A stretch of 64,000 nt of DNA from Adhaeribacter radiodurans (GTDB lineage: Bacteria > Bacteroidota > Bacteroidia > Cytophagales > Hymenobacteraceae): the NCBI RefSeq assembly GCF_014075995.1, contig NZ_CP055153.1, forward strand, positions 4,464,001-4,528,000, written 5' to 3'. Every line of letters begins with the position of its first letter. The stretch's first letter is position 1. The translations under genes and the position numbers were made by a program. The notes under the pieces were generated by a model that ran no database searches, was not told where the DNA came from, and saw only the letters and a program-made list of their open reading frames with translations. This document shows, in pieces, positions 1 through 64,000 of this stretch.

Positions 1-3000
1 CTTGTAAATGCCCAGCTTTTTCATTTTAGCTTCCAGGGTGGTCGCCTTGATGCCTAGCCGCTCGGCCGCGCCTTCGGTTCCTCGGATACGACCTTGGGCT
101 AGTTGGAGCGCCTGCATAATCTGGGCTTTCTCCCAGCTTTCCCGTTGCGCTTTGATGCCATTGTCTGGCTGGCCTAACAGCTGCTCGTTAGGCAGAGAAG
201 TAACTAACTGAATGTTGGAGGAGCGTTTCGCGGGGGGACGGCTCCATTCTAGAGGGTGCTGTTCCGAGAGGATAACGGACTGTTCCATTACATTCTCCAG
301 TTCCCGGATGTTTCCCGGCCAATCGTAGGCCAGCAGCTCGGATAAGGTATTTGCCGTGATGCCCAGAAAAGGACGGCCCATTTTTTTGGAAAACCTCTGG
401 GCAAAGTAAGTGGCTAGCAGGGGAATGTCTTCATTACGCTCCCGCAAGGAAGGTAGTTGAATAGGAAAAATATGCAGTCGATAAAATAGATCGGAGCGAA
501 ACTTTCCCTCCAGCACAGCTTTTGCCAGATCCCGGTTGGTGGCGGCTATCACCCGAAAATCCACAGGAATGGTGGATTTTCCGCCGATTCGCTCGATTTC
601 CTTTTCCTGCAGCACGCGCAGCAACTTGGCCTGCAGTTCCAGGGCTAATTCTCCAATTTCATCCAGAAAAATAGTACCCTGGTTGGCCATTTCAAATTTC
701 CCGATTCGCCGTTCAACGGCACCGGTGAAGGCTCCTTTTTCGTGACCAAAAAATTCCGACTCAATTAGTTGGGCCGGCAAAGCCGCACAATTTACCTTGA
801 TTAACGGCCGCTCCCGGCGAGGCGACTGGTGGTGAATTGCCCGGGCTATTAGTTCTTTGCCCGTGCCAGTTTCTCCTTGAATCAACACCGTTGTATCAGT
901 GGGAGCTACGTTAGCCACGGAATGGAAAACCCGCTGTAACAGGGTACTGGTACCGATAAGCTGCTCGAAGTTGTATGTAGTTTTGACCTCTTCCATCAGG
1001 TAGCTTTTCTCTTGCTTCAACTGCTCGCTAAGCTTTTTGACTTCCTCATAAGCCAGCAACTTGTCCAGAGTTAGGGACAGTGAATAGGCAATACGACTCA
1101 TAAAGGCTAGGTGCTCGGCCTGGTAGGCGTCCACTTGTTTGCTGTAAAAGGAGAAAACGAGGGCATTATCCCGGCTTAGTAGCAACGGAAACCGAAAATG
1201 TGACTGGAGTTGAAAGTGTTGGGCTGTCAAGCGTTCTACGGTATATTGATGACCCCAGCGCACCAAATCTTCCCCGTTGAGGATCATTGCCTCTCGTAGG
1301 GTTTGTTCCCGAGGAAGCTTATCATATTTTTCAGCCGATAGTCCGCATAGGTGCTGTTGGTGCGCGGGATCCAGCAACTGATATTCCTCGAAACCAGTTC
1401 GATAGAAAGTATAGTCTCCTTTGAGTTGTTCTCCCTCTTTCAGGCGGAAGACGACGTAATCTAAGGGGAGGTAGGGCTCAAGTAGTTGAATCACCTTCCA
1501 CCACTTCTTCTCCCACGCCTCTTCCCTGGTCAGCACGTTAGTCAAAGTGATTTGCAGGCTTTTCTCCCCTTCCCGGGAGGCAATTTCTTCGTTAGCCAAG
1601 ATATTACTAACAGCCACGGCCAATTGGCCGGTAAGCGCTTTGTACAGGTTAAGCAAGGCTGGGTGCAGGGAGGCCTTGCCATGAAAATGAAAAAGAACCA
1701 GCCCGATCCGTTGGCCTCCATACACCAAGGGAACATTCACTGAGTTTTGTAAGCCGGTTTGCTGCATCAAAGTCAGATCATCATTGCCCTGATAGGACTT
1801 CAATAATTCTTGCGCTGACCAAGGGAAGGGCCCCTCCTGCTCAAGCAGCACCTCAAACGGGGAGCCTTGGATGGGAAACGACTGACGGGTAAGTTTCTTG
1901 AATAGCGGATGGGCCTGCCGTTCCGTCGAAGCTAGGTTGAAGAAATAGGAATACGCTTTTTCTCTCAGGATGACCACCACAGCGTCATCGAAGTCGATGA
2001 GAGGTCGTATTTTTTCCATCATCACTCGGTAAAGGTCATCCTTGTCGCGGATGGTAGTCATCGCCTCACTGAGGGAAAGCAGGATGGTTCGTTCTTGTTC
2101 CCGTTCCAAAATATCCCTATTGGCCAGGATATTATAAACTGCCACGGCCAATTGGTCCGTAAAGGCCTGGTAAAGGGGAATTTTTGCTGGCTGGATCTGG
2201 GACGCTTGGTTAAAATGTAGCAGAATCAACCCAAATATTTCCCCTCCATGCAACAAGTTCAGTTTAACGGAGTAATGCAGGCCGGTCTGTTGCATGAATA
2301 TGAAACCAGGATAGCCGGGAAACCGCTGCAGCATCTGCTCGGTAGTCAGAAAAAAGGGATTATCCTGTTGGATAAAAAACTCGAACGGAGAGTTTTTAAA
2401 GGGAAAGGTTTTGCGGGCCAGTAAATCGTAGAACGGATTTGCCCGCCTTTCGGCCGGTGCTAGATTGAAGAAGTAATTGTAGGTATCCTTCTCAAAGATA
2501 ACTACCACGGCATCGTTGAAGTCGATGAGAGGCCGTATTTTTTCCATCATTACCCGGTAAAGATCGTCCTTGTCACGGATGGTGGCCATATCGCCGCTGA
2601 GAGAAAGTAAGGTAGCCTTTTCAGCCAACCCCTCCCGAATTTGGGTATAGGCCAGCGCGGCCGCTATTGGCTGGGCCAACATCTCCAACAATGGGAACTG
2701 TCCCGCTGAAAAGGTTCCTGATTTTTTGCTAAACACCTCCAAATGACCTACTATCTGGCCACGGTAGCGAAGAAGCGTCAGCATACTTTCCTCCAAGCCT
2801 GCCGCCTGCACGAAGTGGGTGCCCGCAAAATCACGATAACCTAGGTCGGAGCTATTCACTTTCCGAATCTGGGTGGAGTATTCAGCGGCGCAGCTGAGGA
2901 GTGCGTAAGGGGATAGTGAAATGGGGAAGATGTCTCCCTGCTTTTCAATCGGCCTGGCTTTTCCGTCCGATGGGAGGATAGCCTGGAAAAGTTGAAAATA

Positions 3001-3153
3001 ATTGCCTTCTATTAAAGTGATGACAATGGCTGCTACCTCCAAAGCCGGTTGCAGTGCAGCCAATACTCGGCCAGCCAATTCGTTTTTTCGTTCAGCTGCT
3101 TCCACTGCTTTGTGCACTGCATTAGTAACTTGTAAGACCTGATTGTTCAGCAT
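1..3153 (-). CDS. Sigma-54-dependent transcriptional activator with GAF-type sensor modules (3' end cut by the window edge)
   Basis: An open frame of 1051 codons runs from ATG at 3153 leftwards off the window edge; an in-frame TAG lies just upstream of the ATG. The N-terminal ~560 residues hold three GAF-like modules. Modules two and three are tandem copies offset by 176 residues (both begin TIRDKDDLYRVMMEK). A linker and an AAA+ sigma-54 interaction domain follow: Walker A GETGTGKE near residue 760, GAFTGA near 807 (the loop that contacts sigma-54), and Walker B IFLDEIGEL near 828. The C-terminus is a Fis-type helix-turn-helix ending GIKATTLEAKMKKLGIYK, so only a few codons are probably missing. 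In this family an FhlA/NorR-like activator binds upstream sites and remodels sigma-54 holoenzyme when its GAF domains sense a ligand. The ligand is unknown. The divergent esterase is a likely target. Confidence 0.93.
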   Translation of the reverse strand, partial: MLNNQVLQVTNAVHKAVEAAERKNELAGRVLAALQPALEVAAIVITLIEGNYFQLFQAILPSDGKARPIEKQGDIFPISLSPYALLSCAAEYSTQIRKVNSSDLGYRDFAGTHFVQAAGLEESMLTLLRYRGQIVGHLEVFSKKSGTFSAGQFPLLEMLAQPIAAALAYTQIREGLAEKATLLSLSGDMATIRDKDDLYRVMMEKIRPLIDFNDAVVVIFEKDTYNYFFNLAPAERRANPFYDLLARKTFPFKNSPFEFFIQQDNPFFLTTEQMLQRFPGYPGFIFMQQTGLHYSVKLNLLHGGEIFGLILLHFNQASQIQPAKIPLYQAFTDQLAVAVYNILANRDILEREQERTILLSLSEAMTTIRDKDDLYRVMMEKIRPLIDFDDAVVVILREKAYSYFFNLASTERQAHPLFKKLTRQSFPIQGSPFEVLLEQEGPFPWSAQELLKSYQGNDDLTLMQQTGLQNSVNVPLVYGGQRIGLVLFHFHGKASLHPALLNLYKALTGQLAVAVSNILANEEIASREGEKSLQITLTNVLTREEAWEKKWWKVIQLLEPYLPLDYVVFRLKEGEQLKGDYTFYRTGFEEYQLLDPAHQQHLCGLSAEKYDKLPREQTLREAMILNGEDLVRWGHQYTVERLTAQHFQLQSHFRFPLLLSRDNALVFSFYSKQVDAYQAEHLAFMSRIAYSLSLTLDKLLAYEEVKKLSEQLKQEKSYLMEEVKTTYNFEQLIGTSTLLQRVFHSVANVAPTDTTVLIQGETGTGKELIARAIHHQSPRRERPLIKVNCAALPAQLIESEFFGHEKGAFTGAVERRIGKFEMANQGTIFLDEIGELALELQAKLLRVLQEKEIERIGGKSTIPVDFRVIAATNRDLAKAVLEGKFRSDLFYRLHIFPIQLPSLRERNEDIPLLATYFAQRFSKKMGRPFLGITANTLSELLAYDWPGNIRELENVMEQSVILSEQHPLEWSRPPAKRSSNIQLVTSLPNEQLLGQPDNGIKAQRESWEKAQIMQALQLAQGRIRGTEGAAERLGIKATTLEAKMKKLGIYK

Positions 3154-3183
3154 AGGTAGCTATTTATCGGTCTATTAAAAATA

Positions 3184-3217
3184 CTCCAAAAAATTGGAGA
3201 ATTCTTAATATCTCCAA
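3184..3217. promoter_or_regulatory. Triple CTCCAA/TTGGAG half-site cluster
   Basis: The six-base word CTCCAA occurs at 3184-3189 and 3212-3217, and its complement TTGGAG at 3194-3199. They form two interleaved dyads just upstream of the activator start (3153). This could be an enhancer or autoregulatory operator for the Fis-type HTH of the activator. Binding is inferred only. Confidence 0.35.
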
Positions 3218-3333
3218 TTTTTTTAAATTATTACCAGTAGTGTGCCTTATTAGAACCACCCTATTAATTAATCAAAAGTTCTTTTTTTATGTACCAGATG
3301 GCATTTTTTAAAATCTGCTCTTCTATTCCTCCT

Positions 3334-3349
3334 TGGCACTTTGATTGAA
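3334..3349 (+). promoter_or_regulatory. Candidate sigma-54 (-24/-12) promoter
   Basis: TGGCAC, five bases, then TTGA matches the -24/-12 layout TGGCAC-N5-TTGC except that the -12 GC is GA. It points toward the esterase at 3528, about 180 bp away, and lies in the divergent gap next to a sigma-54 activator gene. The mismatch at the -12 dinucleotide keeps confidence modest. Confidence 0.4.
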
Positions 3350-3527
3350 TAAGGCATATTGGTCAGTTAGAAAGCATGAACCAAGGATAGTCGAAAGAAA
3401 GATCCTAGTCAATTAAATTAATATAGAAGCTGGAATATAGGCCTAGCCCAATCAACAGCCAAAGCAATCGATTCATGCTTTCTACAACTTTCCTTATTCT
3501 ATTTTCTTACACTTAAAAAGCTGTCCT

Positions 3528-4445
3528 ATGAAACCATTAATTTTTATGTTTTTAGCTATTGCCTTATGGGCGCAGACATTCCTTGCTTTTGGTCAGAAAG
3601 CCACCAAACAGGAAAATGTAGTGTATGGTGTGATATCCGGGATGAGTTTGCTAATGGATGTTTATCAGCCAGGCAAGAGTAATCACTTGGGGGTAGTTTT
3701 TATTCCAGGAAATGGCTGGGGATTTTTTGATCAAAGAATCTATAATAAAGGAGCTTTAAAGGAGGCCGTCCAAGATACGGCTTATTACGGCAAGTGGGTG
3801 AAATCACTGGTACAAAAAGGGTATACGGTTTTTATAATTAACCATCGTTTTGCACCGCAGTTTCACGCTCCAGATATCTTAGCTGATTGCCAAAGGGCCG
3901 TCCGGTATATTCGATATAACGCCAAGAAATTTGGCATTGATGCGCATCATATCGGGGCGATGGGACATTCTTCAGGTGCCAATCTATCTTCCATGCTAGG
4001 CGTTACGGATGTCTTCATTGATAAAGCTGAAAATCCCATCGACAGCATTAGCTCCAAAGTACAGGCAGTAGTAACGATGGCCGCTCCTTTTATCTTATCT
4101 GATATAAACCGGAAGGAGGACACAATGCTGACCCGAAACATGGCCTTGAGAATGTTTCTTAATTATGTTGGGGAACTTCCAGAAGAGAGCAAAAATGAGT
4201 TTGTCTCATCGGGAAGGTATGCGCAGGCTTCGCCTATCACATACGTAACCAAAGAAGATGCCGCTACCCTGATCTACTACTCCGATGATGACTTTATCAT
4301 TCCTCGCCGGCAAGCTCCTAGGATGTATCAAGTTTTAAAAGAAAAGGGAGTACCGACTAAAATGGTACTAACCCACAAAGAACGCCATTGGCCTAAACCT
4401 AATATGGAGGAAGTAGATAAATGGTTCAAGCAATACTTGAGATAA
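3528..4445 (+). CDS. Secreted alpha/beta-hydrolase fold esterase
   Basis: This 305-residue protein has an N-terminal signal peptide (hydrophobic residues ~4-20, then AFGQ). The nucleophile elbow is GHSSGA, with Ser148. A candidate acid lies in SDDDF (Asp253-255) and a candidate base is His287 (KERHWPK), completing a Ser-Asp-His triad. NHRFAP near residue 105 and the overall order resemble the BD-FAE/HSL-like carboxylesterases, which cleave short acyl esters. The signal peptide places it in the periplasm or outside the cell. It stands alone, divergent from the sigma-54 activator and behind a candidate -24/-12 promoter, so activator-controlled expression is plausible. The substrate cannot be told from sequence. 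Confidence 0.85.
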   Translation: MKPLIFMFLAIALWAQTFLAFGQKATKQENVVYGVISGMSLLMDVYQPGKSNHLGVVFIPGNGWGFFDQRIYNKGALKEAVQDTAYYGKWVKSLVQKGYTVFIINHRFAPQFHAPDILADCQRAVRYIRYNAKKFGIDAHHIGAMGHSSGANLSSMLGVTDVFIDKAENPIDSISSKVQAVVTMAAPFILSDINRKEDTMLTRNMALRMFLNYVGELPEESKNEFVSSGRYAQASPITYVTKEDAATLIYYSDDDFIIPRRQAPRMYQVLKEKGVPTKMVLTHKERHWPKPNMEEVDKWFKQYLR

Positions 4446-4570
4446 TCAACAATTATACATTTATGGGGTGGACCAGTCAGTATGGCGATTGTTAGACATA
4501 AGTAAAATAGAAAAAAATGCCTATACTTCCTTATAGTTGGTATTCTATTCGGTTGGCAGTACGTTGCCTT

Positions 4571-5137
4571 TTAAAAGGTAGATGCATATTCTAAGTACCG
4601 ATAACAAGTCGCGCGGGAGAAGCCCAAAATTTTGGCTATTTCCTCCGGCCTTTTACCCGATTCCAATAGCACTTTCGCGGACTTTGCTTTTTCTTGAGCT
4701 TCGGGAGTTAAACCAGCAGGCCTCCCTCCTGCCCTACCCCGAGCTCTAGCCGCTACTAAGCCAGCTTTGGTTCGTTCTTTAATTATCTCCCGCTCAAACT
4801 CAGCTAGGGAAGCAAAGATGTTAAAGGTAAAGCGACCGGTGGAAGTAGCCGTGTTGATGCCATCTTGTAAACTCACGAAGTCAATTCCCCTTTTTTGAAA
4901 CTCCGCTACCAGGTCAATTAAATCCCGCAAGGATCTACCCAGCCGGTCCAGCTTCCATACCACCACTGTATCACCAGAGCGGATTTGTCCCAGCAATTTC
5001 TCCAACTCCGGCCGTTCTTTGTTTTTCCCCGACTTTTTTTCCTGAAAGACGAGCTCACAACCTTGTTTAGTCAAAGCGTCTAACTGTAGTTCTAATTTTT
5101 GGTCCTGGGTGCTGACCCGGGCGTAGCCTATTTTCAT
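4571..5137 (-). CDS. Serine recombinase (resolvase/invertase family)
   Basis: 188 residues, the usual length for small serine resolvases/invertases. The N-terminus MKIGYARVSTQDQ carries the catalytic Ser9. The Arg-rich active-site segment VWKLDRLGRSLRDL is near residue 60, and the long E helix follows (FASLAEFEREIIKERTKAGL). A C-terminal helix-turn-helix (residues ~145-185, with RPEEIAKILGFSRATCYRYL) would bind recombination sites. Such enzymes cut and rejoin DNA at short inverted sites. A 64-bp region with inverted GTCTCA/TGAGAC ends sits directly upstream (5142-5205) and may be its site. The gene abuts an IS1182 element and integron-like cassettes, so it is part of a mobile region. Confidence 0.93.
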   Translation of the reverse strand: MKIGYARVSTQDQKLELQLDALTKQGCELVFQEKKSGKNKERPELEKLLGQIRSGDTVVVWKLDRLGRSLRDLIDLVAEFQKRGIDFVSLQDGINTATSTGRFTFNIFASLAEFEREIIKERTKAGLVAARARGRAGGRPAGLTPEAQEKAKSAKVLLESGKRPEEIAKILGFSRATCYRYLEYASTF

Positions 5138-5141
5138 ATTT

Positions 5142-5205
5142 GTCTCACGAATGCCATCTCAAATATATAAAAATACTTTTGATTTGTGAGATGGAAATTT
5201 GAGAC
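5142..5205. repeat. Candidate recombinase site: inverted repeat upstream of the serine recombinase
   Basis: GTCTCACGAATGCCATCTCA at the left is mirrored at the right by TGTGAGATGGAAATTTGAGAC-type sequence. The arms match with small indels and enclose an AT-rich centre. Position and shape fit a res/crossover or autoregulatory site for the adjacent recombinase. The word TGTCTCACGAA (5141-5151) recurs at 10288-10298. Confidence 0.4.
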
Positions 5206-5248
5206 GGTTTTTAGCCGAAAAAGAGATGTTTTTGGAGGAGTGATTTTG

Positions 5249-6954
5249 TCTCGTAAAACGGTCGTGGCTGTTGCACAACCTTTTGTTTGAGATTGATCGT
5301 TGAAGAAGATTAAGACTAATCTTTAAAATCATGCAGGGCAAGAAGATTTTGGAAGAGGAGAAGGTGCTGCTCTTCTCCCTTTCGGCATACGTACCGGAAC
5401 ACAACTATTATCGCCGATTGAAGAAGCAGTTGAACCTGGATTTTCTCTACCAGCTTACCCAGGCTTACTATGGTCGGTGTGGTCAGCAGTCGATCGATCC
5501 GGTAGTTTTCTTTAAGCTCTGCCTGGTAGGTTACTTGGAAAATATCACTAGTGATAGAAAGCTGATAGAACATTGTTCCATGCGGCTGGACTTGCTTTAT
5601 TTTCTAAATTACCAAATAGACGAGCCTTTGCCCTGGCATTCCACCGTGAGTCGTACCCGCCAGCTTTACCCAGAAGCCTTGTTTGAGTCACTGTTTGATA
5701 AAGTCTTCCGCTTATGTGTGGAAAAAGGGATGGTGGCCGGCGACATTCAGGCCATTGACTCGGCACCCATCAAAGCGAATGCATCGATGGATAGCCTGCT
5801 GCTTAAACAGCCAGCAGAATCACTGAAAATGCACCTCGTTAAGACGGATGTAGAAAATAGTTCGACTACCCATAGGGCAAGCCCAAATACCAGCAGCAAG
5901 CCCGAGCCGTTTCTTTCGGTTCCAGAGCATCAGTTAAGAAAGTTGGAAAAGCACCAAGATCATTTGAGAGAGTCTCCTAAAGGCTTAGGGGGCAAGCATG
6001 AGAAAGCACGTCTAGTCAGTAATAAAACGCACTATAATCCCACGGATCCAGATGCCCGTATATCGGTCAAACCGGGTAAAGCTAGAAAGCTTAATTACCA
6101 TTGCAGTTTGGCCGTGGATACGGCCAAAGGCGTCATCAGCCATGTACAAGCGGACTATGCCGATGGCCGGGATAGCCAATATCTGCCCGCTATCACACTG
6201 CGATTGCAGCGACGGCTACTAGATAATGAACTACGTCTAAGGGAGCTGCTAGCGGATGGTGGTTATTCTAATGGCAGCAACTATGCTTTTTTAGAGCAAA
6301 GAAAGATAACGGGCTGGATACCGGTATTTGGTCAGTACAAACCCGAGATAGCCGGTTTTCCCTATGACCAGGAAGCGGACCATTTCACCTGTCCGGCCGG
6401 GAAGATACTCGCCTTTAAGACCTATGACACCAATGCCGAGGGAGGTTTACTAAAAATCTACCGGGCTACCTACCAAGACTGTAAACAGTGTCCTTTGAAG
6501 CCAACGTGTGTTCCCAAAAGCCAATGCCGGCAAATCACGCGTACTGCTTACGATTCGGAGTATCAGCGGGCACTGGCCAGGCAACAAAGTAGAAAAGGCA
6601 AGTGCATGAAGCGGCTCCGACACAGCACGGTAGAGCCGGTTTTTGGCAGTTTGATTCAGCAATATGGGCTCCAGAAAATAGCCGTGCGGGGCAAAGCTGG
6701 CGCTCACAAGGTGATGCTGCTGGCTGCTTGTGCTTTTAACTTGAAAAAGTATCTGAAGTTTAAGCCGGTAAAAGTAATAAGCCAAGCCATTGCGCTCCCA
6801 AAAGAGCAAGAATCTGCTTTTATCCGCTATTCTTTTGATTTTACCAAGCTGTTTTTCAACTTAGAAAGCTCTATAAGGGCGAGAATAAATTCAAACAAGA
6901 AAATCAGCGCACTTAAAAAGTTAGTTGTGCAACAGCCACGGTTGTTTCACGAGA
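5249..6954. mobile_element. IS1182-family insertion sequence
   Basis: The ends are 31-bp imperfect inverted repeats (5249-5279 and 6924-6954) with an identical 17-bp core, CGTGGCTGTTGCACAAC, at 5263-5279 and in reverse complement at 6924-6940. They enclose one transposase gene. The right repeat lies inside the transposase frame, which stays open to 7013, so the last ~20 residues are encoded by flanking DNA. No clear target duplication was seen. Exact outer ends could be a few bases longer. Confidence 0.75.
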
Positions 6955-7013
6955 TGATTGGCCAACGTATTTCCGACTTAAATAAGGCCTGGTACTCACC
7001 GAATCTCTCCTAG
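5331..7013 (+). CDS. IS1182-family transposase
   Basis: 560-residue DDE transposase. The N-terminal DUF772-like part (residues ~20-110, with DPVVFFKLCLVGYLE) is followed by a catalytic core: Asp143 in IQAIDSAPIKANAS, a second Asp near 309 in LLADGGYSNG, and Glu near 434 in STVEPVFGSL. A Cys cluster (CKQCPLKPTCVP) lies between the second and third acidic residues, as is common in IS1182/IS5-like enzymes. The protein looks intact. Its final residues run past the right inverted repeat (6924-6954) into flanking sequence, so the C-terminus depends on the insertion site. Confidence 0.93.
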   Translation: MQGKKILEEEKVLLFSLSAYVPEHNYYRRLKKQLNLDFLYQLTQAYYGRCGQQSIDPVVFFKLCLVGYLENITSDRKLIEHCSMRLDLLYFLNYQIDEPLPWHSTVSRTRQLYPEALFESLFDKVFRLCVEKGMVAGDIQAIDSAPIKANASMDSLLLKQPAESLKMHLVKTDVENSSTTHRASPNTSSKPEPFLSVPEHQLRKLEKHQDHLRESPKGLGGKHEKARLVSNKTHYNPTDPDARISVKPGKARKLNYHCSLAVDTAKGVISHVQADYADGRDSQYLPAITLRLQRRLLDNELRLRELLADGGYSNGSNYAFLEQRKITGWIPVFGQYKPEIAGFPYDQEADHFTCPAGKILAFKTYDTNAEGGLLKIYRATYQDCKQCPLKPTCVPKSQCRQITRTAYDSEYQRALARQQSRKGKCMKRLRHSTVEPVFGSLIQQYGLQKIAVRGKAGAHKVMLLAACAFNLKKYLKFKPVKVISQAIALPKEQESAFIRYSFDFTKLFFNLESSIRARINSNKKISALKKLVVQQPRLFHEMIGQRISDLNKAWYSPNLS

Positions 7014-7022
7014 CAAAGACTA

Positions 7023-7090
7023 CTTAGCCGCGTTTATAAGCGGATATATCCGGATATATCCGGATATATCCGCTTATAAACGCGGCTAAG
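7023..7090. repeat. 68-bp perfect palindrome
   Basis: Two 34-base arms meet with no loop between 7056 and 7057. The centre is three tandem copies of CGGATATATC (7041-7070), and the outer arm reads CTTAGCCGCGTTTATAAG. It starts nine bases after the transposase stop. As RNA it would form a 34-bp stem and could end transcription; as DNA it is an obvious cruciform. Function unknown. Confidence 0.9.
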
Positions 7091-7361
7091 CTTAAGAGAA
7101 GGACAATTGCAACCCATTTAGCGCCTTTAATTTGTAGGAATTACTATTTATCTGCTGAGAAAAGCTCCTCAACAAGCAGCGATAAACCCGAAAAAGAAAA
7201 GGTATTCCAGGAGGAGTGTATTTGGAAAGAAAAGAAGCAGCTGGCAAGATAATTGGTAAATTTTATATATATTACTAATAACATGAAACAAGGAGCCTTA
7301 TTTAGTAAAAACGCCATTACAAACTCCATAAAAGCCATTATACTTACTCCGTACATAGTGC

Positions 7362-7400
7362 AGATAACCGGAACAACTCCGCTTATCCGGTAGTTAGGTG
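7362..7400. other. Candidate degenerate first recombination site of the cassette array
   Basis: GATAACCGGA (7362-7371) pairs with TCCGCTTATC apart from one base and is followed by CCGGTA and the core GTTAGGTG (7393-7400). At about 40 bp it is short for an attC site and could be a remnant, or simply a hairpin. It marks the left boundary of the first cassette. Confidence 0.3.
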
Positions 7401-7413
7401 CAATACTATTTGA

Positions 7414-7710
7414 ATGAAATCCGAAGTAGATATAAAATTAGTACTTAGTGGAGTAAGAGCTTTATTGGGAAATGTACCTATTTCATTAAGGTCTGTTTCA
7501 ATAGAATTAATCAATGGGAAAGTAATTTGGAAATGTGCTTTGGATAATAATGCGACAGAAGAAGATTATGAGCTACTTTCGATCGCTGCTGGTGAGGTTA
7601 TAGCGGATTTTCCAGATTACGGGTTGGAAGAAATTATAGAAAATATACCGTACCCTGATAAACCGATACATTTAAGAAACCTAATCTTTCAAAGAAATGA
7701 GAAAGACTAA
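7414..7710 (+). CDS. Small conserved acidic protein in integron-like cassette 1
   Basis: 98 residues, acidic, no signal peptide or membrane segment. The text ALLGNVPISLRSVSIEL, then TEEDYELLSIAAGEVIADFPDYGLEE and IPYP near the end, resembles an unnamed family of short proteins seen in variable regions of many bacteria; no function can be assigned. The gene nearly fills a cassette. GTTAGGTG lies 13 bp before the start, and the matching complement CACCTAAC lies 18 bp after the stop, opening a 54-bp attC-like site. No promoter of its own is obvious. Low-GC codon use fits accessory DNA. Confidence 0.7.
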   Translation: MKSEVDIKLVLSGVRALLGNVPISLRSVSIELINGKVIWKCALDNNATEEDYELLSIAAGEVIADFPDYGLEEIIENIPYPDKPIHLRNLIFQRNEKD

Positions 7711-7727
7711 AACAAAAAAAATATAAA

Positions 7728-7781
7728 CACCTAACCACACCTAAAACACACCAAGGCGTGCCTTAGCCAAGTCCGTTAGCA
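7728..7781. other. attC-like recombination site 1
   Basis: Order: CACCTAAC (R'' core, 7728-7735), 5-nt spacer, CTAAAA (L'', 7741-7746), inner AAGGCGTGCCTT hairpin, TTAG (L', 7763-7766), 8-nt spacer CCAAGTCC, GTTAGCA (R' core, 7775-7781). R'' is the exact reverse complement of GTTAGGTG at the start of the same cassette (7393-7400), as integron cassette excision predicts. The same layout recurs in site 2. Confidence 0.6.
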
Positions 7782-7820
7782 GTAATGCATATTGAAAAAT
7801 TACTCAGAAACAGATGACCT

Positions 7821-8174
7821 ATGACCTTAATTAACACTTTATTAGTTCCGTTAATAATTTCAGGCCTTCCTCTAATTTCGATCCTGACATTAAGTAGAAT
7901 AAAAAATATTAAAGAGTCATTTGTACTTACTGCAATAACTACAATTATAGCAGTACTTATAGGATTTGCTACTCCAATATATGCCTGTCTTGTATCCGCC
8001 AAGGGCTTACTGCAAAATCAATCTGTTAACCAGTCTAATTGTGTCACCGGTTCTGCTATATTTTTACCGATTGGTGTGTTGATGACGATTAGTGCTTTGG
8101 TTCTTGGCGTTAATAATGGCATCTCTACTTACAAGTTAAACTTTGTGCGAACAAAGCGGAAAAACCTTGAATAA
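7821..8174 (+). CDS. Small three-helix membrane protein in integron-like cassette 2
   Basis: 117 residues with three clear hydrophobic segments (about 2-24, 36-60 and 75-98) and a basic C-terminal tail (RTKRKNLE). No signal peptidase site or known motif was recognised, so this is an inner-membrane protein of unknown function. It sits between GTTAGCA (7775-7781) and its exact complement TGCTAAC (8183-8189), which opens the second attC-like site only 9 bp after the stop. Compact packing of one small gene per site is typical of integron cassettes. Confidence 0.65.
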   Translation: MTLINTLLVPLIISGLPLISILTLSRIKNIKESFVLTAITTIIAVLIGFATPIYACLVSAKGLLQNQSVNQSNCVTGSAIFLPIGVLMTISALVLGVNNGISTYKLNFVRTKRKNLE

Positions 8175-8182
8175 AGCACTGC

Positions 8183-8234
8183 TGCTAACAAAAACTAAAA
8201 ATCACTACGCGCTTTTTAGCCAAAGACGTTAATT
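8183..8234. other. attC-like recombination site 2
   Basis: Order: TGCTAAC (8183-8189), 5-nt spacer AAAAA, CTAAAAA (8195-8201) pairing perfectly with TTTTTAG (8213-8219), 8-nt spacer CCAAAGAC, GTTAATT (8228-8234). Spacing is identical to site 1, and TTAGCCAA-N3-C-GTTA is shared. The last core deviates from GTTRRRY (GTTAATT), and no AATTAAC partner was found downstream, so the array probably ends here. Confidence 0.6.
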
Positions 8235-8365
8235 CTTTAATTATACAAAACATAGAAAATGAACCTTATTTAACATAGCAGGAAAGTAAACAAGGTTTAT
8301 GAAATAGATTAAATTAAAAACAATTTTTATAAGTGAAATTATCTTTACTACCAATATTTTATATC

Positions 8366-8821
8366 ATGAAAAATTTTACCTTTTCAAGCATCTTAATTCT
8401 AGTGCTTTTCCTAACTGGATGCGGCGGGAATGACGATGCCCCAAAACCAGTAAACAAGGCTACTTTCAGGGTAGAATTAACCCAGGAGGGCGATTATCTA
8501 AAGTTTAATCGCATAATAACGATTAGCGGGGATGGTTCCGGATTTAAGTACACAGGTACTAATAATTCAGTGCCCGCCGTATTAATGGAAGATGATTTAA
8601 AGCCTGCTTCTATTTCCATGGAGGGAAAAGATTTAGGGAAATTGAAAATAATGATCATGACCGAATTTTCCGCCCTTGAAACTGGCCCCGCCAGAGTTAC
8701 CTTACATTTTAGAGTTTTTAAAAATAATAAGTTAGTGGAAGATGTATACTTTAATTATAGTGAAACAGTAAAAGGTAAAAGCGAACTGTTAGAATATGAT
8801 TACAACACAAAGACTTTATAG
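8366..8821 (+). CDS. Hypothetical lipoprotein
   Basis: 151 residues. The start was placed at the ATG at 8366 because it begins a lipoprotein signal (MKNFTFSSILILVLFLTGC, lipobox LTGC); an in-frame ATG 33 bases earlier would put 11 extra residues before it. After the Cys comes a GGNDDAPKP linker and a ~120-residue beta-rich domain with no recognised family. It is anchored to the outer or inner membrane lipid by inference. It follows the cassette array with no attC site of its own. Confidence 0.75.
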   Translation: MKNFTFSSILILVLFLTGCGGNDDAPKPVNKATFRVELTQEGDYLKFNRIITISGDGSGFKYTGTNNSVPAVLMEDDLKPASISMEGKDLGKLKIMIMTEFSALETGPARVTLHFRVFKNNKLVEDVYFNYSETVKGKSELLEYDYNTKTL

Positions 8822-8975
8822 TAATTAAGGCAATCACTTTGTCGGAAATATAACAAAAGCCAGAAAACACCTCGAGATAAACCACCTCTACTTCCTGGAA
8901 TTGGGCATCTTTTCGGGGTAGTTTTCTAGCATTTTTACAGGATAAGTAAAAATCATCCTATACTTTCCCTATTCA

Positions 8976-9016
8976 CTCTATGTAGGAACAAGGCCGGTAC
9001 TTGCCCCTACATAGAG
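8976..9016. terminator. Hairpin between convergent genes
   Basis: CTCTATGTAGG (8976-8986) pairs with CCTACATAGAG (9006-9016) around a 19-nt loop. It lies between the converging lipoprotein (ends 8821) and reductase (ends 9039). No long T run follows on the plus strand; minus-strand transcripts leaving the reductase would meet it first. Confidence 0.4.
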
Positions 9017-9038
9017 CTCTGTTAAAAAAAATAGAATA

Positions 9039-10106
9039 TTAGGGAATTAGTTGCTCTTGCCGGAGTTGCTCAAATAAGTCAAAAAAAGACTCTCGGGTAT
9101 CTTGGTAAGCTGTGAAGCCAAATTTCCGGCTTTTGGACATATCGGTCATTACCTCTATGGGACGGCCCAGGTCTAGATCGGTATGCCAGGCGGAAGCTAA
9201 TCGGTCCAGGTCTGGTTCTTTCAAGTGATATTTGGCCGCCATCTCTTTCCAAAGCGGACCATCGTTCGCTAGTTCGGCCTCCAGCGGGTGAATAGTACCA
9301 TCAAAGCCAACTGCTTCTACCCCAAACCAATTGGCCAGTTTGTACCAAAGCCAGTTCCAGCGGAATACCTCGCCGTTGGTGATATTGAAGGCCTGATTAC
9401 GGGCGGCTTCACTAGTAGCGGCCCAGATTAACTGTTCGGCCAGGATACGGGCATCGGTTACATCCGACAGCCCGTTCCATTGGGCCCCAGATCCGGGAAA
9501 ACGGAACGGCCGGCCAGTTTCTTTACAGATACTGGCATAAACGGCTAAGGTAGTGCCCATATTCATCATATTTCCTACTGCTTTGCCAATCACCGTATGC
9601 GGGCGATGGATGCTCCAGGTAAAACCATCGCGCTCAGCGGCAGCATACACTTCGTCTTCCTGGGCGTAGTAAAAGTTTTCAATTCCCAACCGCGGATGTT
9701 CCTCTCGTACGGGCGTTAAGGGTAAGGTGCCGGCTTTCGCGTAAGCTTCGAATGGTCCTAAATAATGTTTAAGCCCCGTTACCAGAGCTACGTGCTGCAC
9801 AAATTTCTTGGGGGAGAGTGCATCCAGCAGATTACGCACCATTAAGCTGTTGACGCGGATGTTTTCTGCTTCGGTCTGCTGGCGCATCCAAGTGGTAATA
9901 AAAACGTGCGTGGGAGAAATGTCCGCCAGTGCCGAAGCTAGACTAGCAGCATTTAACAAATCGGCTGCTAGGGGTATTAAGTTGTTTATTTCGGTATTCG
10001 GGTTCCGGGCCAGACCATAGGTGGTCCATCCTTGGGCGATTAGCTTCCCGGCCAGGTTACTGCCGGTAATACCACTAGCACCCACTACTAATGCTATCTT
10101 TTCCAT
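9039..10106 (-). CDS. PRISE-like SDR reductase (progesterone 5-beta-reductase/iridoid synthase-type family)
   Basis: 355 residues with an N-terminal Rossmann nucleotide site, VGASGITGSNLAG (GASGITG at 9-15). TGLKHYLGPF (Lys113) and NFYYAQED (144-151, catalytic-type Tyr) are hallmark motifs of the extended-SDR PRISE family, which reduces enones with NADPH. The usual SDR YxxxK is replaced by this separated Lys/Tyr arrangement. HRPHTVIGKAVGNMMNMGT and the substrate-pocket C-terminal region are present and the length is normal. It is monocistronic. Bacterial members act on unknown small enones, so the natural substrate is open. Confidence 0.85.
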   Translation of the reverse strand: MEKIALVVGASGITGSNLAGKLIAQGWTTYGLARNPNTEINNLIPLAADLLNAASLASALADISPTHVFITTWMRQQTEAENIRVNSLMVRNLLDALSPKKFVQHVALVTGLKHYLGPFEAYAKAGTLPLTPVREEHPRLGIENFYYAQEDEVYAAAERDGFTWSIHRPHTVIGKAVGNMMNMGTTLAVYASICKETGRPFRFPGSGAQWNGLSDVTDARILAEQLIWAATSEAARNQAFNITNGEVFRWNWLWYKLANWFGVEAVGFDGTIHPLEAELANDGPLWKEMAAKYHLKEPDLDRLASAWHTDLDLGRPIEVMTDMSKSRKFGFTAYQDTRESFFDLFEQLRQEQLIP

Positions 10107-10230
10107 ATGTTAATTGAGCGTTTTTTCGGTGATTTTGTTTTAACAAATTCCCAAAAATTAAAAATTACCCTACAAACCCGGATACAAAACATTATCTGGG
10201 CGGATAAAACAAGGATCCGTTAACTCTTCC

Positions 10231-10275
10231 CTCCTACTCGACTGACTAGGTCTTATAAGTAAAAATATGTAAAAT
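10231..10275. repeat. Shared upstream element, copy A
   Basis: 45 bp identical at 39 positions to 12040-12084: CTCCTACTCGACTG, a variable block, TCTTATAAGTAA, then TATGTAAAAT. It lies ~230 bp before the NTF2-like gene. The core TATAAGTAA-N3-TATGT also occurs at 15050-15070. It could be a regulator site or a dispersed repeat. Confidence 0.6.
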
Positions 10276-10286
10276 GTCTTAAAAGT

Positions 10287-10310
10287 GTGTCTCACGAAAG
10301 GTGTCTCACG
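10287..10310. repeat. Tandem GTGTCTCACG words
   Basis: GTGTCTCACG occurs at 10287-10296 and 10301-10310. The 11-mer TGTCTCACGAA (10288-10298) is identical to 5141-5151 beside the serine recombinase, in the same orientation. This may be a remnant recombinase site. Confidence 0.4.
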
Positions 10311-10503
10311 CAATGACCATTTTCCTGTTATTTTTCTGTTGCCAAGTAGACCGGAGACTTACTGCCAAGTACGTTGTACATCACATTTTCAACCGCTTTC
10401 AGTTCGACAAGATTTCTTATAATTAATATAATGCAAAGAAAAACAGGTATTTAACTTAATTATATCTTATCTTAATATTAGTTTAACCAAAACTTCAATC
10501 ATT

Positions 10504-10893
10504 ATGACACATCCAAATGAAGAAATGCTTCAAGCAGCTTATGCGGCATTTGCCCAAGGGGATCTAGCCGGTTATCTGAAGTATTGTACTGAGAATATTA
10601 CTTTTCGGGTGCCTGGCAAAAATAAAGTAGCCGCAACATATACCAAGGAGCAATTCCTTTCCCCTTTCGTCAGCAGTTTTATGGAATTATCTAATGGAAC
10701 GTTTCGGGAAACAGTGAATGGGGTTGTTGCCAATGATCATCGGGGCGTGGTATTAGCGACGCATGAATCGGAGCGAAATGGCCGAAAATTCAAGTATGAT
10801 ACGGCCCATATTTACCGGATCAAAGACGGTAAGCTGGATTCCTTCGAGGAGTATCCTGCTGATCAGTATTATTTCGATGAAGCTTGGGCTTAA
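10504..10893 (+). CDS. NTF2/SnoaL-like family protein
   Basis: 129 residues with the fold text of SnoaL-like proteins: an N-terminal helix (MLQAAYAAFAQGDLAGYLKYCTENITFRVPG), then alternating strands ending IYRIKDGKLDSFEEYPADQYYFDEAW. Members form cone-shaped pockets that bind or isomerise small hydrophobic molecules, and many have no known reaction. There is no signal peptide, so it is cytosolic. A 45-bp element upstream is shared with the region before the AraC/GyrI regulator at 12209, which hints at common control. Confidence 0.8.
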   Translation: MTHPNEEMLQAAYAAFAQGDLAGYLKYCTENITFRVPGKNKVAATYTKEQFLSPFVSSFMELSNGTFRETVNGVVANDHRGVVLATHESERNGRKFKYDTAHIYRIKDGKLDSFEEYPADQYYFDEAWA

Positions 10894-11377
10894 AAGCAAA
10901 GAAGTAACCCCACTTTGCCGAACTATTAACTGCTATAGTTGTAGCAAGTGATATTTTTTTGTTTATACTAAAGGTCAGGCAACAAACATTTTGATTGGAT
11001 TCGCTCGTCTAATACTAAAACAGCGAACGCACAACAGCAGCTTGGCAAAAGTTATACGGAAGTAATATATTAAAACCAACAACAATAATTTAGCTTTTGT
11101 GTATACTTTAGTTTAACGAACAATGAAGGCCCCAACCTTTACCAAGCCCTGTACGCTGTAGCTTTTAAATAGTACAAAACCCAGAAACTGGCTCGTATTT
11201 AACATAACAATCAATATCAGAGAAACACCCTCTACTCTTTAGAAATCAGCTTCTTTTAGGTTTGATTTTCTAGTACTATTAGAAGAAAAATGGAAGCAGG
11301 ACAAATGAATCTCGTTTACTTATAACCACATGCAACCTATTCGGGGGAGAACGGGTCTTGAACAAAAGACCTTGCCG
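10894..11377. other. Intergenic, AT-rich
   Basis: I see no gene here. Short frames crossing it lack start context and family resemblance, and no strong hairpin was found. Confidence 0.5.
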
Positions 11378-11854
11378 ATGAAATTTCTCCTTTGTTTCTT
11401 TCTGCTGCTTACCTTTTTTAGCTGTTCAAAAGAAGATGCCGTATCTCCTTCCGGGAAACAGATTTTGGGCATCTGGTTTCAGGAAGATAGCTTGCCGGAG
11501 GATAACCGCATCTCTAAATTACAGTACCATTTTAAAGAGGATAATACTTTAGAGATTCTAAGAATAGAATTAGACGCAAACTCTAGACAAGTTCTGGGTT
11601 ATAGGTATCGATCAACGGCCAGGTTTAGCCTGGTTAAGGATCAACTTTCCTTTTCTGATTTTACCAATTACATTCACAACGATTCCCTGGGTTCTTATTC
11701 TTCTCTGCAGGATTTAAAAGCAGCAACACCGCAGCTTAATGGGTATATCGTTACATGTAAGCTGGAAGATAAAGGCCGAAAATTAACTTTCATCTACCCT
11801 CCTTGTAAAGACACCTTTAATTGTATAGGTGCGCAGACTTTTTCCAAAGAATGA
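11378..11854 (+). CDS. Hypothetical lipoprotein
   Basis: 158 residues from ATG 11378, chosen because MKFLLCFFLLLTFFSC is a lipoprotein signal with lipobox FFSC; the frame is open for 16 more codons upstream but those would bury the signal. The mature part (about 140 residues) includes KQILGIWFQEDSLPED and resembles the lipocalin-like small secreted domains common in Bacteroidota, though I cannot name a family. Two Cys near the end (PPCKDTFNC) may form a disulfide. A terminator follows at 11909. Confidence 0.78.
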   Translation: MKFLLCFFLLLTFFSCSKEDAVSPSGKQILGIWFQEDSLPEDNRISKLQYHFKEDNTLEILRIELDANSRQVLGYRYRSTARFSLVKDQLSFSDFTNYIHNDSLGSYSSLQDLKAATPQLNGYIVTCKLEDKGRKLTFIYPPCKDTFNCIGAQTFSKE

Positions 11855-11908
11855 TTTATTCTTACCTAGACCCACTAATTAGATATTTTAGATGGCAACT
11901 TTTGCTGA

Positions 11909-11930
11909 GGCGCAATGGTGCGCCGTTTTT
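11909..11930 (+). terminator. Intrinsic terminator
   Basis: GGCGCA, loop ATGG, TGCGCC, then GTTTTT. It is a compact GC stem with a T run, 55 bp after the lipoprotein stop. Confidence 0.8.
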
Positions 11931-12039
11931 GTGATATCACCAGATTTTAACTGAAAGTAATGCGGCAGAAAAGTGCTTTCGATTGGATTCCAGGAGTCTA
12001 ACAAAAAACTTTAGGTAAAGTAAGGCTGGTTTTAGCTCT

Positions 12040-12084
12040 CTCCTACTCGACTGCCTTAGTCTTATAAGTAATGCTATGTAAAAT
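12040..12084. repeat. Shared upstream element, copy B
   Basis: Second copy of the 45-bp element at 10231-10275 (39 of 45 identical), here 125 bp before the AraC/GyrI regulator. If it is an operator, the regulator would control itself and the NTF2-like gene. Confidence 0.6.
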
Positions 12085-12208
12085 TAGGCACGTTAAATCC
12101 CATTTTTACATTAATTTTGAAGACAAATTTGCCCGCCTATTATAGAGTTTACCGTTGCATAGATGTATAATAATGTATATTCGCTAGCTCTGCAGTAGGG
12201 ACTTAAAA

Positions 12209-13129
12209 ATGATACATCCAGATGAAATACAAAAAGATTATATCCGGCGCATAAACCTTGCTTTGAATTTCATTGAGGCAAATCTGAATGCCGATTTATC
12301 TTTAGACTTGGTTTCCCAAGCAGCCTTTTATTCTCCTTATCATTTTCATAGACTATTTAAGGCCATCATTGGGGAGCCCTTAAATGCTTATATCAGCCGC
12401 AGGAGGATTGAAAAAATTGCTTCTATCTTAATGCAGGATAAAGTCGTAAGCATCTCCGAGCTTTTCCTTCATTATGGCTTTAATAGCAATTCTTCTTTCA
12501 CTAGGGCTTTCAAAAATTATTATGGATTAAGTCCCTCCGAATTTAGAAAAAGAATGCCCGCTAAATTTAGTAAGATAAGTAGACTAGATAGCAAGAATGG
12601 ACAAATGTCTCTAATCATTGAATCCTATATTTGCAACATTAAGGACCATTTAAACTGGCTTGAAATGAACGCAAAAATTGAAATTAAAGAATTCCCAGAA
12701 TTGCAGTTAGCTTGCCTCACCCACATTGGCGTAAAAGGAGTGGTGAATGCCTTTGACCGCTTATTTAAATGGGCCCAACCTAAAGGATTAACAAAACCCC
12801 CGGAAACTAAAATAGTTAGAATCTTGCATGATAGTAACAAAGTAACGGCTTCGGATAAAATACGCATGAGCATTTGTGTCAGCACCGATAAACCCTTTAA
12901 AGAAGTGGGGGAAATAAAAGTTTTAACCATTAAAAAAGGGAAAAGTATTATGGGACGATTTACCATAACCCTTAACGATTTTGAACAAGCCTGGAACAGT
13001 CTTTTCGTTTGGATGCATGAAAATGGCTATACAAAATCAGAAGAATTCCCATTTGAAGTCTACCACAATGATTTTCGGAAGCATCCCGAGAATAAGTGTA
13101 TCGTTGACTTCCATATACCGATTATATAA
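12209..13129 (+). CDS. AraC-family regulator with GyrI-like effector domain
   Basis: 306 residues. Residues ~10-110 are an AraC/XylS double helix-turn-helix (LVSQAAFYSPYHFHRLFKAIIGEPLNAYI, then HYGFNSNSSFTRAFKNYYGLSPSEFRK). Residues ~155-305 form a GyrI/SOUL-like small-molecule binding domain (FPELQLACLTHIGVKG ... NDFRKHPENKCIVDFHIPI). This is the layout of Rob/SoxS-related multidrug regulators that bind ligands through the GyrI part. A 45-bp element shared with the NTF2-like gene lies upstream. The inducer is unknown. Confidence 0.92.
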   Translation: MIHPDEIQKDYIRRINLALNFIEANLNADLSLDLVSQAAFYSPYHFHRLFKAIIGEPLNAYISRRRIEKIASILMQDKVVSISELFLHYGFNSNSSFTRAFKNYYGLSPSEFRKRMPAKFSKISRLDSKNGQMSLIIESYICNIKDHLNWLEMNAKIEIKEFPELQLACLTHIGVKGVVNAFDRLFKWAQPKGLTKPPETKIVRILHDSNKVTASDKIRMSICVSTDKPFKEVGEIKVLTIKKGKSIMGRFTITLNDFEQAWNSLFVWMHENGYTKSEEFPFEVYHNDFRKHPENKCIVDFHIPII

Positions 13130-13854
13130 GAGGTACTAACTAAAAATAGCTAGTTGTTATGGGAGAAAACTTACTGGTAATTCCTGCTGTAAAAAACATA
13201 ACAAAAGATTAAAAGTCTCTAATTACTATGGTTTTAACTTTTATAATGATTACTTTTAAATAAGTCTTATTTTAACTTTAAGCTAAGTGCCCTCTTTTAC
13301 TTTGGCCCTATCAAAGAATAATTAATTAGTCTATTATTAACCAACTTGATTCCTTATAGGAACAAGCTGATACTTGTTTATTATTAGTGAGAACCAAACA
13401 TTCGTAGAACCTTTTGGCCAATTGCTAAGCAATAAAGCTTTACTTATCTAGTTAAAACTCCATCTTAGTCTTTGGGCCTAAATGCTTCATGAAAGGTCTA
13501 ATTATTATTTTTATCCTTTTTCCTTTTTTAGGCAACGCAAAAAGTAAGCACGCGCTTGCTTAACGGGTATTTCCCGGCTGGTTTTCCCTTTCCCTGATTT
13601 TTGATGAACCTGGTAGGGCTCTGATGAGCTTCTTTGTGTCCTATGGCTTATTGCTGCCTACAAAGCACGCTTTTCCATAATTATCCTGTTTCTCACCCAA
13701 AATTTATCCAGAATGAAAACCTAAAAATACTTATTCCCAGAGCTGCCTGCTGTTTGCTCTTGTCAAGCTTTAGTCGCCATGATCAGCGAGGGACTAGGCT
13801 TCCCTAAGCTGACTAATTTCTTTTAGGAAAGTTTAAAATCTAAATTTTATTAAA
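13130..13854. other. Intergenic 725 bp with a possible signal-peptide-like mini-frame
   Basis: Mostly AT-rich. A 24-codon frame at 13489-13563 (MKGLIIIFILFPFLGNA, ending KHALA) looks like a signal peptide without a mature protein, either a decayed gene start or chance. No strong hairpin with a T run was seen. Confidence 0.4.
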
Positions 13855-14721
13855 ATGAAAAAAATACCTTTTTTAAGTATGCTATTCTTTGTAGCAACTC
13901 TGCTTTTCTCTTGCCAAAAAGAAGAAGGGCTTACTCCCAATCCACGGGCAACAAAATCTACCTATAATAATTCTAGTGGGGGTGATGGTATCATTTATGC
14001 CATTACTCAAAAAAATCAGTTGCGTTGGTACCTACACGTAGGAAGGTACGACGGCAGTTTCAGTTGGGCAACGGATAGTAGCCGCTTAGTGGGCTCCGGT
14101 TGGAATTATAAACACGTGTTCTACGGCGGAGATGATGTTATTTATGCCATCAATGACCAGAATCAATTACTCTGGCTCCGGCATGAGGGCCGATTCGATG
14201 GTAGTTTTAGATGGGCCACCGAGCCAAAAGTAGTGGGCTCGGGCTGGAACTTTAAACAGGTTTTTTCTGGCGGGGACGGTGTAATCTATGCCATCAATGA
14301 CCAGAATCAACTCTTATGGTACCGGCACGAGGGTAGATATGACGGCAGTGTTAATTGGACGAACGGCGGTGTTGCCAAAGTAGTAGGTACGGGTTGGAAC
14401 TTTAAACAGGTGTTCTATGGCGGAGATGGAGTTATCTATACCATTTCGCAAACCAATCAACTGCGCTGGTTCCGCCACGTAGGCAGATTTGACGGCAGTT
14501 TTAGTTGGGCTACCGGTAGTGGCCGATTAGTGGGCTCGGGCTGGAACTTTAAACAGGTTTTTCCGGGGGGGTATGGGGTTATATATGCGATTAATGACCA
14601 GAACCAGTTACTCTGGTACCGACACGAAGGCAGATTCGATGGTAGTTTTAGTTGGGCTAATAACGCGAATGGCAAAGTAGTAGGCACCGGTTGGGACTTT
14701 AAACAGGTTTTTTCGGACTAA
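13855..14721 (+). CDS. Tachylectin-2-like five-bladed beta-propeller lipoprotein
   Basis: 288 residues. A lipoprotein signal (lipobox LFSC, residues ~1-20) is followed by five tandem repeats of 48-50 residues from about residue 43. Each runs GGDGVIYAINDQNQLLWYRHEGRFDGSFSW, a short variable stretch, then VVGSGWNFKQVF. This repeat text and count match tachylectin-2, a five-bladed propeller that binds N-acetylglucosamine or N-acetylgalactosamine with one site per blade. The lipoprotein anchor suggests a surface or periplasmic sugar-binding role. The repeats are also very similar at DNA level, so the array expanded or was homogenised recently. Ligand and location are inferred. Confidence 0.88.
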   Translation: MKKIPFLSMLFFVATLLFSCQKEEGLTPNPRATKSTYNNSSGGDGIIYAITQKNQLRWYLHVGRYDGSFSWATDSSRLVGSGWNYKHVFYGGDDVIYAINDQNQLLWLRHEGRFDGSFRWATEPKVVGSGWNFKQVFSGGDGVIYAINDQNQLLWYRHEGRYDGSVNWTNGGVAKVVGTGWNFKQVFYGGDGVIYTISQTNQLRWFRHVGRFDGSFSWATGSGRLVGSGWNFKQVFPGGYGVIYAINDQNQLLWYRHEGRFDGSFSWANNANGKVVGTGWDFKQVFSD

Positions 14722-14922
14722 CTACACCAGGCGTTTAAAGGCAGAAGTTCCTGACGAGAGGAATTTCTATACTAATAATTTATAATAAATGTGAGTTCGA
14801 CCTTGCTTGTTAGAGAGAATGGGAGACCAAATTAAGAAGTTAGGAGAAACAGAGTTACCTTCTTGAAGCAGGTAGCAAGTTAAGTAAAATAGTGTTGTTG
14901 CAGGAAGGTGGGATTCACTCGT

Positions 14923-14963
14923 GTATACAGACTTTAGATAGAATATTTCTAAAGTCTGTATAC
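14923..14963. terminator. Perfect 16-bp hairpin after the tachylectin-like gene
   Basis: GTATACAGACTTTAGA pairs completely with TCTAAAGTCTGTATAC around a 9-nt loop. It is followed by TTGTTT, so it may act as a terminator between this gene and the converging OmpA operon. Confidence 0.55.
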
Positions 14964-15049
14964 TTGTTTGCTTCTGGGCTACTCCAAATAAAATATTTAC
15001 TAAGCCATGACAATTGAATCTTTTCTTAGCAAAATAACTATCATTGCCC

Positions 15050-15070
15050 TATAAGTAAGTTTATGTTAAA
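15050..15070. repeat. Core-only copy of the shared TATAAGTAA-N3-TATGT element
   Basis: TATAAGTAAGTTTATGTTAAA matches the 3' half of the elements at 10231 and 12040. It lies between converging genes, which argues against a simple operator. Confidence 0.35.
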
Positions 15071-15174
15071 CGGTTTAGTATATCCTCAGGAAAACGATCC
15101 TTTTTTGAATCAACTATTGCAATGGTCTAGTTCAGACTAGACAGACAAAACAAAAGTGTTTTTCGAAGTTTTGC

Positions 15175-16962
15175 CTAATCAAGAATATGTAACATTACTT
15201 TTCTGCCAAGTGAATTTGACCGATCATCTGATTCTGCCTCACCAAAATACTGCATCAATATACGCTCTTTCCCAATACCTTGATCTTGGAAAAAATCAGA
15301 AACAGCTTCCACTCTTTTTCGACTCAATAATAAGTTATAGCTAGGTTTACCCGTCTTATCGGTATAGCCGGTTAGTTGAAGTTTCTTTCCTGGATTTGCG
15401 TTTAACAGAGCCGCACAGGTAAGCAAACTGTTAAAACTTTGGGAAGGTATACCATAACTATTTATTCTGAAAAATACATTGGTATCAAAGCCGCTTATTA
15501 CCTCCGGTATAACGATGGAAGTTGAATTGTCGGTTTGAGGCAAACGAGCTAATTCGTTTTCATAAGATCCCAGCCTTTGCTTCATGCTCTCATTTAAAGC
15601 AGCCTGATCCTGCATATAATCCAGAACTCTATTGTCCAAGGCTTTAAAAGAGGAATTATGCTGTCTTAATTGCGTCATTATTGCCGTGTCTTTAGTCAAA
15701 GCAGTATATAAGGAATCGTAGGCGTAACGTAATTCACTGTTTCTCCGGTTAGCTTCTGCCAACTCGCTTTTATCTTTTTGAAGTAACATTAATGAACTTT
15801 GGCCAGCCGGATATAAAGAGGGGCGGCTATTATTATTGAGCCCATACCCAGGTTGGTATACACGAGTAGTGGTACTAGGTGCTGTCCGATAGGGTATAGT
15901 CGTTCTTAATGATTCTTGTACCCGTGCTGTTTCTACCTGCCTAAAAGATGCCGCTCTTCTATTTTGGAGTTCATAATCAGCCATTGCAGTTTCCCTGTCA
16001 CTTAGAGCTTTTTCGTTTACTGCGCTACGCAAGGTATCTTCCTTTATAAGGCTTTTCTGGGTAAAAATACGGCTTCTATTCGCCGAATACATAGTATCTC
16101 GCTCTTGCGTAATTTTCTTTTGGTGTCCTAGAGTACCGTTATTCTGTGGTTTGACCTTTTCTGATATTAACACAGTATCTCTAATCATAATTAATCGTGG
16201 ATTTACCAGGCGATCCGGCGGCGGGGTCAGCAAAGTGGAACGTGCAGTTAATTTTGAGAGGTTAGGGGAAGTTGTCGTAAGAGTAGAGTCAACTTGGGCC
16301 AATGGGTCTTGGAAGCTTGCATAAAACCGGGAAGCTTTAAAAGAGGAAGGCTTAAAGCCAAAATTATAGGCAAGCGCCAGCCCCGTGTGCAGAAAACCAT
16401 TATTGTACTTATTCTGCTCGGTTGCTATTTCATTTAAGGAAGAGTTGGTATTATATACTGCTTCGGTTTGCAAATCGAATTGCCACCTGTCAGTTAACCG
16501 AAACTTGAGCCCTAAACCAAACGGAAGTACCTGCCTGTATTTACTTTCGGTAGAAACACCATTATTACCTTGGTCAAAAGTACTTAAGCCATATCCACCG
16601 AAAAAGAAAGGTGAAATGAAAGAAGATGATTTAAAAAGCCAGCCATTGTCGGTATAAAAATAAAACCGTACCGAAGTCATACGAACATCTGTAAGAAAGC
16701 TGCGGCTCTGCGGTGCTAAACCCCTTACTTTACCAAATGAAGCACTAGCCGCAAGGCCAAAAGTTTTGCCTAAACTCCGACCAATTTCGAGGCGATGCCA
16801 TAAATTATCCTCCAGTTTAAAGTAATTAATGGTTTTCTTATCCGGGTTGTAGTAATTAGCAACACCTGTATAACCTTTTAGTTGCCATTTGTACAAGTTG
16901 TGCTGCGCTACAGCATCCAGGCAGCTAAAACAGGATAATAATATAAATAAAAACAATTTCAT
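15175..16962 (-). CDS. OmpA-family outer-membrane protein with beta-barrel and peptidoglycan-binding domain
   Basis: 595 residues from the ATG at 16962, which begins the signal peptide MKLFLFILLSCFSCLDAVAQ; an upstream in-frame start would add 8 residues and overlap the preceding gene. The N-terminal ~190 residues read as an outer-membrane barrel. A Gln/Arg/Ser-rich linker and a coiled-coil stretch (residues ~390-460, LLQKDKSELAEANRRNSEL) come next. A C-terminal OmpA domain (~485-595) has GYTDKTGKPSYNLLLSRKRVEAV, the peptidoglycan-contact region. It probably tethers the outer membrane to the wall. The start is two bases after the stop of the preceding gene, so the two form an operon. Confidence 0.85.
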   Translation of the reverse strand: MKLFLFILLSCFSCLDAVAQHNLYKWQLKGYTGVANYYNPDKKTINYFKLEDNLWHRLEIGRSLGKTFGLAASASFGKVRGLAPQSRSFLTDVRMTSVRFYFYTDNGWLFKSSSFISPFFFGGYGLSTFDQGNNGVSTESKYRQVLPFGLGLKFRLTDRWQFDLQTEAVYNTNSSLNEIATEQNKYNNGFLHTGLALAYNFGFKPSSFKASRFYASFQDPLAQVDSTLTTTSPNLSKLTARSTLLTPPPDRLVNPRLIMIRDTVLISEKVKPQNNGTLGHQKKITQERDTMYSANRSRIFTQKSLIKEDTLRSAVNEKALSDRETAMADYELQNRRAASFRQVETARVQESLRTTIPYRTAPSTTTRVYQPGYGLNNNSRPSLYPAGQSSLMLLQKDKSELAEANRRNSELRYAYDSLYTALTKDTAIMTQLRQHNSSFKALDNRVLDYMQDQAALNESMKQRLGSYENELARLPQTDNSTSIVIPEVISGFDTNVFFRINSYGIPSQSFNSLLTCAALLNANPGKKLQLTGYTDKTGKPSYNLLLSRKRVEAVSDFFQDQGIGKERILMQYFGEAESDDRSNSLGRKVMLHILD

Positions 16963-16964
16963 GA

Positions 16965-18152
16965 TTATCGGTTTAAGTTCAGCCACAAATTGATCTCCAT
17001 ACTTAAACCTAGAAAAGGTCGGATGTATACCTTATCTAAGTTTAAATCGGTGCTGGTACTACTGGTAAGTTTGTTTTGTAATACCGTTGCCCCCGCGTTC
17101 AGGCGGATAAAAGGCAGTACCCGGTAGCCAAGGGCAACATATACCGGACGATGCACTAAAGGTCCGGTGGCCACATTACCGGGTCCGAATTTTAAATTTT
17201 GTAAAAATACCCCTGTAGAAATACTGGTTTTTGCCCAGAAAGGAGATGCGAAGGGTGCCTTACCAAATGGAAGGGAGATTCCCGCGTACGGTGCCGCATC
17301 GTAAGCTAAGTTATCGAAGGTACCCGAGTAATAGGCGCCGCCATAACCTACGTTAAGGGCCAGGGCATTTTTAGTTTTTTCGGTCATGTAATCGGTAATT
17401 CTTTTACTATCCGTAAGACCAAATAATTGCACTCCTGCATATTGCGCTACCTCCTGGTTTATCATCAATTTTAAGGCAGCAATCTGCTCTTGGGCATAGC
17501 GTAACTTAACCGTTTTAGTATTTTCATCTTGTTTAGCAAAAATATTAAAGCGGGCTTTCTGCAGGTTCAACTCCCCTAATTGCTTTAACTTTTGATACAC
17601 CAAGTCAGAAAACCCTTCAAAAGAATAGTTTATTTGGTTTCGGTGCAGCGAAAGGCCTTGGCGAACAATAGCGTTCAAATCACTTCGTATGATTCTGGGG
17701 TGCTCCAACACGGTAATGCTGGATCGCTCTACCTGATACGACTGGTCGATGTAGGCCCCTAAGGCAGCATTAATCTGACTAATAAGTTGTTGTTGCTGCT
17801 CAATGGAAACCTTAGCATAATAATTCAGAACGAAGGTATATTCTTCGTTTCCGCGTAAAGGTTGGTTTATCGGCAAGGCAAACGTAGCAGGCGGGCTCGT
17901 AGGCCTTTTCTCCCAGGTATTTTGATAGAAAGGAGCTTTCTCGGTGTTAGAAGAATGGTATATTTTTACTTCTACTATATCAATGTTGGCACTAACTCCT
18001 CCTGAAATAATAAATCTATTTTCGGCGGGTAGTGGTTGGCCATCATCGAAATAAGCGCGCTCATAATTAAAGATTACCGTTTTGTACTGGGCCAGAACCG
18101 GCAGGCTTAGGATTAAGGGGAGAAGTAGGAAGATATATAAATTAGGTTTCAT
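16965..18152 (-). CDS. Exported protein of unknown function, operon partner of the OmpA protein
   Basis: 395 residues with a signal peptide (MKPNLYIFLLLPLILSLPVLAQ). The middle (~residues 100-230) is helical and charged. The last ~130 residues have alternating aromatic/Gly strands (NVGYGGAYYSGTFDNLAYDAAPYAGISLPFG, ending SMEINLWLNLNR) that look like outer-membrane beta strands. I recognise no family. It ends two bases before the OmpA-domain gene, so the two are probably co-translated and act in the same envelope structure. Confidence 0.78.
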   Translation of the reverse strand: MKPNLYIFLLLPLILSLPVLAQYKTVIFNYERAYFDDGQPLPAENRFIISGGVSANIDIVEVKIYHSSNTEKAPFYQNTWEKRPTSPPATFALPINQPLRGNEEYTFVLNYYAKVSIEQQQQLISQINAALGAYIDQSYQVERSSITVLEHPRIIRSDLNAIVRQGLSLHRNQINYSFEGFSDLVYQKLKQLGELNLQKARFNIFAKQDENTKTVKLRYAQEQIAALKLMINQEVAQYAGVQLFGLTDSKRITDYMTEKTKNALALNVGYGGAYYSGTFDNLAYDAAPYAGISLPFGKAPFASPFWAKTSISTGVFLQNLKFGPGNVATGPLVHRPVYVALGYRVLPFIRLNAGATVLQNKLTSSTSTDLNLDKVYIRPFLGLSMEINLWLNLNR

Positions 18153-18357
18153 TAGCTTGCATTTAAGATATTATTACTTTTTATGAGGCAAAAAACCTTG
18201 CTCCCTGAATGGAAGCAAGGTTTAGAGGTAAATAATCCTTTTATTTCCGAAAAGTTTCAGTCAGACGATTGAAGAACTTTTACTTACTATGGCAGATACC
18301 AGAAAAGAGAAATAAGAACCCACTTGAACCGGAGTCGGGCAGTATTCCCCGTTAAGA

Positions 18358-18627
18358 TTACTGGTAGCTGCTGGTATTTACATTTCCACCTTCCCGGGCA
18401 AGCCTTTTGCCTTCGTTTATACCCTTCACCGTGATGGTATAAGTTCTGGGGCTAACCCCACTAAGTATATGGATATAATCACTTTCCACTAACTCATCCA
18501 GCAAGAATTGCAAATGGATTTCGTTGGGTATCATACCCAGATTTTCTTCTTTCGCAATATCACTAAAAAGGAGTGTCTCGTGTTTAATGAGGGCTTGCAA
18601 AACTATATTGCGGTTTAGGCTAGTCAT
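18358..18627 (-). CDS. Small winged-helix-like protein
   Basis: 89 residues from ATG 18627, preceded by an A/T-rich leader typical of this phylum (the frame is open 21 codons further up). The sequence NRNIVLQALIKHETLLFSDIAKEENL ... LQFLLDELVESDYIHILSGVSPRTYTITVKGINEGKRLA reads as a winged helix with a wing ending in TYTITVKG. It may be a DNA-binding or adaptor protein, but its partner is unknown. It lies 77 bases after a porin-like gene on the same strand. Confidence 0.65.
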   Translation of the reverse strand: MTSLNRNIVLQALIKHETLLFSDIAKEENLGMIPNEIHLQFLLDELVESDYIHILSGVSPRTYTITVKGINEGKRLAREGGNVNTSSYQ

Positions 18628-18704
18628 TTTATTTAAATTTAAAAGGGATTTTCTGGGACCTTCGGTGAAATAAGGAAAAATTAATGGCAAGTGTAAATTA
18701 AGTT

Positions 18705-19382
18705 CTACAGACCAAATCCGAGATAAATCTGCGCGACGGAGTTCTTGGAATTATCGGTTAAGTTACCGGCCAGACCACTGTTCCCTACTTCACGTAGGCC
18801 ATAGTTATAGCGGGCTCCCACGGTTACCCCTTTTACATCAAAACCAATACCACCCATCACACCATAATCAAATCGGTTGAAGTTGTCGGTTTTTAAGTCG
18901 GTAATATCCGAAGAGTTAAAGTCCGATGATTTTAGGTCTTTCACGTTGGCGGACACCAGGTAAGAAAAATAAGGACCCGCGTGAACATTAAGCGGCCCAA
19001 TATTAACCGCTAAGGCAATAGGTACTTGCACGTAGTTTAGATTAAAGCGAACCTCTCCTGGCTCAATACCCAGAACATCCGCCACATCGGATCCGCCGTA
19101 CGTTATTTTAGAACCTACATTGGAATAGAGTACTTCTGGTTGAATTGCCAGAAAGTCATTAATCGGAACTTTCCCGAACACCCCGAAGTGATAACCCGCT
19201 TTTATATTTTCGTCTTGGGCATTAGCCTGATCAACGTAGAGTTGGGAAAAGTTTAGTCCTGCTTTTACACCAAATTTAGGTCCTGGATTGCTATTTTGCG
19301 CTTTCACTTGACTAGACCCTATTAACAAAAGAATAGCGAAGCCTATTCCTGCTAATTTTCTGAAGTAATAATTGTATAACAT
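18705..19382 (-). CDS. Outer-membrane beta-barrel (porin-family) protein
   Basis: 225 residues. A signal peptide (residues ~1-29, ending SQVKAQ) is followed by a PorT/OmpX-like eight-stranded barrel. FGVKAGLNFSQLYVDQ, YHFGVFGKVPINDFLAIQPEVLYS and the C-terminal AQIYLGFGL strand are typical of the outer-membrane beta-barrel domain widespread in Bacteroidota. It sits in the outer membrane with no predictable cargo. A 58-bp perfect palindrome lies 50 bp upstream, between this gene and a divergent frame. Confidence 0.87.
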   Translation of the reverse strand: MLYNYYFRKLAGIGFAILLLIGSSQVKAQNSNPGPKFGVKAGLNFSQLYVDQANAQDENIKAGYHFGVFGKVPINDFLAIQPEVLYSNVGSKITYGGSDVADVLGIEPGEVRFNLNYVQVPIALAVNIGPLNVHAGPYFSYLVSANVKDLKSSDFNSSDITDLKTDNFNRFDYGVMGGIGFDVKGVTVGARYNYGLREVGNSGLAGNLTDNSKNSVAQIYLGFGL

Positions 19383-19431
19383 GATTTCTAAGGTTTATAC
19401 AGTAGTTTTACTTAATCTACTATTGTAGTTA

Positions 19432-19489
19432 TACGGGGATAAAATCAAATAAATACCTATATAGGTATTTATTTGATTTTATCCCCGTA
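19432..19489. repeat. 58-bp perfect palindrome
   Basis: Two 29-base arms join without a loop between 19460 and 19461 (arm starts TACGGGGATAAAATCAAATA; centre ACCTATATAGGT). It lies upstream of the porin-like gene, not after a gene, so a plain terminator role is unlikely. It may be a strong operator or a structural DNA element. Confidence 0.9.
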
Positions 19490-19717
19490 CTTATATGGTT
19501 TAATAAAAATTAAAAGAAAGATACCGGAGGCTGGGTTTTCGGGGTGGGCTAATTGCATAGGCATTGCTTGGTTATAAGTGCCTTGTTTCGACCACATCTA
19601 CTCCATTCTAAAATTAACAAAGGAGTATTTATAAACGAATTAAATCAACATTGGAAAGAATCACTTGGCTTATTGAACACATTGAAGGACGACAGATACT
19701 TACAAAAGCAGCTAAAC

Positions 19718-19966
19718 ATGAACGCTATAAATAAATATTGGGAAGTAGATAAGAATGATCCACAGCAACACAATTTATTTGGATCAGCAGATTTTCAATC
19801 AGAAAAATCAGAGCAAGTATTAATTGCCAGTTACTGGCCTTTTCAAGAAATTTGGGAGTGGCGCATTTATATGTATAATAATACCCCAGACATGCGAGAA
19901 TCTGGCACTTGTAGAACCGAAGAAGAAGTCAGACAAACAATCAATTATTATCTCTGCGTCACTTAA
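19718..19966 (+). CDS. Short hypothetical protein
   Basis: 82 residues from ATG 19718. The frame is open further left to a TTG at 19553, but that part has weak coding character, and another frame over 19635-19720 is also open. The protein is hydrophilic with several Trp/Tyr (VLIASYWPFQEIWEWRIYMYNN) and a Cys near the end. No family was recognised. It could be a fragment of a larger decayed gene. Confidence 0.45.
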   Translation: MNAINKYWEVDKNDPQQHNLFGSADFQSEKSEQVLIASYWPFQEIWEWRIYMYNNTPDMRESGTCRTEEEVRQTINYYLCVT

Positions 19967-20074
19967 AAGGTCGCCAACAAAGGAAGGAATTATACTTTCC
20001 TGAATCGGGAAATAGAAAGATATAATAGATTTTAGAAGTCAGCAGGTAAGTTTGCTAACCTCTATATTTTAAGC

Positions 20075-20752
20075 TTACTTGTTTTCCGCTGCCCCTGTTT
20101 GTTGTTCATAGTGGCCGTCGAATTCACTTGCCACCAGATCGTTCTTGCTCAACCAATATTCTGAGGTCAAGATTTCAAAGTTCTGATCTCCTTTATCCTT
20201 TAACTCCCATAAGATATGTTCTGCTTCGAGAAAAGGTTTGCTTCCCGCCATCTGTTCACTATAAAGCCTTTTAATTAGGTTACTGTTAGATAAACCTTTA
20301 TCTAATAACCGCAGGATGGCTTCCTTAGTAAAATCAATCTCTTCTTTATTCTCTGATTCTACTGAAAAGCCAATCAGAGTGGCTTTGGTATTAGGGAATA
20401 TACCATTGAACGCTTTATATAAAAGCTGATTGATGTGGAATAAGGTGCCATGCAGGCTTATATCAGGATACTCCTCTGATATTTTATCTAATAGCATATC
20501 ATTCGAAATTTGCTGAATTTGGCCGGTGCTGAGCTTATCGGCCAGTTTATACTCTAAGATTATGGCGGCGGCTTCATTGGGTTCATAATCAGTGATGGCC
20601 ATTAGCAGCAACTCTCCTAAGGTTTCCTTACCCACATTTTCGGCATCTGGGAAGTTAAACTTTAGAAGTAATTGAACAAAATCCTCGTCTTTCCAATATT
20701 CCGAAACCTCTTCCATGGTGTGGGCCCGGTTAATTTTTATATTATATGTCAT
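20075..20752 (-). CDS. Hypothetical cytosolic protein
   Basis: 225 residues, acidic, mostly helical, with no signal peptide or membrane segment. The start MTYNIKINRAHTMEEVSEYWKDEDF is followed by helix-rich text (LGELLLMAITDYEPNEAAAIILEYKLADKL). I recognise no family. It stands alone, flanked by AT-rich DNA on both sides. The length and even codon use support a real gene. Confidence 0.7.
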   Translation of the reverse strand: MTYNIKINRAHTMEEVSEYWKDEDFVQLLLKFNFPDAENVGKETLGELLLMAITDYEPNEAAAIILEYKLADKLSTGQIQQISNDMLLDKISEEYPDISLHGTLFHINQLLYKAFNGIFPNTKATLIGFSVESENKEEIDFTKEAILRLLDKGLSNSNLIKRLYSEQMAGSKPFLEAEHILWELKDKGDQNFEILTSEYWLSKNDLVASEFDGHYEQQTGAAENK

Positions 20753-21277
20753 GAGTACATGATTAATTAAAAAAAACTACTATCCTCTCCTTATGTGACA
20801 GCATTCTTTTATTCCTTTAAAGGTAACGTAAGCTATTCTAAGCATACTCCTTTCTAGGAAATAAAATAAATATATTTTGATGAAAAGCACCAGTAGCGGA
20901 AGTATTAGCAGCTTTGCCATTAAAAACCCAAAGGTCGGTATGTTGCGTTTCCAGAAAAATACTGACGATGATTATAGTATTGTCCGGATTAAGTTTTACT
21001 AATACTAATTTGGGTAATAACCTTACTTAAACAACAAGGGAGCAAATTCATACAAGTTGGGCCACCAAGTAATTCAGGTATGATTTAGTTAACCCTATAA
21101 CCAGTAATATGTTAAATTGACTGCCTCTTACCTATTTTATAGGATGATATAACGTGTACTGAAGAAAATGTTAATTTTTTTAAAGCATTAACTATGCAGT
21201 ATGAACTAAATAATCCATGAAAAAAGAATTTAACATATTTTAATTTAGCGTCCGAAATGTTTCCGATGAAATCAAAA
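20753..21277. other. AT-rich intergenic with a possible 40-codon gene
   Basis: A frame at 20880-21002 on the plus strand encodes 40 residues (MKSTSSGSISSFAIKNPKVG, ending DYSIVRIKFY) with normal-looking codons, but it has no recognised family. The rest shows no gene or strong hairpin. Confidence 0.35.
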
Positions 21278-21306
21278 AAGCCTCTTAGCAATCAGCTAAG
21301 AGGCTT
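21274..21306 (-). terminator. Intrinsic terminator of the tRNA transcript
   Basis: AAGCCTCTTAGC (21278-21289), loop AATCA, GCTAAGAGGCTT (21295-21306). Read on the minus strand the stem is followed by a T run, six bases after the tRNA 3' end. Confidence 0.88.
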
Positions 21307-21311
21307 TCGAG

Positions 21312-21385
21312 TGGTCGCGTAGGGAGTCGAACCCCAAACCTTCTGATTCGTAGTCAGATGCTCTATCCAGTTGAGCTACGTGACC
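21312..21385 (-). tRNA. tRNA-Arg (anticodon ACG)
   Basis: The minus strand folds as a cloverleaf: acceptor GGTCACG/CGCGACC (one A-C mismatch), D arm GCTC/GAGC, anticodon stem TCTGA/TCAGA with loop CTACGAA (anticodon ACG), and T arm TGGGG/CCCTA with TTCGACT loop. The discriminator base is A; CCA is not encoded. It reads CGN (chiefly CGU/CGC after A-to-I editing) Arg codons. Confidence 0.93.
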
Positions 21386-21456
21386 ATTTTCTCGTTTTGA
21401 GTGGGCAAAGATACATAAACCATTTATTCAAACGCAAGCTATCTGCCAAATTTTTA

Positions 21457-22164
21457 TTAAATTTTTGCATCTACTCTTTTGCTAAGCGCTTTTTTAAGTG
21501 CCCGGTTAAACAGAACGTAGAGGCCAAACAAGGAAACCAAAACTAAGGTAATTATCAGAATCTGACCACCTTTACCTGTGTCGGGGTTTTGCAATAAGGC
21601 AATAATATCTTGCGCCTGCGTACCTAACCAAAAAAAGAATAAAGTGCGGGGCAACATCCCCACAATACTAGCCAGGAAGAACTTTTTCTTTTCTACTTTC
21701 ATCATTGCCAGCACAAACGTCATCAAAGCAAAAGGAAGTACGGGAGAAATGCGGGTTAAAATAATTAAACTCCAGCTTTGATGTTTCAATTCCTCCATTA
21801 CCGCAGCTGCTTTATCAAAATGGCTAATAAACCGAATGAGTTTACCATGATCGATAATCTGAGCCAGGCCGTACCCAATTAAGGAAGCTACCCCGTACGA
21901 AATAACTACTCCCGGAAAACCATTCCAGCCTAAATAAAAACCGGTTACCAAGGCTACAAACGTAGTAGGCGTTAAGGCAAAAGCCATTGTAAACGATACC
22001 ACCATAAAATACAGCACCATTTGACCGAAAGTTAATTGCTGCAAAACAGCTTGGTATTGGTAGAGCAATACAGCTACGGTGGAGCTAATTAAAACAGGGC
22101 CAACAGCTAATAAAGCCATGACAACCAAGGTTCCCAGGTTTTTTTGAAAAAGTTGCTTTATCAT
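21457..22164 (-). CDS. TVP38/TMEM64-family (DedA-like) membrane protein
   Basis: 235 residues from ATG 22164 (MIKQLFQKNLGTL). An upstream in-frame ATG at 22221 would add 19 residues encoded by an intergenic TGCAACCTG-type repeat, so it was rejected. Five to six hydrophobic segments surround the SNARE-associated/VTT domain signature (FALTPTTFVALVTGFYLGWNGFPGVVISYGVASLIGYGLAQ, then ISPVLPFALMTFVLAMM). Family members are inner-membrane proteins linked to lipid flipping or transport. The IS3 element lies just upstream and may have separated it from its native promoter. Confidence 0.88.
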   Translation of the reverse strand: MIKQLFQKNLGTLVVMALLAVGPVLISSTVAVLLYQYQAVLQQLTFGQMVLYFMVVSFTMAFALTPTTFVALVTGFYLGWNGFPGVVISYGVASLIGYGLAQIIDHGKLIRFISHFDKAAAVMEELKHQSWSLIILTRISPVLPFALMTFVLAMMKVEKKKFFLASIVGMLPRTLFFFWLGTQAQDIIALLQNPDTGKGGQILIITLVLVSLFGLYVLFNRALKKALSKRVDAKI

Positions 22165-22169
22165 TAAAA

Positions 22170-22202
22170 AGTTGCAGGTTGCAGGTTGCAAGTTACAGGT
22201 TA
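22170..22202. repeat. TGCAACCTG-type short repeat, left copy
   Basis: Tandem GTTGCAGGTTGCAGGTTGCA words on the plus strand. Inverted relatives lie at 23621-23688 on the other side of the IS3 element. They create false N-terminal extensions of both neighbouring genes. Confidence 0.65.
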
Positions 22203-22377
22203 CGCGTAAATAATGTTTCATTGAGGGACAAAACTTGCCCTTGTGTTTTTAAATTAACTTAGAATAACTATCTCTTGAAGATGATAAAGAAAGTAGGCTA
22301 AGAAACGTACTGTAAGTACCCCAAAAAATCGGACAGTTTGAAAGGAGACAGAAAATGGATACTTTAAAACTGAAAAG

Positions 22378-22668
22378 ATGAAAAAGACAAGGATTACCGA
22401 GAGTCAGATTATCAAAGCACTGCAGGAAAATGAGTCGGGTCGGAAGACAGAAGACATTTGCCGGGAATTAGAAGTTAGCCGGTCTACCTTTTACCGGTGG
22501 AAGAGCCAATACGGCGGCATGGAAGCTTCGGATGTAAAGCGGCTCAAAGAGTTAGAAGAGGAGAATGCCCGATTAAAGAAAATGTATGCTGATTTAAGCT
22601 TGGATCACTCTATCCTGAAGGAGGTCATCACAAAAAAAGGTTGGGGCTCTGGCAGCAAAAGCAGTTGA
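22378..22668 (+). CDS. IS3-family transposase OrfA
   Basis: 96 residues. An N-terminal helix-turn-helix (MKKTRITESQIIKALQENESGRKTEDICRELEVSRSTFYRWKSQY) is followed by a leucine-zipper-like coiled coil (ELEEENARLKKMYADLSLDHSILKE). It binds the element ends and joins OrfB by frameshifting. An A7 tract at 22632-22638, in zero frame A-AAA-AAA followed by G, is a -1 slippery site just before OrfB opens in the -1 frame. Confidence 0.93.
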   Translation: MKKTRITESQIIKALQENESGRKTEDICRELEVSRSTFYRWKSQYGGMEASDVKRLKELEEENARLKKMYADLSLDHSILKEVITKKGWGSGSKSS

Positions 22669-23480
22669 CTGCAGAAATCATCTCGGACTACGACTTACCC
22701 GTTGTCAGGGCCTGCCACTTAACTGGTCTGACCCGTTCTCAATTTTATTACAAGAGCTGTAAAGATGATTCCGAAGTGATTACCGCCTTGCAGGAGTTAG
22801 CTGCTGCTCATCCAGCTTATGGTTTTCGGAAGCTGTTAGCTTATCTGAAAAGAGCCGGTCAGCCGTGGAATCACAAACGGGTATACCGGATCTATAAACT
22901 GTTAAAGTTCAACAAAAAGAGAAAAGGAAAACGTAGGCTACCAACCCGAGTAAAGCAACCATTGCTGCAGCCGGTAGAGATTAACAGTAGCTGGAGCATG
23001 GATTTTATGAGTGATAGCTTAGCATCAGGTAATAAGTTTCGGACCTTGAATGTGCTAGATGATTGTAACCGGGAAGCACTGGTCATTGAGATAGCAACTT
23101 CAATTGCCGCCAAAAGAGTGATTCGCACTCTGGAGCAGCTGATTGACTGGCGCGGTAAGCCAACGGCCATCCGGGTAGATAATGGCCCGGAGTTTACTAG
23201 TGTTGATTTTACGAACTGGTGTAAAGAAAAAGAAATTAACATCCATTATATTCAGCCGGGTAAACCCATGCAGAATGGCTTTATCGAACGCTTTAACGGC
23301 AGTTATCGCCGGGAAATATTAGATGCTTATCTGTTTTTTGAACTGGCGGAAGTCCGGCAACTGACAGAAAATTGGCTAGAAGAATATAATACCCGTAGGC
23401 CGCATGAAGCTTTAGGAAATCTGACCCCAAGGGAATGGCTCTTGAAAAAAGAAGTGGAAATATGGAAAACTTATCCCTGA
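22641..23480 (+). CDS. IS3-family transposase OrfB (integrase core)
   Basis: 279 residues in the -1 frame relative to OrfA, overlapping it by 28 bases. The HTH_21 segment (ALQELAAAHPAYGFRKLLAYLKR) precedes the rve integrase core: Asp in WSMDFMSD, Asp in IRVDNGPEF and Glu in NGFIERFNGSYRREILD, the DDE triad. The product is probably made mainly as an OrfAB fusion through the A7 slip. All key residues are present, so the enzyme may be active. Confidence 0.95.
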   Translation: MGLWQQKQLTAEIISDYDLPVVRACHLTGLTRSQFYYKSCKDDSEVITALQELAAAHPAYGFRKLLAYLKRAGQPWNHKRVYRIYKLLKFNKKRKGKRRLPTRVKQPLLQPVEINSSWSMDFMSDSLASGNKFRTLNVLDDCNREALVIEIATSIAAKRVIRTLEQLIDWRGKPTAIRVDNGPEFTSVDFTNWCKEKEINIHYIQPGKPMQNGFIERFNGSYRREILDAYLFFELAEVRQLTENWLEEYNTRRPHEALGNLTPREWLLKKEVEIWKTYP

Positions 23481-23620
23481 ACTCAAAATCAGCCCACCAA
23501 GTTTACCACATTACCACTTCCTAGTAATAGTAATAATAATGAGAATGGTCTCATTCAAACTGTCCCAAAAATGGGGTACTTACATTGGCACTTTCGACTA
23601 TAACTTGATTCCTGAATTGG

Positions 23621-23688
23621 GTAACTTGTAACTTCTTGCAACTTTTAATAAGCAAAACCTGTAACTTGCAACCTGTAACTTGCAACTT
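23621..23688. repeat. TGCAACCTG-type short repeat, right copies
   Basis: Runs of AACTTGCAACCTGTAACTTG-like words end just before the ATG of the cystathionine gamma-synthase. They are inverted relative to 22170-22202. A related AACTTTTAACTTGTAACCT stretch occurs near 60711. Confidence 0.65.
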
Positions 23689-23692
23689 ACTT

Positions 23693-24832
23693 ATGAAATT
23701 CGGCACAAAAACGATACATGCAGGGGTATTCCCCGATCCAAGTACCGGCGCCATCATGACGCCCATTTATCAAACCTCTACCTACGTACAAAGATCGCCT
23801 GGCGACCATAAAGGTTATGAATATTCGCGTACCCACAACCCTACCCGTACGCAGTTACAAAATGCATTAGCGGCTCTGGAAAATGGTAAACATGGTTTGT
23901 GTTTTGCTTCTGGTATGGCCGCCATTGATGCTCTGATTAAATTATTTAGTCCCGGCGACGAAGTAATTGCTACCAACGATTTGTACGGCGGCAGCTACCG
24001 CATATTTACCAAGATATTTCAGAATTACGGCATCAAGTTTCATTTTATTTCCATGAGTGAGGCCGGCAATATTGAAAAGTACATAAACGAAAAAACCAGG
24101 TTAATCTGGGTAGAAACCCCAACCAATCCGCTATTAAATATTATTGATATTAAGGCGGCGGCTCAAATTGCCAAGAAACACAACATTTTACTGGGCGTGG
24201 ATAATACCTTTGCTACTCCTTACCTGCAAACACCTCTGGATTTGGGAGCTGATTTAGTAATGCACTCGCTTACCAAGTACATGGGGGGGCACTCAGATGT
24301 AGTAATGGGCGCTTTAATTGTAAACGACGACGATCTGGCGCAACGTCTCACCTTTATTCAAAATGCGTCTGGTGGCACACCCGGTCCGCAAGATTGCTTT
24401 TTATTATTGCGCGGATTAAAAACCTTGCACGTACGCATGCAACGCCATTGCGAAAACGGACGGGCCGTGGCAGAATATTTAAAAAATCATCCTAAAGTTG
24501 AAAAAGTTTATTGGCCAGGGTTCGAAGATCATAATAATCACAATGTAGCCCGGCAGCAAATGCGCGACTTTGGCGGCATGATCTCGTTCGTACTAAAAGG
24601 CGATAACATGCAGGACGCTATCCAAACCTTAGAGAAATTTCATTATTTTGCTTTGGCCGAATCATTAGGAGGGGTAGAATCTTTGTGTGGGCATCCGGCC
24701 AGCATGACGCACGCTAGTATTCCGCGCGAAGAACGTTTAAAAGGTGGGCTGAGCGATTCCCTTATTCGACTAAGCGTGGGTATTGAAGATATTGAAGATT
24801 TACTTGCTGATTTAGAGCAGGCTCTAGCATAA
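23693..24832 (+). CDS. Cystathionine gamma-synthase/lyase-type PLP enzyme
   Basis: 379 residues from ATG 23693 (MKFGTKTIHAG); a longer frame would begin inside the repeat tract. This is the Cys/Met metabolism PLP family: YEYSRTHNPTR near the N-terminus, SGMAAIDALIKLF, and NDLYGGSYRIF. The PLP Lys195 lies in SLTKYMGGHSDVVMG, and ESLGGVESLCGHPASMTHASIP is the substrate loop. Members either condense homoserine esters with cysteine or cleave cystathionine in transsulfuration; sequence alone does not separate the two. Single gene. The IS3 element and repeats lie upstream. Confidence 0.93.
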   Translation: MKFGTKTIHAGVFPDPSTGAIMTPIYQTSTYVQRSPGDHKGYEYSRTHNPTRTQLQNALAALENGKHGLCFASGMAAIDALIKLFSPGDEVIATNDLYGGSYRIFTKIFQNYGIKFHFISMSEAGNIEKYINEKTRLIWVETPTNPLLNIIDIKAAAQIAKKHNILLGVDNTFATPYLQTPLDLGADLVMHSLTKYMGGHSDVVMGALIVNDDDLAQRLTFIQNASGGTPGPQDCFLLLRGLKTLHVRMQRHCENGRAVAEYLKNHPKVEKVYWPGFEDHNNHNVARQQMRDFGGMISFVLKGDNMQDAIQTLEKFHYFALAESLGGVESLCGHPASMTHASIPREERLKGGLSDSLIRLSVGIEDIEDLLADLEQALA

Positions 24833-24847
24833 TTCTTTTTAAGTAGT

Positions 24848-24938
24848 TGTTGGTTGTTCGTTCTTAAGTTTAGTAAATTTTTACTGAGCAACAACTTACT
24901 ATAAACAATAGTCTCAACTAATTTCGTCGAAGTACTTA
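24848..24938. repeat. Dispersed ~90-bp intergenic repeat, copy 1
   Basis: Shares GTTGGTTGTTCGTT, AGTAAATTTTTA, CTTACTATA and GTCTCAACTAATTTCGT plus GAAGTACTTA in the same order with 43697-43782. No coding content. It lies after the PLP enzyme gene. Confidence 0.75.
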
Positions 24939-24959
24939 ACTTATCTTAAGATAATCTTA

Positions 24960-25000
24960 AAACGGCAAGAGATGCTTACTTAGCTACTCTTGCCGTTTTT
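24960..25000 (+). terminator. Intrinsic terminator
   Basis: AAACGGCAAGAG pairs with CTCTTGCCGTTT (24960-24971 with 24987-24998), with an inner GCT/AGC pairing, followed by TTTTT. It terminates the cystathionine gamma-synthase transcript. Confidence 0.88.
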
Positions 25001-25386
25001 ATGATTAATAATGGTTAATGAGATCTTTTACAGACTAAAAATATTTAAACATCCAACTAAAAGTAAAATTAGGCAAGCAATTAAATTTGTCCCTCTAACA
25101 ATAAATATTTTCCGCTACGGCAAAAAAGTAAAAGTCGTTCAACGGGAATAATTAAAATTGCCTTTTACCAGAATTTATTCATTCCAGCCATACACAAACA
25201 ACTACTACCAACTTAAATTAGTAACATTTTACTTGCAACTATTTTATTTCTTATCGAGGGTAATCTGTTAGTAAGATAAACTTCAGATTGAAGTATAAAA
25301 ATACTTCTACTAATTACGTAGTATGTTCTTCCATCCTATCTGTTACAACAATTCAGGAATGTTTTTTAACCGGAAAAATTAACTAC
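25001..25386. other. AT-rich intergenic
   Basis: No gene or strong structure seen before the accD promoter. Confidence 0.5.
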
Positions 25387-25394
25387 TATATTTG
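25363..25394 (+). promoter_or_regulatory. accD promoter (Bacteroidota type)
   Basis: A perfect -7 box TATATTTG (25387-25394) has a TTTT in the -33 place 20 bp upstream. It predicts a start near 25,400 and a ~130-nt leader. Confidence 0.6.
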
Positions 25395-25532
25395 CACACT
25401 ATTTTCTGGTCTGCTTAGTTGCTAATTTAAGTTCTAACGTAAAACTAGAACTTATACTATTTTGCAGCCTTCGGTACAAACAAAAGAGATTGCATACGTA
25501 AAAAAGCACGTAAGTGCTGTTAATCTAAAAAT

Positions 25533-26477
25533 ATGACTTGGTTTAGAAGAGTAGAAAAAGGAATTGTAACTCCTACCGAAGAAAAGAAGGAAACTCCTGA
25601 CGGTCTTTGGTATAAATGTCCGGAGTGTAAGAAAGTTATAAATACTACCGAGCATAAGGCTAATTTATATACGTGTAACAACTGTGGTTACCACGACCGC
25701 ATTAACTCGGCGGAGTATTTTGAAATATTATTTGATGAAGGCAAATTCGAAGAGCTCGATCCTAATTTAACTTCTTCCGATCCGCTGGAATTTGTGGATA
25801 CCCAACCTTATCCTAACCGTATTGCCGCCTCCCAAAAAAAGACCCATTTGAAAGATGCTGTCCGGACGGCGCATGGTAAACTGAATGGCCTGGACCTGGT
25901 AGTAGCTTGTATGGATTTTAGTTTTGTGGGTGGGTCGATGGGCTCGGTAGTAGGCGAAAAAATTGCCCGGGCTATTGATTATGCCCGCCAAAACCGGATT
26001 CCATTTCTTATGATATCTAAATCGGGCGGGGCCCGGATGATGGAAGCAGGTTATTCATTAATGCAGATGGCCAAAACTTCGGCTAAGTTAGCTTTACTCT
26101 CCGAGGCTAAAATCCCTTATATATCGCTGTTAACCGATCCTACCACGGGTGGCGTTACGGCTTCTTTTGCCATGCTCGGCGATTTTAACATAGCCGAACC
26201 CGGTGCCCTTATTGGTTTTGCCGGCCCACGCGTTATTAAAGAAACAATTGGCAAAGATTTACCAAAAGATTTTCAACGGGCCGAGTTTGTACTGGATCAT
26301 GGCTTCCTCGATTTTATTGTGCACCGGAAAGAGCTGAAACAAAGGATAGCGGATTTGCTGCTGCTGCTTCGCCCAGAAAAAACTGATACTGCTCCGGAAG
26401 AAACAAGAGAAACATCAAAAGTAAACGGAGAAGAAATAGTAGATCAAGTAAAATTAAGTTCTGAAAAAACTTACTGA
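25533..26477 (+). CDS. accD: Acetyl-CoA carboxylase carboxyltransferase subunit beta
   Basis: 314 residues. The N-terminal zinc ribbon has Cys29, Cys32, Cys48 and Cys51 (CPEC ... CNNC). The crotonase-fold carboxyltransferase core follows: [45 protein letters not shown] and [17 protein letters not shown], with [12 protein letters not shown]. With AccA it moves CO2 from carboxybiotin to acetyl-CoA, giving malonyl-CoA for fatty-acid synthesis. Length is a little over the usual ~285 because of an acidic C-terminal tail (residues ~285-314). It stands alone with its own promoter, as is common in this phylum. Confidence 0.96.
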
Positions 26478-26676
26478 TAACCTGCTACTTTGCTTTTCAA
26501 TTCTTAATAGCCTTACGTTTTTACGCTTGTATTTTTACACAACTATGGCAGGTTGGCCTGACTTTTGCAACTAATAAAATATATAAAACTTTATATATTT
26601 TTAAAACCATTTTACGTAAAACGAGTAATAAAAGCGTACCGACGTATTAAAAGTGCAAATTCAAAAATTTAATTCT

Positions 26677-27420
26677 ATGAAAATCTCAAAGTTATTTTTA
26701 TCTGTTTTCTTATCTGTTTTAATACTTTTTTCTTCTTGTAAAACCTCCCAAACCGGGCGGGATTCAGGATCTCCGGACAGTGGTGGTCCTAGCCGGGCAG
26801 CCGGATCGAACAAGAAAATGAATAAAACAGCTAAAGGAGGTATTATTGGTGCTGGCGCCGGTGCTGTATTAGGCGGAGTTATAGGTAAATTAACCGGAAA
26901 TACGGCAGCAGGTGCCATTATTGGGGCAGCAGTGGGTGGTTCTACCGGAGCCGTTATTGGTCGTCGTATGGATAAACAGGCTGAGGAATTACGCCGCGAT
27001 ATGGAGAACGCTAAAATTGAGCGGGTAGGCGAGGGTATTAAAATTACTTTTAACTCCGGAATTTTATTTGCCACCAACTCTGCTGAATTACAGCCCACTT
27101 CTAAAACCGATATCGAGAAATTAGCGGCTACTCTTAAGAAATACGGTGATACCAACGTGCTTATTCAAGGCCATACCGATAATACAGGTTCTGATGCAAT
27201 TAACCAACCATTATCGGAAAGTCGGGCTAAAGCCGTTCAGGATTATATTTCTTCGTTAGGAGTAGAACCGAGCCGTTTAACTGCCGAAGGTTATGGTTCT
27301 AGCCAACCAGTTGCCGATAATACAACTGCAGCTGGTAAACAAGCCAACCGCCGGGTAGAAGTAGCAATTTTTGCTAACGAAAAATTAAAGAAAGCGGCTG
27401 AACGCGGCGATATCAAGTAA
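26677..27420 (+). CDS. OmpA-family lipoprotein with glycine zipper (YiaD-like)
   Basis: 247 residues from ATG 26677, where a lipoprotein signal begins (MKISKLFLSVFLSVLILFSSC, lipobox FSSC); an earlier in-frame start adds eight polar residues. A Ser/Gly linker leads to a glycine-zipper segment (GGIIGAGAGAVLGGVIGKL ... GAIIGAAVGGSTGAVIGRRMD, residues ~57-105). The C-terminal OmpA domain (~125-235) has GHTDNTGSDAINQPLSESRAKAVQDYI and the closing RRVEVAI. It is a peptidoglycan-binding outer-membrane lipoprotein and ends in a strong terminator. Confidence 0.92.
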   Translation: MKISKLFLSVFLSVLILFSSCKTSQTGRDSGSPDSGGPSRAAGSNKKMNKTAKGGIIGAGAGAVLGGVIGKLTGNTAAGAIIGAAVGGSTGAVIGRRMDKQAEELRRDMENAKIERVGEGIKITFNSGILFATNSAELQPTSKTDIEKLAATLKKYGDTNVLIQGHTDNTGSDAINQPLSESRAKAVQDYISSLGVEPSRLTAEGYGSSQPVADNTTAAGKQANRRVEVAIFANEKLKKAAERGDIK

Positions 27421-27443
27421 TCTTAACCAATATTTTTAAAAGA

Positions 27444-27471
27444 AAAGCCACACTTACGTGTGGCTTTTTTA
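27444..27471 (+). terminator. Intrinsic terminator
   Basis: AAAGCCACAC, loop TTAC, GTGTGGCTTT, then a T run. Confidence 0.9.
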
Positions 27472-27594
27472 TTTTCTGCTTTTCTTATTTAAATGGGTTT
27501 CCTATACTAAATTATATAGACGTGAATTAGTATAAAATCTGTGAAGGTGTTGGTTTAAAGTATTTTGATATATATACATGCCCGTTTGCCTCTA

Positions 27595-27897
27595 TTCTTT
27601 GGATCCTTTTCAAGCCTCCAGCTGCTGCTGCTAACTTGTTGGATATTTCAAGTTTTGCCTCGTTGCCGGTAGGCCTCGTAAACCCCTCCCCCTGGGAGAA
27701 GCTAAAAACAGGGGAGGAGATGTAGCTATCCCTATTTTCTCCTTTTCTCGACTGTGTCTACGGAATGTGGCTTTACGCCACACCAGAACCTTAGAAGGCC
27801 CTCAGTAGCCAAACGAGGCCCGCCGGCCAGGAGGCAATCTTGAAAGTAGCAAACTAAATAGCACCGCAGCCTAGAGCCTTGGAAAGACTCCAAAGAA
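27595..27897. repeat. Degenerate inverted-repeat element related to 38012-38806
   Basis: The outer arms keep the landmarks of the larger element: CTTTGGA...CTTTTCAAGCCTC, GCTAACTTGTT and GCCTCGT on the left; GGCCCTCAGTAGCCAAACGA, CGCCGGCCAGGAGGCAATCT and CTCCAAAGAA on the right. The centre differs and contains a CCCCTCC/GGAGGAG stretch. It is probably an older copy of the same non-coding element. The rest of the 27,472-28,073 gap shows no gene. Confidence 0.65.
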
Positions 27898-28073
27898 CAA
27901 CATCAAAGTCTACTATAGCAACTGCTTCTTACTATCTGACTTATTTATATCAAACCCAAAACAAAGGATACAAGGAGTTGCTTTTTAAAGCTGCTTACGT
28001 TTAGTAAAATTTAAATAAATTAGCTGCTCCTAAATTACTAGACTTACTACCTTTAGGCTTTATTCCGCTGCTT

Positions 28074-28499
28074 ATGGAAATTACGCTTACTACCCCTGCC
28101 CTGCTGTTTCCGGCTATATCTATGTTGCTTTTGGCGTACACTAACCGGTTTATTGCCCTGGCCTCGCTCATCCGGAATTTGAAGGAGCAATATACCCGAA
28201 CGCATAACTCTCTATTAGTCGGTCAGATCAGCAATTTACGGGAGCGTTTATTTTTAATCCGGAATATGCAGGCACTAGGTATTGCCAGTATGTTTTTATG
28301 TGTATTGTGCATGTTTGTATTGTTTTCTAAAAATCAGGCTGCCGGTAAGTACTTATTTGGCATTAGCCTGGTATTGTTACTGGCTTCACTGGCTTTATCT
28401 TTCCGGGAAATTCAAATATCCGTAAATGCGTTAAGGTTAGAACTAAGCGATCTGGAAAATCTGGAAGTCGAGCAAAAAACTTATCATCCTGTCCGCTAA
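28074..28499 (+). CDS. DUF2721-family membrane protein
   Basis: 141 residues. Hydrophobic segment one is ~8-30 (ALLFPAISMLLLAYTNRFIALA), followed by a charged helix (LIRNLKEQY ... LRERLFLIRNMQ) and two more membrane segments (~68-87 and ~93-110). ALASLIRNLKEQY and the arrangement of three helices match DUF2721, a family of small membrane proteins with no known role. It lies 55 bp before an ABC transporter pair on the same strand and may be co-transcribed, although a hairpin intervenes. Confidence 0.82.
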   Translation: MEITLTTPALLFPAISMLLLAYTNRFIALASLIRNLKEQYTRTHNSLLVGQISNLRERLFLIRNMQALGIASMFLCVLCMFVLFSKNQAAGKYLFGISLVLLLASLALSFREIQISVNALRLELSDLENLEVEQKTYHPVR

Positions 28500-28514
28500 T
28501 TTAAAAGCTTAATT

Positions 28515-28547
28515 TTTTCGTAGTAAATATTTAATTTACTACGAAAA
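28515..28547 (+). promoter_or_regulatory. Hairpin next to the start of the ABC ATPase gene
   Basis: TTTTCGTAGTAAAT pairs perfectly with ATTTACTACGAAAA around ATTTA. The second arm ends eight bases before the ATG and covers part of AAAAGGA, the only ribosome-site-like sequence. It could limit translation or stop read-through from the DUF2721 gene (the DNA after the stem is not T-rich). Confidence 0.5.
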
Positions 28548-28554
28548 GGAACGC

Positions 28555-29132
28555 ATGCTGCAAATCCGGAATCTGTTAAAAAAATACGGTGATACCGTTA
28601 TTCTGGATATTCCGGATTTGCAATTGAATGTGGGTATTTACTGGATTAAAGGCGCGAATGGCGCAGGTAAAACTACTCTTTTTAAGGTTTTGGCGGGCTT
28701 ACTACCTTACCAGGGACAAATTTACCTGCGGAGCGAAGCTGAACCCTTGTTCCCCACTTTTTTAACCGGACAGGAATTATTAAACTTGGTAGCGGCAGCA
28801 AAAAAACTACTCTAAATCAAGTAACTGAATTAGTAGAACGGTTGCAGTTGGGCAGTTTTTTATCGCAACCCATTGGCTCGTACTCGTCGGGTATGCTCAA
28901 GAAATTATCGGTTCTATTGGCTTTTTTGGGTAAACCAACACTTATCATTCTGGATGAACCCCTGATTACGTTAGATGCCGCGGCTATTACTACGGTTAAT
29001 CAACTTATTCTGGAATATTATCAAAACCAAGAAATCAGCTTTTTACTTTCTTCGCATCAAAATTTTATCACCCACGATTTACCCGTAACCGCTACCCTAT
29101 TGTTAGAAAATAAAAAGTTGTCGCTTCTTTAA
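28555..29132 (+). CDS. ABC transporter ATP-binding protein, interrupted by a -1 frameshift at an A7 tract
   Basis: The first frame (28555-28815) carries Walker A (GANGAGKTTLFKV) and stops shortly after the Q-loop region. The second (-1) frame continues KKTTLNQVTELVERLQLGSFLSQP and carries the signature region (SYSSGMLKKLSVLLAF), Walker B (LIILDEPL) and the H-loop (SSHQ). The switch is at A7, 28800-28806, with zero-frame codons AAA AAA followed by C, a canonical -1 slippery heptamer. Joined, the protein is ~192 residues, normal for a small ABC ATPase. It may be a programmed frameshift, a phase-variable tract, an inactivating mutation or a sequencing error. The permease gene starts 9 bp after the stop. 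Confidence 0.85.
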
Positions 29133-29141
29133 TTAAAGTTC

Positions 29142-30257
29142 ATGCTAGCTATGCGACCTTTGCTGGCAATTTGGCGAAAAGTAATTATCAACCCTTTTTT
29201 TCAGGTCAATACCGGCTTTTTCTTTTTCTGGGTAATGCTACTGGTTGTATTTCAAAATCCGAGTAACCGTTTATTTACTGATCCATTTTTATCGTCGGTT
29301 ATTCAAACTCCTGTGGATTTACTCGTTATTCTGGCAGCGCTGTTGTTATATTTTTTTAAATGTTACCAGTACGTTCGGGCTAAACTCGCTCTGCCCGAGC
29401 ACGATTTTTTGTTTATTGTTTCGTTATTACCTCCCCAAAAAGTTGGGTTAAGCTGGTTGCTGGTTTTTGGTAGTTTGTATGCGCCGGCATTGTTTTATTT
29501 AAGCTTATTAACCAGGTCGGCTTTAAAATTGAGTATTAATTTTATCAGCTTTGGTTTACCCGGTTTTAGCTTGTTACTAGCCATCTTTTTTGCCGCTTAT
29601 TTTACTTTTTTCCACCGTCAATTAAAAACGGACAAATCGTATAAGTTTGGGTTCCCTTTTAGGTTATTTCCAGCATACAACCATTACAGTTTTATTTTTA
29701 GTAAATATATCTGGCACGAAGCCAAGGGTTTATTCCTGCTTTCGAAAGTATTTTTGCTAACCGCTATCTGGGCTTTTTTGAAGGTATATCCGCCTGCCGA
29801 ATATGGCCTTCGACCCGCTGCTTTTGGCTTTTTAATGGGCTTGCTGGGTCATTGTTTACTCGTCTTCCGTACGCATGTATTCGAAGAAGAACGCCTCTTA
29901 CTTTTGCGCCAATTACCCTTGCATACCCAGCAACGTATTTTACTTCTGTTACTTGCGTATGGCTTTACTCTCTTGCCCGAGTTACTATTTTTACTTTCCT
30001 ACCTTCAAGTTCACTTTCCGATATGGGGAATATTTACTTTTTACATTTTTGGTTGTAGCTTTTTACTGCTGCTGCACACATTTCTATACCGGCCAATAAC
30101 CCAGGATAAATACTACCGGCAAATTTTCTTTTTGTTTATTAGCTTACTGTTTATGATTTTGTTTTCTGTACCCCTTTGGTTACTCGCTGTTTTAAGTATG
30201 GGTTTGAATATTAGCTTGCTCCACCGCCATTATTACCGTTTCGAAGCTACCTGGTAA
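29142..30257 (+). CDS. ABC transporter permease-like polytopic membrane protein
   Basis: 371 residues, very hydrophobic, with about ten predicted membrane helices, several rich in Phe/Leu. The start MLAMRPLLAIWRKVIINPFFQVNTGFFFFWVML resembles the N-terminus of small bacterial ABC-2-like permeases; a second ATG three codons later is equally possible. No transported substrate can be inferred. Its position directly after the ATPase frames (9 bp) makes it the membrane partner, so the two would form one transporter. Confidence 0.75.
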   Translation: MLAMRPLLAIWRKVIINPFFQVNTGFFFFWVMLLVVFQNPSNRLFTDPFLSSVIQTPVDLLVILAALLLYFFKCYQYVRAKLALPEHDFLFIVSLLPPQKVGLSWLLVFGSLYAPALFYLSLLTRSALKLSINFISFGLPGFSLLLAIFFAAYFTFFHRQLKTDKSYKFGFPFRLFPAYNHYSFIFSKYIWHEAKGLFLLSKVFLLTAIWAFLKVYPPAEYGLRPAAFGFLMGLLGHCLLVFRTHVFEEERLLLLRQLPLHTQQRILLLLLAYGFTLLPELLFLLSYLQVHFPIWGIFTFYIFGCSFLLLLHTFLYRPITQDKYYRQIFFLFISLLFMILFSVPLWLLAVLSMGLNISLLHRHYYRFEATW

Positions 30258-30321
30258 CCCAAATTTACCCGCACTTTTTTGTGTACTTTACCGTTATAGG
30301 AAATGTATTTTTTAAACAGCA

Positions 30322-31677
30322 ATGAAGAATCAAATAACTATAACGAGAGTATGTTATATTCTCAGCTTTACTTTATTGACGGGTATGGCCGTTTCGTGCG
30401 GCGGCAAGCCTACCATCAAAGCCTTGTTAGGCAAGCAAACCCCTTACGAGAAATACGTGCAATCCTTACGGCTAGCGAAACTGCATCAGTCGGGTTTAGG
30501 TATGGATTGGTTAGAGGCGGGTACTAGAGTTTTACAAGATTCCTTGTTACTGCCCATACCTTTTGAAGAGACCGGTTATTTCCGGGCAGAAAAGCCTACT
30601 GCTTTTAGTTATAATTTTAAAGCCCGGCAAGGGGAATCTATCCGGATTGCGGCGCAAACCAAATCCCGCGAAGAAGTAAAATTATTTCTGGATTTATTTG
30701 AAGTAGAAAACGGTTATCCGCGCAAAGTAAGACACCTGGAATCGGCGGATACTACTTCTTTACAAATAAATTTCCGGGTAAAAGAAGATTTAACTTACCT
30801 GGTGCGCTTACAACCCGAACTCTTACGCAGCGGCAGCTACACCATTTCTATTAGCAGCCAACCTTCTTTAGGTTTTCCGGTGCAAGGCAAAGGCAACAGT
30901 GCCATTCAAAGTGTGTGGGGCCAGGTGCGCGATAACGGAGCTCGCCGCCACGAAGGAATTGATATTTTTGCTTCTCGTGGCACCCCCGCCATTGCGGCTA
31001 CTAAAGGTACCATTACCCGGGTAGATGAAACTCCTATTGGGGGCAAAGTAGTATGGTTATCTGATGATGCAGCCAACCAACATATATATTACGCGCACTT
31101 AGATACGCAATTGGTTCAGGCGGGACAACAGGTAGTACCCGGACAGGTTTTGGGTTTAGTAGGCAATACCGGAAATGCCCGTACCACTTCGCCCCATTTA
31201 CACTTTGGAATATACCGGTTCGGGCACGGGGCAGTAGACCCTTACCCTTTTGTGTATACGCCTACTCAAAAAGCGGTACCCTTACAGGTAAATACCACTC
31301 AGCTTGGCAAATGGGCCCGCACCAGTAAAAAAGAAGTGAATATGCGGTTATCGCCCGATAAAAAGGCCGTATTAGTTACTACTCTAGATCAGAATACTGC
31401 TTTACAAATTGTAGGTGGCACGGCTAATTGGTATCGGGTTCAATTGCCTACCGGCTTAGAGGGATACATTCAAGCTAACTTTATCGAATCACTGCAAAAA
31501 CCATTGAGGAATTTAAAAATTTCAGCTAACACGGAAGTTTTAGAAGAACCTCTTGCTAACGGCACTCCCATTGATCAAATTAAAGCAAATAGCGATGTAA
31601 CTGTTTTGGCCAATTACAGCCAATATCTGCTCATTAAAACCGAAGATGGTACTTTAGGTTGGTTACAGGTCAGCTAA
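30322..31677 (+). CDS. M23-family peptidoglycan endopeptidase lipoprotein with SH3-like domain
   Basis: 451 residues. The lipoprotein signal ends MAVSCGG (Cys26). A beta-rich N-terminal domain (~90-180) is followed by the LytM/M23 zinc peptidase. Zinc ligands are His210 and Asp214 in RRHEGIDIFASRG and His294 in PHLHFG, with His259 (YYAHLD) as the remaining catalytic His. A C-terminal bacterial SH3 domain (~330-385, KKEVNMRLSPDKK ... NWYRVQLPTGLEGYIQANFIE) probably binds the wall. It would cut peptide cross-links during wall growth. All catalytic residues are present. It is monocistronic, with a terminator at 31719. Confidence 0.93.
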   Translation: MKNQITITRVCYILSFTLLTGMAVSCGGKPTIKALLGKQTPYEKYVQSLRLAKLHQSGLGMDWLEAGTRVLQDSLLLPIPFEETGYFRAEKPTAFSYNFKARQGESIRIAAQTKSREEVKLFLDLFEVENGYPRKVRHLESADTTSLQINFRVKEDLTYLVRLQPELLRSGSYTISISSQPSLGFPVQGKGNSAIQSVWGQVRDNGARRHEGIDIFASRGTPAIAATKGTITRVDETPIGGKVVWLSDDAANQHIYYAHLDTQLVQAGQQVVPGQVLGLVGNTGNARTTSPHLHFGIYRFGHGAVDPYPFVYTPTQKAVPLQVNTTQLGKWARTSKKEVNMRLSPDKKAVLVTTLDQNTALQIVGGTANWYRVQLPTGLEGYIQANFIESLQKPLRNLKISANTEVLEEPLANGTPIDQIKANSDVTVLANYSQYLLIKTEDGTLGWLQVS

Positions 31678-31718
31678 AAAGTAAACTTTGCAGCAGTGCT
31701 TTCTACCAGAAAACTAAG

Positions 31719-31766
31719 AAACTCTAAAGGGAATAAGAATCAACTCTTGTTCCTTTTAGAGTTTTG
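31719..31766 (+). terminator. Intrinsic terminator
   Basis: AAACTCTAAAGGGAA pairs with TTCCTTTTAGAGTTT (one G-U), followed by TTG and mixed T-rich DNA. Confidence 0.7.
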
Positions 31767-31892
31767 TTGCTTTATTACTAGCATCCAGCATAAAACTTTT
31801 ACAAACGTAGCGTCTAAATAGTAAAACTAATCTTAGCTAAATCAATCATTTACTAAAATACTTGCAGAACTAGATTCCTGGAAGAGTTTATT

Positions 31893-31900
31893 TAGTTTTG
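31893..31900 (+). promoter_or_regulatory. queA -7 promoter box
   Basis: TAGTTTTG fits TAnnTTTG. The -33 element is unclear. The predicted start is ~30 bp before the queA ATG. Confidence 0.45.
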
Positions 31901-31935
31901 CGCCCGAATTTACTATTTCCTATGTGCTTATATCC

Positions 31936-33147
31936 ATGACGGAAAACCCAAAAGACTTAACCATTCAGGACTTCCGGTATTCTCTACCCGACGCAGCTGT
32001 TGCCCAGTATCCCTTAGCTAACCGCGACGAATCCAAGTTGTTATTTTACCAGCAAGGCACTGTATCTGATCATACTTTCCGGGTAATTCCGGACTTGCTG
32101 CCTTCTGGTTCTTTGTTAGTTTTTAATGATACCAAAGTAGTACAGGCCCGGCTTTTATTCACCAAACCAACCGGTGGCACTATTGAAATCTTCTGTCTGG
32201 AACCGGTAGCACCGCACACCGAAATGCAGCAAGCCATGCAGCAAACGGGCTCTTGTACCTGGCAATGTCTGGTGGGTAACGCCAAACGCTGGAAGTCAGG
32301 CACATTGCAGCTTGTTTTACCCCAACTTAAGTTGGAGGCAGAGTTACAAGAAAGGGTAGCTGATGCGTATTTAATTAAATTTAGTTGGCAGCCGCAAGAA
32401 TTAACTTTTGCCGAAGTTTTAGAAAAAGCCGGAAGAATACCTTTACCTCCTTACTTAAACCGGGCTGCCGATGAAACCGATATCAGCCGGTATCAGACTG
32501 TTTACGCAGCCGCTGCCGGCGCAGTAGCTGCTCCTACGGCTGGATTGCATTTCACGGAAAAAGTTTTAGCAGAACTTAGTCAACGCTTGATTTCCCAGGC
32601 AAAAGTAACTTTACACGTAGGTGCAGGAACATTTAAACCGGTTAAAGCTCCCTCTATGGCCGACCACCAAATGCACGCCGAAGAAATTTACGTTTCCTTA
32701 GAAACAATTCGCCAGATACAAGCACATCTGTCCAAGCCCGTTATTCCGGTAGGTACTACCTCCCTACGTACCCTCGAAAGTTTATACTGGTTAGGTGTGC
32801 TGGTTTCGCAAAACCCTAAAATTAGTAATTTACACGTGCCACAATGGCTTCCCTACGAAGCTAGCGCGGCTCTCCCCACTCCTACTCTAGCTTTACAAGC
32901 TTTAGCAGATTATTTAACAAAAAACCAACACGATTATTTGCGGGCTACTACGCAACTCTTAATTGCACCGGGTTATTCTTTTAAAATTTGTGCCGGATTG
33001 ATTACTAATTTTCACCAACCGGAAAGTACTCTTTTGTTATTAGTTTCGGCTCTGATCGGAAACCAATGGCGAACCGTGTACGAGCACGCGCTAAAGAAAC
33101 AATACCGGTTTTTAAGTTACGGCGATAGTTCTTTACTGCTTCCTTAA
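31936..33147 (+). CDS. queA: S-adenosylmethionine:tRNA ribosyltransferase-isomerase
   Basis: 403 residues from ATG 31936; a GTG four codons upstream is also in frame. Family hallmarks: FRYSLPDAAVAQYPLANRDESKLL, SLLVFNDTKVVQARL, AGRIPLPPYLNR, YQTVYAAAAGAVAAPTAGLHFTE, LHVGAGTFKPVK and HQMHAEE. QueA moves the ribose part of AdoMet onto 7-aminomethyl-7-deazaguanine in tRNA, giving epoxyqueuosine. It is longer than the ~345-residue enterobacterial enzyme because of inserted segments (around 75-85 and 270-320), a feature of Bacteroidota versions. It is monocistronic. Confidence 0.95.
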   Translation: MTENPKDLTIQDFRYSLPDAAVAQYPLANRDESKLLFYQQGTVSDHTFRVIPDLLPSGSLLVFNDTKVVQARLLFTKPTGGTIEIFCLEPVAPHTEMQQAMQQTGSCTWQCLVGNAKRWKSGTLQLVLPQLKLEAELQERVADAYLIKFSWQPQELTFAEVLEKAGRIPLPPYLNRAADETDISRYQTVYAAAAGAVAAPTAGLHFTEKVLAELSQRLISQAKVTLHVGAGTFKPVKAPSMADHQMHAEEIYVSLETIRQIQAHLSKPVIPVGTTSLRTLESLYWLGVLVSQNPKISNLHVPQWLPYEASAALPTPTLALQALADYLTKNQHDYLRATTQLLIAPGYSFKICAGLITNFHQPESTLLLLVSALIGNQWRTVYEHALKKQYRFLSYGDSSLLLP

Positions 33148-33322
33148 ATTCATTTATAAATCTGGTAACTATTCAAAGCTTATTTTTAATAAACAAACTC
33201 CGATGGAATAAAATAATAGAAGTAAAAGAAAGCAAATAAAGAAATTGCCTTTTCGCCGAACAGTAAAGTAATTATTATGGGAAATAATAAAGGGGCGCGG
33301 TTATTACATTCCGGTAAATAAA

Positions 33323-33356
33323 AAAGCAGCTTAAGTTATGTATCCTAAGCTGCTTT
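33323..33356 (-). terminator. Terminator of the following minus-strand gene
   Basis: AAAGCAGCTTA pairs with TAAGCTGCTTT; the minus strand then reads TTTATTT. It lies 33 bp after the stop of the lipoprotein gene. Confidence 0.8.
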
Positions 33357-33388
33357 AATGGAAAATATAAATCTCAAATGTTGATTTC

Positions 33389-34015
33389 TTACCTTCTGCT
33401 TCGCTGTTCGCCTTTACCGGTTGTAGTAGCCAGGTAGTCGTTTAAGTTAAAATCAATTTGCATCTGCAATTTACCGTCACTTTCTACCAGGTAACTAAAG
33501 GTAGAGCGGTCGCTGCTAAAAGCTAAGGTCCAGACACTGGGTGAAGTTAAACTCATTAAATTTTTGGTATAGGTATCGGCTGGGAAAAACTGCATAAAAG
33601 CTGTTCCGTTGTCTTGCGTATGCCCACCGTACAAATTAATTTCGTTAGAACGGCCATCTTCTTTTTTATTTTCATGCTTCAGCAGAAATCCGGCGGGTGT
33701 ACGCTCTAGAATTAAAGTACGGTATATTTTACCTCCAATGTAAATCGGAATGCGCATTTCATTTTTAGTGCAACTACTTACTGCCATCGCAATTTCCTGC
33801 CCTACAAAAGGGACATATTTGCCTTCGGGGTAGATTGTTTGGCCCTGCATCATTTTACCCTGTAAGCTTTCCAGCGATTGGTAAAAAACTTCTTTAGCGG
33901 GTACTAACTCACTTTGTGCAATAGGTGCGCGGGTGCAACTAGTATTAGTAAAAATAATGAAGGAAGCATAAAGAACTCCAGCCATTAAACCACGAAATAT
34001 TTTCGAAACATACAT
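33389..34015 (-). CDS. Hypothetical lipoprotein
   Basis: 208 residues. A hydrophobic N-terminus ending TNTSC (lipobox, Cys27) is followed by ~180 residues that read as a beta-rich extracytoplasmic domain (IPIYIGGKIYRTLILERTPAGFLLKHENKKEDGRSNEINLYGG). I recognise no named family; similar short lipoproteins of this type are common in Cytophagales. Monocistronic, with a good terminator. Confidence 0.78.
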   Translation of the reverse strand: MYVSKIFRGLMAGVLYASFIIFTNTSCTRAPIAQSELVPAKEVFYQSLESLQGKMMQGQTIYPEGKYVPFVGQEIAMAVSSCTKNEMRIPIYIGGKIYRTLILERTPAGFLLKHENKKEDGRSNEINLYGGHTQDNGTAFMQFFPADTYTKNLMSLTSPSVWTLAFSSDRSTFSYLVESDGKLQMQIDFNLNDYLATTTGKGEQRSRR

Positions 34016-34514
34016 ACGGTTAAAGAAAATAGCGATTAAATGTTGAAGTAAAAGAAGGTGGCGTAAGTAATAGAATGCGTAAAGTTCTTTTCATACACAG
34101 TTGTTTGGGCAATAGCTTAAAAACAATATTTCACCAATTAATACTTAATTAAATAGTATCTGTAAAATTAGAATAAACATGTCAACATATTTTAGAAAAA
34201 TAGATTAAAACCTTATTCTAATTACTTGTAGCAAATATATTTCAAGTACCACCTACTTCAAAATATAAATTTCCTTAGATCGTATTAAAAATACATTATA
34301 TTTAATAAGATCATAATAGTACAATAACAAACTGCTAATTATTATAATCTAACTATTTTTCTGATTTGCTTTCAATGGACGGATTTTCACCGAAGAAGAA
34401 TGTATTTGCTCAGATAAGCGAGCTTTAAACATTAGGCTAATGATAAAAGCAAAGCCTCCGGGGTTTTAATGAGGCAGGGAAAATAGAATAAAAAATAATT
34501 TTTTTCGAGAAAGT
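34016..34514. other. AT-rich intergenic before the aromatic operon
   Basis: No gene or strong hairpin seen. Base composition is very AT-rich, as expected for a promoter-upstream region. Confidence 0.5.
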
Positions 34515-34546
34515 TTTGCTTCTTAAAAATTCGTTCTTTAATATTG
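34515..34546 (+). promoter_or_regulatory. Promoter of the aromatic amino-acid operon
   Basis: TTTG (34515-34518), 20-bp spacer, TAATATTG (34539-34546; one mismatch to TAnnTTTG). This predicts a transcript start ~7 bases before the leader-peptide ATG. Confidence 0.6.
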
Positions 34547-34559
34547 AGCCATCAAATAA

Positions 34560-34631
34560 ATGAAAATGAAGCGAATAACTAACGCATACTTTTTTTACTA
34601 TTACTTTTTTAGTACCTCTCAGGGGTCTTAA
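34560..34631 (+). CDS. Phe/Tyr leader peptide of the aromatic operon
   Basis: 23 codons plus TAA: MKMKRITNAYFFYYYFFSTS, then QGS. Codons 10-17 are eight consecutive Tyr/Phe codons (Tyr Phe Phe Tyr Tyr Tyr Phe Phe, 34587-34610). It lies between a promoter and an intrinsic terminator, upstream of three genes for Phe/Tyr synthesis, exactly where an attenuation leader (compare enterobacterial pheL) would be. Ribosome stalling on these codons when charged tRNA-Phe or tRNA-Tyr is short would leave the GGGG at 34622-34625 free for antitermination pairing. The role is inferred, but the codon run, position and structures agree. Confidence 0.85.
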   Translation: MKMKRITNAYFFYYYFFSTSQGS

Positions 34632-34672
34632 GAGAATAGTATTGCGTTTAGATTAACAAAATATAAAACTCC

Positions 34673-34702
34673 AAAGCCCCGAAAATTCGGGGCTTTTTTT
34701 TT
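34673..34702 (+). terminator. Attenuator terminator of the aromatic operon
   Basis: AAAGCCCCGAA (34673-34683) pairs with TTCGGGGCTTT, followed by nine T in total. It ends five bases before the prephenate dehydratase ATG, so it can only be an attenuator. CCCC at 34677-34680 can instead pair with GGGG at 34622-34625 in the leader frame (GGGGTCTT with AAAGCCCC, one mismatch and one G-U), a plausible antiterminator. Confidence 0.88.
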
Positions 34703-34707
34703 AACTT

Positions 34708-35538
34708 ATGAGTACTTTAAAAATAGCGATTCAAGGTGGTCCGGCTTCTTTCCACGATGTAGTAGCCCAGCAATATTTTGTTGGTAAAACTACCGAGATT
34801 GTTCCGTGTATGACTTTTCAACGGGTTTGTGCCGCCGTAAAAAATCGTGATGCAGATTTCGGCGTGATGGCCATTGAAAATGCGCTGGCTGGCAGCATTC
34901 TGGGAAACTATTCGTTGCTGCAAGATTACCCAGTTTCTATTATCGGCGAAGCGTATTTACCCATTGAGCAAAATCTTCTGGCCTTACCGGGTCAGTCATT
35001 GTCGGATATAAAATTAGTACGTTCGCACCCAATGGCCTTATTGCAATGCACTAACTTCCTGGAAGAAAATCCGCATATTCAGGCATTAGAATCGGCAGAT
35101 ACGGCCGAAAGTGCCCGGGAAATCCGGGAAAATAACTTGGTGGGTGTAGGCGCTATTGCCAGCAAATTAGCCGCCGAACGCTATCAACTGGAAATTGTAG
35201 AAGAACGCGTAGAGAATTACAAAGAGAACTATACCCGTTTCATGATTATTTCGCGGAAGCCGCTCGCCGACAAAAGCCAGGCTAACAAGGCATCCGTTAT
35301 TTTCACTTTGCATCACCGCGCTGGCGAGTTAGCTAAAATATTAGATGTTTTCCGGGATTTGAATATTAATCTTTCGCTCATTCAATCCATTCCGATTCTA
35401 AGTCAACCAACCGAATTTGCCATTTTATTGGATCTGGAATGGGAGGATTACTCTACTTTTGAAGAATCCATAAGCTTAGTTACGCCGCTTATCGTGGAAA
35501 TGAAAATTTTGGGTATTTACCAAAGAGGAAAAAGATAA
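34708..35538 (+). CDS. pheA: Prephenate dehydratase
   Basis: 276 residues. The catalytic domain (1-185) has IAIQGGPASFHD, AIENALAGSILGNY and the active-site Thr176 in NYTRFMII. A C-terminal ACT domain (~196-270) has LHHRAGELAKILDVFRDLNINLSLIQS. It turns prephenate into phenylpyruvate. The usual ACT Phe-binding word ESRP reads QSIP here, so feedback control may differ. First gene of a three-gene operon behind the attenuator; its stop abuts the next ATG. There is no chorismate-mutase domain; that activity is fused to the third gene. Confidence 0.95.
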   Translation: MSTLKIAIQGGPASFHDVVAQQYFVGKTTEIVPCMTFQRVCAAVKNRDADFGVMAIENALAGSILGNYSLLQDYPVSIIGEAYLPIEQNLLALPGQSLSDIKLVRSHPMALLQCTNFLEENPHIQALESADTAESAREIRENNLVGVGAIASKLAAERYQLEIVEERVENYKENYTRFMIISRKPLADKSQANKASVIFTLHHRAGELAKILDVFRDLNINLSLIQSIPILSQPTEFAILLDLEWEDYSTFEESISLVTPLIVEMKILGIYQRGKR

Positions 35539-36714
35539 ATGATTATTGCCAAAGCAAACCGGCTGAACGAAGTACAGGAATATTATTTCGCCCGTAAACT
35601 GGCGGAAGTACGTGCTTTAATGGCCCAAAGCAAAAAAATAATTAACCTGGGCATTGGTGATCCGGATTTACCAGCTTCGGAAAACACCGTGCAGGCGCTT
35701 ACGGCATCGGCCCAACTGCCTAATAGCCACGGTTACCAACCATATCGTTCCATTCCGGCGCTTCGTACCGCCATGGCCGATTGGTATGCTCAAACCTACG
35801 ACGTAAAGCTAAATCCGGAAACTGAAGTTTTGCCTTTGTTGGGTTCTAAAGAAGGCGTATTTCATACATCACTGGCGTTTTTAAATTCGGGCGATAAAGT
35901 GTTAGTACCCAACCCAGGCTATCCGGCCTACGCCGCGGTTACTAAATTGGTAGGTGCCGAACCGGTTTATTTTGATTTAACTGCCGAAAACAACTGGCTG
36001 CCTGATTTAGAAAAATTGAGCCGGCAAGATTTAAGCAATGTGAAATTAATGTGGTTAAATTACCCGAATATGCCTACCGGGGCTTTAGCTACTGAAGCTG
36101 ACTTCGCAAAAATCATTGATTTTGCCTGTCAGCATCAAATATTAATCGTTCACGACAATCCGTATAGTTTGGTACTTAACACCAAACCACCAGTAAGTAT
36201 TTTACACGTATCCGGTGCAATGGATTGTTGTCTGGAACTTAACTCGTTAAGCAAATCGTTTAATATGGCCGGTTGGCGGGTAGGTATGGTTCTAGGTCAG
36301 AAAGATTACATAGATGCAATAATTGCGGTAAAAAGCAATCTGGATTCCGGTATGTTTTTACCGGTGCAGCAAGCCGCCATTGAAGCTTTACAAAACCCGG
36401 ATTCGTGGCACGTCGAACGCAATGCAGTGTATGCGCGCCGGCGGGAATTAATTTACCAGTTATTAGATTTATTAGGCTGCCAATATTCTACCGAAGCTAC
36501 CGGTATGTTTGTCTGGGCGCGGGTGCCCGACGACATCAGCGATGTAGAAGCCTTTTTAGATACAATACTCTACGAAGCCCACGTGTTTTTAACACCAGGC
36601 AAAATATTTGGGTCAAACGGTGAGCGTTACGTGCGTGTATCGGTTTGTGCCCCCGAAGAAAGTATAACCCAAGCAATTCAAAATATTCACCACTTTTTAA
36701 CTATTACAAAATGA
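35539..36714 (+). CDS. Class I/II aminotransferase of the aromatic operon
   Basis: 391 residues, fold-type I PLP enzyme: NLGIGDPDLPASENT, HGYQPYRSIPALR, NYPNMPTGALAT, HDNPYSLV and the PLP Lys239 in LNSLSKSFNMAGWRVGMV; a C-terminal Arg (ERYVRVSVC) binds the carboxylate. The closest class appears to be the LL-DAP/aspartate-type aminotransferases. Position between prephenate dehydratase and DAHP synthase argues that it makes phenylalanine and tyrosine from their keto acids (or arogenate from prephenate). It starts on the base after the previous stop and overlaps the next gene by four bases (ATGA), so translation is coupled. Confidence 0.92.
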   Translation: MIIAKANRLNEVQEYYFARKLAEVRALMAQSKKIINLGIGDPDLPASENTVQALTASAQLPNSHGYQPYRSIPALRTAMADWYAQTYDVKLNPETEVLPLLGSKEGVFHTSLAFLNSGDKVLVPNPGYPAYAAVTKLVGAEPVYFDLTAENNWLPDLEKLSRQDLSNVKLMWLNYPNMPTGALATEADFAKIIDFACQHQILIVHDNPYSLVLNTKPPVSILHVSGAMDCCLELNSLSKSFNMAGWRVGMVLGQKDYIDAIIAVKSNLDSGMFLPVQQAAIEALQNPDSWHVERNAVYARRRELIYQLLDLLGCQYSTEATGMFVWARVPDDISDVEAFLDTILYEAHVFLTPGKIFGSNGERYVRVSVCAPEESITQAIQNIHHFLTITK

Positions 36715-37832
36715 GCCCAAAACCTCAAATCGATGTCCTAACCGAATCTGCTTTGATCAATGCAGACGGCTCTCCGCTTATTATTGCTGGCCCTTGCAGC
36801 GCTGAGTCGGAGGAACAAGTAATGGCTACTGCCCACGGTATTAAACAAATTCCGGGAGTAAATATTTACCGGGCCGGTATCTGGAAACCCCGTACTCGTC
36901 CTAATTCTTTTGAAGGTGTGGGTGTACCCGGCTTAAAATGGTTAAAAAGAGTAAAAGCCGAAACCGGCCTGCGGGTTGCTACCGAAGTAGCCAATGCCAT
37001 GCACGTATACGAATCGTTAAAAGCGGGTATTGATGTTATGTGGATAGGTGCCCGTACTACGGTTAACCCTTTTACAGTACAAGAAATTGCCGATGCTTTG
37101 CGCGGAACCGATATTCCGGTATTAGTTAAAAACCCGGTTAACCCTGATTTACAATTATGGATTGGTGCCATTGAGCGTTTAAACCAGGCTGGTTTGCGTC
37201 AGATTGGAGCCATTCACCGCGGTTTTTCTACTTTTGATAATGCGCCTTACCGCAACTTACCAAAATGGAACAGCGCCATTGAGTTCAAGCGTTTATTACC
37301 CGAAATTCCATTAATCTGCGACCCGAGCCACATTGCCGGTAACCGCGAATTATTATTGCCAGTTGCCCAAAAAGCAATGGACTTAGCTATGGATGGTTTA
37401 ATGATTGAAACCCACATTGATCCATCCGTAGCGTTGAGCGATGCCGCCCAGCAGGTAACTCCGGAAAACTTAGGTAAAATGCTAGCCAGCATCCGTTTCC
37501 GGAAACCAGAAGGCGAAGAACTAGCCGAAGACGATCACCACTTACTCGAAGAAATGCGGAAGCAAATTGATGAGTTAGACGACGAAATGGTAGAAGTGTT
37601 TGCCCGTCGTGCCCGTTTATCGCGTAAAATTGGCGAGTACAAAAAAGCGCATAACATGACTATTTACCAGGTTAAACGTTGGGATCAAATTATTGCTGAT
37701 CGCCTGGAGCATGCGCGTAAAAATGGATTAGACGAGCAGTTTATGAAATCTGTTCTGCAAAGCATTCACCAGTATTCTATTAACATCCAAAACGATGTTT
37801 TAAATAAAAAAGAGCACGAAGCAAAAGCTTAA
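36711..37832 (+). CDS. Bifunctional 3-deoxy-7-phosphoheptulonate synthase/chorismate mutase
   Basis: 373 residues from the ATG inside the ATGA overlap with the aminotransferase. The N-terminal class I-beta DAHP synthase (residues ~1-265) has IIAGPCSAESEEQV, IYRAGIWKPRTRPNSFEGVG, LVKNPVNPDLQLWIGAIERL, ICDPSHIAGNRE and MIETHIDPS. The C-terminal AroQ-type chorismate mutase (~283-365) has MRKQIDELDDEMVEVFARRARLSRKIGEYKK. The fusion catalyses the first shikimate step and the branch toward prephenate. This domain order is usual in Bacteroidota, where the mutase domain allows prephenate/Phe/Tyr control. Last gene of the operon, followed by a strong terminator. Confidence 0.95.
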   Translation: MSPKPQIDVLTESALINADGSPLIIAGPCSAESEEQVMATAHGIKQIPGVNIYRAGIWKPRTRPNSFEGVGVPGLKWLKRVKAETGLRVATEVANAMHVYESLKAGIDVMWIGARTTVNPFTVQEIADALRGTDIPVLVKNPVNPDLQLWIGAIERLNQAGLRQIGAIHRGFSTFDNAPYRNLPKWNSAIEFKRLLPEIPLICDPSHIAGNRELLLPVAQKAMDLAMDGLMIETHIDPSVALSDAAQQVTPENLGKMLASIRFRKPEGEELAEDDHHLLEEMRKQIDELDDEMVEVFARRARLSRKIGEYKKAHNMTIYQVKRWDQIIADRLEHARKNGLDEQFMKSVLQSIHQYSINIQNDVLNKKEHEAKA

Positions 37833-37851
37833 GCTATTTAATTCTCATAAA

Positions 37852-37890
37852 AACAAAAACGGCCGCTTAGTAAAAGTGGCCGTTTTTGTT
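37852..37890 (+). terminator. Operon terminator
   Basis: AACAAAAACGGCCGCTT pairs with AAGTGGCCGTTTTTGTT (one G-U) around a short loop; T-rich after it. Confidence 0.9.
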
Positions 37891-38011
37891 TTTAGCGTTC
37901 TTTCTAAATTTTGATAAACAAGTGCTTTTCAGCTTTTTTGATTAAAGTAATATTCCGGCTCCCCTCTTAAGATTAGGAGGGGCAGGGGTGGTTGACTGCA
38001 TCTCCTTGTCT

Positions 38012-38806
38012 TTTCTTTGGAGGCTTTTCAAGCCTCTAGGCTTAGGTGCTAACTTGTTTGACAAGCCTAAGATTGCCTCGTGGCTGGCGGGTCTCGTTTG
38101 GCTGTTGAGGGCCATTTAGCGAACCTTGGCTCACTGCGTGGCGCCATGCTGCTTTGCAGCACCGGAACGCTAAATGGCCCTCAACAGCCAAACTGGTATC
38201 AGTTGCTAGTAGCTACTGTTTTTCTTACTTCAGCCGAGAATGAAGATGGTTGATTAACTTGTCTTCATTTATTGTCTTGGTTAACCTTACTAGCGCAAGT
38301 CTTAGCGGAGCGGGACTAGTGACGTACAGACATACTTACTAAGGCGCGGAAGTTACTTCCGTGCCTTTCTCTGCTAACTACTTTCTGTTATCTTTTTCTA
38401 GCACGTTTTGCTAGCGCAAGTCTTAGTGAGGCGGGACTTGTGCCTTACGGACAAAAGTCAGTCTCCCGACTGACGGAAACTCAGCCATTTTACGTCAGTC
38501 GGGAGACTAACCTAGGTTCTTACGCTCAAGTGACGCTTCGCTTAACACTTGCGCGAGGAGGCGTATTTACTAAATCCTTTATCCCTACCACCTGAAGTAA
38601 GGTAGCTACAGGCAACTGACTCCAGTTTGGCTGTTGAGGGCCATTTAGCGTTCCGGTGCTGCAAAGCAGCATGGCGCCACGCAGTGAGCCAAGGTTCGCT
38701 AAATGGCCCTCAACAGCCAAACGAGACCCGCCGGCCACGAGGCAATCTTAGGCTTGTCAAACAAGTTAGCACCTAAGCCTAGAGGCTTGAAAAGCCTCCA
38801 AAGAAA
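38012..38806. repeat. 795-bp non-coding element with 185-bp near-perfect inverted arms
   Basis: Arm 38012-38196 is the reverse complement of 38622-38806 with one visible mismatch and no gaps. The pairing continues imperfectly ~40 bp inward. Each arm contains its own 25-bp inverted repeat (TTTGGCTGTTGAGGGCCATT...). The 425-bp centre holds two direct 43-bp repeats (38290-38332 and 38411-38453, starting CTAGCGCAAGTCTTAG), a third inverted relative (38526-38559), a 16-bp perfect hairpin (38460-38475 with 38493-38508) and another at 38341-38367. No gene is credible inside. A degenerate relative is at 27595-27897. Confidence 0.92.
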
Positions 38807-38843
38807 TCGAATATAATCCAACTAATTCCTAATTAATCCTCTA

Positions 38844-40238
38844 TCATTTACTACCATCTAAACCATACTTATCCAATAAGTAAACAAGAGCAGCCATAGA
38901 AGCTTCGCCGAGCTCCAGTTCGCGTTTGTTCACTTTATCAAAAGTATCGTTTGCGGCATGATGGTACAGAAAATAGCGTTGCGAATCAGGTAAGAAGCCA
39001 ATTAAGGCTGCATTTTTGTCTACTTCCCTTAGTGGTTCAATATCGGTTCCGGAATGCCCAGGGCCAATATCGTGTAAGCCATAGGAGGCTAATAATGGTT
39101 TCCACTTCTGAATTGCTTTTATTTTGGCCGGATCAGCTTCCATACCAAAGCCACGAGGCGTAAACCCTCCGGCATCCGATTCAATAGCCGCCAAATGGTT
39201 CTCCTTATTGTTTTTGGCTAATTCTGCGTATTTACGACCACCCCGAGTACCATTTTCTTCGTTCATAAACATTACCGCTCTAATAGTACGTTTAGGTTGG
39301 TAGTTTAAGGATTTAAATAAACGCAGCACCTCAATAGATTGCATACAACCCGTACCATCATCATGCGAGCCATCGGCTAAGTCCCAGGAATCTAAATGAC
39401 CGCCTACGGCAATAATTTCTGTAGGTTTTTCGCTGCCTCTTAACTCCCCAATCACATTGTAAGATTTTACATCGGGTAAAGTTTCGCAATGCATTTCATA
39501 AGAAAATTTTAGATTCGGATCGGTTTTCAGCATTTTACTTAACTTATCCGCTCCATTGGTACTAATAGCAGCCGCAGGTATTTTTGTTACCGCTTCATCG
39601 TAGCGCAAAGAACCGGTATGCGGAAAATCATCCTGAAATAAATTTAAAGAACGAACCACTACTCCTACTGCGCCTAACTTGGCAGCTTCTACGGCTCCTT
39701 GACGACGCTGATCACCGGCACCGCTATAGGCAATAAAGGTTAAAACCTGGCGCGGATCCATTGGCCGATTAAAGAACACAATTTTGCCTTGTACTTTAGA
39801 ACGCCCTAAATTTTTTAGCTCATCTAAAGTTTTTACTTCAATTATACTGGCTGTTAACGGTTTAGTACCCGTGCTCACCGAACCGCCTAAAGCGCAAATA
39901 GGAACTTCTATTTTAGTTTTTCCGGATTGAATATTGGCTTTTTCCTTTGCACCCCGTACCCAATGCGGTACCATTACCTCTTGCAGGTAAACTTTATCGA
40001 AGCCGTAGCTTTCCATTAACTTTTTCGACCATTGCACTGCTTTCTCCGCTTCGGGAGAGCCGCTCAACCTACCTCCTATTGAGTTACTTAAATATTCCAG
40101 GTTTTTATAGCTATGGCTGTTCGTTAAGGCTTCATCAAAAATTTTGCGGATAAAAACGGAGTCGGAGGAAATTTGGGCTGAACCAGCCAAAGAAACGAAC
40201 AAGGCTCCCATTAAAAAGATAGTACGCTTGAATCTCAT
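38844..40238 (-). CDS. Secreted M28-family aminopeptidase with PA domain
   Basis: 464 residues. Signal peptide (MRFKRTIFLMGALFVSLAGSAQ), then a PA domain (~125-245) inserted before an M28 zinc peptidase. Likely metal ligands: His281 in GGHLDSWD, Asp293/294 in SHDDGTG, Glu328 in MNEENG (Glu327 as base), Asp355 in ESDAGG and His in LYHHAANDTFDK. HSGTDIEPL completes the family signature. It releases N-terminal amino acids (or dipeptides) from peptides outside the cytoplasm. It is monocistronic. The large inverted-repeat element ends 38 bp after its stop. Confidence 0.93.
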   Translation of the reverse strand: MRFKRTIFLMGALFVSLAGSAQISSDSVFIRKIFDEALTNSHSYKNLEYLSNSIGGRLSGSPEAEKAVQWSKKLMESYGFDKVYLQEVMVPHWVRGAKEKANIQSGKTKIEVPICALGGSVSTGTKPLTASIIEVKTLDELKNLGRSKVQGKIVFFNRPMDPRQVLTFIAYSGAGDQRRQGAVEAAKLGAVGVVVRSLNLFQDDFPHTGSLRYDEAVTKIPAAAISTNGADKLSKMLKTDPNLKFSYEMHCETLPDVKSYNVIGELRGSEKPTEIIAVGGHLDSWDLADGSHDDGTGCMQSIEVLRLFKSLNYQPKRTIRAVMFMNEENGTRGGRKYAELAKNNKENHLAAIESDAGGFTPRGFGMEADPAKIKAIQKWKPLLASYGLHDIGPGHSGTDIEPLREVDKNAALIGFLPDSQRYFLYHHAANDTFDKVNKRELELGEASMAALVYLLDKYGLDGSK

Positions 40239-40388
40239 AAAATTAAAATAGCAGAAATAATTACCGGCTCAAAATAAAAGAAATTGGCCAGAATATTCCC
40301 TTTATCTTTTTTAAATAACTTCTTCAGGTTACTAATTCATTTTTAATCTAAAACTTGCTTTAAAGAAAAATAACCAATTAATAAAATA

Positions 40389-40424
40389 AACTAATTATTT
40401 AGTTGTATAACTAAATAATTAGTT
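40389..40424. promoter_or_regulatory. Double palindromic operator upstream of the BlaI-type regulator
   Basis: AACTAATTATTTAGTT (40389-40404) and its exact reverse complement AACTAAATAATTAGTT (40409-40424) sit four bases apart, 20 bp centre to centre (two helical turns). This fits two repressor dimers side by side, ~75 bp before the regulator ATG. Confidence 0.65.
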
Positions 40425-40431
40425 ATACGTT

Positions 40432-40443
40432 TACAATATTGTA
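40432..40443. promoter_or_regulatory. TACAATATTGTA palindrome (BlaI/MecI-like half-sites)
   Basis: Perfect 12-bp palindrome with TACA/TGTA ends, the core motif of BlaI/MecI operators. Its place, 8 bp downstream of the double operator, suggests a third contact or the promoter itself. Confidence 0.5.
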
Positions 40444-40497
40444 GTTGCTTTTACAACACATCTGAATCTAAGCATTTTATAGCCATCTTAAATACTC

Positions 40498-40875
40498 ATG
40501 AAAGAATTAACAAAAGCCGAAGAACAGGTAATGCAGATTATCTGGGAATTAAAAAAAGGGTTTGTAAAAGATTTCCTCGAGAAGTTACCTGAGCCAAAAC
40601 CAGCCTATAATACTGTATCCACCATTGTTAGAATATTAGAGAAAAAGGGATTTCTGGGGTATACGGCTTATGGAAAAACCCACGAATATTATCCTATCAT
40701 TCAGAAGCAACAGTACAGCAGCTATTACCTCAAAAATTTTGTGAGTGGCTATTTTGGAGGATCCTTTGAGAAACTGGTTTCCTTTTTTGTGAAAGAAAAA
40801 AATATGGATATCCAGGAGTTAGAAGAAATGCTGAAGCACGTGAGCAAAGATTTAAACCAACCGCAAGATGAATAA
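40498..40875 (+). CDS. BlaI/MecI/CopY-family repressor
   Basis: 125 residues with the family winged helix: LTKAEEQVMQIIWELKKGFVKDFLEKL, then AYNTVSTIVRILEKKGFLGY (recognition helix) and wing GKTHEYYPIIQKQQY, followed by a C-terminal dimerisation helix. Such repressors are cleaved or released when a partner M56 sensor protease is triggered. It overlaps the M56-TonB gene by eight bases, so both are co-translated, and palindromic operators lie upstream. The target is probably its own operon. Confidence 0.95.
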   Translation: MKELTKAEEQVMQIIWELKKGFVKDFLEKLPEPKPAYNTVSTIVRILEKKGFLGYTAYGKTHEYYPIIQKQQYSSYYLKNFVSGYFGGSFEKLVSFFVKEKNMDIQELEEMLKHVSKDLNQPQDE

Positions 40876-42553
40876 TATTTTGCTATACCTCTTGGAATCG
40901 GGCACTTGCTTGCTCGTATTTTACCTGCTGTATGAACTGCTTCTGAAAAGAGAAACGTGTTTCCTGTACAATCGCTTTTATTTACTAATAACACCCCTCT
41001 TATCTTTTATTATTCCGCTTGTTGAACTGCCTTTTTTGCAACCCGAACCATTTACCATTTTCGTAGCCCAGCAACTGGCACCCATTACCATAACCGTTAA
41101 TGCTTCTGCCCCTTCTTCTAATTCTACGATACTTTCCTGGCAAACCTTATTGGGAATATTATATACAGTTGGGGTCGCTTTTTTTAGTTTTCGGTTGGGC
41201 AAGCAATTATATCTTCTGCACCAATTTGCGCAAAAAACGCAACCGGATTCTTTCTACTGGCAAAACATTCCGGTTCATAAAACTCAAGGTGCTCAACCTA
41301 CCTTTTCTTTCTGGAACTGCATTTTCTGGGATAACAGCCAAACATTGAGTACTTCTGAAAAGGAACGTATTTTACTGCACGAAGCGGTACATATCCGGCA
41401 AAAACACAGTTTAGATATTCTTTACCTTGAACTATTCAGAATAATTTTTTGGTTTAACCCGCTGCTTTATTTATACCAGCAAGCCCTAACCAACACCCAC
41501 GAATTTATTGCCGATGCGGCCGTATTACGCACCACTTCTCCAGAAACTTACACCAGCTTACTGGCCAGGCAAATGCTGCACAGCCTGGAGTTTTCTTTTG
41601 GTAATTACTTTAATAAATCTCTCACTTTAAAACGTATGAAAATGATTCAGCAAATCCCTCATCGCCCGAGTATAATAAAGTTATTAGCTGCTTTGCCCGT
41701 TTTAGGAATTTTATTGTTTGTACTTTCTTGCGCTGAACCGGAAAACCCGGTAAATCAATCTTCAAAAGGTAACAGTAAAACAAATACCCTAAATATTGAT
41801 GGGGAGGAAGTATTTACTTTTGTGGAACAAGCCCCAAATTTTCCAGGTGGAATGGAAAAGATGGTTGCCTTTTTAGGTAAAAATATTAAGTATCCGGAAG
41901 CAGCTATAAATGCCAACTTGGAAGGAACTGTAGTAGCAGAATTTGTAGTGACCAAAGCTGGGAAAATAACTGATATTAAAATTGTAAAGAGCCTTAGCCC
42001 GGAAACTAATGCCGAAGCAAAAAGAGTTATTTCCTTAATGCCCAACTGGGAACCTGGCAAACAAGACGGTAAACCTTTACACGTGAAATACACTTTGCCT
42101 ATCCGTTTTGCCTTAGGAGAACCCGCCACTGAAAAAATCAGGGGATTTACTCCATACCAAGACGATCAAAATAAGAATATTTTTACGCAAGTAGAAGTGT
42201 TACCGCAATTTCCGGGTGGGATAGAGAAAATGTATTCTTTCCTGGGTAAAAACATTAAATATCCGGCAGCCGCTCAAAAAGCGAAGAAAGAAGGTACCGT
42301 GGTGGTCACGTTTGTAATAACGGATCAGGGTATTATTAAAGACCTTGAAATAGTAAAAGGCTTAACCGCTGAAACAAACGCCGAAGCGTTGCGCGTAATT
42401 AAATTAATGCCCCCCTGGACTCCGGGTAAACAAAATGGTAAACCAGTTAACGTACAATATACTCTGCCGCTACGCTTTTCTTTGGGTGCTAGATCTACTT
42501 CCATTCAAACCAGCTATATTAACTGGACCACACCCTTACAGAATAATTGTTAG
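40868..42553 (+). CDS. M56 (BlaR1-type) metallopeptidase fused to two TonB C-terminal domains
   Basis: 561 residues. N-terminal membrane helices (~5-25, 35-55, 90-108) precede the cytosolic zinc peptidase with HEAVH (171-175) and a downstream acidic ligand region (NTHEFIADAAVL). A fourth helix (~268-288, ending FVLSC) leads outside to two TonB-type domains (~315-425 and ~435-545), each with PQFPGG-like, KYPEAA and VEYTLPIRF-like text. BlaR1 proteins sense a signal and cleave the cognate repressor. Here the usual penicillin-binding sensor is replaced by TonB domains, suggesting sensing of outer-membrane energisation or a TonB partner. The signal is unknown. Confidence 0.92.
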   Translation: MNNILLYLLESGTCLLVFYLLYELLLKRETCFLYNRFYLLITPLLSFIIPLVELPFLQPEPFTIFVAQQLAPITITVNASAPSSNSTILSWQTLLGILYTVGVAFFSFRLGKQLYLLHQFAQKTQPDSFYWQNIPVHKTQGAQPTFSFWNCIFWDNSQTLSTSEKERILLHEAVHIRQKHSLDILYLELFRIIFWFNPLLYLYQQALTNTHEFIADAAVLRTTSPETYTSLLARQMLHSLEFSFGNYFNKSLTLKRMKMIQQIPHRPSIIKLLAALPVLGILLFVLSCAEPENPVNQSSKGNSKTNTLNIDGEEVFTFVEQAPNFPGGMEKMVAFLGKNIKYPEAAINANLEGTVVAEFVVTKAGKITDIKIVKSLSPETNAEAKRVISLMPNWEPGKQDGKPLHVKYTLPIRFALGEPATEKIRGFTPYQDDQNKNIFTQVEVLPQFPGGIEKMYSFLGKNIKYPAAAQKAKKEGTVVVTFVITDQGIIKDLEIVKGLTAETNAEALRVIKLMPPWTPGKQNGKPVNVQYTLPLRFSLGARSTSIQTSYINWTTPLQNNC

Positions 42554-42562
42554 CTAATACTT

Positions 42563-42628
42563 TACATTCTAAAAATCACAAACCCGGTAGTTAACCCCAA
42601 CTACCGGGTTTGTGATTTTTAGAATGTA
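42563..42628. terminator. 30-bp perfect hairpin after the M56-TonB gene
   Basis: Arms 42563-42592 and 42599-42628 pair without a mismatch around AACCCC (arm begins TACATTCTAAAAATCACAAA). No T run follows, but the second arm contains TTTTT. Terminator or transcript-end structure is likely. Confidence 0.7.
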
Positions 42629-42994
42629 TCTGCTCTATTCAGGGTTAAAAAGAGCTAAACCTTATCGTGGGACTCTCTTTGAATAATGGCATAAAAAATT
42701 AATACTCCTCACTCCTGTTAACCTTTTCCTTTTGTTGCAATTAATAATTGTATCAGCTTTCAACGAACAAATATTCTTAAATTGATTATAATTAGGAAAA
42801 TGGCCTTTATAACTTCTTTTAAAATTAGTACTGATTTATGGGTACTATTCCGTATTTTACATACTATTTATGAATGGTTGGGCACTGCTAAATAAAAGCA
42901 AATTTATGCCCCATTCCGCATCCTTCCTTACTGGTAAAACAGTTTTTCCTTTGCCTCCTATTATTAATCTTTCCATCACCTATTCTGACAAGGA
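42629..42994. other. Intergenic, AT-rich
   Basis: No gene or clear structure seen between the hairpin and the next TonB-domain gene. Confidence 0.45.
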
Positions 42995-43606
42995 ATGAAA
43001 ATAATAAATAAATTAAGCGGCTTTACTATATCAAAGCACTTTCCTGCTTTACTAATTTTTACCATTTTAATATTTTTTCTTTCCTCAAATACTGTTGCTT
43101 GGAGCAATATTCTAAAGAAACTGGTTGTTGTTTCCCTAACTTTGAAAATTAAAAAAACAGAGAAATTAAATACCTTAAGTTCGGCAAGAAGCAATACTCT
43201 AAAATTTGTTAATCCTACAATTATCACAAAGGACACCATTCCTGCCAATAATCAGGACGACAAAGTATTTACCATTGTGGAACAACAACCTGAATTTCCG
43301 GGTGGTATGAAAGAATTGAGCAATTTTATACTAAGAAACATACGATTACCCCAAAACCCCAAATATGCTAATGCAAAAGGAACGGTTTATACTCAGTTTA
43401 TTATAACGAAACAAGGTAAGATTAAAGATATCAGAATTGTAAAAGGTATAAATCCTGGAGCAGATTTTGAGGCTAAAAATTTAATTTCCCGCATGCCTGA
43501 CTGGATTCCGGGTAAGCAAAACGGCAAACCGGTAAATGTGCAATATACATTGCCTTTAAAATTTCAATTTAAAACGGAATTTCCAACAAAAAATAAACCG
43601 GGCTAA
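42995..43606 (+). CDS. TonB C-terminal domain protein
   Basis: 203 residues. One N-terminal membrane helix (~15-38, FPALLIFTILIFFLSSNTVAW) and a ~65-residue spacer lead to a single TonB C-terminal domain (~90-195: VEQQPEFPGGMKELSNFILRNIRLPQNPKYANAKGTVYTQFIITKQGKIKDIRIVKG ... VNVQYTLPLKFQ). No proline-rich region is present. It is a paralogue of the TonB domains of the upstream M56 protein, probably a duplication. It may energise an outer-membrane transporter or act as a partner in the sensor system. Own promoter not obvious. Confidence 0.87.
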   Translation: MKIINKLSGFTISKHFPALLIFTILIFFLSSNTVAWSNILKKLVVVSLTLKIKKTEKLNTLSSARSNTLKFVNPTIITKDTIPANNQDDKVFTIVEQQPEFPGGMKELSNFILRNIRLPQNPKYANAKGTVYTQFIITKQGKIKDIRIVKGINPGADFEAKNLISRMPDWIPGKQNGKPVNVQYTLPLKFQFKTEFPTKNKPG

Positions 43607-43696
43607 GCGGATTATAGTCAGTGGTTAAAACCTGACAAAAATAATTGTTATATTTTCTCTGTGGAGTATTGTATCTACGGATTATTAAATGCTAAG

Positions 43697-43782
43697 TATT
43701 GGTTGGTTGTTCGTTTAGTAAATTTTTAATGCTCAACACCTTACTATATAACAGTCTCAACTAATTTCGTTGAAGTACTTAC
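43697..43782. repeat. Dispersed ~90-bp intergenic repeat, copy 2
   Basis: Same order of words as 24848-24938 (GGTTGGTTGTTCGTTTAGTA ... CTCAACTAATTTCGTTGAAG). It lies between two TonB-domain genes. Confidence 0.75.
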
Positions 43783-43851
43783 TTCCTTAAACAGAATTAA
43801 TTTTCTCTTAACGCTAATTTTCGTTACTATCCTCCCCGAATAAGATAAACT

Positions 43852-44370
43852 ATGAAAATGCAAACCAACTATTTTACCCTTAGCTGGAAGCAAGTAAACT
43901 TTACCCTATTTTTGAGCCTGGCCTCGATCATGCTTCTATCCGGCAATGCAGGGGCGAACAATTTTAAAACAGGCTTCATGGGAAATACATATTCTTTAAA
44001 AAGTAAGATGCTGCGAAAAGTACCTATATTCAAACAGCAAGTTGCTCCAGAAGATACCGTATATAAAGATGTAGAACAGCTACCCCAGTTTCCGGGTGGT
44101 TTAAAGAAAATGTACCAGTTTTTAGCAAATAACATCCGTCATCCCGGCAAATCAGCCAGAGTTGCATCAGACGGGACAGTAATTGCTAAATTTATAGTAA
44201 CGGACCAAGGCAAAATAAAAGACCTGAAAATTGAACAAAGTATAAACCCGCAAGTAGACGCCGAAACACTACGAGTTATTAAATTAATGCCGGACTGGGA
44301 AGCTGGCAAACAAAATGGCAAATCAGTAAACGTTGAGTACACTTTACCTATCAGGTTTGCTACGCAGTAA
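43852..44370 (+). CDS. TonB C-terminal domain protein
   Basis: 172 residues. An N-terminal hydrophobic segment (~15-33, FTLFLSLASIMLLSGNAGA) looks like a signal peptide or anchor. A single TonB domain (~65-170) has VEQLPQFPGGLKKMYQFLANNIRHP, GKIKDLKIEQSINPQVDAETLRVIKLMPDWEAGKQNGK and VNVEYTLPIRFA. It is most similar in text to the domains at 41,800-42,480 and 43,250-43,570, so four TonB domains lie within 2.6 kb. It would interact with TonB-dependent receptors. It ends with a bidirectional terminator shared with surE. Confidence 0.87.
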   Translation: MKMQTNYFTLSWKQVNFTLFLSLASIMLLSGNAGANNFKTGFMGNTYSLKSKMLRKVPIFKQQVAPEDTVYKDVEQLPQFPGGLKKMYQFLANNIRHPGKSARVASDGTVIAKFIVTDQGKIKDLKIEQSINPQVDAETLRVIKLMPDWEAGKQNGKSVNVEYTLPIRFATQ

Positions 44371-44388
44371 CGCACCAGAAGAAAATCA

Positions 44389-44425
44389 AACAAAAAAGGC
44401 TCATTAATCATGAGCCTTTTTTGTT
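44389..44425. terminator. Bidirectional terminator overlapping the surE stop codon
   Basis: AACAAAAAAGGCTCAT, loop TAATC, ATGAGCCTTTTTTGTT. It has A/T runs on both sides, between converging genes. The surE TAA (44404-44406) lies at the stem-loop junction, so its last codons are in the stem. Confidence 0.92.
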
Positions 44426-45222
44426 ATTTCCGGTTTATCATCATTTTCTAATTGCCATTCGTTATTTATTTGCGCAATGGCATGGTAAGCCGTCATGTCG
44501 TACTGGCACGGTACTACCGAAACAAAGTTATGCGCCAGCGCCCATTCGTCGGTATCTTCGCCTTTGTCGGGGTTTACAAAGCTGCCGGTCATCCAGAAGT
44601 AGCGGCGTTGATTCGGATCTAAACGTTCGTCAAATTCTTCCTGCCAGCGGGCATGTGCCTGGCGACAAACTTTTATGCCAGCAATGGGCGTATCAGAATT
44701 CTTCGGAATATTTACGTTTAACGCGGTATTTACCGGTATTCCATGTTTAAGGGCTTCCCGCACAATCTGTTCTACATAGGGTTCCGTGTGCGAAAAATCG
44801 GCTTCGTGGCCGTAGTCGCAAAGCGAAAAGCCAATAGCAGGTAATCCTTCTATGGCAGCTTCTATGGCAGCCGACATAGTACCGGAATACAAAACACTAA
44901 TGCTGGAATTAGAACCGTGATTAATGCCACTTACTACTAAATCGGGTTGCCGGTCTTTAAGTACGTGGTGTTTAGCCAGCTTTACACAGTCGGCGGGAGT
45001 GCCGGAGCATTCGTAGGCTTCTACATCGGCAAAAGCAGTAGATTTATCTAAGCGTAAGGTATTCGCCACCGTAATGGCGTGGCCCATTCCGGATTGGGGA
45101 CTATCCGGTGCAACTACCACCACTTCGCCAATCCGTTTCATTACGTTTACTAAGGTGCGAATACCAGGAGCAGTAATGCCATCGTCGTTCGAAATTAATA
45201 TTAAAGGTTTTTTTGAGGCCAT
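44404..45222 (-). CDS. surE: 5'/3'-nucleotidase SurE
   Basis: 272 residues. The N-terminal metal site LISNDDGITAPGI (Asp-Asp pair) and the substrate loop APDSPQSGMGHAIT are canonical. SGINHGSNSSISVLYSGTMSAAIEA is the third signature. SurE is a divalent-metal phosphatase that removes phosphate from nucleoside monophosphates and short polyphosphates. Its C-terminus ends in KKAHD encoded by the terminator stem. It is single, on the minus strand. Confidence 0.96.
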   Translation of the reverse strand: MASKKPLILISNDDGITAPGIRTLVNVMKRIGEVVVVAPDSPQSGMGHAITVANTLRLDKSTAFADVEAYECSGTPADCVKLAKHHVLKDRQPDLVVSGINHGSNSSISVLYSGTMSAAIEAAIEGLPAIGFSLCDYGHEADFSHTEPYVEQIVREALKHGIPVNTALNVNIPKNSDTPIAGIKVCRQAHARWQEEFDERLDPNQRRYFWMTGSFVNPDKGEDTDEWALAHNFVSVVPCQYDMTAYHAIAQINNEWQLENDDKPEITKKAHD

Positions 45223-45428
45223 AATAAAAGCGGTAAATTTTACGGCAAGTTAAGTGAAATATAACAGTACCGTTGTAACAAATCTTTACTTACCCATACT
45301 GGAAAATAGCCTAAGGGTTAAGCAAACACCTATTTTCCGCATCAACAATTACCTTAAGCATAACCTTACCCTACCCACTTTAGTTAAAGAAGGCAGAATA
45401 ATACGCTGTATACGTTATTTATCTACCT

Positions 45429-46118
45429 ATGAAAAAATTTTTGTTACCACTAGCGCTGGGCATTATTTTAATTACCTGTCAACCGAAAAAGATTAAGGAC
45501 AATGCAACTACTGCTACTACTTCTGCTGCGATTGATTCGGCAAAGCCTGATGTTGTTCCGCCGGACCGAACCGTTACCCGGCTGGATTCTGTGGGCGAAG
45601 CAGCTTCTACCCCGGCCCCGAACCCGGTTGCAGCCAATTCTGATTCTCCTAACAATCGGCTGATTTCTCGTGGCCAAATAGGTCCGATCCGGATTGGTAT
45701 GACCATAAACGAAATGCGTAAAACAGTGCCAGCAGCGTTACTAAAAGAAGTTCCGATTACCAAAGAAGGACGAGGCAACCTGGCCTACGAAATCCGGCGT
45801 TCCGAAAAAGAAAATAAAGCTGGCTTGCGGGTAGAAGAAACTTGTGAACCCACTTGTAAGGTATGGCGGGTGCTGGTATATGATTCAGCCTACAAAACAA
45901 AAGAAGGTTTAGGAATAGGATCTACCCTGGGCGACGTGAAAAAACATTACAAAATTACTTACTTAGGCGCCGGCGAAACCGAAATTGTTGCAGTAGCCGA
46001 CGAAGCAAAACTTACTTTTATGCTCGATGTAAGCAAAGTTCCCCCTAAACAGGTTCCGCACCTTAATTTAAAAAACACTCCGGATACTACGCCGATAATC
46101 GGGATGCTGCTTTTATAA
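45429..46118 (+). CDS. Hypothetical lipoprotein
   Basis: 229 residues. Signal with lipobox LITC (Cys17), then a low-complexity Ala/Thr/Pro/Ser linker (~20-75). A folded domain (~80-229) begins GQIGPIRIGMTINEMRKTVP and has a Cys pair (EETCEPTCKVWRVLVYDSAY) and GLGIGSTLGDVKKHYKI. This resembles the small secreted domains that open with a GxIRIGMT strand in Bacteroidota; no named function. Probably anchored to a membrane and facing the periplasm. Confidence 0.8.
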   Translation: MKKFLLPLALGIILITCQPKKIKDNATTATTSAAIDSAKPDVVPPDRTVTRLDSVGEAASTPAPNPVAANSDSPNNRLISRGQIGPIRIGMTINEMRKTVPAALLKEVPITKEGRGNLAYEIRRSEKENKAGLRVEETCEPTCKVWRVLVYDSAYKTKEGLGIGSTLGDVKKHYKITYLGAGETEIVAVADEAKLTFMLDVSKVPPKQVPHLNLKNTPDTTPIIGMLLL

Positions 46119-46324
46119 AAAAAGAGACAGCAGTACCAAGATAGTAGATGTTAGACTTTTATTTATGTAAGTAACAGGTTATCAATTTATTATTTTGTCT
46201 ATTTCGACAATAAGTATATAAGATTAATTTTGTTCCGTTACTAAAAAGTAAATTCTGGTGGGCTTAGGAAACATTTTACCTGCTTTATTCCAAGAAATTG
46301 CTTGCTGAAACTCTAATTTAAAGT

Positions 46325-46356
46325 TAGTAGAAAAAGCCAGATGCCCCTATATTTGC
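46325..46356 (+). promoter_or_regulatory. Promoter of the DoxX gene
   Basis: TTAG, 20-bp spacer, perfect -7 box TATATTTG (46349-46356), 43 bp before the ATG. Confidence 0.6.
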
Positions 46357-46398
46357 CCAAACTTTTAAATTTTTATTTCTGATTACACACTAAGAACT

Positions 46399-46845
46399 AT
46401 GAATTTTTTCCGCAATTATTACCCAACCCGAAATTTAGGTTTACTTCTTTTACGCGTCGGAATTGGCTGGGCGTTCATGATGCACGGTTTTCCTAAAATA
46501 AAAGGGGGACCTGGATTTTGGGAACAGTTGGGTGGCGCCATGGGTAATTTGGGAATTACCTTTGCACCAACTTTCTGGGGCTTTTTGGGTGCTTTTGCGG
46601 AGTTTGGTGGCGGCTTTTTACTTTTGTTAGGATTGTTTTTCCGGCCAGTTACGCTTATGCTGTTTTTTACCATGTGCATTGCCACTACTTCGCACATTAG
46701 TAATGGCGATGACTTTAATACATATTCGCACGCTTTAGAAGCCGGTATTTTATTTATCAGTTTGTTCTTTATTGGCCCGGGAAAGATCAGCCTAGACGAA
46801 AAATTATTTAAAGCTCCCAGCCATAGCCGCCGGTTAAACAGCTAG
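46399..46845 (+). CDS. DoxX-family membrane protein
   Basis: 148 residues with four membrane helices. LGLLLLRVGIGWAFMMHGFPKIKG, FLGAFAEFGGGFLLLLGLFFRPVTLMLFFTM and HALEAGILFISLFFIGPGKISLDE are DoxX family landmarks. DoxX/DoxD proteins are inner-membrane components linked to quinone or thiosulfate metabolism and to redox stress in other bacteria; the role of a lone copy is unknown. Behind a good promoter. Confidence 0.9.
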   Translation: MNFFRNYYPTRNLGLLLLRVGIGWAFMMHGFPKIKGGPGFWEQLGGAMGNLGITFAPTFWGFLGAFAEFGGGFLLLLGLFFRPVTLMLFFTMCIATTSHISNGDDFNTYSHALEAGILFISLFFIGPGKISLDEKLFKAPSHSRRLNS

Positions 46846-47031
46846 TATTTATGTAATCGGAATTTCTATAAATTAAAATCTTGCACAACACACACTAAAG
46901 CATTAAGTACAAACCTATTATCTTCTACAGTTTTATTAAAATACTGAAAAATCAATATTGCGTTTACCTTTTTGGGAGCAGAACTTTGAAAGAGAAATGA
47001 ATCCGATTAATTCTCTCTAAATTTATTTTTT

Positions 47032-47463
47032 ATGCAAATAAAAGTTGTTCGCTCGGTTTATTCGCCTACCTCCACTTTAGGCAAAATGTTTATTAACAGC
47101 GAATTCTTCGCGTATACCTTAGAAGATACCGATAGAAACCTAAAAGGTGATTGCCAGAAAAAACAAAAAAGTCAAACCGCGATTGTTAGTGGTACCTACC
47201 CGGTAGTACTTAGTTTTAGTAATAATTTTCAGAAATATTTACCGCTTCTGCTCAATGTTCCCTGCTTTGAAGGTATCCGGATTCACGGGGGTAATACCTG
47301 TAAAGATTCTCTGGGTTGCATTTTAATTGGGGAACAAAGCAACATGCAGGATAAAATCTGGAATTGTGCCAGTAAAGTAAATAGTTTGGTTGCTTTGCTT
47401 AAAGCCGTAGAGAAAAAAGAAAAAATCTGGATCGAGATAGAAAAAGAAGCTGCTATTGCTTAA
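47032..47463 (+). CDS. DUF5675-family protein
   Basis: 143 residues with no signal peptide. The segment GTYPVVLSFSNNFQKYLPLLLNVPCFEGIRIHGGNTCKDSLGCILIG is the family core. Its IHGGNT-(5)-GC pattern recalls the HGT...SxGC catalytic site of L,D-transpeptidases, so a cysteine-dependent wall or phage-like enzyme is possible, but this is only similarity of pattern. Monocistronic. Confidence 0.82.
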   Translation: MQIKVVRSVYSPTSTLGKMFINSEFFAYTLEDTDRNLKGDCQKKQKSQTAIVSGTYPVVLSFSNNFQKYLPLLLNVPCFEGIRIHGGNTCKDSLGCILIGEQSNMQDKIWNCASKVNSLVALLKAVEKKEKIWIEIEKEAAIA

Positions 47464-47522
47464 TAAATTTATCAACAACAGCTCTCTTTCTTCTAGTAAA
47501 AATCAGCTTTTAAAAAACTCAT

Positions 47523-50456
47523 TTACTTACGCAAAGCCTCCCATAAAATTTCGACCGGATGTAATGCTTGCCGCGAAGTACCATCTTTAATTTGGTGCCG
47601 GCAAGAAGTGCCAGGAGCAGCAATAAGTACTTCGGGTTCTGCCGCGCGTACTGCCGGAAATAAAACCAGCTCACCAATCTGCATGGATACGTCGTAATGC
47701 TCGGCTTCGTAGCCAAACGAACCTGCCATGCCGCAACAACCCGACGGAATAACACTCACTTGATAATTGGTAGGTAACGACAGTAAAGAGACCGTAGTAG
47801 CTTGCGTGGATAATGCTTTTTGGTGGCAGTGCCCGTGCAGTTTAATGTGCCGGGACGCTGTAGTAAACTGTTCCGGACGAATAAAGCCATTGGCTACTTC
47901 GGCCGCCAAAAAATCGTCGAGGTAAAAACTATGCCGGGCTAAAGCGTTGGCTTGAGCTAATAAAAAATCGGGTACTAAATCTAAATATTCATCCACTAAA
48001 GTTAGAATAGCCGAGGGTTCCAGACCTACAATTGGCGCCTCTTTGGTAACTATCCTACTTAGCAGTTCTACGTTGCGGATGGCAATTTTTTGGGCATCCC
48101 GCACCAAACCTTTCGACAGGTACGTCCGGCCGCTTTCTACGTGTTCCGGAATAATGACATTATAACCTAAAGTTGTAAGTAGCTGAATTCCTTTAATACC
48201 AATTTCTACATCGTTGTAATTAGTAAATTCATCCGCAAAAAAGTATACTTTTTTACCGGAAACCGGCGCTGTTTTCTTCCATTGTTTGTACCAGCTACGC
48301 AAAGTAGTTTTGGCTAATGGCGGAAGAGTGCGCTGCGGAGCAAATCCTACCATTTGCTTGGCTAGTTTTCCGGTTAAACCATTATTCATTACAGTATTAT
48401 AAGCCCAAGGCATTTTTGAGGCTAGGGCATTGAGGCGAGTGAAATTGCCAATCAGGCGGGTTCGTAGGGGCGTGCCATTGGCATCATAATAATGCTGTAA
48501 AAATTCGGCCTTCATTTTGGCAATATCCACTCCCGACGGACATTCTGATTTGCAGCCTTTGCAGCTAATGCACAAATCCATTACGTCTTTAATTTCCTCG
48601 TGGTTAAAGCCGTTAACGTTACCTTCCTGGGTTAAAAATTGGCGGAGAATATTGGCCCGGGCGCGGGTAGTATCTTTTTCCTGGCGGGTAGCCATGTAAC
48701 TAGGGCACATCACGCCCCCGGTAAGCTGCGTTTTACGGCAATCGCCGGATCCGGAGCATTTTTCGGCTAACCTTAAAATACTTCCCTGACCCGCAAAACT
48801 AAAAACGGTATTAATTTGGGGAGTAGTTTGGTCGGGCACGTACCGCAGGTATTCATCCATGGGTGGCGTATCTACAATTTTACCCGCATTAAAAATAAAG
48901 TGCGGATCAAAAATGCGTTTTACTTCCCGGAACAACTCGTACACTTCCGGCCCCATAATTGCCGGTATAAACTCACCGCGCAAACGGCCATCGCCGTGTT
49001 CGCCGCTTAATGAGCCATTGTATTTTTTTACTAATTCCACCGTTTCGGCCAAAACCGTTCGGAACAGCATTTTACCTTCGGCGGTTTTTAAGTTGAGCAT
49101 GGGTTCCACGTGCAGCTCGCCTGCTCCGGCGTGGGCATAATACGAAGCCACTAATCCGTGCCGGTGTAATAACTGATCTAAATCTGCCACGTATTGTGGT
49201 AAATCTTCAATCGCAACGGCACAATCTTCAATGAGGTTAACTGGTTGCTCATCGCCGGGCATATTACGCAGCAAACCCAAACCACCTTTACGCACGTCCC
49301 AAGCCATTACTGCATCCGATCCAAATAATACCGGAAACGCATAACCTAAACCTGCTTGTTTCAATTCCTGGATTAAAGCTTCGGCCATAACCAAGCAATG
49401 CTCCCGATCGTCGGTAAAAAATTCTACCATTAAAATAGCTCCCGGATCGCCTTGAATAAAAAAACGGTTAGGCCGTTGGTGAAGATTATCTTTGGTAAAA
49501 TCCAGAATGCGCTTATCTACCAACTCGGAAGCGTAAACATCGTGGCGCATCGCTATAAGGTTAGCCTTTAGTGCCTCTCCTACGCTCGTACAATGAATGC
49601 ACAACAAGGCATTTTCGGCTGATGGTAATTCCATTAATTGCAGCTTTAGTTCGGTTAAAAAGCAAAGCGTACCTTCGGAACCGGCAATTAATTTACACAA
49701 GTTAAAAGGCTCGTGAATCGAAGAAAACGGAGTGGTTTCCAGCAAGGCATCCAGTGCATAGCCAGAGTTCCGGCGGGTAATATTTTTATGCGGAAATTTC
49801 TCCTGAATAAAGGATTGATTCTCCGGCTTTTGGAGTAATTGAAAAAGATTTTTGTAAATAGAACCTAAATAGCCGTTATCGGCTACTAGTTGATTTAGCT
49901 CAGATTCAGTCAGGGCGCCAATAGTGGCTGCTTCGCCGTTACTGAGCAATACTTTGGCTTCCAGCAAATGGTCGCGGGTAGAGCCCCAGCGAATGCTGTG
50001 TAAACCACAGGAATTATTACCTACCATACCCCCAATCATAGCCCGGCTAGCCGTAGACGTTTCGGGGCCGAACATCAGCCCGAATGGTTTTAATTTTTTA
50101 TTCAAATCATCGCGGATAACGCCGGGCTGCACCCGTACCCACTTTTCAGCGGGGTTAATTTCCAGAATCTGATCGAAATATTTCGAAATATCTACTACAA
50201 TACCGTTTCCTACAACTTGCCCGGCCAGAGAAGTACCGGCTGCCCGCGGAATAAGCGTGACATGGGCCGTAGCGGCAAATTGAATAAGGGTTTTTAAATC
50301 AGCCTCGTTTTTGGGCAACGCTACGGCCAAAGGCTTTTCCTGGTAAATAGAAGCATCGGAGGCGTAAACCAGGCGCATAGCATTGTCCAGTCCGGTTTCC
50401 TGGTAATAAAATTCACCTTGTAACGCTTTTTTTAATTCCGAAAGGCTGTTTGTCAT
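47523..50456 (-). CDS. FAD-linked D-lactate/2-hydroxyacid dehydrogenase fused to a 4Fe-4S/CCG module
   Basis: 977 residues. FAD-binding PCMH domain (~35-265, with LIPRAAGTSLAGQVVGNG and GGMVGNNSCGLHSIRWGSTRDH), FAD-linked oxidase C-terminal domain (~270-535, ending SGEHGDGRLRGEFIPAIMGPEVYELFREVKRIFDP), and a ferredoxin-like part (~555-680; CISCKGCKSECP gives one complete cluster motif, with CSGSGDC...CPSY before it). A CCG-type C-terminal domain (~740-975) has GHCHQKALS and SGCCGMAGSFGYE. This is the YdiJ/DLD2-like single-chain layout: oxidation of D-lactate or a related 2-hydroxyacid with electrons passed through FeS to the quinone pool. The exact substrate is not certain. Confidence 0.93.
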   Translation of the reverse strand: MTNSLSELKKALQGEFYYQETGLDNAMRLVYASDASIYQEKPLAVALPKNEADLKTLIQFAATAHVTLIPRAAGTSLAGQVVGNGIVVDISKYFDQILEINPAEKWVRVQPGVIRDDLNKKLKPFGLMFGPETSTASRAMIGGMVGNNSCGLHSIRWGSTRDHLLEAKVLLSNGEAATIGALTESELNQLVADNGYLGSIYKNLFQLLQKPENQSFIQEKFPHKNITRRNSGYALDALLETTPFSSIHEPFNLCKLIAGSEGTLCFLTELKLQLMELPSAENALLCIHCTSVGEALKANLIAMRHDVYASELVDKRILDFTKDNLHQRPNRFFIQGDPGAILMVEFFTDDREHCLVMAEALIQELKQAGLGYAFPVLFGSDAVMAWDVRKGGLGLLRNMPGDEQPVNLIEDCAVAIEDLPQYVADLDQLLHRHGLVASYYAHAGAGELHVEPMLNLKTAEGKMLFRTVLAETVELVKKYNGSLSGEHGDGRLRGEFIPAIMGPEVYELFREVKRIFDPHFIFNAGKIVDTPPMDEYLRYVPDQTTPQINTVFSFAGQGSILRLAEKCSGSGDCRKTQLTGGVMCPSYMATRQEKDTTRARANILRQFLTQEGNVNGFNHEEIKDVMDLCISCKGCKSECPSGVDIAKMKAEFLQHYYDANGTPLRTRLIGNFTRLNALASKMPWAYNTVMNNGLTGKLAKQMVGFAPQRTLPPLAKTTLRSWYKQWKKTAPVSGKKVYFFADEFTNYNDVEIGIKGIQLLTTLGYNVIIPEHVESGRTYLSKGLVRDAQKIAIRNVELLSRIVTKEAPIVGLEPSAILTLVDEYLDLVPDFLLAQANALARHSFYLDDFLAAEVANGFIRPEQFTTASRHIKLHGHCHQKALSTQATTVSLLSLPTNYQVSVIPSGCCGMAGSFGYEAEHYDVSMQIGELVLFPAVRAAEPEVLIAAPGTSCRHQIKDGTSRQALHPVEILWEALRK

Positions 50457-50545
50457 AAAACAAAAATAATCGAAACTCTTAACAAAAATGCAAAAGTTTC
50501 GACTAGCTAGAGCTAACAGTAATTCACAAGCCGCTAACCAGCGAG

Positions 50546-51480
50546 TTGGTGATGGAAAATGTTAGAATTCCTAAGTTGCAATACCAGTTCTCGGACAATG
50601 CCCGTGCTACTTTTTCCGGATCCGCTTTGGGTATTATTGCGCAGTATATGACACGTTCTTACTTATACTGCTGCCATAATAATGATAAAATACATCCTAT
50701 TTTAATCTTATTTCCTTTGGCAGTACTGGTTTACTTCGGAATTTTTGCCTTTTTGATATCCATTAAAGATGGACAAGGAAATATCTTTAAAGGTCAAAAG
50801 CCTCCGGATTACTTTAAATATTCGTTTAAGAACGTTTTTGAGGAATATAACTTTCCGGCTAAAAATGGCGGATTACAAACGCTTTATTGTTTAGAGGCAT
50901 TAGTTCGAAAAGAGTTATTTGCTTTTGGAAAGGGAACGGGGAACTTTGAAAAATTGGGGACAAATTGCACCGCAGTTTTTGATATTAAGCTACGATATTC
51001 TTATCACCGAATACCGGCAACATGACAAAAGCAAATGTGAAATATCATTAGAAAACTTTTATTCTGATGCTCAAACCGGGTACCATGTTTTGAAAAAAAG
51101 CTATCCTGAAAATAAAATTGTAATTCTTAAATTTTATTTGGGCTACCGGATTGCAGCCCATCTGGCAGTAAAAAATTCGCCTTTACTAAATTTACTAATT
51201 GACCCAACCTCTACCACTGGAGATTGCAGTGATTTTTTTTGTAGCAATGTATTATCCCCAATCCTCTATCAACAAGCTTCTGATTCAGATAGATATTGAA
51301 ATTAAAAAAGCAAAATCTCGCATAGTGAATAGTGGCAACGAAAACCTTAAAAGTTTAGCTCATCCATTAAAACCTCTTTTACAAAACAAAGCTGCTTTTT
51401 ACCAGATTAAAGAAAGTACTCACGAAACCATTCTAGGCCATATCGTATTAGGCAGACTAGTTTCTAGTATTTTAAAATAG
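50546..51480 (+). pseudogene. Decayed alpha/beta hydrolase
   Basis: Three frames carry consecutive parts of one hydrolase: 50546-~50955 (MVME..., TM helix ILILFPLAVLVYFGIFAFL, ending GNFEKLG), ~50945-51240 (WGQIAPQFLILSYDILITEYRQHDKSKCEISLENFYSDAQTGYHVLKKSYPENKIVI) and ~51230-51480 (FFVAMYYPQSSINKLLIQ ... STHETI). Frameshifts lie near 50,955 and at the T8 tract near 51,234. The nucleophile elbow reads FYLGY where GFSLGS-type sequence is expected, so the catalytic Ser is lost. The gene is therefore almost certainly dead. Confidence 0.8.
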
Positions 51481-51532
51481 CCACGGTCCGTACCACCAAA
51501 GTTACTAAAGTAAATTTTTTGGTGAAGCCGCC

Positions 51533-51928
51533 TTATTTAGCTCCGTGCGAATGCACTTCCGGAATTTGCAGATGCTGCACGGTATCACCCAGAAAATCGA
51601 ACTCAATTAATACGGCTGGTTCCTCGCCTACTACCCAGCCATCGTGCCCCGGCTCAATAGATACTACTTGCGGCGCAATAAAGTCTTCGATAAAACCATC
51701 TTCATATTGAATCCGCAACTGGCCATGTGCTAAAAATCCGGCATGAGCATGCATGCATAGTTCGGTCCCAATAATAGGCTTCATATCCGTAGACCAACGG
51801 AAGCCCACCGGGTAAATTACTCGTTTCACCCGGGCCGCACCGGTTTGCATATAATCCAGTTGCACCCCTCCCACCAGGCGGTGTTCCGCACCCGGCATAG
51901 GGGCTAAAAGAGTATCGGTCGTATTCAT
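51533..51928 (-). CDS. Small cupin-domain protein
   Basis: 131 residues. The double-stranded beta-helix text is ARVKRVIYPVGFRWSTDMKPIIGTELCMHAHAGFLAHGQLRIQYEDGFIEDFIAPQVVSIEPGHDGWVVGEEPAVLIEFDF. His in CMHAHAG and Glu/His further on are candidate metal ligands of cupin motif 1, and the PGHDGW segment is the second strand pair. Many such cupins bind a metal and a small ligand; no reaction can be named. Divergent from the GlcG-like gene across a 420-bp gap. Confidence 0.83.
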   Translation of the reverse strand: MNTTDTLLAPMPGAEHRLVGGVQLDYMQTGAARVKRVIYPVGFRWSTDMKPIIGTELCMHAHAGFLAHGQLRIQYEDGFIEDFIAPQVVSIEPGHDGWVVGEEPAVLIEFDFLGDTVQHLQIPEVHSHGAK

Positions 51929-52264
51929 ATTGCTCTTTAACTTAAGGTTTACAGATAAAATTGAAATACTATTAGTGGGCTATAAATGAAGAAATTAATT
52001 GTACTTGCTTTTTGTACCGCCGCTAATACAGGCAACTTACCCACAACACTCAGGAAATATACTGGATTATACGTAATAAGCAATGCTGTTTTCTGTAATT
52101 TTCTGCCCAAATAATTACCTCTGGTTTACATTTTTACTCCGCCAGTAAGTAAAATTTTTCTTCCAAAAAGCATATTTTCCTTTAACCCTTTGACCATAAA
52201 TATAAAATAGAAGGTATGTTCGACCTATTAATTTAGGCAAAAATTTGCTTCCCTTCTAAACAAT
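51929..52264. other. Intergenic
   Basis: No gene seen; AT-rich between divergent genes. Confidence 0.45.
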
Positions 52265-52278
52265 AAGGTAATTACCTT
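52265..52278. promoter_or_regulatory. AAGGTAATTACCTT palindrome
   Basis: Perfect 14-bp palindrome ~70 bp before the GlcG-like gene, in a divergent intergenic region. Typical size for a homodimeric repressor operator; regulator unknown. Confidence 0.4.
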
Positions 52279-52348
52279 GTCTTTAAAGCATTCTAGTAAA
52301 TATACATAGTGCCTCAATTACGTTTTCAAACTTATTATTAAATAAACA

Positions 52349-52750
52349 ATGAGCATAACCTTAAAACAAGCAGAAGCCGCCATTCAGGCTGCCCAACAAA
52401 AGGCCCAGGAACTGGGTGTTAAAATGAACATTGCCGTAGTAGATGCCGGAGCCAATTTAACTGCTTTCGCCCGCATGGACGGAGCTTGGCTTGGTTCTTT
52501 GGATATATCCATCCGGAAAGCAAAAACAGCGCGCTTTTTTGATATGAACACCGGCGAAATTGGCAAACTCTCCCAACCTGGCGGTCCGTTGTATAATATT
52601 GAACATTCTAACGGGGGATTAATTACTTTTCCGGGCGGTATTCCTATCCGGAATAGCGATGATCAAATAATTGGGGCTATTGGTGTTTCGGGAGATTCCG
52701 TAGAAAACGATCATACCGTAGCAGAAGCGGGTATTCAGGGAATCCAATAA
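52349..52750 (+). CDS. GlcG/HbpS-family (DUF336) heme-binding-like protein
   Basis: 133 residues. [57 protein letters not shown] is the family's first half and [41 protein letters not shown] the second. Family members bind heme or are accessory to glycolate metabolism or corrinoid proteins; the reaction of this lone copy is unknown. Cytosolic. A long hairpin follows. Confidence 0.92.
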
Positions 52751-52757
52751 AAAAGTA

Positions 52758-52805
52758 AATATCAAGAATAGAGATGCTTTCCGGAGCATTTCTATTCTTG
52801 ATATT
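52758..52805. terminator. 21-bp hairpin after the GlcG-like gene
   Basis: Arms 52758-52778 and 52785-52805 pair with one G-U around TTCCGG. No T run follows. It is one of several unusually long post-gene hairpins in the window. Confidence 0.65.
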
Positions 52806-52867
52806 GATGAAAATAGTAAATTTTTCGCCGCTTGGATAGGTCTTTTGGTAGTACTACCTTGCTCGGC

Positions 52868-53371
52868 TTATACACTTTCTTTCTGGAGGGAAGCTTGGCC
52901 CAAAGTTATGCCTAACGATGCCGTAAGTCCATCCTCCAAAAGCGCCCATACCCAATCGGGGGCAGAAGTATTAGCGCTTAATTTGGTCCGCAGATAATAA
53001 AAACCATAAGAGGCGGCTAAAGCTCCAACGCCGCCCCATAAAGCTCCTACTTCCTTCGATTGACCATTATGCTGGCTCCAGGCCGATCCAACTAAAGCGC
53101 CCGATAAAAGCCTTACCAATAATACGGGAGCGGCAATTCTATTGGGAGCATTTGGCAATTTATCACCAATAATTTCTGTAGCAGCCAAAACCTTTAAAGT
53201 AGTAGCAACCCGTTCTGATTGCAGAAAGCCCAGAAATGAATTCGATAAACTTGCATCTGGTGATTTAGAAAGAAAATGACTGGTGAAAGCAAGAGCCGAT
53301 AAGCTGCGCATACCAGCCATTGCTCCCCAGTCGAAAGCTTGCCAATTAACAGTATAAGATGTAGTTGCCAT
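52868..53371 (-). CDS. DUF4126-family membrane protein
   Basis: 167 residues. WGAMAGMRSLSALAFTSHFLS at the start, NRIAAPVLLVRLLSGALVGSAWSQ in the middle and DWVWALLEDGLTASLG near the end are landmarks of DUF4126. Three or four hydrophobic segments place it in the inner membrane. No reaction is known for the family. It is convergent with the GlcG-like gene. Confidence 0.88.
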   Translation of the reverse strand: MATTSYTVNWQAFDWGAMAGMRSLSALAFTSHFLSKSPDASLSNSFLGFLQSERVATTLKVLAATEIIGDKLPNAPNRIAAPVLLVRLLSGALVGSAWSQHNGQSKEVGALWGGVGALAASYGFYYLRTKLSANTSAPDWVWALLEDGLTASLGITLGQASLQKESV

Positions 53372-53826
53372 ATATAATAAAGATTATAGATACTCATATA
53401 CGGCAAACCTTAATATTCCAACACGTGAAATCTTAAACTTTTAAGAACTAACAACTTAAATTTAGTTGACCCTTCACTTACTATTTGCCTCTATCCGATA
53501 AAAAGTAATATCCTGATTATCCATATTTCTCTCGGCAACTAATTGCATACCTAGTCGCTCTCATTCTTTTTAGAAGCCAGATGCGGCGAGTTGCAGGTAG
53601 CACCAAATAAGTAAAATGTAATTGTGTAAAAGCATAATTTAGTACCGCCTGTTAAGCGGTCAGTTTCCAGAGTTATGTTCATTGTTATTTCTAAAATTTT
53701 ATTTTACAACAAGCAACTTACTCGTACTTTTTGTTATTATTTTCTTTTTTAGAAGTTATACCAATAATCTTGTAACAAGTTATTAAGTAAACCGTTACAT
53801 GCTCGGGCAACAAAGAAACGTGGGGC
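53372..53826. other. Intergenic
   Basis: No gene seen. Only a weak ACCGC/GCGGT hairpin near 53,645. Confidence 0.45.
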
Positions 53827-55080
53827 ATGGAACAAAAACTACTAGTTGTATTTATCTTCTTATTTGGGGGACATTCTCTATGGGCGCAAACCCCAGATTC
53901 TTCTAAAACAGAACCACCTAAATTATTCCTCAACTGCCCCGGAAATTGTTTTCAGGATTTTGTTAAAACTGAACTTTCGTTGTTTGATATTGTACGCGAT
54001 CAGGCTCAGGCTGATATTCAAGTACTAGTAATTGATGCCGATAATGCAGGTGGTGGAAAGCTGTATACCTTAACGTTTATTGGTCAGAATCATTTTCAGG
54101 AACTTCAGGATACGCTTACTTTTTCTACCAAAGCTTCCGACACCGAAGCTATTATTCAAAAGCAACTTATTCAAAAACTGAAACAAGGATTAATTCGCTA
54201 TCTGGCCCGTACTGATTTAGCCGATGAGATTACTTTAGAATTTAAAAAAAGAACTCCGGAGGAAGCCATGGTAGCCCAGGACAAGTGGAACTACTGGGTA
54301 TTTACGCCTAACATCAGCGGTACTTTTCAGGGCGAAAGCAATTCAAAATCAATGTCGCTGGATAATTCTTTTTCCGCTAAACGAATTACCAATAAAGCAC
54401 GCGCCAGCCTGGATGGTTACTTTAATTACGATAATAAAAAATTTAAGGTAAATGAGAAGGACGTGGCCGTAGGTTACACCAGTTACGGATTAGATGCCCG
54501 CTACGTAAAAAGCTTTACCGAACATTGGTCCAGTGGGCTTATTTATTCGTTTTATCACTCCGTGTACGAAAATATCCGGACCTCGCAGCGCTTAGCTCCC
54601 GCCCTGGAGTATAACTTATTTCCTTATTCCGAGAATATCCGGCGGCAGTTCCGGTTAGCCTACCAGATTGGTTATAACCGGGTCTCTTTCCTGGAAGAAA
54701 CTGTTTATAACCGTACCCGTCAACTTATTCCTTACCATAAATTTTCGGTAGTGGTAGATTATACCCAAACCTGGGGCAATGTAAATACCGTTTTAAATGC
54801 ATCCACCTTTCTCAACGACTTTCAACGTAACCGCTTAAGCCTGGATAATCAACTTACTATTCGGGTGGCGGAAGGATTATCGGTAACCCTTTCAGGTTCG
54901 GTTTCGCTTATTAACGACCAAATTTCATTGGCAAAAGCTACCGGCGAAGAAGACGTTATACTTTTAGGCGGACGGCAATTGCCCACTAAGTTTTTTTACT
55001 ATTCGCAAGTTGGCATTAGTTATACGTTTGGCTCCACAAACAATTCCGTTGTGAACGTCCGCTTAAATCAAATTGACTAA
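53827..55080 (+). CDS. Outer-membrane beta-barrel protein with N-terminal periplasmic domain
   Basis: 417 residues. Signal peptide (MEQKLLVVFIFLFGGHSLWAQ). Residues ~30-140 form an alpha/beta domain with LFLNCPGNCFQDFVKTELSLF (Cys pair) and FDIVRDQAQADIQVLVIDADN. The rest (~155-417) has ~14 amphipathic strands with aromatic girdles (YTSYGLDARYVKSFTEHWSSGLIYSFYHSVYE ... KFFYYSQVGISYTFG) and looks like a barrel. I do not recognise a named family. It may be an outer-membrane channel with an attached sensor or plug domain. Confidence 0.78.
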   Translation: MEQKLLVVFIFLFGGHSLWAQTPDSSKTEPPKLFLNCPGNCFQDFVKTELSLFDIVRDQAQADIQVLVIDADNAGGGKLYTLTFIGQNHFQELQDTLTFSTKASDTEAIIQKQLIQKLKQGLIRYLARTDLADEITLEFKKRTPEEAMVAQDKWNYWVFTPNISGTFQGESNSKSMSLDNSFSAKRITNKARASLDGYFNYDNKKFKVNEKDVAVGYTSYGLDARYVKSFTEHWSSGLIYSFYHSVYENIRTSQRLAPALEYNLFPYSENIRRQFRLAYQIGYNRVSFLEETVYNRTRQLIPYHKFSVVVDYTQTWGNVNTVLNASTFLNDFQRNRLSLDNQLTIRVAEGLSVTLSGSVSLINDQISLAKATGEEDVILLGGRQLPTKFFYYSQVGISYTFGSTNNSVVNVRLNQID

Positions 55081-55486
55081 TCCATTAATTTATAAGGATA
55101 TGAATTAAATAAATTTAAGCCATTCGGTCCTTCAGGAGAAAACTATTTAGCTACATGGCATATAAGTTCCTCTTGAACGACAGTTATAGAAAATTCGGAT
55201 TTGTTTTAAGTTGATTTTGTTTCATGCTACCTTTTTTAACCTTTGTTTAATTAGGTTAAGATTCTATAATACCAGAAAAATCATTTTCCCAACTTTTTTT
55301 ACCTAAAACAATATCTTTCCCCGGTTGAAATATTTAGACGAGGTATTTTTTATAATACCTTTACAGCATTATTTGACCGGAAAGCTCTAGCATTATATTT
55401 AAAATTTGTGCTGTAAAGGCGATTTATCCTTTACGAAACAATTGCCATAACAGCTATGCTTTCCGTATAACCGAATATTTTGTGTT
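55081..55486. other. Intergenic
   Basis: No gene or strong hairpin seen; AT-rich. Confidence 0.45.
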
Positions 55487-56710
55487 ATGAAGAATACTCT
55501 TACCGAAGAAACATCTTTGCCTAAGCAAATTGCGCAGCAAACAGTTTTTCCGATTCTTTTTGCTATTAGCTTTTCGCATTTGCTCAACGACACTATGCAA
55601 TCGCTGATTCCGGCAATATACCCTTTACTGAAGAATTCTTTTCGCTTAGATTTTACTCAGATCGGTTTAATTACGCTTACCAACCAGTTAACCGCTTCTA
55701 TTCTGCAACCGTTTGTAGGACATTATACCGATAAAAAGCCCCAACCTTATGCATTGGTAATTGGTATGGGCTTTACTTTAATTGGTTTATTGTTGTTATC
55801 GCGGGTTACTAATTTCGGATTGATTTTGCTATCGGTTGGTTTAGTGGGGGTGGGCTCCTCTATTTTTCATCCGGAAGCCTCGCGTATGGCGCATTTAGCT
55901 TCGGGTGGCCGGCGGGGAATGGCGCAGTCACTGTTTCAATTGGGTGGTAACGCGGGCAGTTCGCTGGGCCCTATACTAGCAGCCTTAATTATTGTACCTT
56001 ACGGACAGACTAATTTGGGTTGGTTTTCGCTGGCTGCTTTACTGGCTATGTTGGTATTAAGTTGGGTAGGTACCTGGCAAAAAAATCACACGGCAAAAAT
56101 AAAAAAGAAAGTAGTAGCCGCTCCCATAGAAACGCGCCTGCCTATATCCCGGAACAAGGTTATCGCGTCGCTGGTGATTTTACTTATTCTTATTTTTTCG
56201 AAGCACGTGTACCTGGCCAGTATGACCAGTTATTTTACTTTTTACCTGATCGATAAATTTCACTTGTCGGTGCAAAGCTCTCAGATGTATTTGTTCGTAT
56301 TTTTATTTTCGGTAGCGGCGGGCACTTTTATCGGTGGTCCTATTGGTGACCGATTCGGGCGGAAATACGTAATTTGGGGTTCCATTCTGGGGGTAGCGCC
56401 CTTTACGTTGCTGCTGCCTTACGCTAATTTATTCTGGACGGGAGTGTTAATTGTGTGTATCGGAGTAATACTTTCTTCTGCTTTTTCGGCTATTTTGGTG
56501 TATGCCCAGGAACTGGTACCAGGTAAAGTTGGCCTTATTGCCGGATTATTCTTCGGATTTGCTTTTGGTATTGCCGGTATTGGTTCCGCCATCCTCGGTA
56601 AAGTAGCCGACCAAACCAGCATTAATTTTGTTTTTAAAATATGCTCCTTTTTACCTTTAATTGGTTTATTAACTACTTTTTTACCAAACCTGGAAAAAAA
56701 GAAATCTTAA
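55487..56710 (+). CDS. MFS transporter, fosmidomycin-resistance (Fsr) type
   Basis: 407 residues, 12 membrane helices. SHLLNDTMQSLIPAIYPLLKNSFRLDFTQIGLITLTNQLTASILQPFVGHYTDKKPQPY (N-terminus) and FHPEASRMAHLASGGRRGMAQSLFQLGGNAGSSLGPILAA match the Fsr subfamily closely. GGPIGDRFGRKYVIWGSIL is the MFS A-motif of the second half. Family members export drugs such as fosmidomycin, but actual cargo in this organism is inferred only. Monocistronic, with a bidirectional terminator. Confidence 0.92.
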   Translation: MKNTLTEETSLPKQIAQQTVFPILFAISFSHLLNDTMQSLIPAIYPLLKNSFRLDFTQIGLITLTNQLTASILQPFVGHYTDKKPQPYALVIGMGFTLIGLLLLSRVTNFGLILLSVGLVGVGSSIFHPEASRMAHLASGGRRGMAQSLFQLGGNAGSSLGPILAALIIVPYGQTNLGWFSLAALLAMLVLSWVGTWQKNHTAKIKKKVVAAPIETRLPISRNKVIASLVILLILIFSKHVYLASMTSYFTFYLIDKFHLSVQSSQMYLFVFLFSVAAGTFIGGPIGDRFGRKYVIWGSILGVAPFTLLLPYANLFWTGVLIVCIGVILSSAFSAILVYAQELVPGKVGLIAGLFFGFAFGIAGIGSAILGKVADQTSINFVFKICSFLPLIGLLTTFLPNLEKKKS

Positions 56711-56772
56711 CCTCTGGGATTTTAATCAGTTGTAGAAAATTTCAAGCTTATTAATAAAAATTCTATACTCAC

Positions 56773-56812
56773 AATAAAAAGGCTGACTTGGATTAAAGTC
56801 AGCCTTTTTATT
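56773..56812. terminator. Bidirectional terminator
   Basis: AATAAAAAGGCTGACTT pairs with AAGTCAGCCTTTTTATT between converging genes; T runs on both strands. Confidence 0.92.
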
Positions 56813-56828
56813 AAAATTTTTGATTCTT

Positions 56829-58118
56829 TTATTTTTGATTAAAAGCTTCTTTCGCTAATTGTTTATCGCCTAAATAAGCCCACCGAATGCCCTTGGTATA
56901 TTTTTGAAAAGCAACATTCATTTCTTGGGTGGTAACGTTATTTATTTTACTTAACAAATCTTCGCTCAATTTCCAGTCGCCTAAAATTTCGGACTCTCCT
57001 AAACTTTTTACTAAAGACCGGGAGCTTTCCTGGGTATGATAATAACCTTGTTTTACACTTTTCTTTAATAAAGTCAGCAACTCAGCCGATACTTCGCTCT
57101 GGCGCATTTTAATGTACTCGCTGGCAATAGTTAGCAAAGTAGCTTTGGGATTAGTAGAACTGGCGTACAGGGTAGCATAAGGTAACTGGCCGATATTAAG
57201 GCTTGCTCCCGGATCGTAAGATAGATTTTGCTTAATTCTTACTTCCTGAAAAATCCGTCCGCTTAAAGCTTTTATGGTTAACAGATAAGCCGGAAAATCC
57301 GGGCTAGTCATGGCTGGTGCATTAATTAAACCACACATGTAATTAGTAGCTAATTCGCGCTGCTCCCAAACCAACCGTTGCTCCTGAAAAAGCGAGTTAG
57401 TATACACATAAGGCGTATAGGGCTTATTGGGTAAAGTGGAGAAAGATTCTTTAATTTTTTGTTCCAGGTCTTCGCGCGAAATTTTACCGGCCACTACCAA
57501 AAACATCCGGTTTTTATTTAGTAAATGTTGATAATAGTAATTTTTAACGCTATCAGCAGTAAATTTAGAGATAGTTTCTTCTTCGCCCAACGGGCTTTTC
57601 GCGTAAGGTGTACCGGCAAAACTTAATCCTATAGCTAGCTGCGCCAGCCGATCTTCGGGATCAGAGGTGTGGCTCCGGATAGCGGCCATTATCCGATCTC
57701 GTTGCATAGCAAAAGGTTTAGAATCAAAGGTAGGAGTTAAAATTGCCTGGCTCCATAAGTTCCAGCCTTCGTTAAAATTACCGGCCACGCAATCCAGGGT
57801 AATAGTACCATAATCGTAGCCCGAATGTCCCGAAATATCAATGCCGTGTTCATCGGCCATATCGCGAAAAGTTTCTTCTTTATATTTTTGGGTACCCCCA
57901 GTAGTAGCGGCACTCAAAGTTAAGTTCTCTAAGCCTGCCTGAGCTAAAGTAAAATTAGTAACTCCACCCCGGTAAAACATACTTACACTAATGGTTTCTT
58001 TTTGCGTACGTTTAAAAATTACTTTTAAGCCGTTTACCGTAAACGTTGTTGTTTCGGACTGGGCGGCAACGGTGAGGGAGAGTAAGCTGATAAAAAGCAA
58101 TAAGTAAATATTTTTCAT
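56829..58118 (-). CDS. M16-family peptidase-like subunit lacking the zinc motif
   Basis: 429 residues with signal peptide (MKNIYLLLFISLLSLTVAAQ). The M16 fold is clear (YRGGVTNFTLAQAGLENLTLSAATTGG ... VVAGKISREDLEQKIKESFSTLPNKPY ... FQEVRIKQNLSYDPGASL), but where an active subunit has HxxEH this one reads AGLENLTLSA. It is thus the non-catalytic partner. It starts 12 bp after the stop of the HLYEH-bearing gene and would form a heterodimer with it, as in other paired M16 systems. Periplasmic or outer-membrane associated. Confidence 0.92.
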   Translation of the reverse strand: MKNIYLLLFISLLSLTVAAQSETTTFTVNGLKVIFKRTQKETISVSMFYRGGVTNFTLAQAGLENLTLSAATTGGTQKYKEETFRDMADEHGIDISGHSGYDYGTITLDCVAGNFNEGWNLWSQAILTPTFDSKPFAMQRDRIMAAIRSHTSDPEDRLAQLAIGLSFAGTPYAKSPLGEEETISKFTADSVKNYYYQHLLNKNRMFLVVAGKISREDLEQKIKESFSTLPNKPYTPYVYTNSLFQEQRLVWEQRELATNYMCGLINAPAMTSPDFPAYLLTIKALSGRIFQEVRIKQNLSYDPGASLNIGQLPYATLYASSTNPKATLLTIASEYIKMRQSEVSAELLTLLKKSVKQGYYHTQESSRSLVKSLGESEILGDWKLSEDLLSKINNVTTQEMNVAFQKYTKGIRWAYLGDKQLAKEAFNQK

Positions 58119-58130
58119 GCCCGGAGGGTA

Positions 58131-59498
58131 TTAATTTTCTTTAAAAAATTCGGTTGGTTTAAGTTCCCGGCTCATAGCGCTGTTAATCAACAGGCCGGCA
58201 CAATAAGGTTTATTTTTAATGTATTTCCGCACGTAAGCCTGCAAATCGGCTTTAGTTACTTTGTTCAGGTTTTCCTGGTAAGTAGTATAATAATTTACCG
58301 ACGACGAAGCCCACCAGAACGATAAAGTATGCGCGTATTCTTCGGTTATTTCGTTTTGCTGAACCTGCTCAATGGCCAGCAAACGTTTGGCGCGTTCAAT
58401 TTGCTTATCGGTAAAGTAATCCTCCGAGTCCCACAAGGCAATTTGCTTTTTCATTTCGGCCAGGCATTCCTGAATCCGGTCGGGATTGGGAGTCACATAA
58501 AAAGTAATCGGCCCCACGTACTTTTGGGTGTAATAATTTACGCCGGTACTTAAGGCCAAACCCGAAGCTTCCAGCGACTCAAACAACCGAGAGGCTTGTT
58601 GGTTAACAATAAAAGAAAAAACATCCGCGGCAAATGTACCGGCTACATCATTACGGGTATCGGGGCCATGCCACGAAAACATAATACTAGGCACCTGAGC
58701 TATATCCGATTCAACCACGAAATAATCTGTTTTAGTTAAAGGTTTAAACTCCGGCACAGGCCATTTCTGAAAAGGATCAAACTTAGAAGCAGACCAACTC
58801 CCAAATACTTTATTCGCTTCGGCAAATGCCTTTTCGTGGTTTATATCGCCGGCAATTACTAAAACAGAATTATTGGGGTAATAATATTTGTCTTTGATAA
58901 CTTCCATCTTATCCGGAGTGGCGGTTAGAATTATGTTGTGGTCGCCGATAACGTGCTTGCGCGAATATAAGTCGCCCCATAAATGACGATCAACGGCATC
59001 TTTTAAAGCATAATACGGGTTAGATTCTTTTCGCTGAAATTCAGCATTTACAATTTCGTTTTCCTGCAGCATGTCCTGCTTTTTAAATTTAGGATAACGA
59101 ATGGCCGAATTCATAAATTTAAGGCCGCCGACTAAATTTTCCTTGGGCAGCGAAAAGTAATAATTCACCAGTTCTTCGCGGGTAGTACCGTTAAAATCAA
59201 TATCCAGCTCATTTACGCGGTTATGATAGGCTATTTGGTTAGGATAATCTTTGTTTGCTTTAAAAAACAAGTGCTCGTACAAGTGACTTAAGCCATTAAA
59301 CTCAGGAGTTTCGGTAAATGAACCATTTTTGCAGGCAATTTCTATGGTTACCATGGGTACCGTGTGGTCTTCCACTACCAACATTTCCAAGCCATTAGGC
59401 AGCTTCTGGAAAAACATATTAGGCGGCAGTTTTAGTTGAGCCTGAACAGTCCCGATGAATAAACATAAAATAATACTAAGGGTAAAAGTTTTACGCAT
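58131..59498 (-). CDS. M16-family zinc metallopeptidase (catalytic subunit)
   Basis: 455 residues from the ATG at 59498 (a TTG six bases upstream is also in frame). Signal peptide MRKTFTLSIILCLFIGTVQAQ. The inverted zinc motif HLYEH is at 72-76 (GLSHLYEHLFF), with the third ligand in the downstream NEIVNAEFQRKE region. The M16 middle and C-terminal domains (VVIAGDINHEKAFAEANKVFGSW; ASRLFESLEASGLALSTGVNYY) are complete. It degrades peptides in the envelope together with the inactive subunit encoded next. First gene of the two-gene operon. Confidence 0.94.
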   Translation of the reverse strand: MRKTFTLSIILCLFIGTVQAQLKLPPNMFFQKLPNGLEMLVVEDHTVPMVTIEIACKNGSFTETPEFNGLSHLYEHLFFKANKDYPNQIAYHNRVNELDIDFNGTTREELVNYYFSLPKENLVGGLKFMNSAIRYPKFKKQDMLQENEIVNAEFQRKESNPYYALKDAVDRHLWGDLYSRKHVIGDHNIILTATPDKMEVIKDKYYYPNNSVLVIAGDINHEKAFAEANKVFGSWSASKFDPFQKWPVPEFKPLTKTDYFVVESDIAQVPSIMFSWHGPDTRNDVAGTFAADVFSFIVNQQASRLFESLEASGLALSTGVNYYTQKYVGPITFYVTPNPDRIQECLAEMKKQIALWDSEDYFTDKQIERAKRLLAIEQVQQNEITEEYAHTLSFWWASSSVNYYTTYQENLNKVTKADLQAYVRKYIKNKPYCAGLLINSAMSRELKPTEFFKEN

Positions 59499-59504
59499 AA
59501 GCAA

Positions 59505-59937
59505 AATATATTAAACTATGAAAGTGAAGTAATATTTGTACATACGTTTCAAAAAGCGCTCCGAAAATCAAGATCACATATAGAATTTTTAATATTTTAA
59601 TTACCGGATTCGAAAATTTAGTAAATCCGGATCATGCATGCGTTAGGAAGGTAATAATGAGGATGGAAGCAAGAGGATTTACTACCGTTTATAAATATCA
59701 GGAGTGAGCGATTAGCTCAAAGTCTGGTGAGCTAATCGCTAATATTATATATTGCTTCGAACAACAAGCTTTTCTAATGGCCGCTTTTGCTTCGGGTAGA
59801 CTTTTAGATGATTAAAGAAGTAATTTGCTAAAAAAAGTATAGCAAAAATTATAGCATTATAGCGGTAGAGTTAACTAAGAATTGTTCTTCATGGATTTTA
59901 CCAGGCTAAGTACACTCCTGCAATTTTACTGAGCCAA
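59505..59937. other. Intergenic
   Basis: No gene seen. A short GAGCGATTAGCTC/GAGCTAATCGCT dyad near 59,705-59,745 is the only notable structure. Confidence 0.5.
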
Positions 59938-60489
59938 CTATAACTCAGCACCTACTTTTAGTTCTTGCGGCTGCTTCCCTAAGGCTAGTTCGATGTGGCC
60001 TAAATGATGGCCTACGTGCCAGGTGGCCATGTGCAGTAATTGTTTTAAACTTAAATCTAGTTTCCGGGCAGCGTGGTAGTACGTTTTAGAAAGCGTTTGT
60101 TCATCTAATGTTTTTAGTAAATGAATATACCGTTGGTTTACGCCTTTAAAGATCAGCAAGGAACTATTAATAGGTAGCTGCGTAGAATCGGGCAAAGCGG
60201 CCCAATTATCCATCCGGATTAAGGTTATTTCGTAATTTTCTTCGGTAATAGCTTTTTTCAGGCGCAAAAAGTTAAGCAAATGAATATCTGCTACGTGGTG
60301 CACCAGTTGCTGCACCGACCAGGCACCTGGCCGATAGGTTTTTGTTAAATCTGCTTCGGAGGTGTTAGCCATTAATTCTTCGTAAAGTGCCGGAGCTTTT
60401 TCTAAATATTGCAGCAGAGCGGCATTTTCTTCGGGAGTATAATCTGGTTTAGGTTGAAAACGGCCAATGGGGTACTGCAAGTGTTCCAT
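59938..60489 (-). CDS. DinB/YfiT-family putative metal-dependent hydrolase or transferase
   Basis: 183 residues. YPIGRFQPKPDYTPEENAALLQYLEKAPALYEELMANTSEADLTKTYRPGAWSVQQLVHHVADIHLLNFLRLKKAITEEN is typical of YfiT. Three His provide the metal triad (HHVAD, and HVGHHLGH near residue 165). YfiT-like enzymes are related to thiol (bacillithiol-type) S-transferases; the thiol used here is unknown. Four-helix bundle, cytosolic. Monocistronic. Confidence 0.9.
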   Translation of the reverse strand: MEHLQYPIGRFQPKPDYTPEENAALLQYLEKAPALYEELMANTSEADLTKTYRPGAWSVQQLVHHVADIHLLNFLRLKKAITEENYEITLIRMDNWAALPDSTQLPINSSLLIFKGVNQRYIHLLKTLDEQTLSKTYYHAARKLDLSLKQLLHMATWHVGHHLGHIELALGKQPQELKVGAEL

Positions 60490-60656
60490 GTTATCAATTA
60501 TTTTGGAAGAGCGATTTACTAAAATTTCAGAAAATTTAATACTGGTTTATGGGCTTTTATCCAAGTAAAATCGAGTTGAGAAACAAAGCTGGCAGAATAG
60601 TAGATGCTCTTTTTACTTGTAGTACTTTGGTAAAAACCATTGCTGATTTGCATTAA

Positions 60657-60689
60657 AAACCCGGCAAGTTCTTACAACTTGCCGGGTTT
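60657..60689 (-). terminator. Terminator of the MATE gene
   Basis: AAACCCGGCAAGTT, loop CTTAC, AACTTGCCGGGTTT. Read on the minus strand it is followed by TT after the GGGTTT. Confidence 0.85.
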
Positions 60690-60729
60690 AAACTTGAAAA
60701 GCTTCTAAAATTAACTTTTAACTTGTAAC

Positions 60730-62154
60730 CTACACCTTAATCTTTTTCCATTTTCCTTTTCGGAAAAGAACAACGCTGGCTAAGGTTATAGATGTTTCGG
60801 AAATGGGTATGGCAATAAACACGCCCGTTGGCCCTAATTCCATCGTCTTCGCCAGAAAATAGGCTAGCGGAATCTGAAACAACCAGAAGCCGAAAAGATT
60901 TACCCAGGTGGGTGTCCAGGTATCGCCGGCTCCGTTAAAAGCATTGATTAACACCATACCAATTCCGTAGAAAATATACCCCAGGCTCATAAATCGAATG
61001 GCCTGTACCGCTACTTCCTGAATTTGCGGATCGTTGGTAAAAAAAGAAACAAATAACCGGGCTCCGGCCAAACTAAGTACCGTAATAACCGCCATAAATA
61101 TTACATTGTACTTAGCGGTTTTAATTACTGAATCTTCGGCTCTTTGTACTTGTTGGGCCCCTAAATTCTGGCCTACTAACGTAGAAGCAGCGTTGCTTAA
61201 GCCCCAGGCTGGCAGCATAAAAAACATCAGGAGCCGCAAGGCCGTTTGGTAACCCGCCGAACCATGGTCGCCGCCGGTAGTAGCCACTAATTGCGCCAGA
61301 AATATCCAGCTACACGAAGCAATTACAAATTGCAACACGGCCGGTGAAGCAATTTTAACTAATGATTTAATTTGCTCCCAATCCGGAATAAAGTGGCTGG
61401 CAAATACTTTTAAAATGCTTTTACCATTAGCCAGGTGGTAAATCTGGTACGCTACCCCTAAGCCACGGCCTATAGTAGTAGCCAAAGCTGCTCCGGTAAG
61501 TCCAAAAGCAGGTATTGGCCCGAAGCCATTAATAAAAACCGGGCAAAGAATAATATTAGCGGCATTCGCTACCCACAAGCTTTTCATGGCAATAGCAGCG
61601 TTGCCAGCCCCCCGGAAAATGCCATTAATCAGGAACAACAGCATAATAAAAATACTGCTTCCCATCATAATTTGCATAAAGGGTGTACCGCGTTGCGCTA
61701 CTTCCGGCGAAGCTCCCATCCATAGTAAAATATTAGTGGCAAACACTAACCCTACAATACTGATGAAAGTATTTATGGCCAACGCTATTAAAATGGCTTG
61801 CATACCCGCCTTGGCCGCCGCTACCGGATCTTTTTCCCCGATGCGCCGGGCTACTACAGCCGTGGCCGCCATACTTATACCAATGGCCAGCGAGTAAATA
61901 ACAGTTAAAACCGATTCGGTTAATCCAACGGTTTGAATAGCGTAACTACTATTGTGTAAATGCCCCACAAAATACAGATCTACCAAAGCAAATACCGACT
62001 CCAGGATCATTTCGAGTACCATGGGAATGGCGAGCAATATAACCGACCGACGAATACTACCAATAGTATAATCTATTTCGCCCCCGTATAAAGATTCTTT
62101 AAGTAAGGAATAGAAAGCAGACTGCTTTCTCTGGGTTTTGACAGTTTGCGACAT
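60730..62154 (-). CDS. MATE-family efflux transporter
   Basis: 474 residues from ATG 62154 (an earlier in-frame ATG adds 13 hydrophobic residues and lacks support). Twelve membrane helices. IPMVLEMILESVFALVDLYFVGHL, then FLINGIFRGAGNAAIAMKSLWVANAANIILCPVFI in the first half and NAFNGAGDTWTPTWVNLFGFWLFQIPLAYFLA in the second are MATE landmarks. These antiporters export organic cations in exchange for Na+ or H+. A perfect -7 box lies 140 bp upstream. Confidence 0.92.
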   Translation of the reverse strand: MSQTVKTQRKQSAFYSLLKESLYGGEIDYTIGSIRRSVILLAIPMVLEMILESVFALVDLYFVGHLHNSSYAIQTVGLTESVLTVIYSLAIGISMAATAVVARRIGEKDPVAAAKAGMQAILIALAINTFISIVGLVFATNILLWMGASPEVAQRGTPFMQIMMGSSIFIMLLFLINGIFRGAGNAAIAMKSLWVANAANIILCPVFINGFGPIPAFGLTGAALATTIGRGLGVAYQIYHLANGKSILKVFASHFIPDWEQIKSLVKIASPAVLQFVIASCSWIFLAQLVATTGGDHGSAGYQTALRLLMFFMLPAWGLSNAASTLVGQNLGAQQVQRAEDSVIKTAKYNVIFMAVITVLSLAGARLFVSFFTNDPQIQEVAVQAIRFMSLGYIFYGIGMVLINAFNGAGDTWTPTWVNLFGFWLFQIPLAYFLAKTMELGPTGVFIAIPISETSITLASVVLFRKGKWKKIKV

Positions 62155-62571
62155 GTTAAAAAGAAAAAATGATTGAATAAAATAAGGAGGCACAATGCTA
62201 AAGCATGGCCTTACAGATTAACTAAGAAAGGAATGGAGCCCTATAGAAAAGGGAGGGCTGCTAAAACAATCATCGTTCTTCGCATTTGACGCGCAAATAT
62301 ATGTTTTTTAAATACTTACGCGCAAGATAATTCTTTAAAATTTTTTATTGGATACATCTAATAGTAACAATAAGGGTATAAAAAATAGCCTTACGGCATC
62401 TTATTTACCGTAAAAATCCGGCGCTCGAACAATAGAACTATCCGCCACTTCAAACGTAAAAGCAGGAACTTTTAACTTTTAAATCAAATAATTTACCTAC
62501 ACATCAGGCAGATTCAAAAACTAATTTACAATATTCTAAGTGTCTAAAAAGAACCTGAAAAAGTAATTACC
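62155..62571. other. Intergenic between MATE and the 163-residue protein
   Basis: Apart from the MATE promoter, no gene or clear structure seen. Confidence 0.45.
62294..62326 (-). promoter_or_regulatory. Promoter of the MATE gene
   Basis: On the minus strand CTTG, 21-bp spacer, perfect TATATTTG (plus strand CAAATATA at 62294-62301). Confidence 0.6.
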
Positions 62572-63063
62572 ATGACGACCAAGGCAATTTTAAATGGACT
62601 AGCAGCAGGGTTAGTGGGGGTAGCAGCCATGACCCTGGCCGAAAAAATAGAGCAATTAATTACTAAACGGCCCAACTCTTACGTACCTGCACATACTTTA
62701 GAGCGATTACTCAATTTACCGCCTAAACCCGACGAAGAACGACTTGCCTTAAATTGGACCATGCACTGGGGTCAAGGTATACTCATGGGCATTGTACGGG
62801 GTATAATGGCCGAGTCAGGGGTACGAGGACCGGTAGGTTCGTTTTTGTTTATGAATGTACGTTTGCTTAACGATCAAACCTTAGAGAATGCTACCGGTGT
62901 TGGTGCCCTACCCTGGACCTGGCCAAAAGACGAACAAGTGATAGATTTAGTACATAAAGGAATTTATGCGTTTACCACCGGCGCGGTTGCCGATCTGCTC
63001 ATTTCCGGTCCAGCCAGCGAACCGGTACTTCGCGAAGGTTGGACTGTTGGGGAAAAGCCATAA
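62572..63063 (+). CDS. Hypothetical membrane-associated protein
   Basis: 163 residues. AILNGLAAGLVGVAAMTLAEKIEQL (hydrophobic, ~4-22) resembles the N-terminus of DUF1440-like small membrane proteins; TMHWGQGILMGIVRGIMAESGVRGPVGSFLFMNVRL is the second hydrophobic stretch and GIYAFTTGAVADLLIS the third. No named function. Membrane location inferred. A 19-bp hairpin follows. Confidence 0.75.
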   Translation: MTTKAILNGLAAGLVGVAAMTLAEKIEQLITKRPNSYVPAHTLERLLNLPPKPDEERLALNWTMHWGQGILMGIVRGIMAESGVRGPVGSFLFMNVRLLNDQTLENATGVGALPWTWPKDEQVIDLVHKGIYAFTTGAVADLLISGPASEPVLREGWTVGEKP

Positions 63064-63103
63064 TTATTCTTTTTTTTTATAATGAAAGCCCTTTAGGCAA
63101 CAA

Positions 63104-63150
63104 AATACTATTCAGGGGCAAGTTCAAAGAGCTTGCCCTTGAATAGTATT
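63104..63150. terminator. 19-bp hairpin after the 163-residue protein gene
   Basis: AATACTATTCAGGGGCAAG pairs with CTTGCCCTTGAATAGTATT (one G-U) around a 9-nt loop. No T run follows. Confidence 0.65.
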
Positions 63151-63592
63151 CATGTTCCTTTACACATCCACGTTTATTTTAAAATCCAACTAAACTTACC
63201 CAGCCGCTTTTTCCATTGCGTTCTTTTACTTAAGCTTTCCAAATAAGCAGCATTAACCTTTGCTACCAAAATGTACTTCTATTAGGTTAGATTTGATTTA
63301 ATTTGCTTGATTACTACCCACCTTATTAATTCAGTTTGCCTCCCACTACTGTAGAGTATTCTTTTTTAACCAACTAGAAATCAATCTGCCTCATCTGTAA
63401 ACTTAAAAGTATGTAGCTGTTAGTATTTCTTCTTTATATACTTAAAATCAGTTAGTTTAAGTTGAGCCGCTGGCATTTACAATCCATCAAATTTCCACGG
63501 AAAACCTCAGTTTCTTGCAGCTTGGCAAAAAAAGGTTTACTTTGATTGCTTTATTTACGAATTACAAACAAAAAAGCATTATCAACATCAAC
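63151..63592. other. Intergenic
   Basis: No gene or strong structure seen before the MFS gene. Confidence 0.45.
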
Positions 63593-64000
63593 ATGGAAAA
63601 AACATTGGCTGCTTCGCGGTGGTATCGCTTAATTCCAATAGCTTTTATTACGTATAGTCTGGCTTACCTCGACCGGGCTAATTTTGGATTTGGCGCTGCC
63701 AGCGGCATGGCCGCTGATTTAAACATTACTCCTGCTACTTCTTCGTTGTTAGGTTCTTTGTTTTTTTTAGGCTACTTCTTTTTTCAAGTTCCGGGAGCAC
63801 ATTATGCGGCCCATAACAGCGCCAAAAAGTTAATTTTTTGGTCTTTAATCTTCTGGGGAGGTTTAGCTACAGCTACTGGTTTAGTTAGCGATGTCCGGCT
63901 CTTAATTGTGATTCGGTTTATGTTAGGGGTAGTGGAAAGCGCAGTAATGCCCGCCATGCTCATTTTATTAAGTAATTGGTTTACTAAAACTGAACGTTCC
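63593..64000 (+). CDS. MFS transporter, anion:cation symporter type (5' part only)
   Basis: The first 136 codons are in the window and the frame stays open to the right edge. WYRLIPIAFITYSLAYLDRANFGFGAASGMAADLNITPATSSLLGSLFFLGYFFFQVPGAHYA is typical of the anion:cation symporter subfamily (organic-acid uptake such as galactonate or phthalate); FMLGVVESAVMPAMLILLSNWFTKTERS is the conserved helix 4-5 region. Cargo cannot be set from the part seen. Confidence 0.88.
   Translation, partial: MEKTLAASRWYRLIPIAFITYSLAYLDRANFGFGAASGMAADLNITPATSSLLGSLFFLGYFFFQVPGAHYAAHNSAKKLIFWSLIFWGGLATATGLVSDVRLLIVIRFMLGVVESAVMPAMLILLSNWFTKTERS

Follow-up and report, generated by a model that had tools for sequence, protein, structure and literature searches.

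Predicted attenuation of the pheA operon through a mixed Phe/Tyr leader peptide in Adhaeribacter radiodurans and its relatives in the Bacteroidia

The locus

The stretch of DNA considered here (the window) comprises 64,000 nucleotides of the Adhaeribacter radiodurans genome; coordinates are those of the window, and all of the features described lie on its forward strand. The operon under study begins with pheA, which encodes prephenate dehydratase (34708–35538; PF00800, with an ACT match under its cut-off), and continues with a class I/II aminotransferase gene (35539–36714; PF00155) and a DAHP synthase/chorismate mutase gene (36711–37832; PF00793 and PF01817), the start of which overlaps the stop of the aminotransferase gene. 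A terminator-like hairpin lies 3′ of the operon at 37848–37894. Further on, one finds a 205-nt inverted repeat (38012–38216 and 38602–38806, 98% complementary), of which there are at least 40 copies in the genome at 80–100% identity (40 of 169 candidates were scored); it is a dispersed palindromic element.

The region ahead of pheA can be sub-divided into a promoter, a short open reading frame (ORF), and a terminator. The original prediction had proposed a leader frame of 23 codons, and direct reading bears this out: the ORF at 34560–34631 consists of 23 codons and a TAA stop codon. Its codons 10–17 (34587–34610) are TAC TTT TTT TAC TAT TAC TTT TTT, that is, Tyr Phe Phe Tyr Tyr Tyr Phe Phe, again as proposed, and they make up the regulatory run. 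An in-frame ATG at 34566 (codon 3) is conserved among near relatives and may be the true start of the leader. The intrinsic terminator was also correctly located at 34673–34702, with a 10-bp stem, a 4-nt loop, and a U tract, and the ATG of pheA follows five bases on, at 34708. The folding z score of the window's leader is −2.89, and the window carries a single copy of the attenuator.

A promoter-like pair had likewise been noted. It is present, and fits best a promoter for the primary sigma factor of Bacteroidota, TTTG + 20 nt + TAATATTG, with a −33 element at 34515–34518 and a −7 element at 34539–34546. The latter matches five of the six defined letters of TAnnTTTG, which is included in the Bacteroidota promoter consensus quoted in a passage of PMC7366714. 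A scan for sigma-70 promoters is ill-suited to Bacteroidota; a search for (T)TTG-N18–22-TAnnTTTG, with one mismatch tolerated in the second box, found this motif upstream of 77 of 143 leaders (those with a terminator in range, see below) versus 8.2 expected after shuffling. From these elements, transcription of the leader RNA would be expected to start near 34550.

Conservation of the leader

We counted a leader as present when an ORF contained at least seven Phe or Tyr residues in 10. The pheA gene was found in 118 of 150 genomes of the window's own family, Hymenobacteraceae (32 were without a match), and in 35/129, 59/78, and 102/118 genomes of the class, order, and phylum sets, respectively. 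Within the family, 90 of 119 pheA places were sampled (30 + 60), and part of the places in the other three sets. In all there were 268 loci, of which 267 could be located (L242 had no pheA match); after six repeats were merged, 261 distinct upstream regions were available for comparison.

A leader precedes pheA in 149 of these 261 regions. Among controls, 4 of 2610 dinucleotide-shuffled sequences and 1 of the 261 reverse complements passed the same cut, and the distribution of leader scores is bimodal. By origin, leaders occur at 88/89 loci of the window's own family (the exception, L072, scores 6), 31/53 loci of the named GTDB set, 25/39 from other orders of the class, 4/42 from other families of the order, and 1/38 from other classes of the phylum. 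This last case, L266, is a lone Phe/Tyr leader with a terminator outside the Bacteroidia, and it was possibly acquired by transfer.

By the cut of seven in 10, no leader was found at 112 of the 261 loci, including the pheA operons of Blattabacterium endosymbionts (L037 and L046). Split by locus group and frame length, these are 48 loci from Bacteroidia, 27 with longer N-terminal frames (among which L006 is wrongly placed), and 37 from other classes. Other families of the order contribute 38 leaderless loci, and in 20 of these at least 60 further codons are open ahead of the assigned pheA start; pheA may therefore be a longer form there. The leader also goes with pheA being the first gene, since an ORF of 70 or more codons ending within 80 nt of pheA was seen at 2/149 loci with a leader versus 30/48 leaderless Bacteroidia loci. 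In leaderless Algoriphagus, for example, a 410-residue ORF (aroA-like by eye) runs up to pheA.

Aligning the leaders of relatives had been suggested as a check on the original prediction. The outcome is a conserved leader, Phe/Tyr run, and terminator, together with an antiterminator whose two arms change in step with each other across the class. A terminator lies behind the run in 144 of the 149 leaders, the search requiring a U-rich tract, and within 115 nt of it in 143; the search was set to this distance, some distal leaders having matched proximal terminators, and the 6/149 leaders without a terminator at this distance were dropped.

Composition of the run

In each of the 143 leaders for which a terminator lies in range, the run has at least two Phe and at least two Tyr codons, with medians of 4 and 3, respectively. 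Among 40 divergent representatives (<70% identity), 35 have both amino acids within the first four residues of the run. It had been supposed that mixed control by Tyr and Phe is unusual in Bacteroidota. The comparison does not support that view: every one of these leaders is mixed, and tyrA is found behind pheA at 45 of the 53 named loci (23 with a leader, of 31, and 22 without). With tyrA so placed, the mix of Phe and Tyr codons fits the content of the operons. Eight leader loci are without tyrA in the stretch examined, at least two of them (L010 and L054) because that stretch is short. The tyrA gene of the window's own genome is unlinked, with no such leader in the 350 nt before it, and Tyr codons are retained in the window's leader although tyrA lies elsewhere.

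One should also ask how often such a run occurs. The 6.9-Mb genome has seven separate sites with eight consecutive Phe/Tyr codons (10 matches when overlapping ones are counted), and the same pattern read backwards has four matches. The other six sites were rejected as leaders: three lie opposite a longer ORF on the other strand, two share bases with a longer ORF read in a different frame, and the last is in a short frame that lacks a start codon. The best argument against a chance occurrence is the conservation of the leader upstream of pheA.

Antiterminator and terminator

The original prediction had a GGGG in a leader codon pairing with a CCCC in the terminator, the helix being extended by UCUU with AAAG. 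The GGGG (34622–34625), AAAG (34673–34676), and CCCC (34677–34680) are positioned as claimed; the extension fails, as a C·A mismatch prevents ungapped pairing. The best antiterminator duplex in the window instead has nine pairs, with U34626 and A34621 bulged. Its 5′ arm (UCAGGGGUCUU, 34619–34629) overlaps the end of the leader ORF as far as the first base of TAA, and its 3′ arm (34674–34682) lies inside the 5′ arm of the terminator, so that the two structures are mutually exclusive.

Across the 143 leaders, the best pairing between the segment that follows the run and the 5′ arm of its own terminator has a mean of −13.89 kcal/mol, versus −9.71 with the arms of others. In the 40 representatives, pairing with the own arm averages −13.56 kcal/mol versus −8.60 (sd 0.40) for permuted partners, with none of 20,000 permutations as low, and the own arm beats all 39 others in 15/40. 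Dinucleotide-shuffled segments reach −7.65, with 0/500 sets as low; taken singly, 32/40 representatives have p < 0.05 against shuffles and 8/40 do not. Because shuffles keep the base composition, the excess is not an effect of G+C content. In different lineages, the arms have unrelated sequences and yet stay complementary to one another, as in GGGG/CCCC, GGACCGGA/UCCGGUCC, GAUGGGA/UCCCAUC, and GAGGCGGGA/UCCCGCCUC.

The position of the arm is also informative. It begins 3–17 nt past the run in 40/40 representatives (median 9). If the A-site of a ribosome is on the last codon of the run, its footprint would extend about 11 nt beyond the run. The end of the run therefore coincides approximately with the point from which a stalled ribosome would start to cover the arm, and each codon in the run can serve in regulation. 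In some relatives, up to 23 nt separate the end of the arm from the stop codon, and a ribosome at the stop codon would thus cover the arm partly only.

An antiterminator that excludes the terminator and has its 5′ arm downstream of the run is evident for the set and marginal in the window, whose duplex is among the weaker ones, with two bulges, no more than four pairs in a row, and p = 0.042 against shuffles; in pairing with the window's segment, its own arm is outdone by 30% of the other terminator arms. In a close alignment of 31 sequences, the antiterminator covariation was reached by 44/500 shuffles; this comparison is uninformative since the helix hardly varies there.

Folding with the ribosome at different positions

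When the ribosome is placed at codon 10 and the RNA is free up to the shared arm, folding gives the antiterminator (−16.4), and the same holds at codon 13. A ribosome at the stop codon leaves the terminator only. Once the full terminator is present it wins in every state folded, including the stalled one, and switching would therefore have to be kinetic.

A further helix of the 1:2 type, which wraps round the run, could act as a protector. It joins AACGCA (34581–34586), directly ahead of the run, to UGCGUU (34643–34648). Across 31 relatives, the helix is formed in 85.5% of cells. At one of its pairs, G-C is changed to A-U in six sequences and the pair is broken in seven; the last pair is broken in 14. 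As a set, the helix has a permutation z score of −5.3 and 0/500 shuffles do as well; singly, the signal is weak (mean z −0.87). These folding and comparative results lend modest support, and it is possible that the helix is a real element. In ribosome-free RNA up to the shared arm, the predicted fold is the antiterminator, not this helix.

Interpretation and alternatives

The locus thus presents a leader ORF rich in codons for the end products of the operon, and a terminator between that leader and the first gene. In all likelihood, a ribosome-mediated transcription attenuator controls the pheA, aminotransferase, and DAHP synthase/chorismate mutase genes. This reading, which was that of the original prediction, is strengthened by the conservation of leader, run, and terminator among relatives, by the compensating antiterminator, and by a geometry that fits stalling. 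From the arrangement of these elements, we infer that the leader RNA responds to the supply of Phe and Tyr as follows. When charged tRNA-Phe or tRNA-Tyr is scarce, a ribosome would stall in the run with its leading edge short of 34619–34629; this arm could then pair with 34674–34682, the terminator could not form, and the operon would be transcribed. When both amino acids are plentiful, the ribosome would proceed to the stop codon and cover the arm, and transcription would end before pheA. A shortage of either amino acid should suffice (OR logic). Without translation, the wrap-round helix could hold the arm and favor termination, an outcome that folding does not clearly predict.

The same sensing might have a translational output, with the hairpin near the pheA start gating access of ribosomes. 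In its favor, the U tract in the window ends five bases ahead of the ATG; among representatives, however, the distance from stem to ATG ranges from 5 to 196 nt (the largest values being those of distal copies at tandem loci), which is too loose for occlusion of a start site, and the U-rich tract at 144 of 149 hairpins, though required by the search, also points to termination. We regard this alternative as very unlikely. Alternatively, the leader could encode a small functional protein rich in aromatic residues, with the terminator as a constitutive brake that never switches. The ORF is indeed conserved and the terminator strong. Against this, only the Phe/Tyr content is common to the leaders of different families, whose length, start, C-terminus, and stop position vary, and covariation links the terminator arm to the arm that follows the run, for which a protein would have no need; Trp- and His-rich leaders also precede trpE and hisG in the same genome. 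We hold this reading to be most improbable.

A structured leader with a terminator could also be a riboswitch that binds a metabolite or a tRNA (e.g., a T-box-like element), the ORF being incidental. No Rfam family matched at its gathering score, there was no T-box among the 25 matches with E ≤ 5, and the most conserved property of the region is its coding for Phe and Tyr; we give this alternative virtually no weight.

The compensatory changes indicate that, in much of a bacterial class, the making of aromatic amino acids is under ribosome-mediated attenuation of the textbook form, the sensor responding to two amino acids together.

Tandem attenuators

By our first criterion, two separate Phe/Tyr leaders precede pheA at 43 of the 261 loci, of which L103, L246, and perhaps L226 are doubtful. 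By a second criterion, two runs at least 80 nt apart were found at 46 loci; at 36 of these, neither terminator is missing and the second leader has an ATG. At these 36 loci, the second leader follows the first stem by a median of 24 nt (a gap of 222 nt at L221 is a wrong pick). A second promoter could hardly fit into such a gap, except by overlapping the first terminator, and the paired attenuators, judged by their spacing, probably act in series on one transcript.

Within the window's own family, tandem loci belong to genus groups g5 and g4 and to a sub-group of g3 (L217–L222), while L040 and L250 come from elsewhere; the scatter suggests more than one origin. Many of those in the family fall between L073 and L228. 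With one copy scored per locus, complementary arms were seen in the distal copy at some loci (e.g., L172 and L174) and in the proximal copy at others (e.g., L073 and L176).

On balance, we favor the view that many Bacteroidia use a dual-specificity Phe/Tyr leader, and that several lineages have doubled the attenuator in series, each copy having its own leader and terminator. If so, the two probabilities of read-through would multiply, for a steeper response with a lower leak, and nature would offer in the double versions a test of the idea that attenuators in series make a response sharper. A passage of PMC4974804 mentions tandem attenuators at Mg transporters.

Comparison with known systems

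The top match of the leader region in Rfam is Phe_leader (RF01859), a full-length covariance match of 42.6 bits (E = 4.3e-6, 281 bases searched) that is below the gathering score of 55 bits. Part of this score is generic, since there are weak matches to the models of rimP (31.2 bits) and Leu_leader (27.2 bits) as well.

Related observations exist in the phylum. For Flavobacteriaceae, PMC9723704 (2021) reports strong signs that amino-acid operons are under leader-peptide attenuation, and conserved structured 5′ elements, without an Rfam match, at pheA and hisG. The pheA element shares its gene and phylum with ours; Phe/Tyr codons, an antiterminator, and a tandem arrangement are not named in the portions of that article consulted here. 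Leader-like small ORFs in B. thetaiotaomicron appear in parts of PMC7366714. Our literature search, which drew mainly on open-access papers, found no description of a Phe + Tyr leader mix, of its covariation, or of serial double leader-peptide attenuators. Candidate attenuators in Bacteroidetes/Chlorobi were reportedly described by Vitreschak in 2004, and that study and Lopatovskaya 2010 may already list this leader.

The window's genome also has leaders before trpE and hisG. Upstream of trpE (L277) lies MKMKQLYTAGWWHLLES, with two adjacent Trp codons and then a strong terminator, the 5′ arm of which can pair, by eye, with bases just past the leader stop; its layout makes a Trp attenuator likely. 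Upstream of hisG (L278), an ORF ending in VHFHHYHHSSRGE forms a His-rich leader, behind which no clear U-tract terminator was seen by eye.

The closest known counterpart is the enterobacterial pheL-pheA system, which likewise has a Phe-rich leader before pheA, a terminator, and an antiterminator. The leader of E. coli pheL is known for Phe codons only, whereas that of the window mixes in Tyr codons, and the operon behind it adds the DAHP synthase/chorismate mutase and aminotransferase genes (in most relatives, also tyrA). Sensing of several end products by one leader is familiar from the ilvGMEDA (Ile, Val, and Leu) and thrABC (Thr and Ile) operons, which are alike in this respect and differ in the amino acids concerned. 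Judged by its sequence and that of its relatives, the element in the window is classical ribosome-mediated attenuation that would sense Phe and Tyr together.
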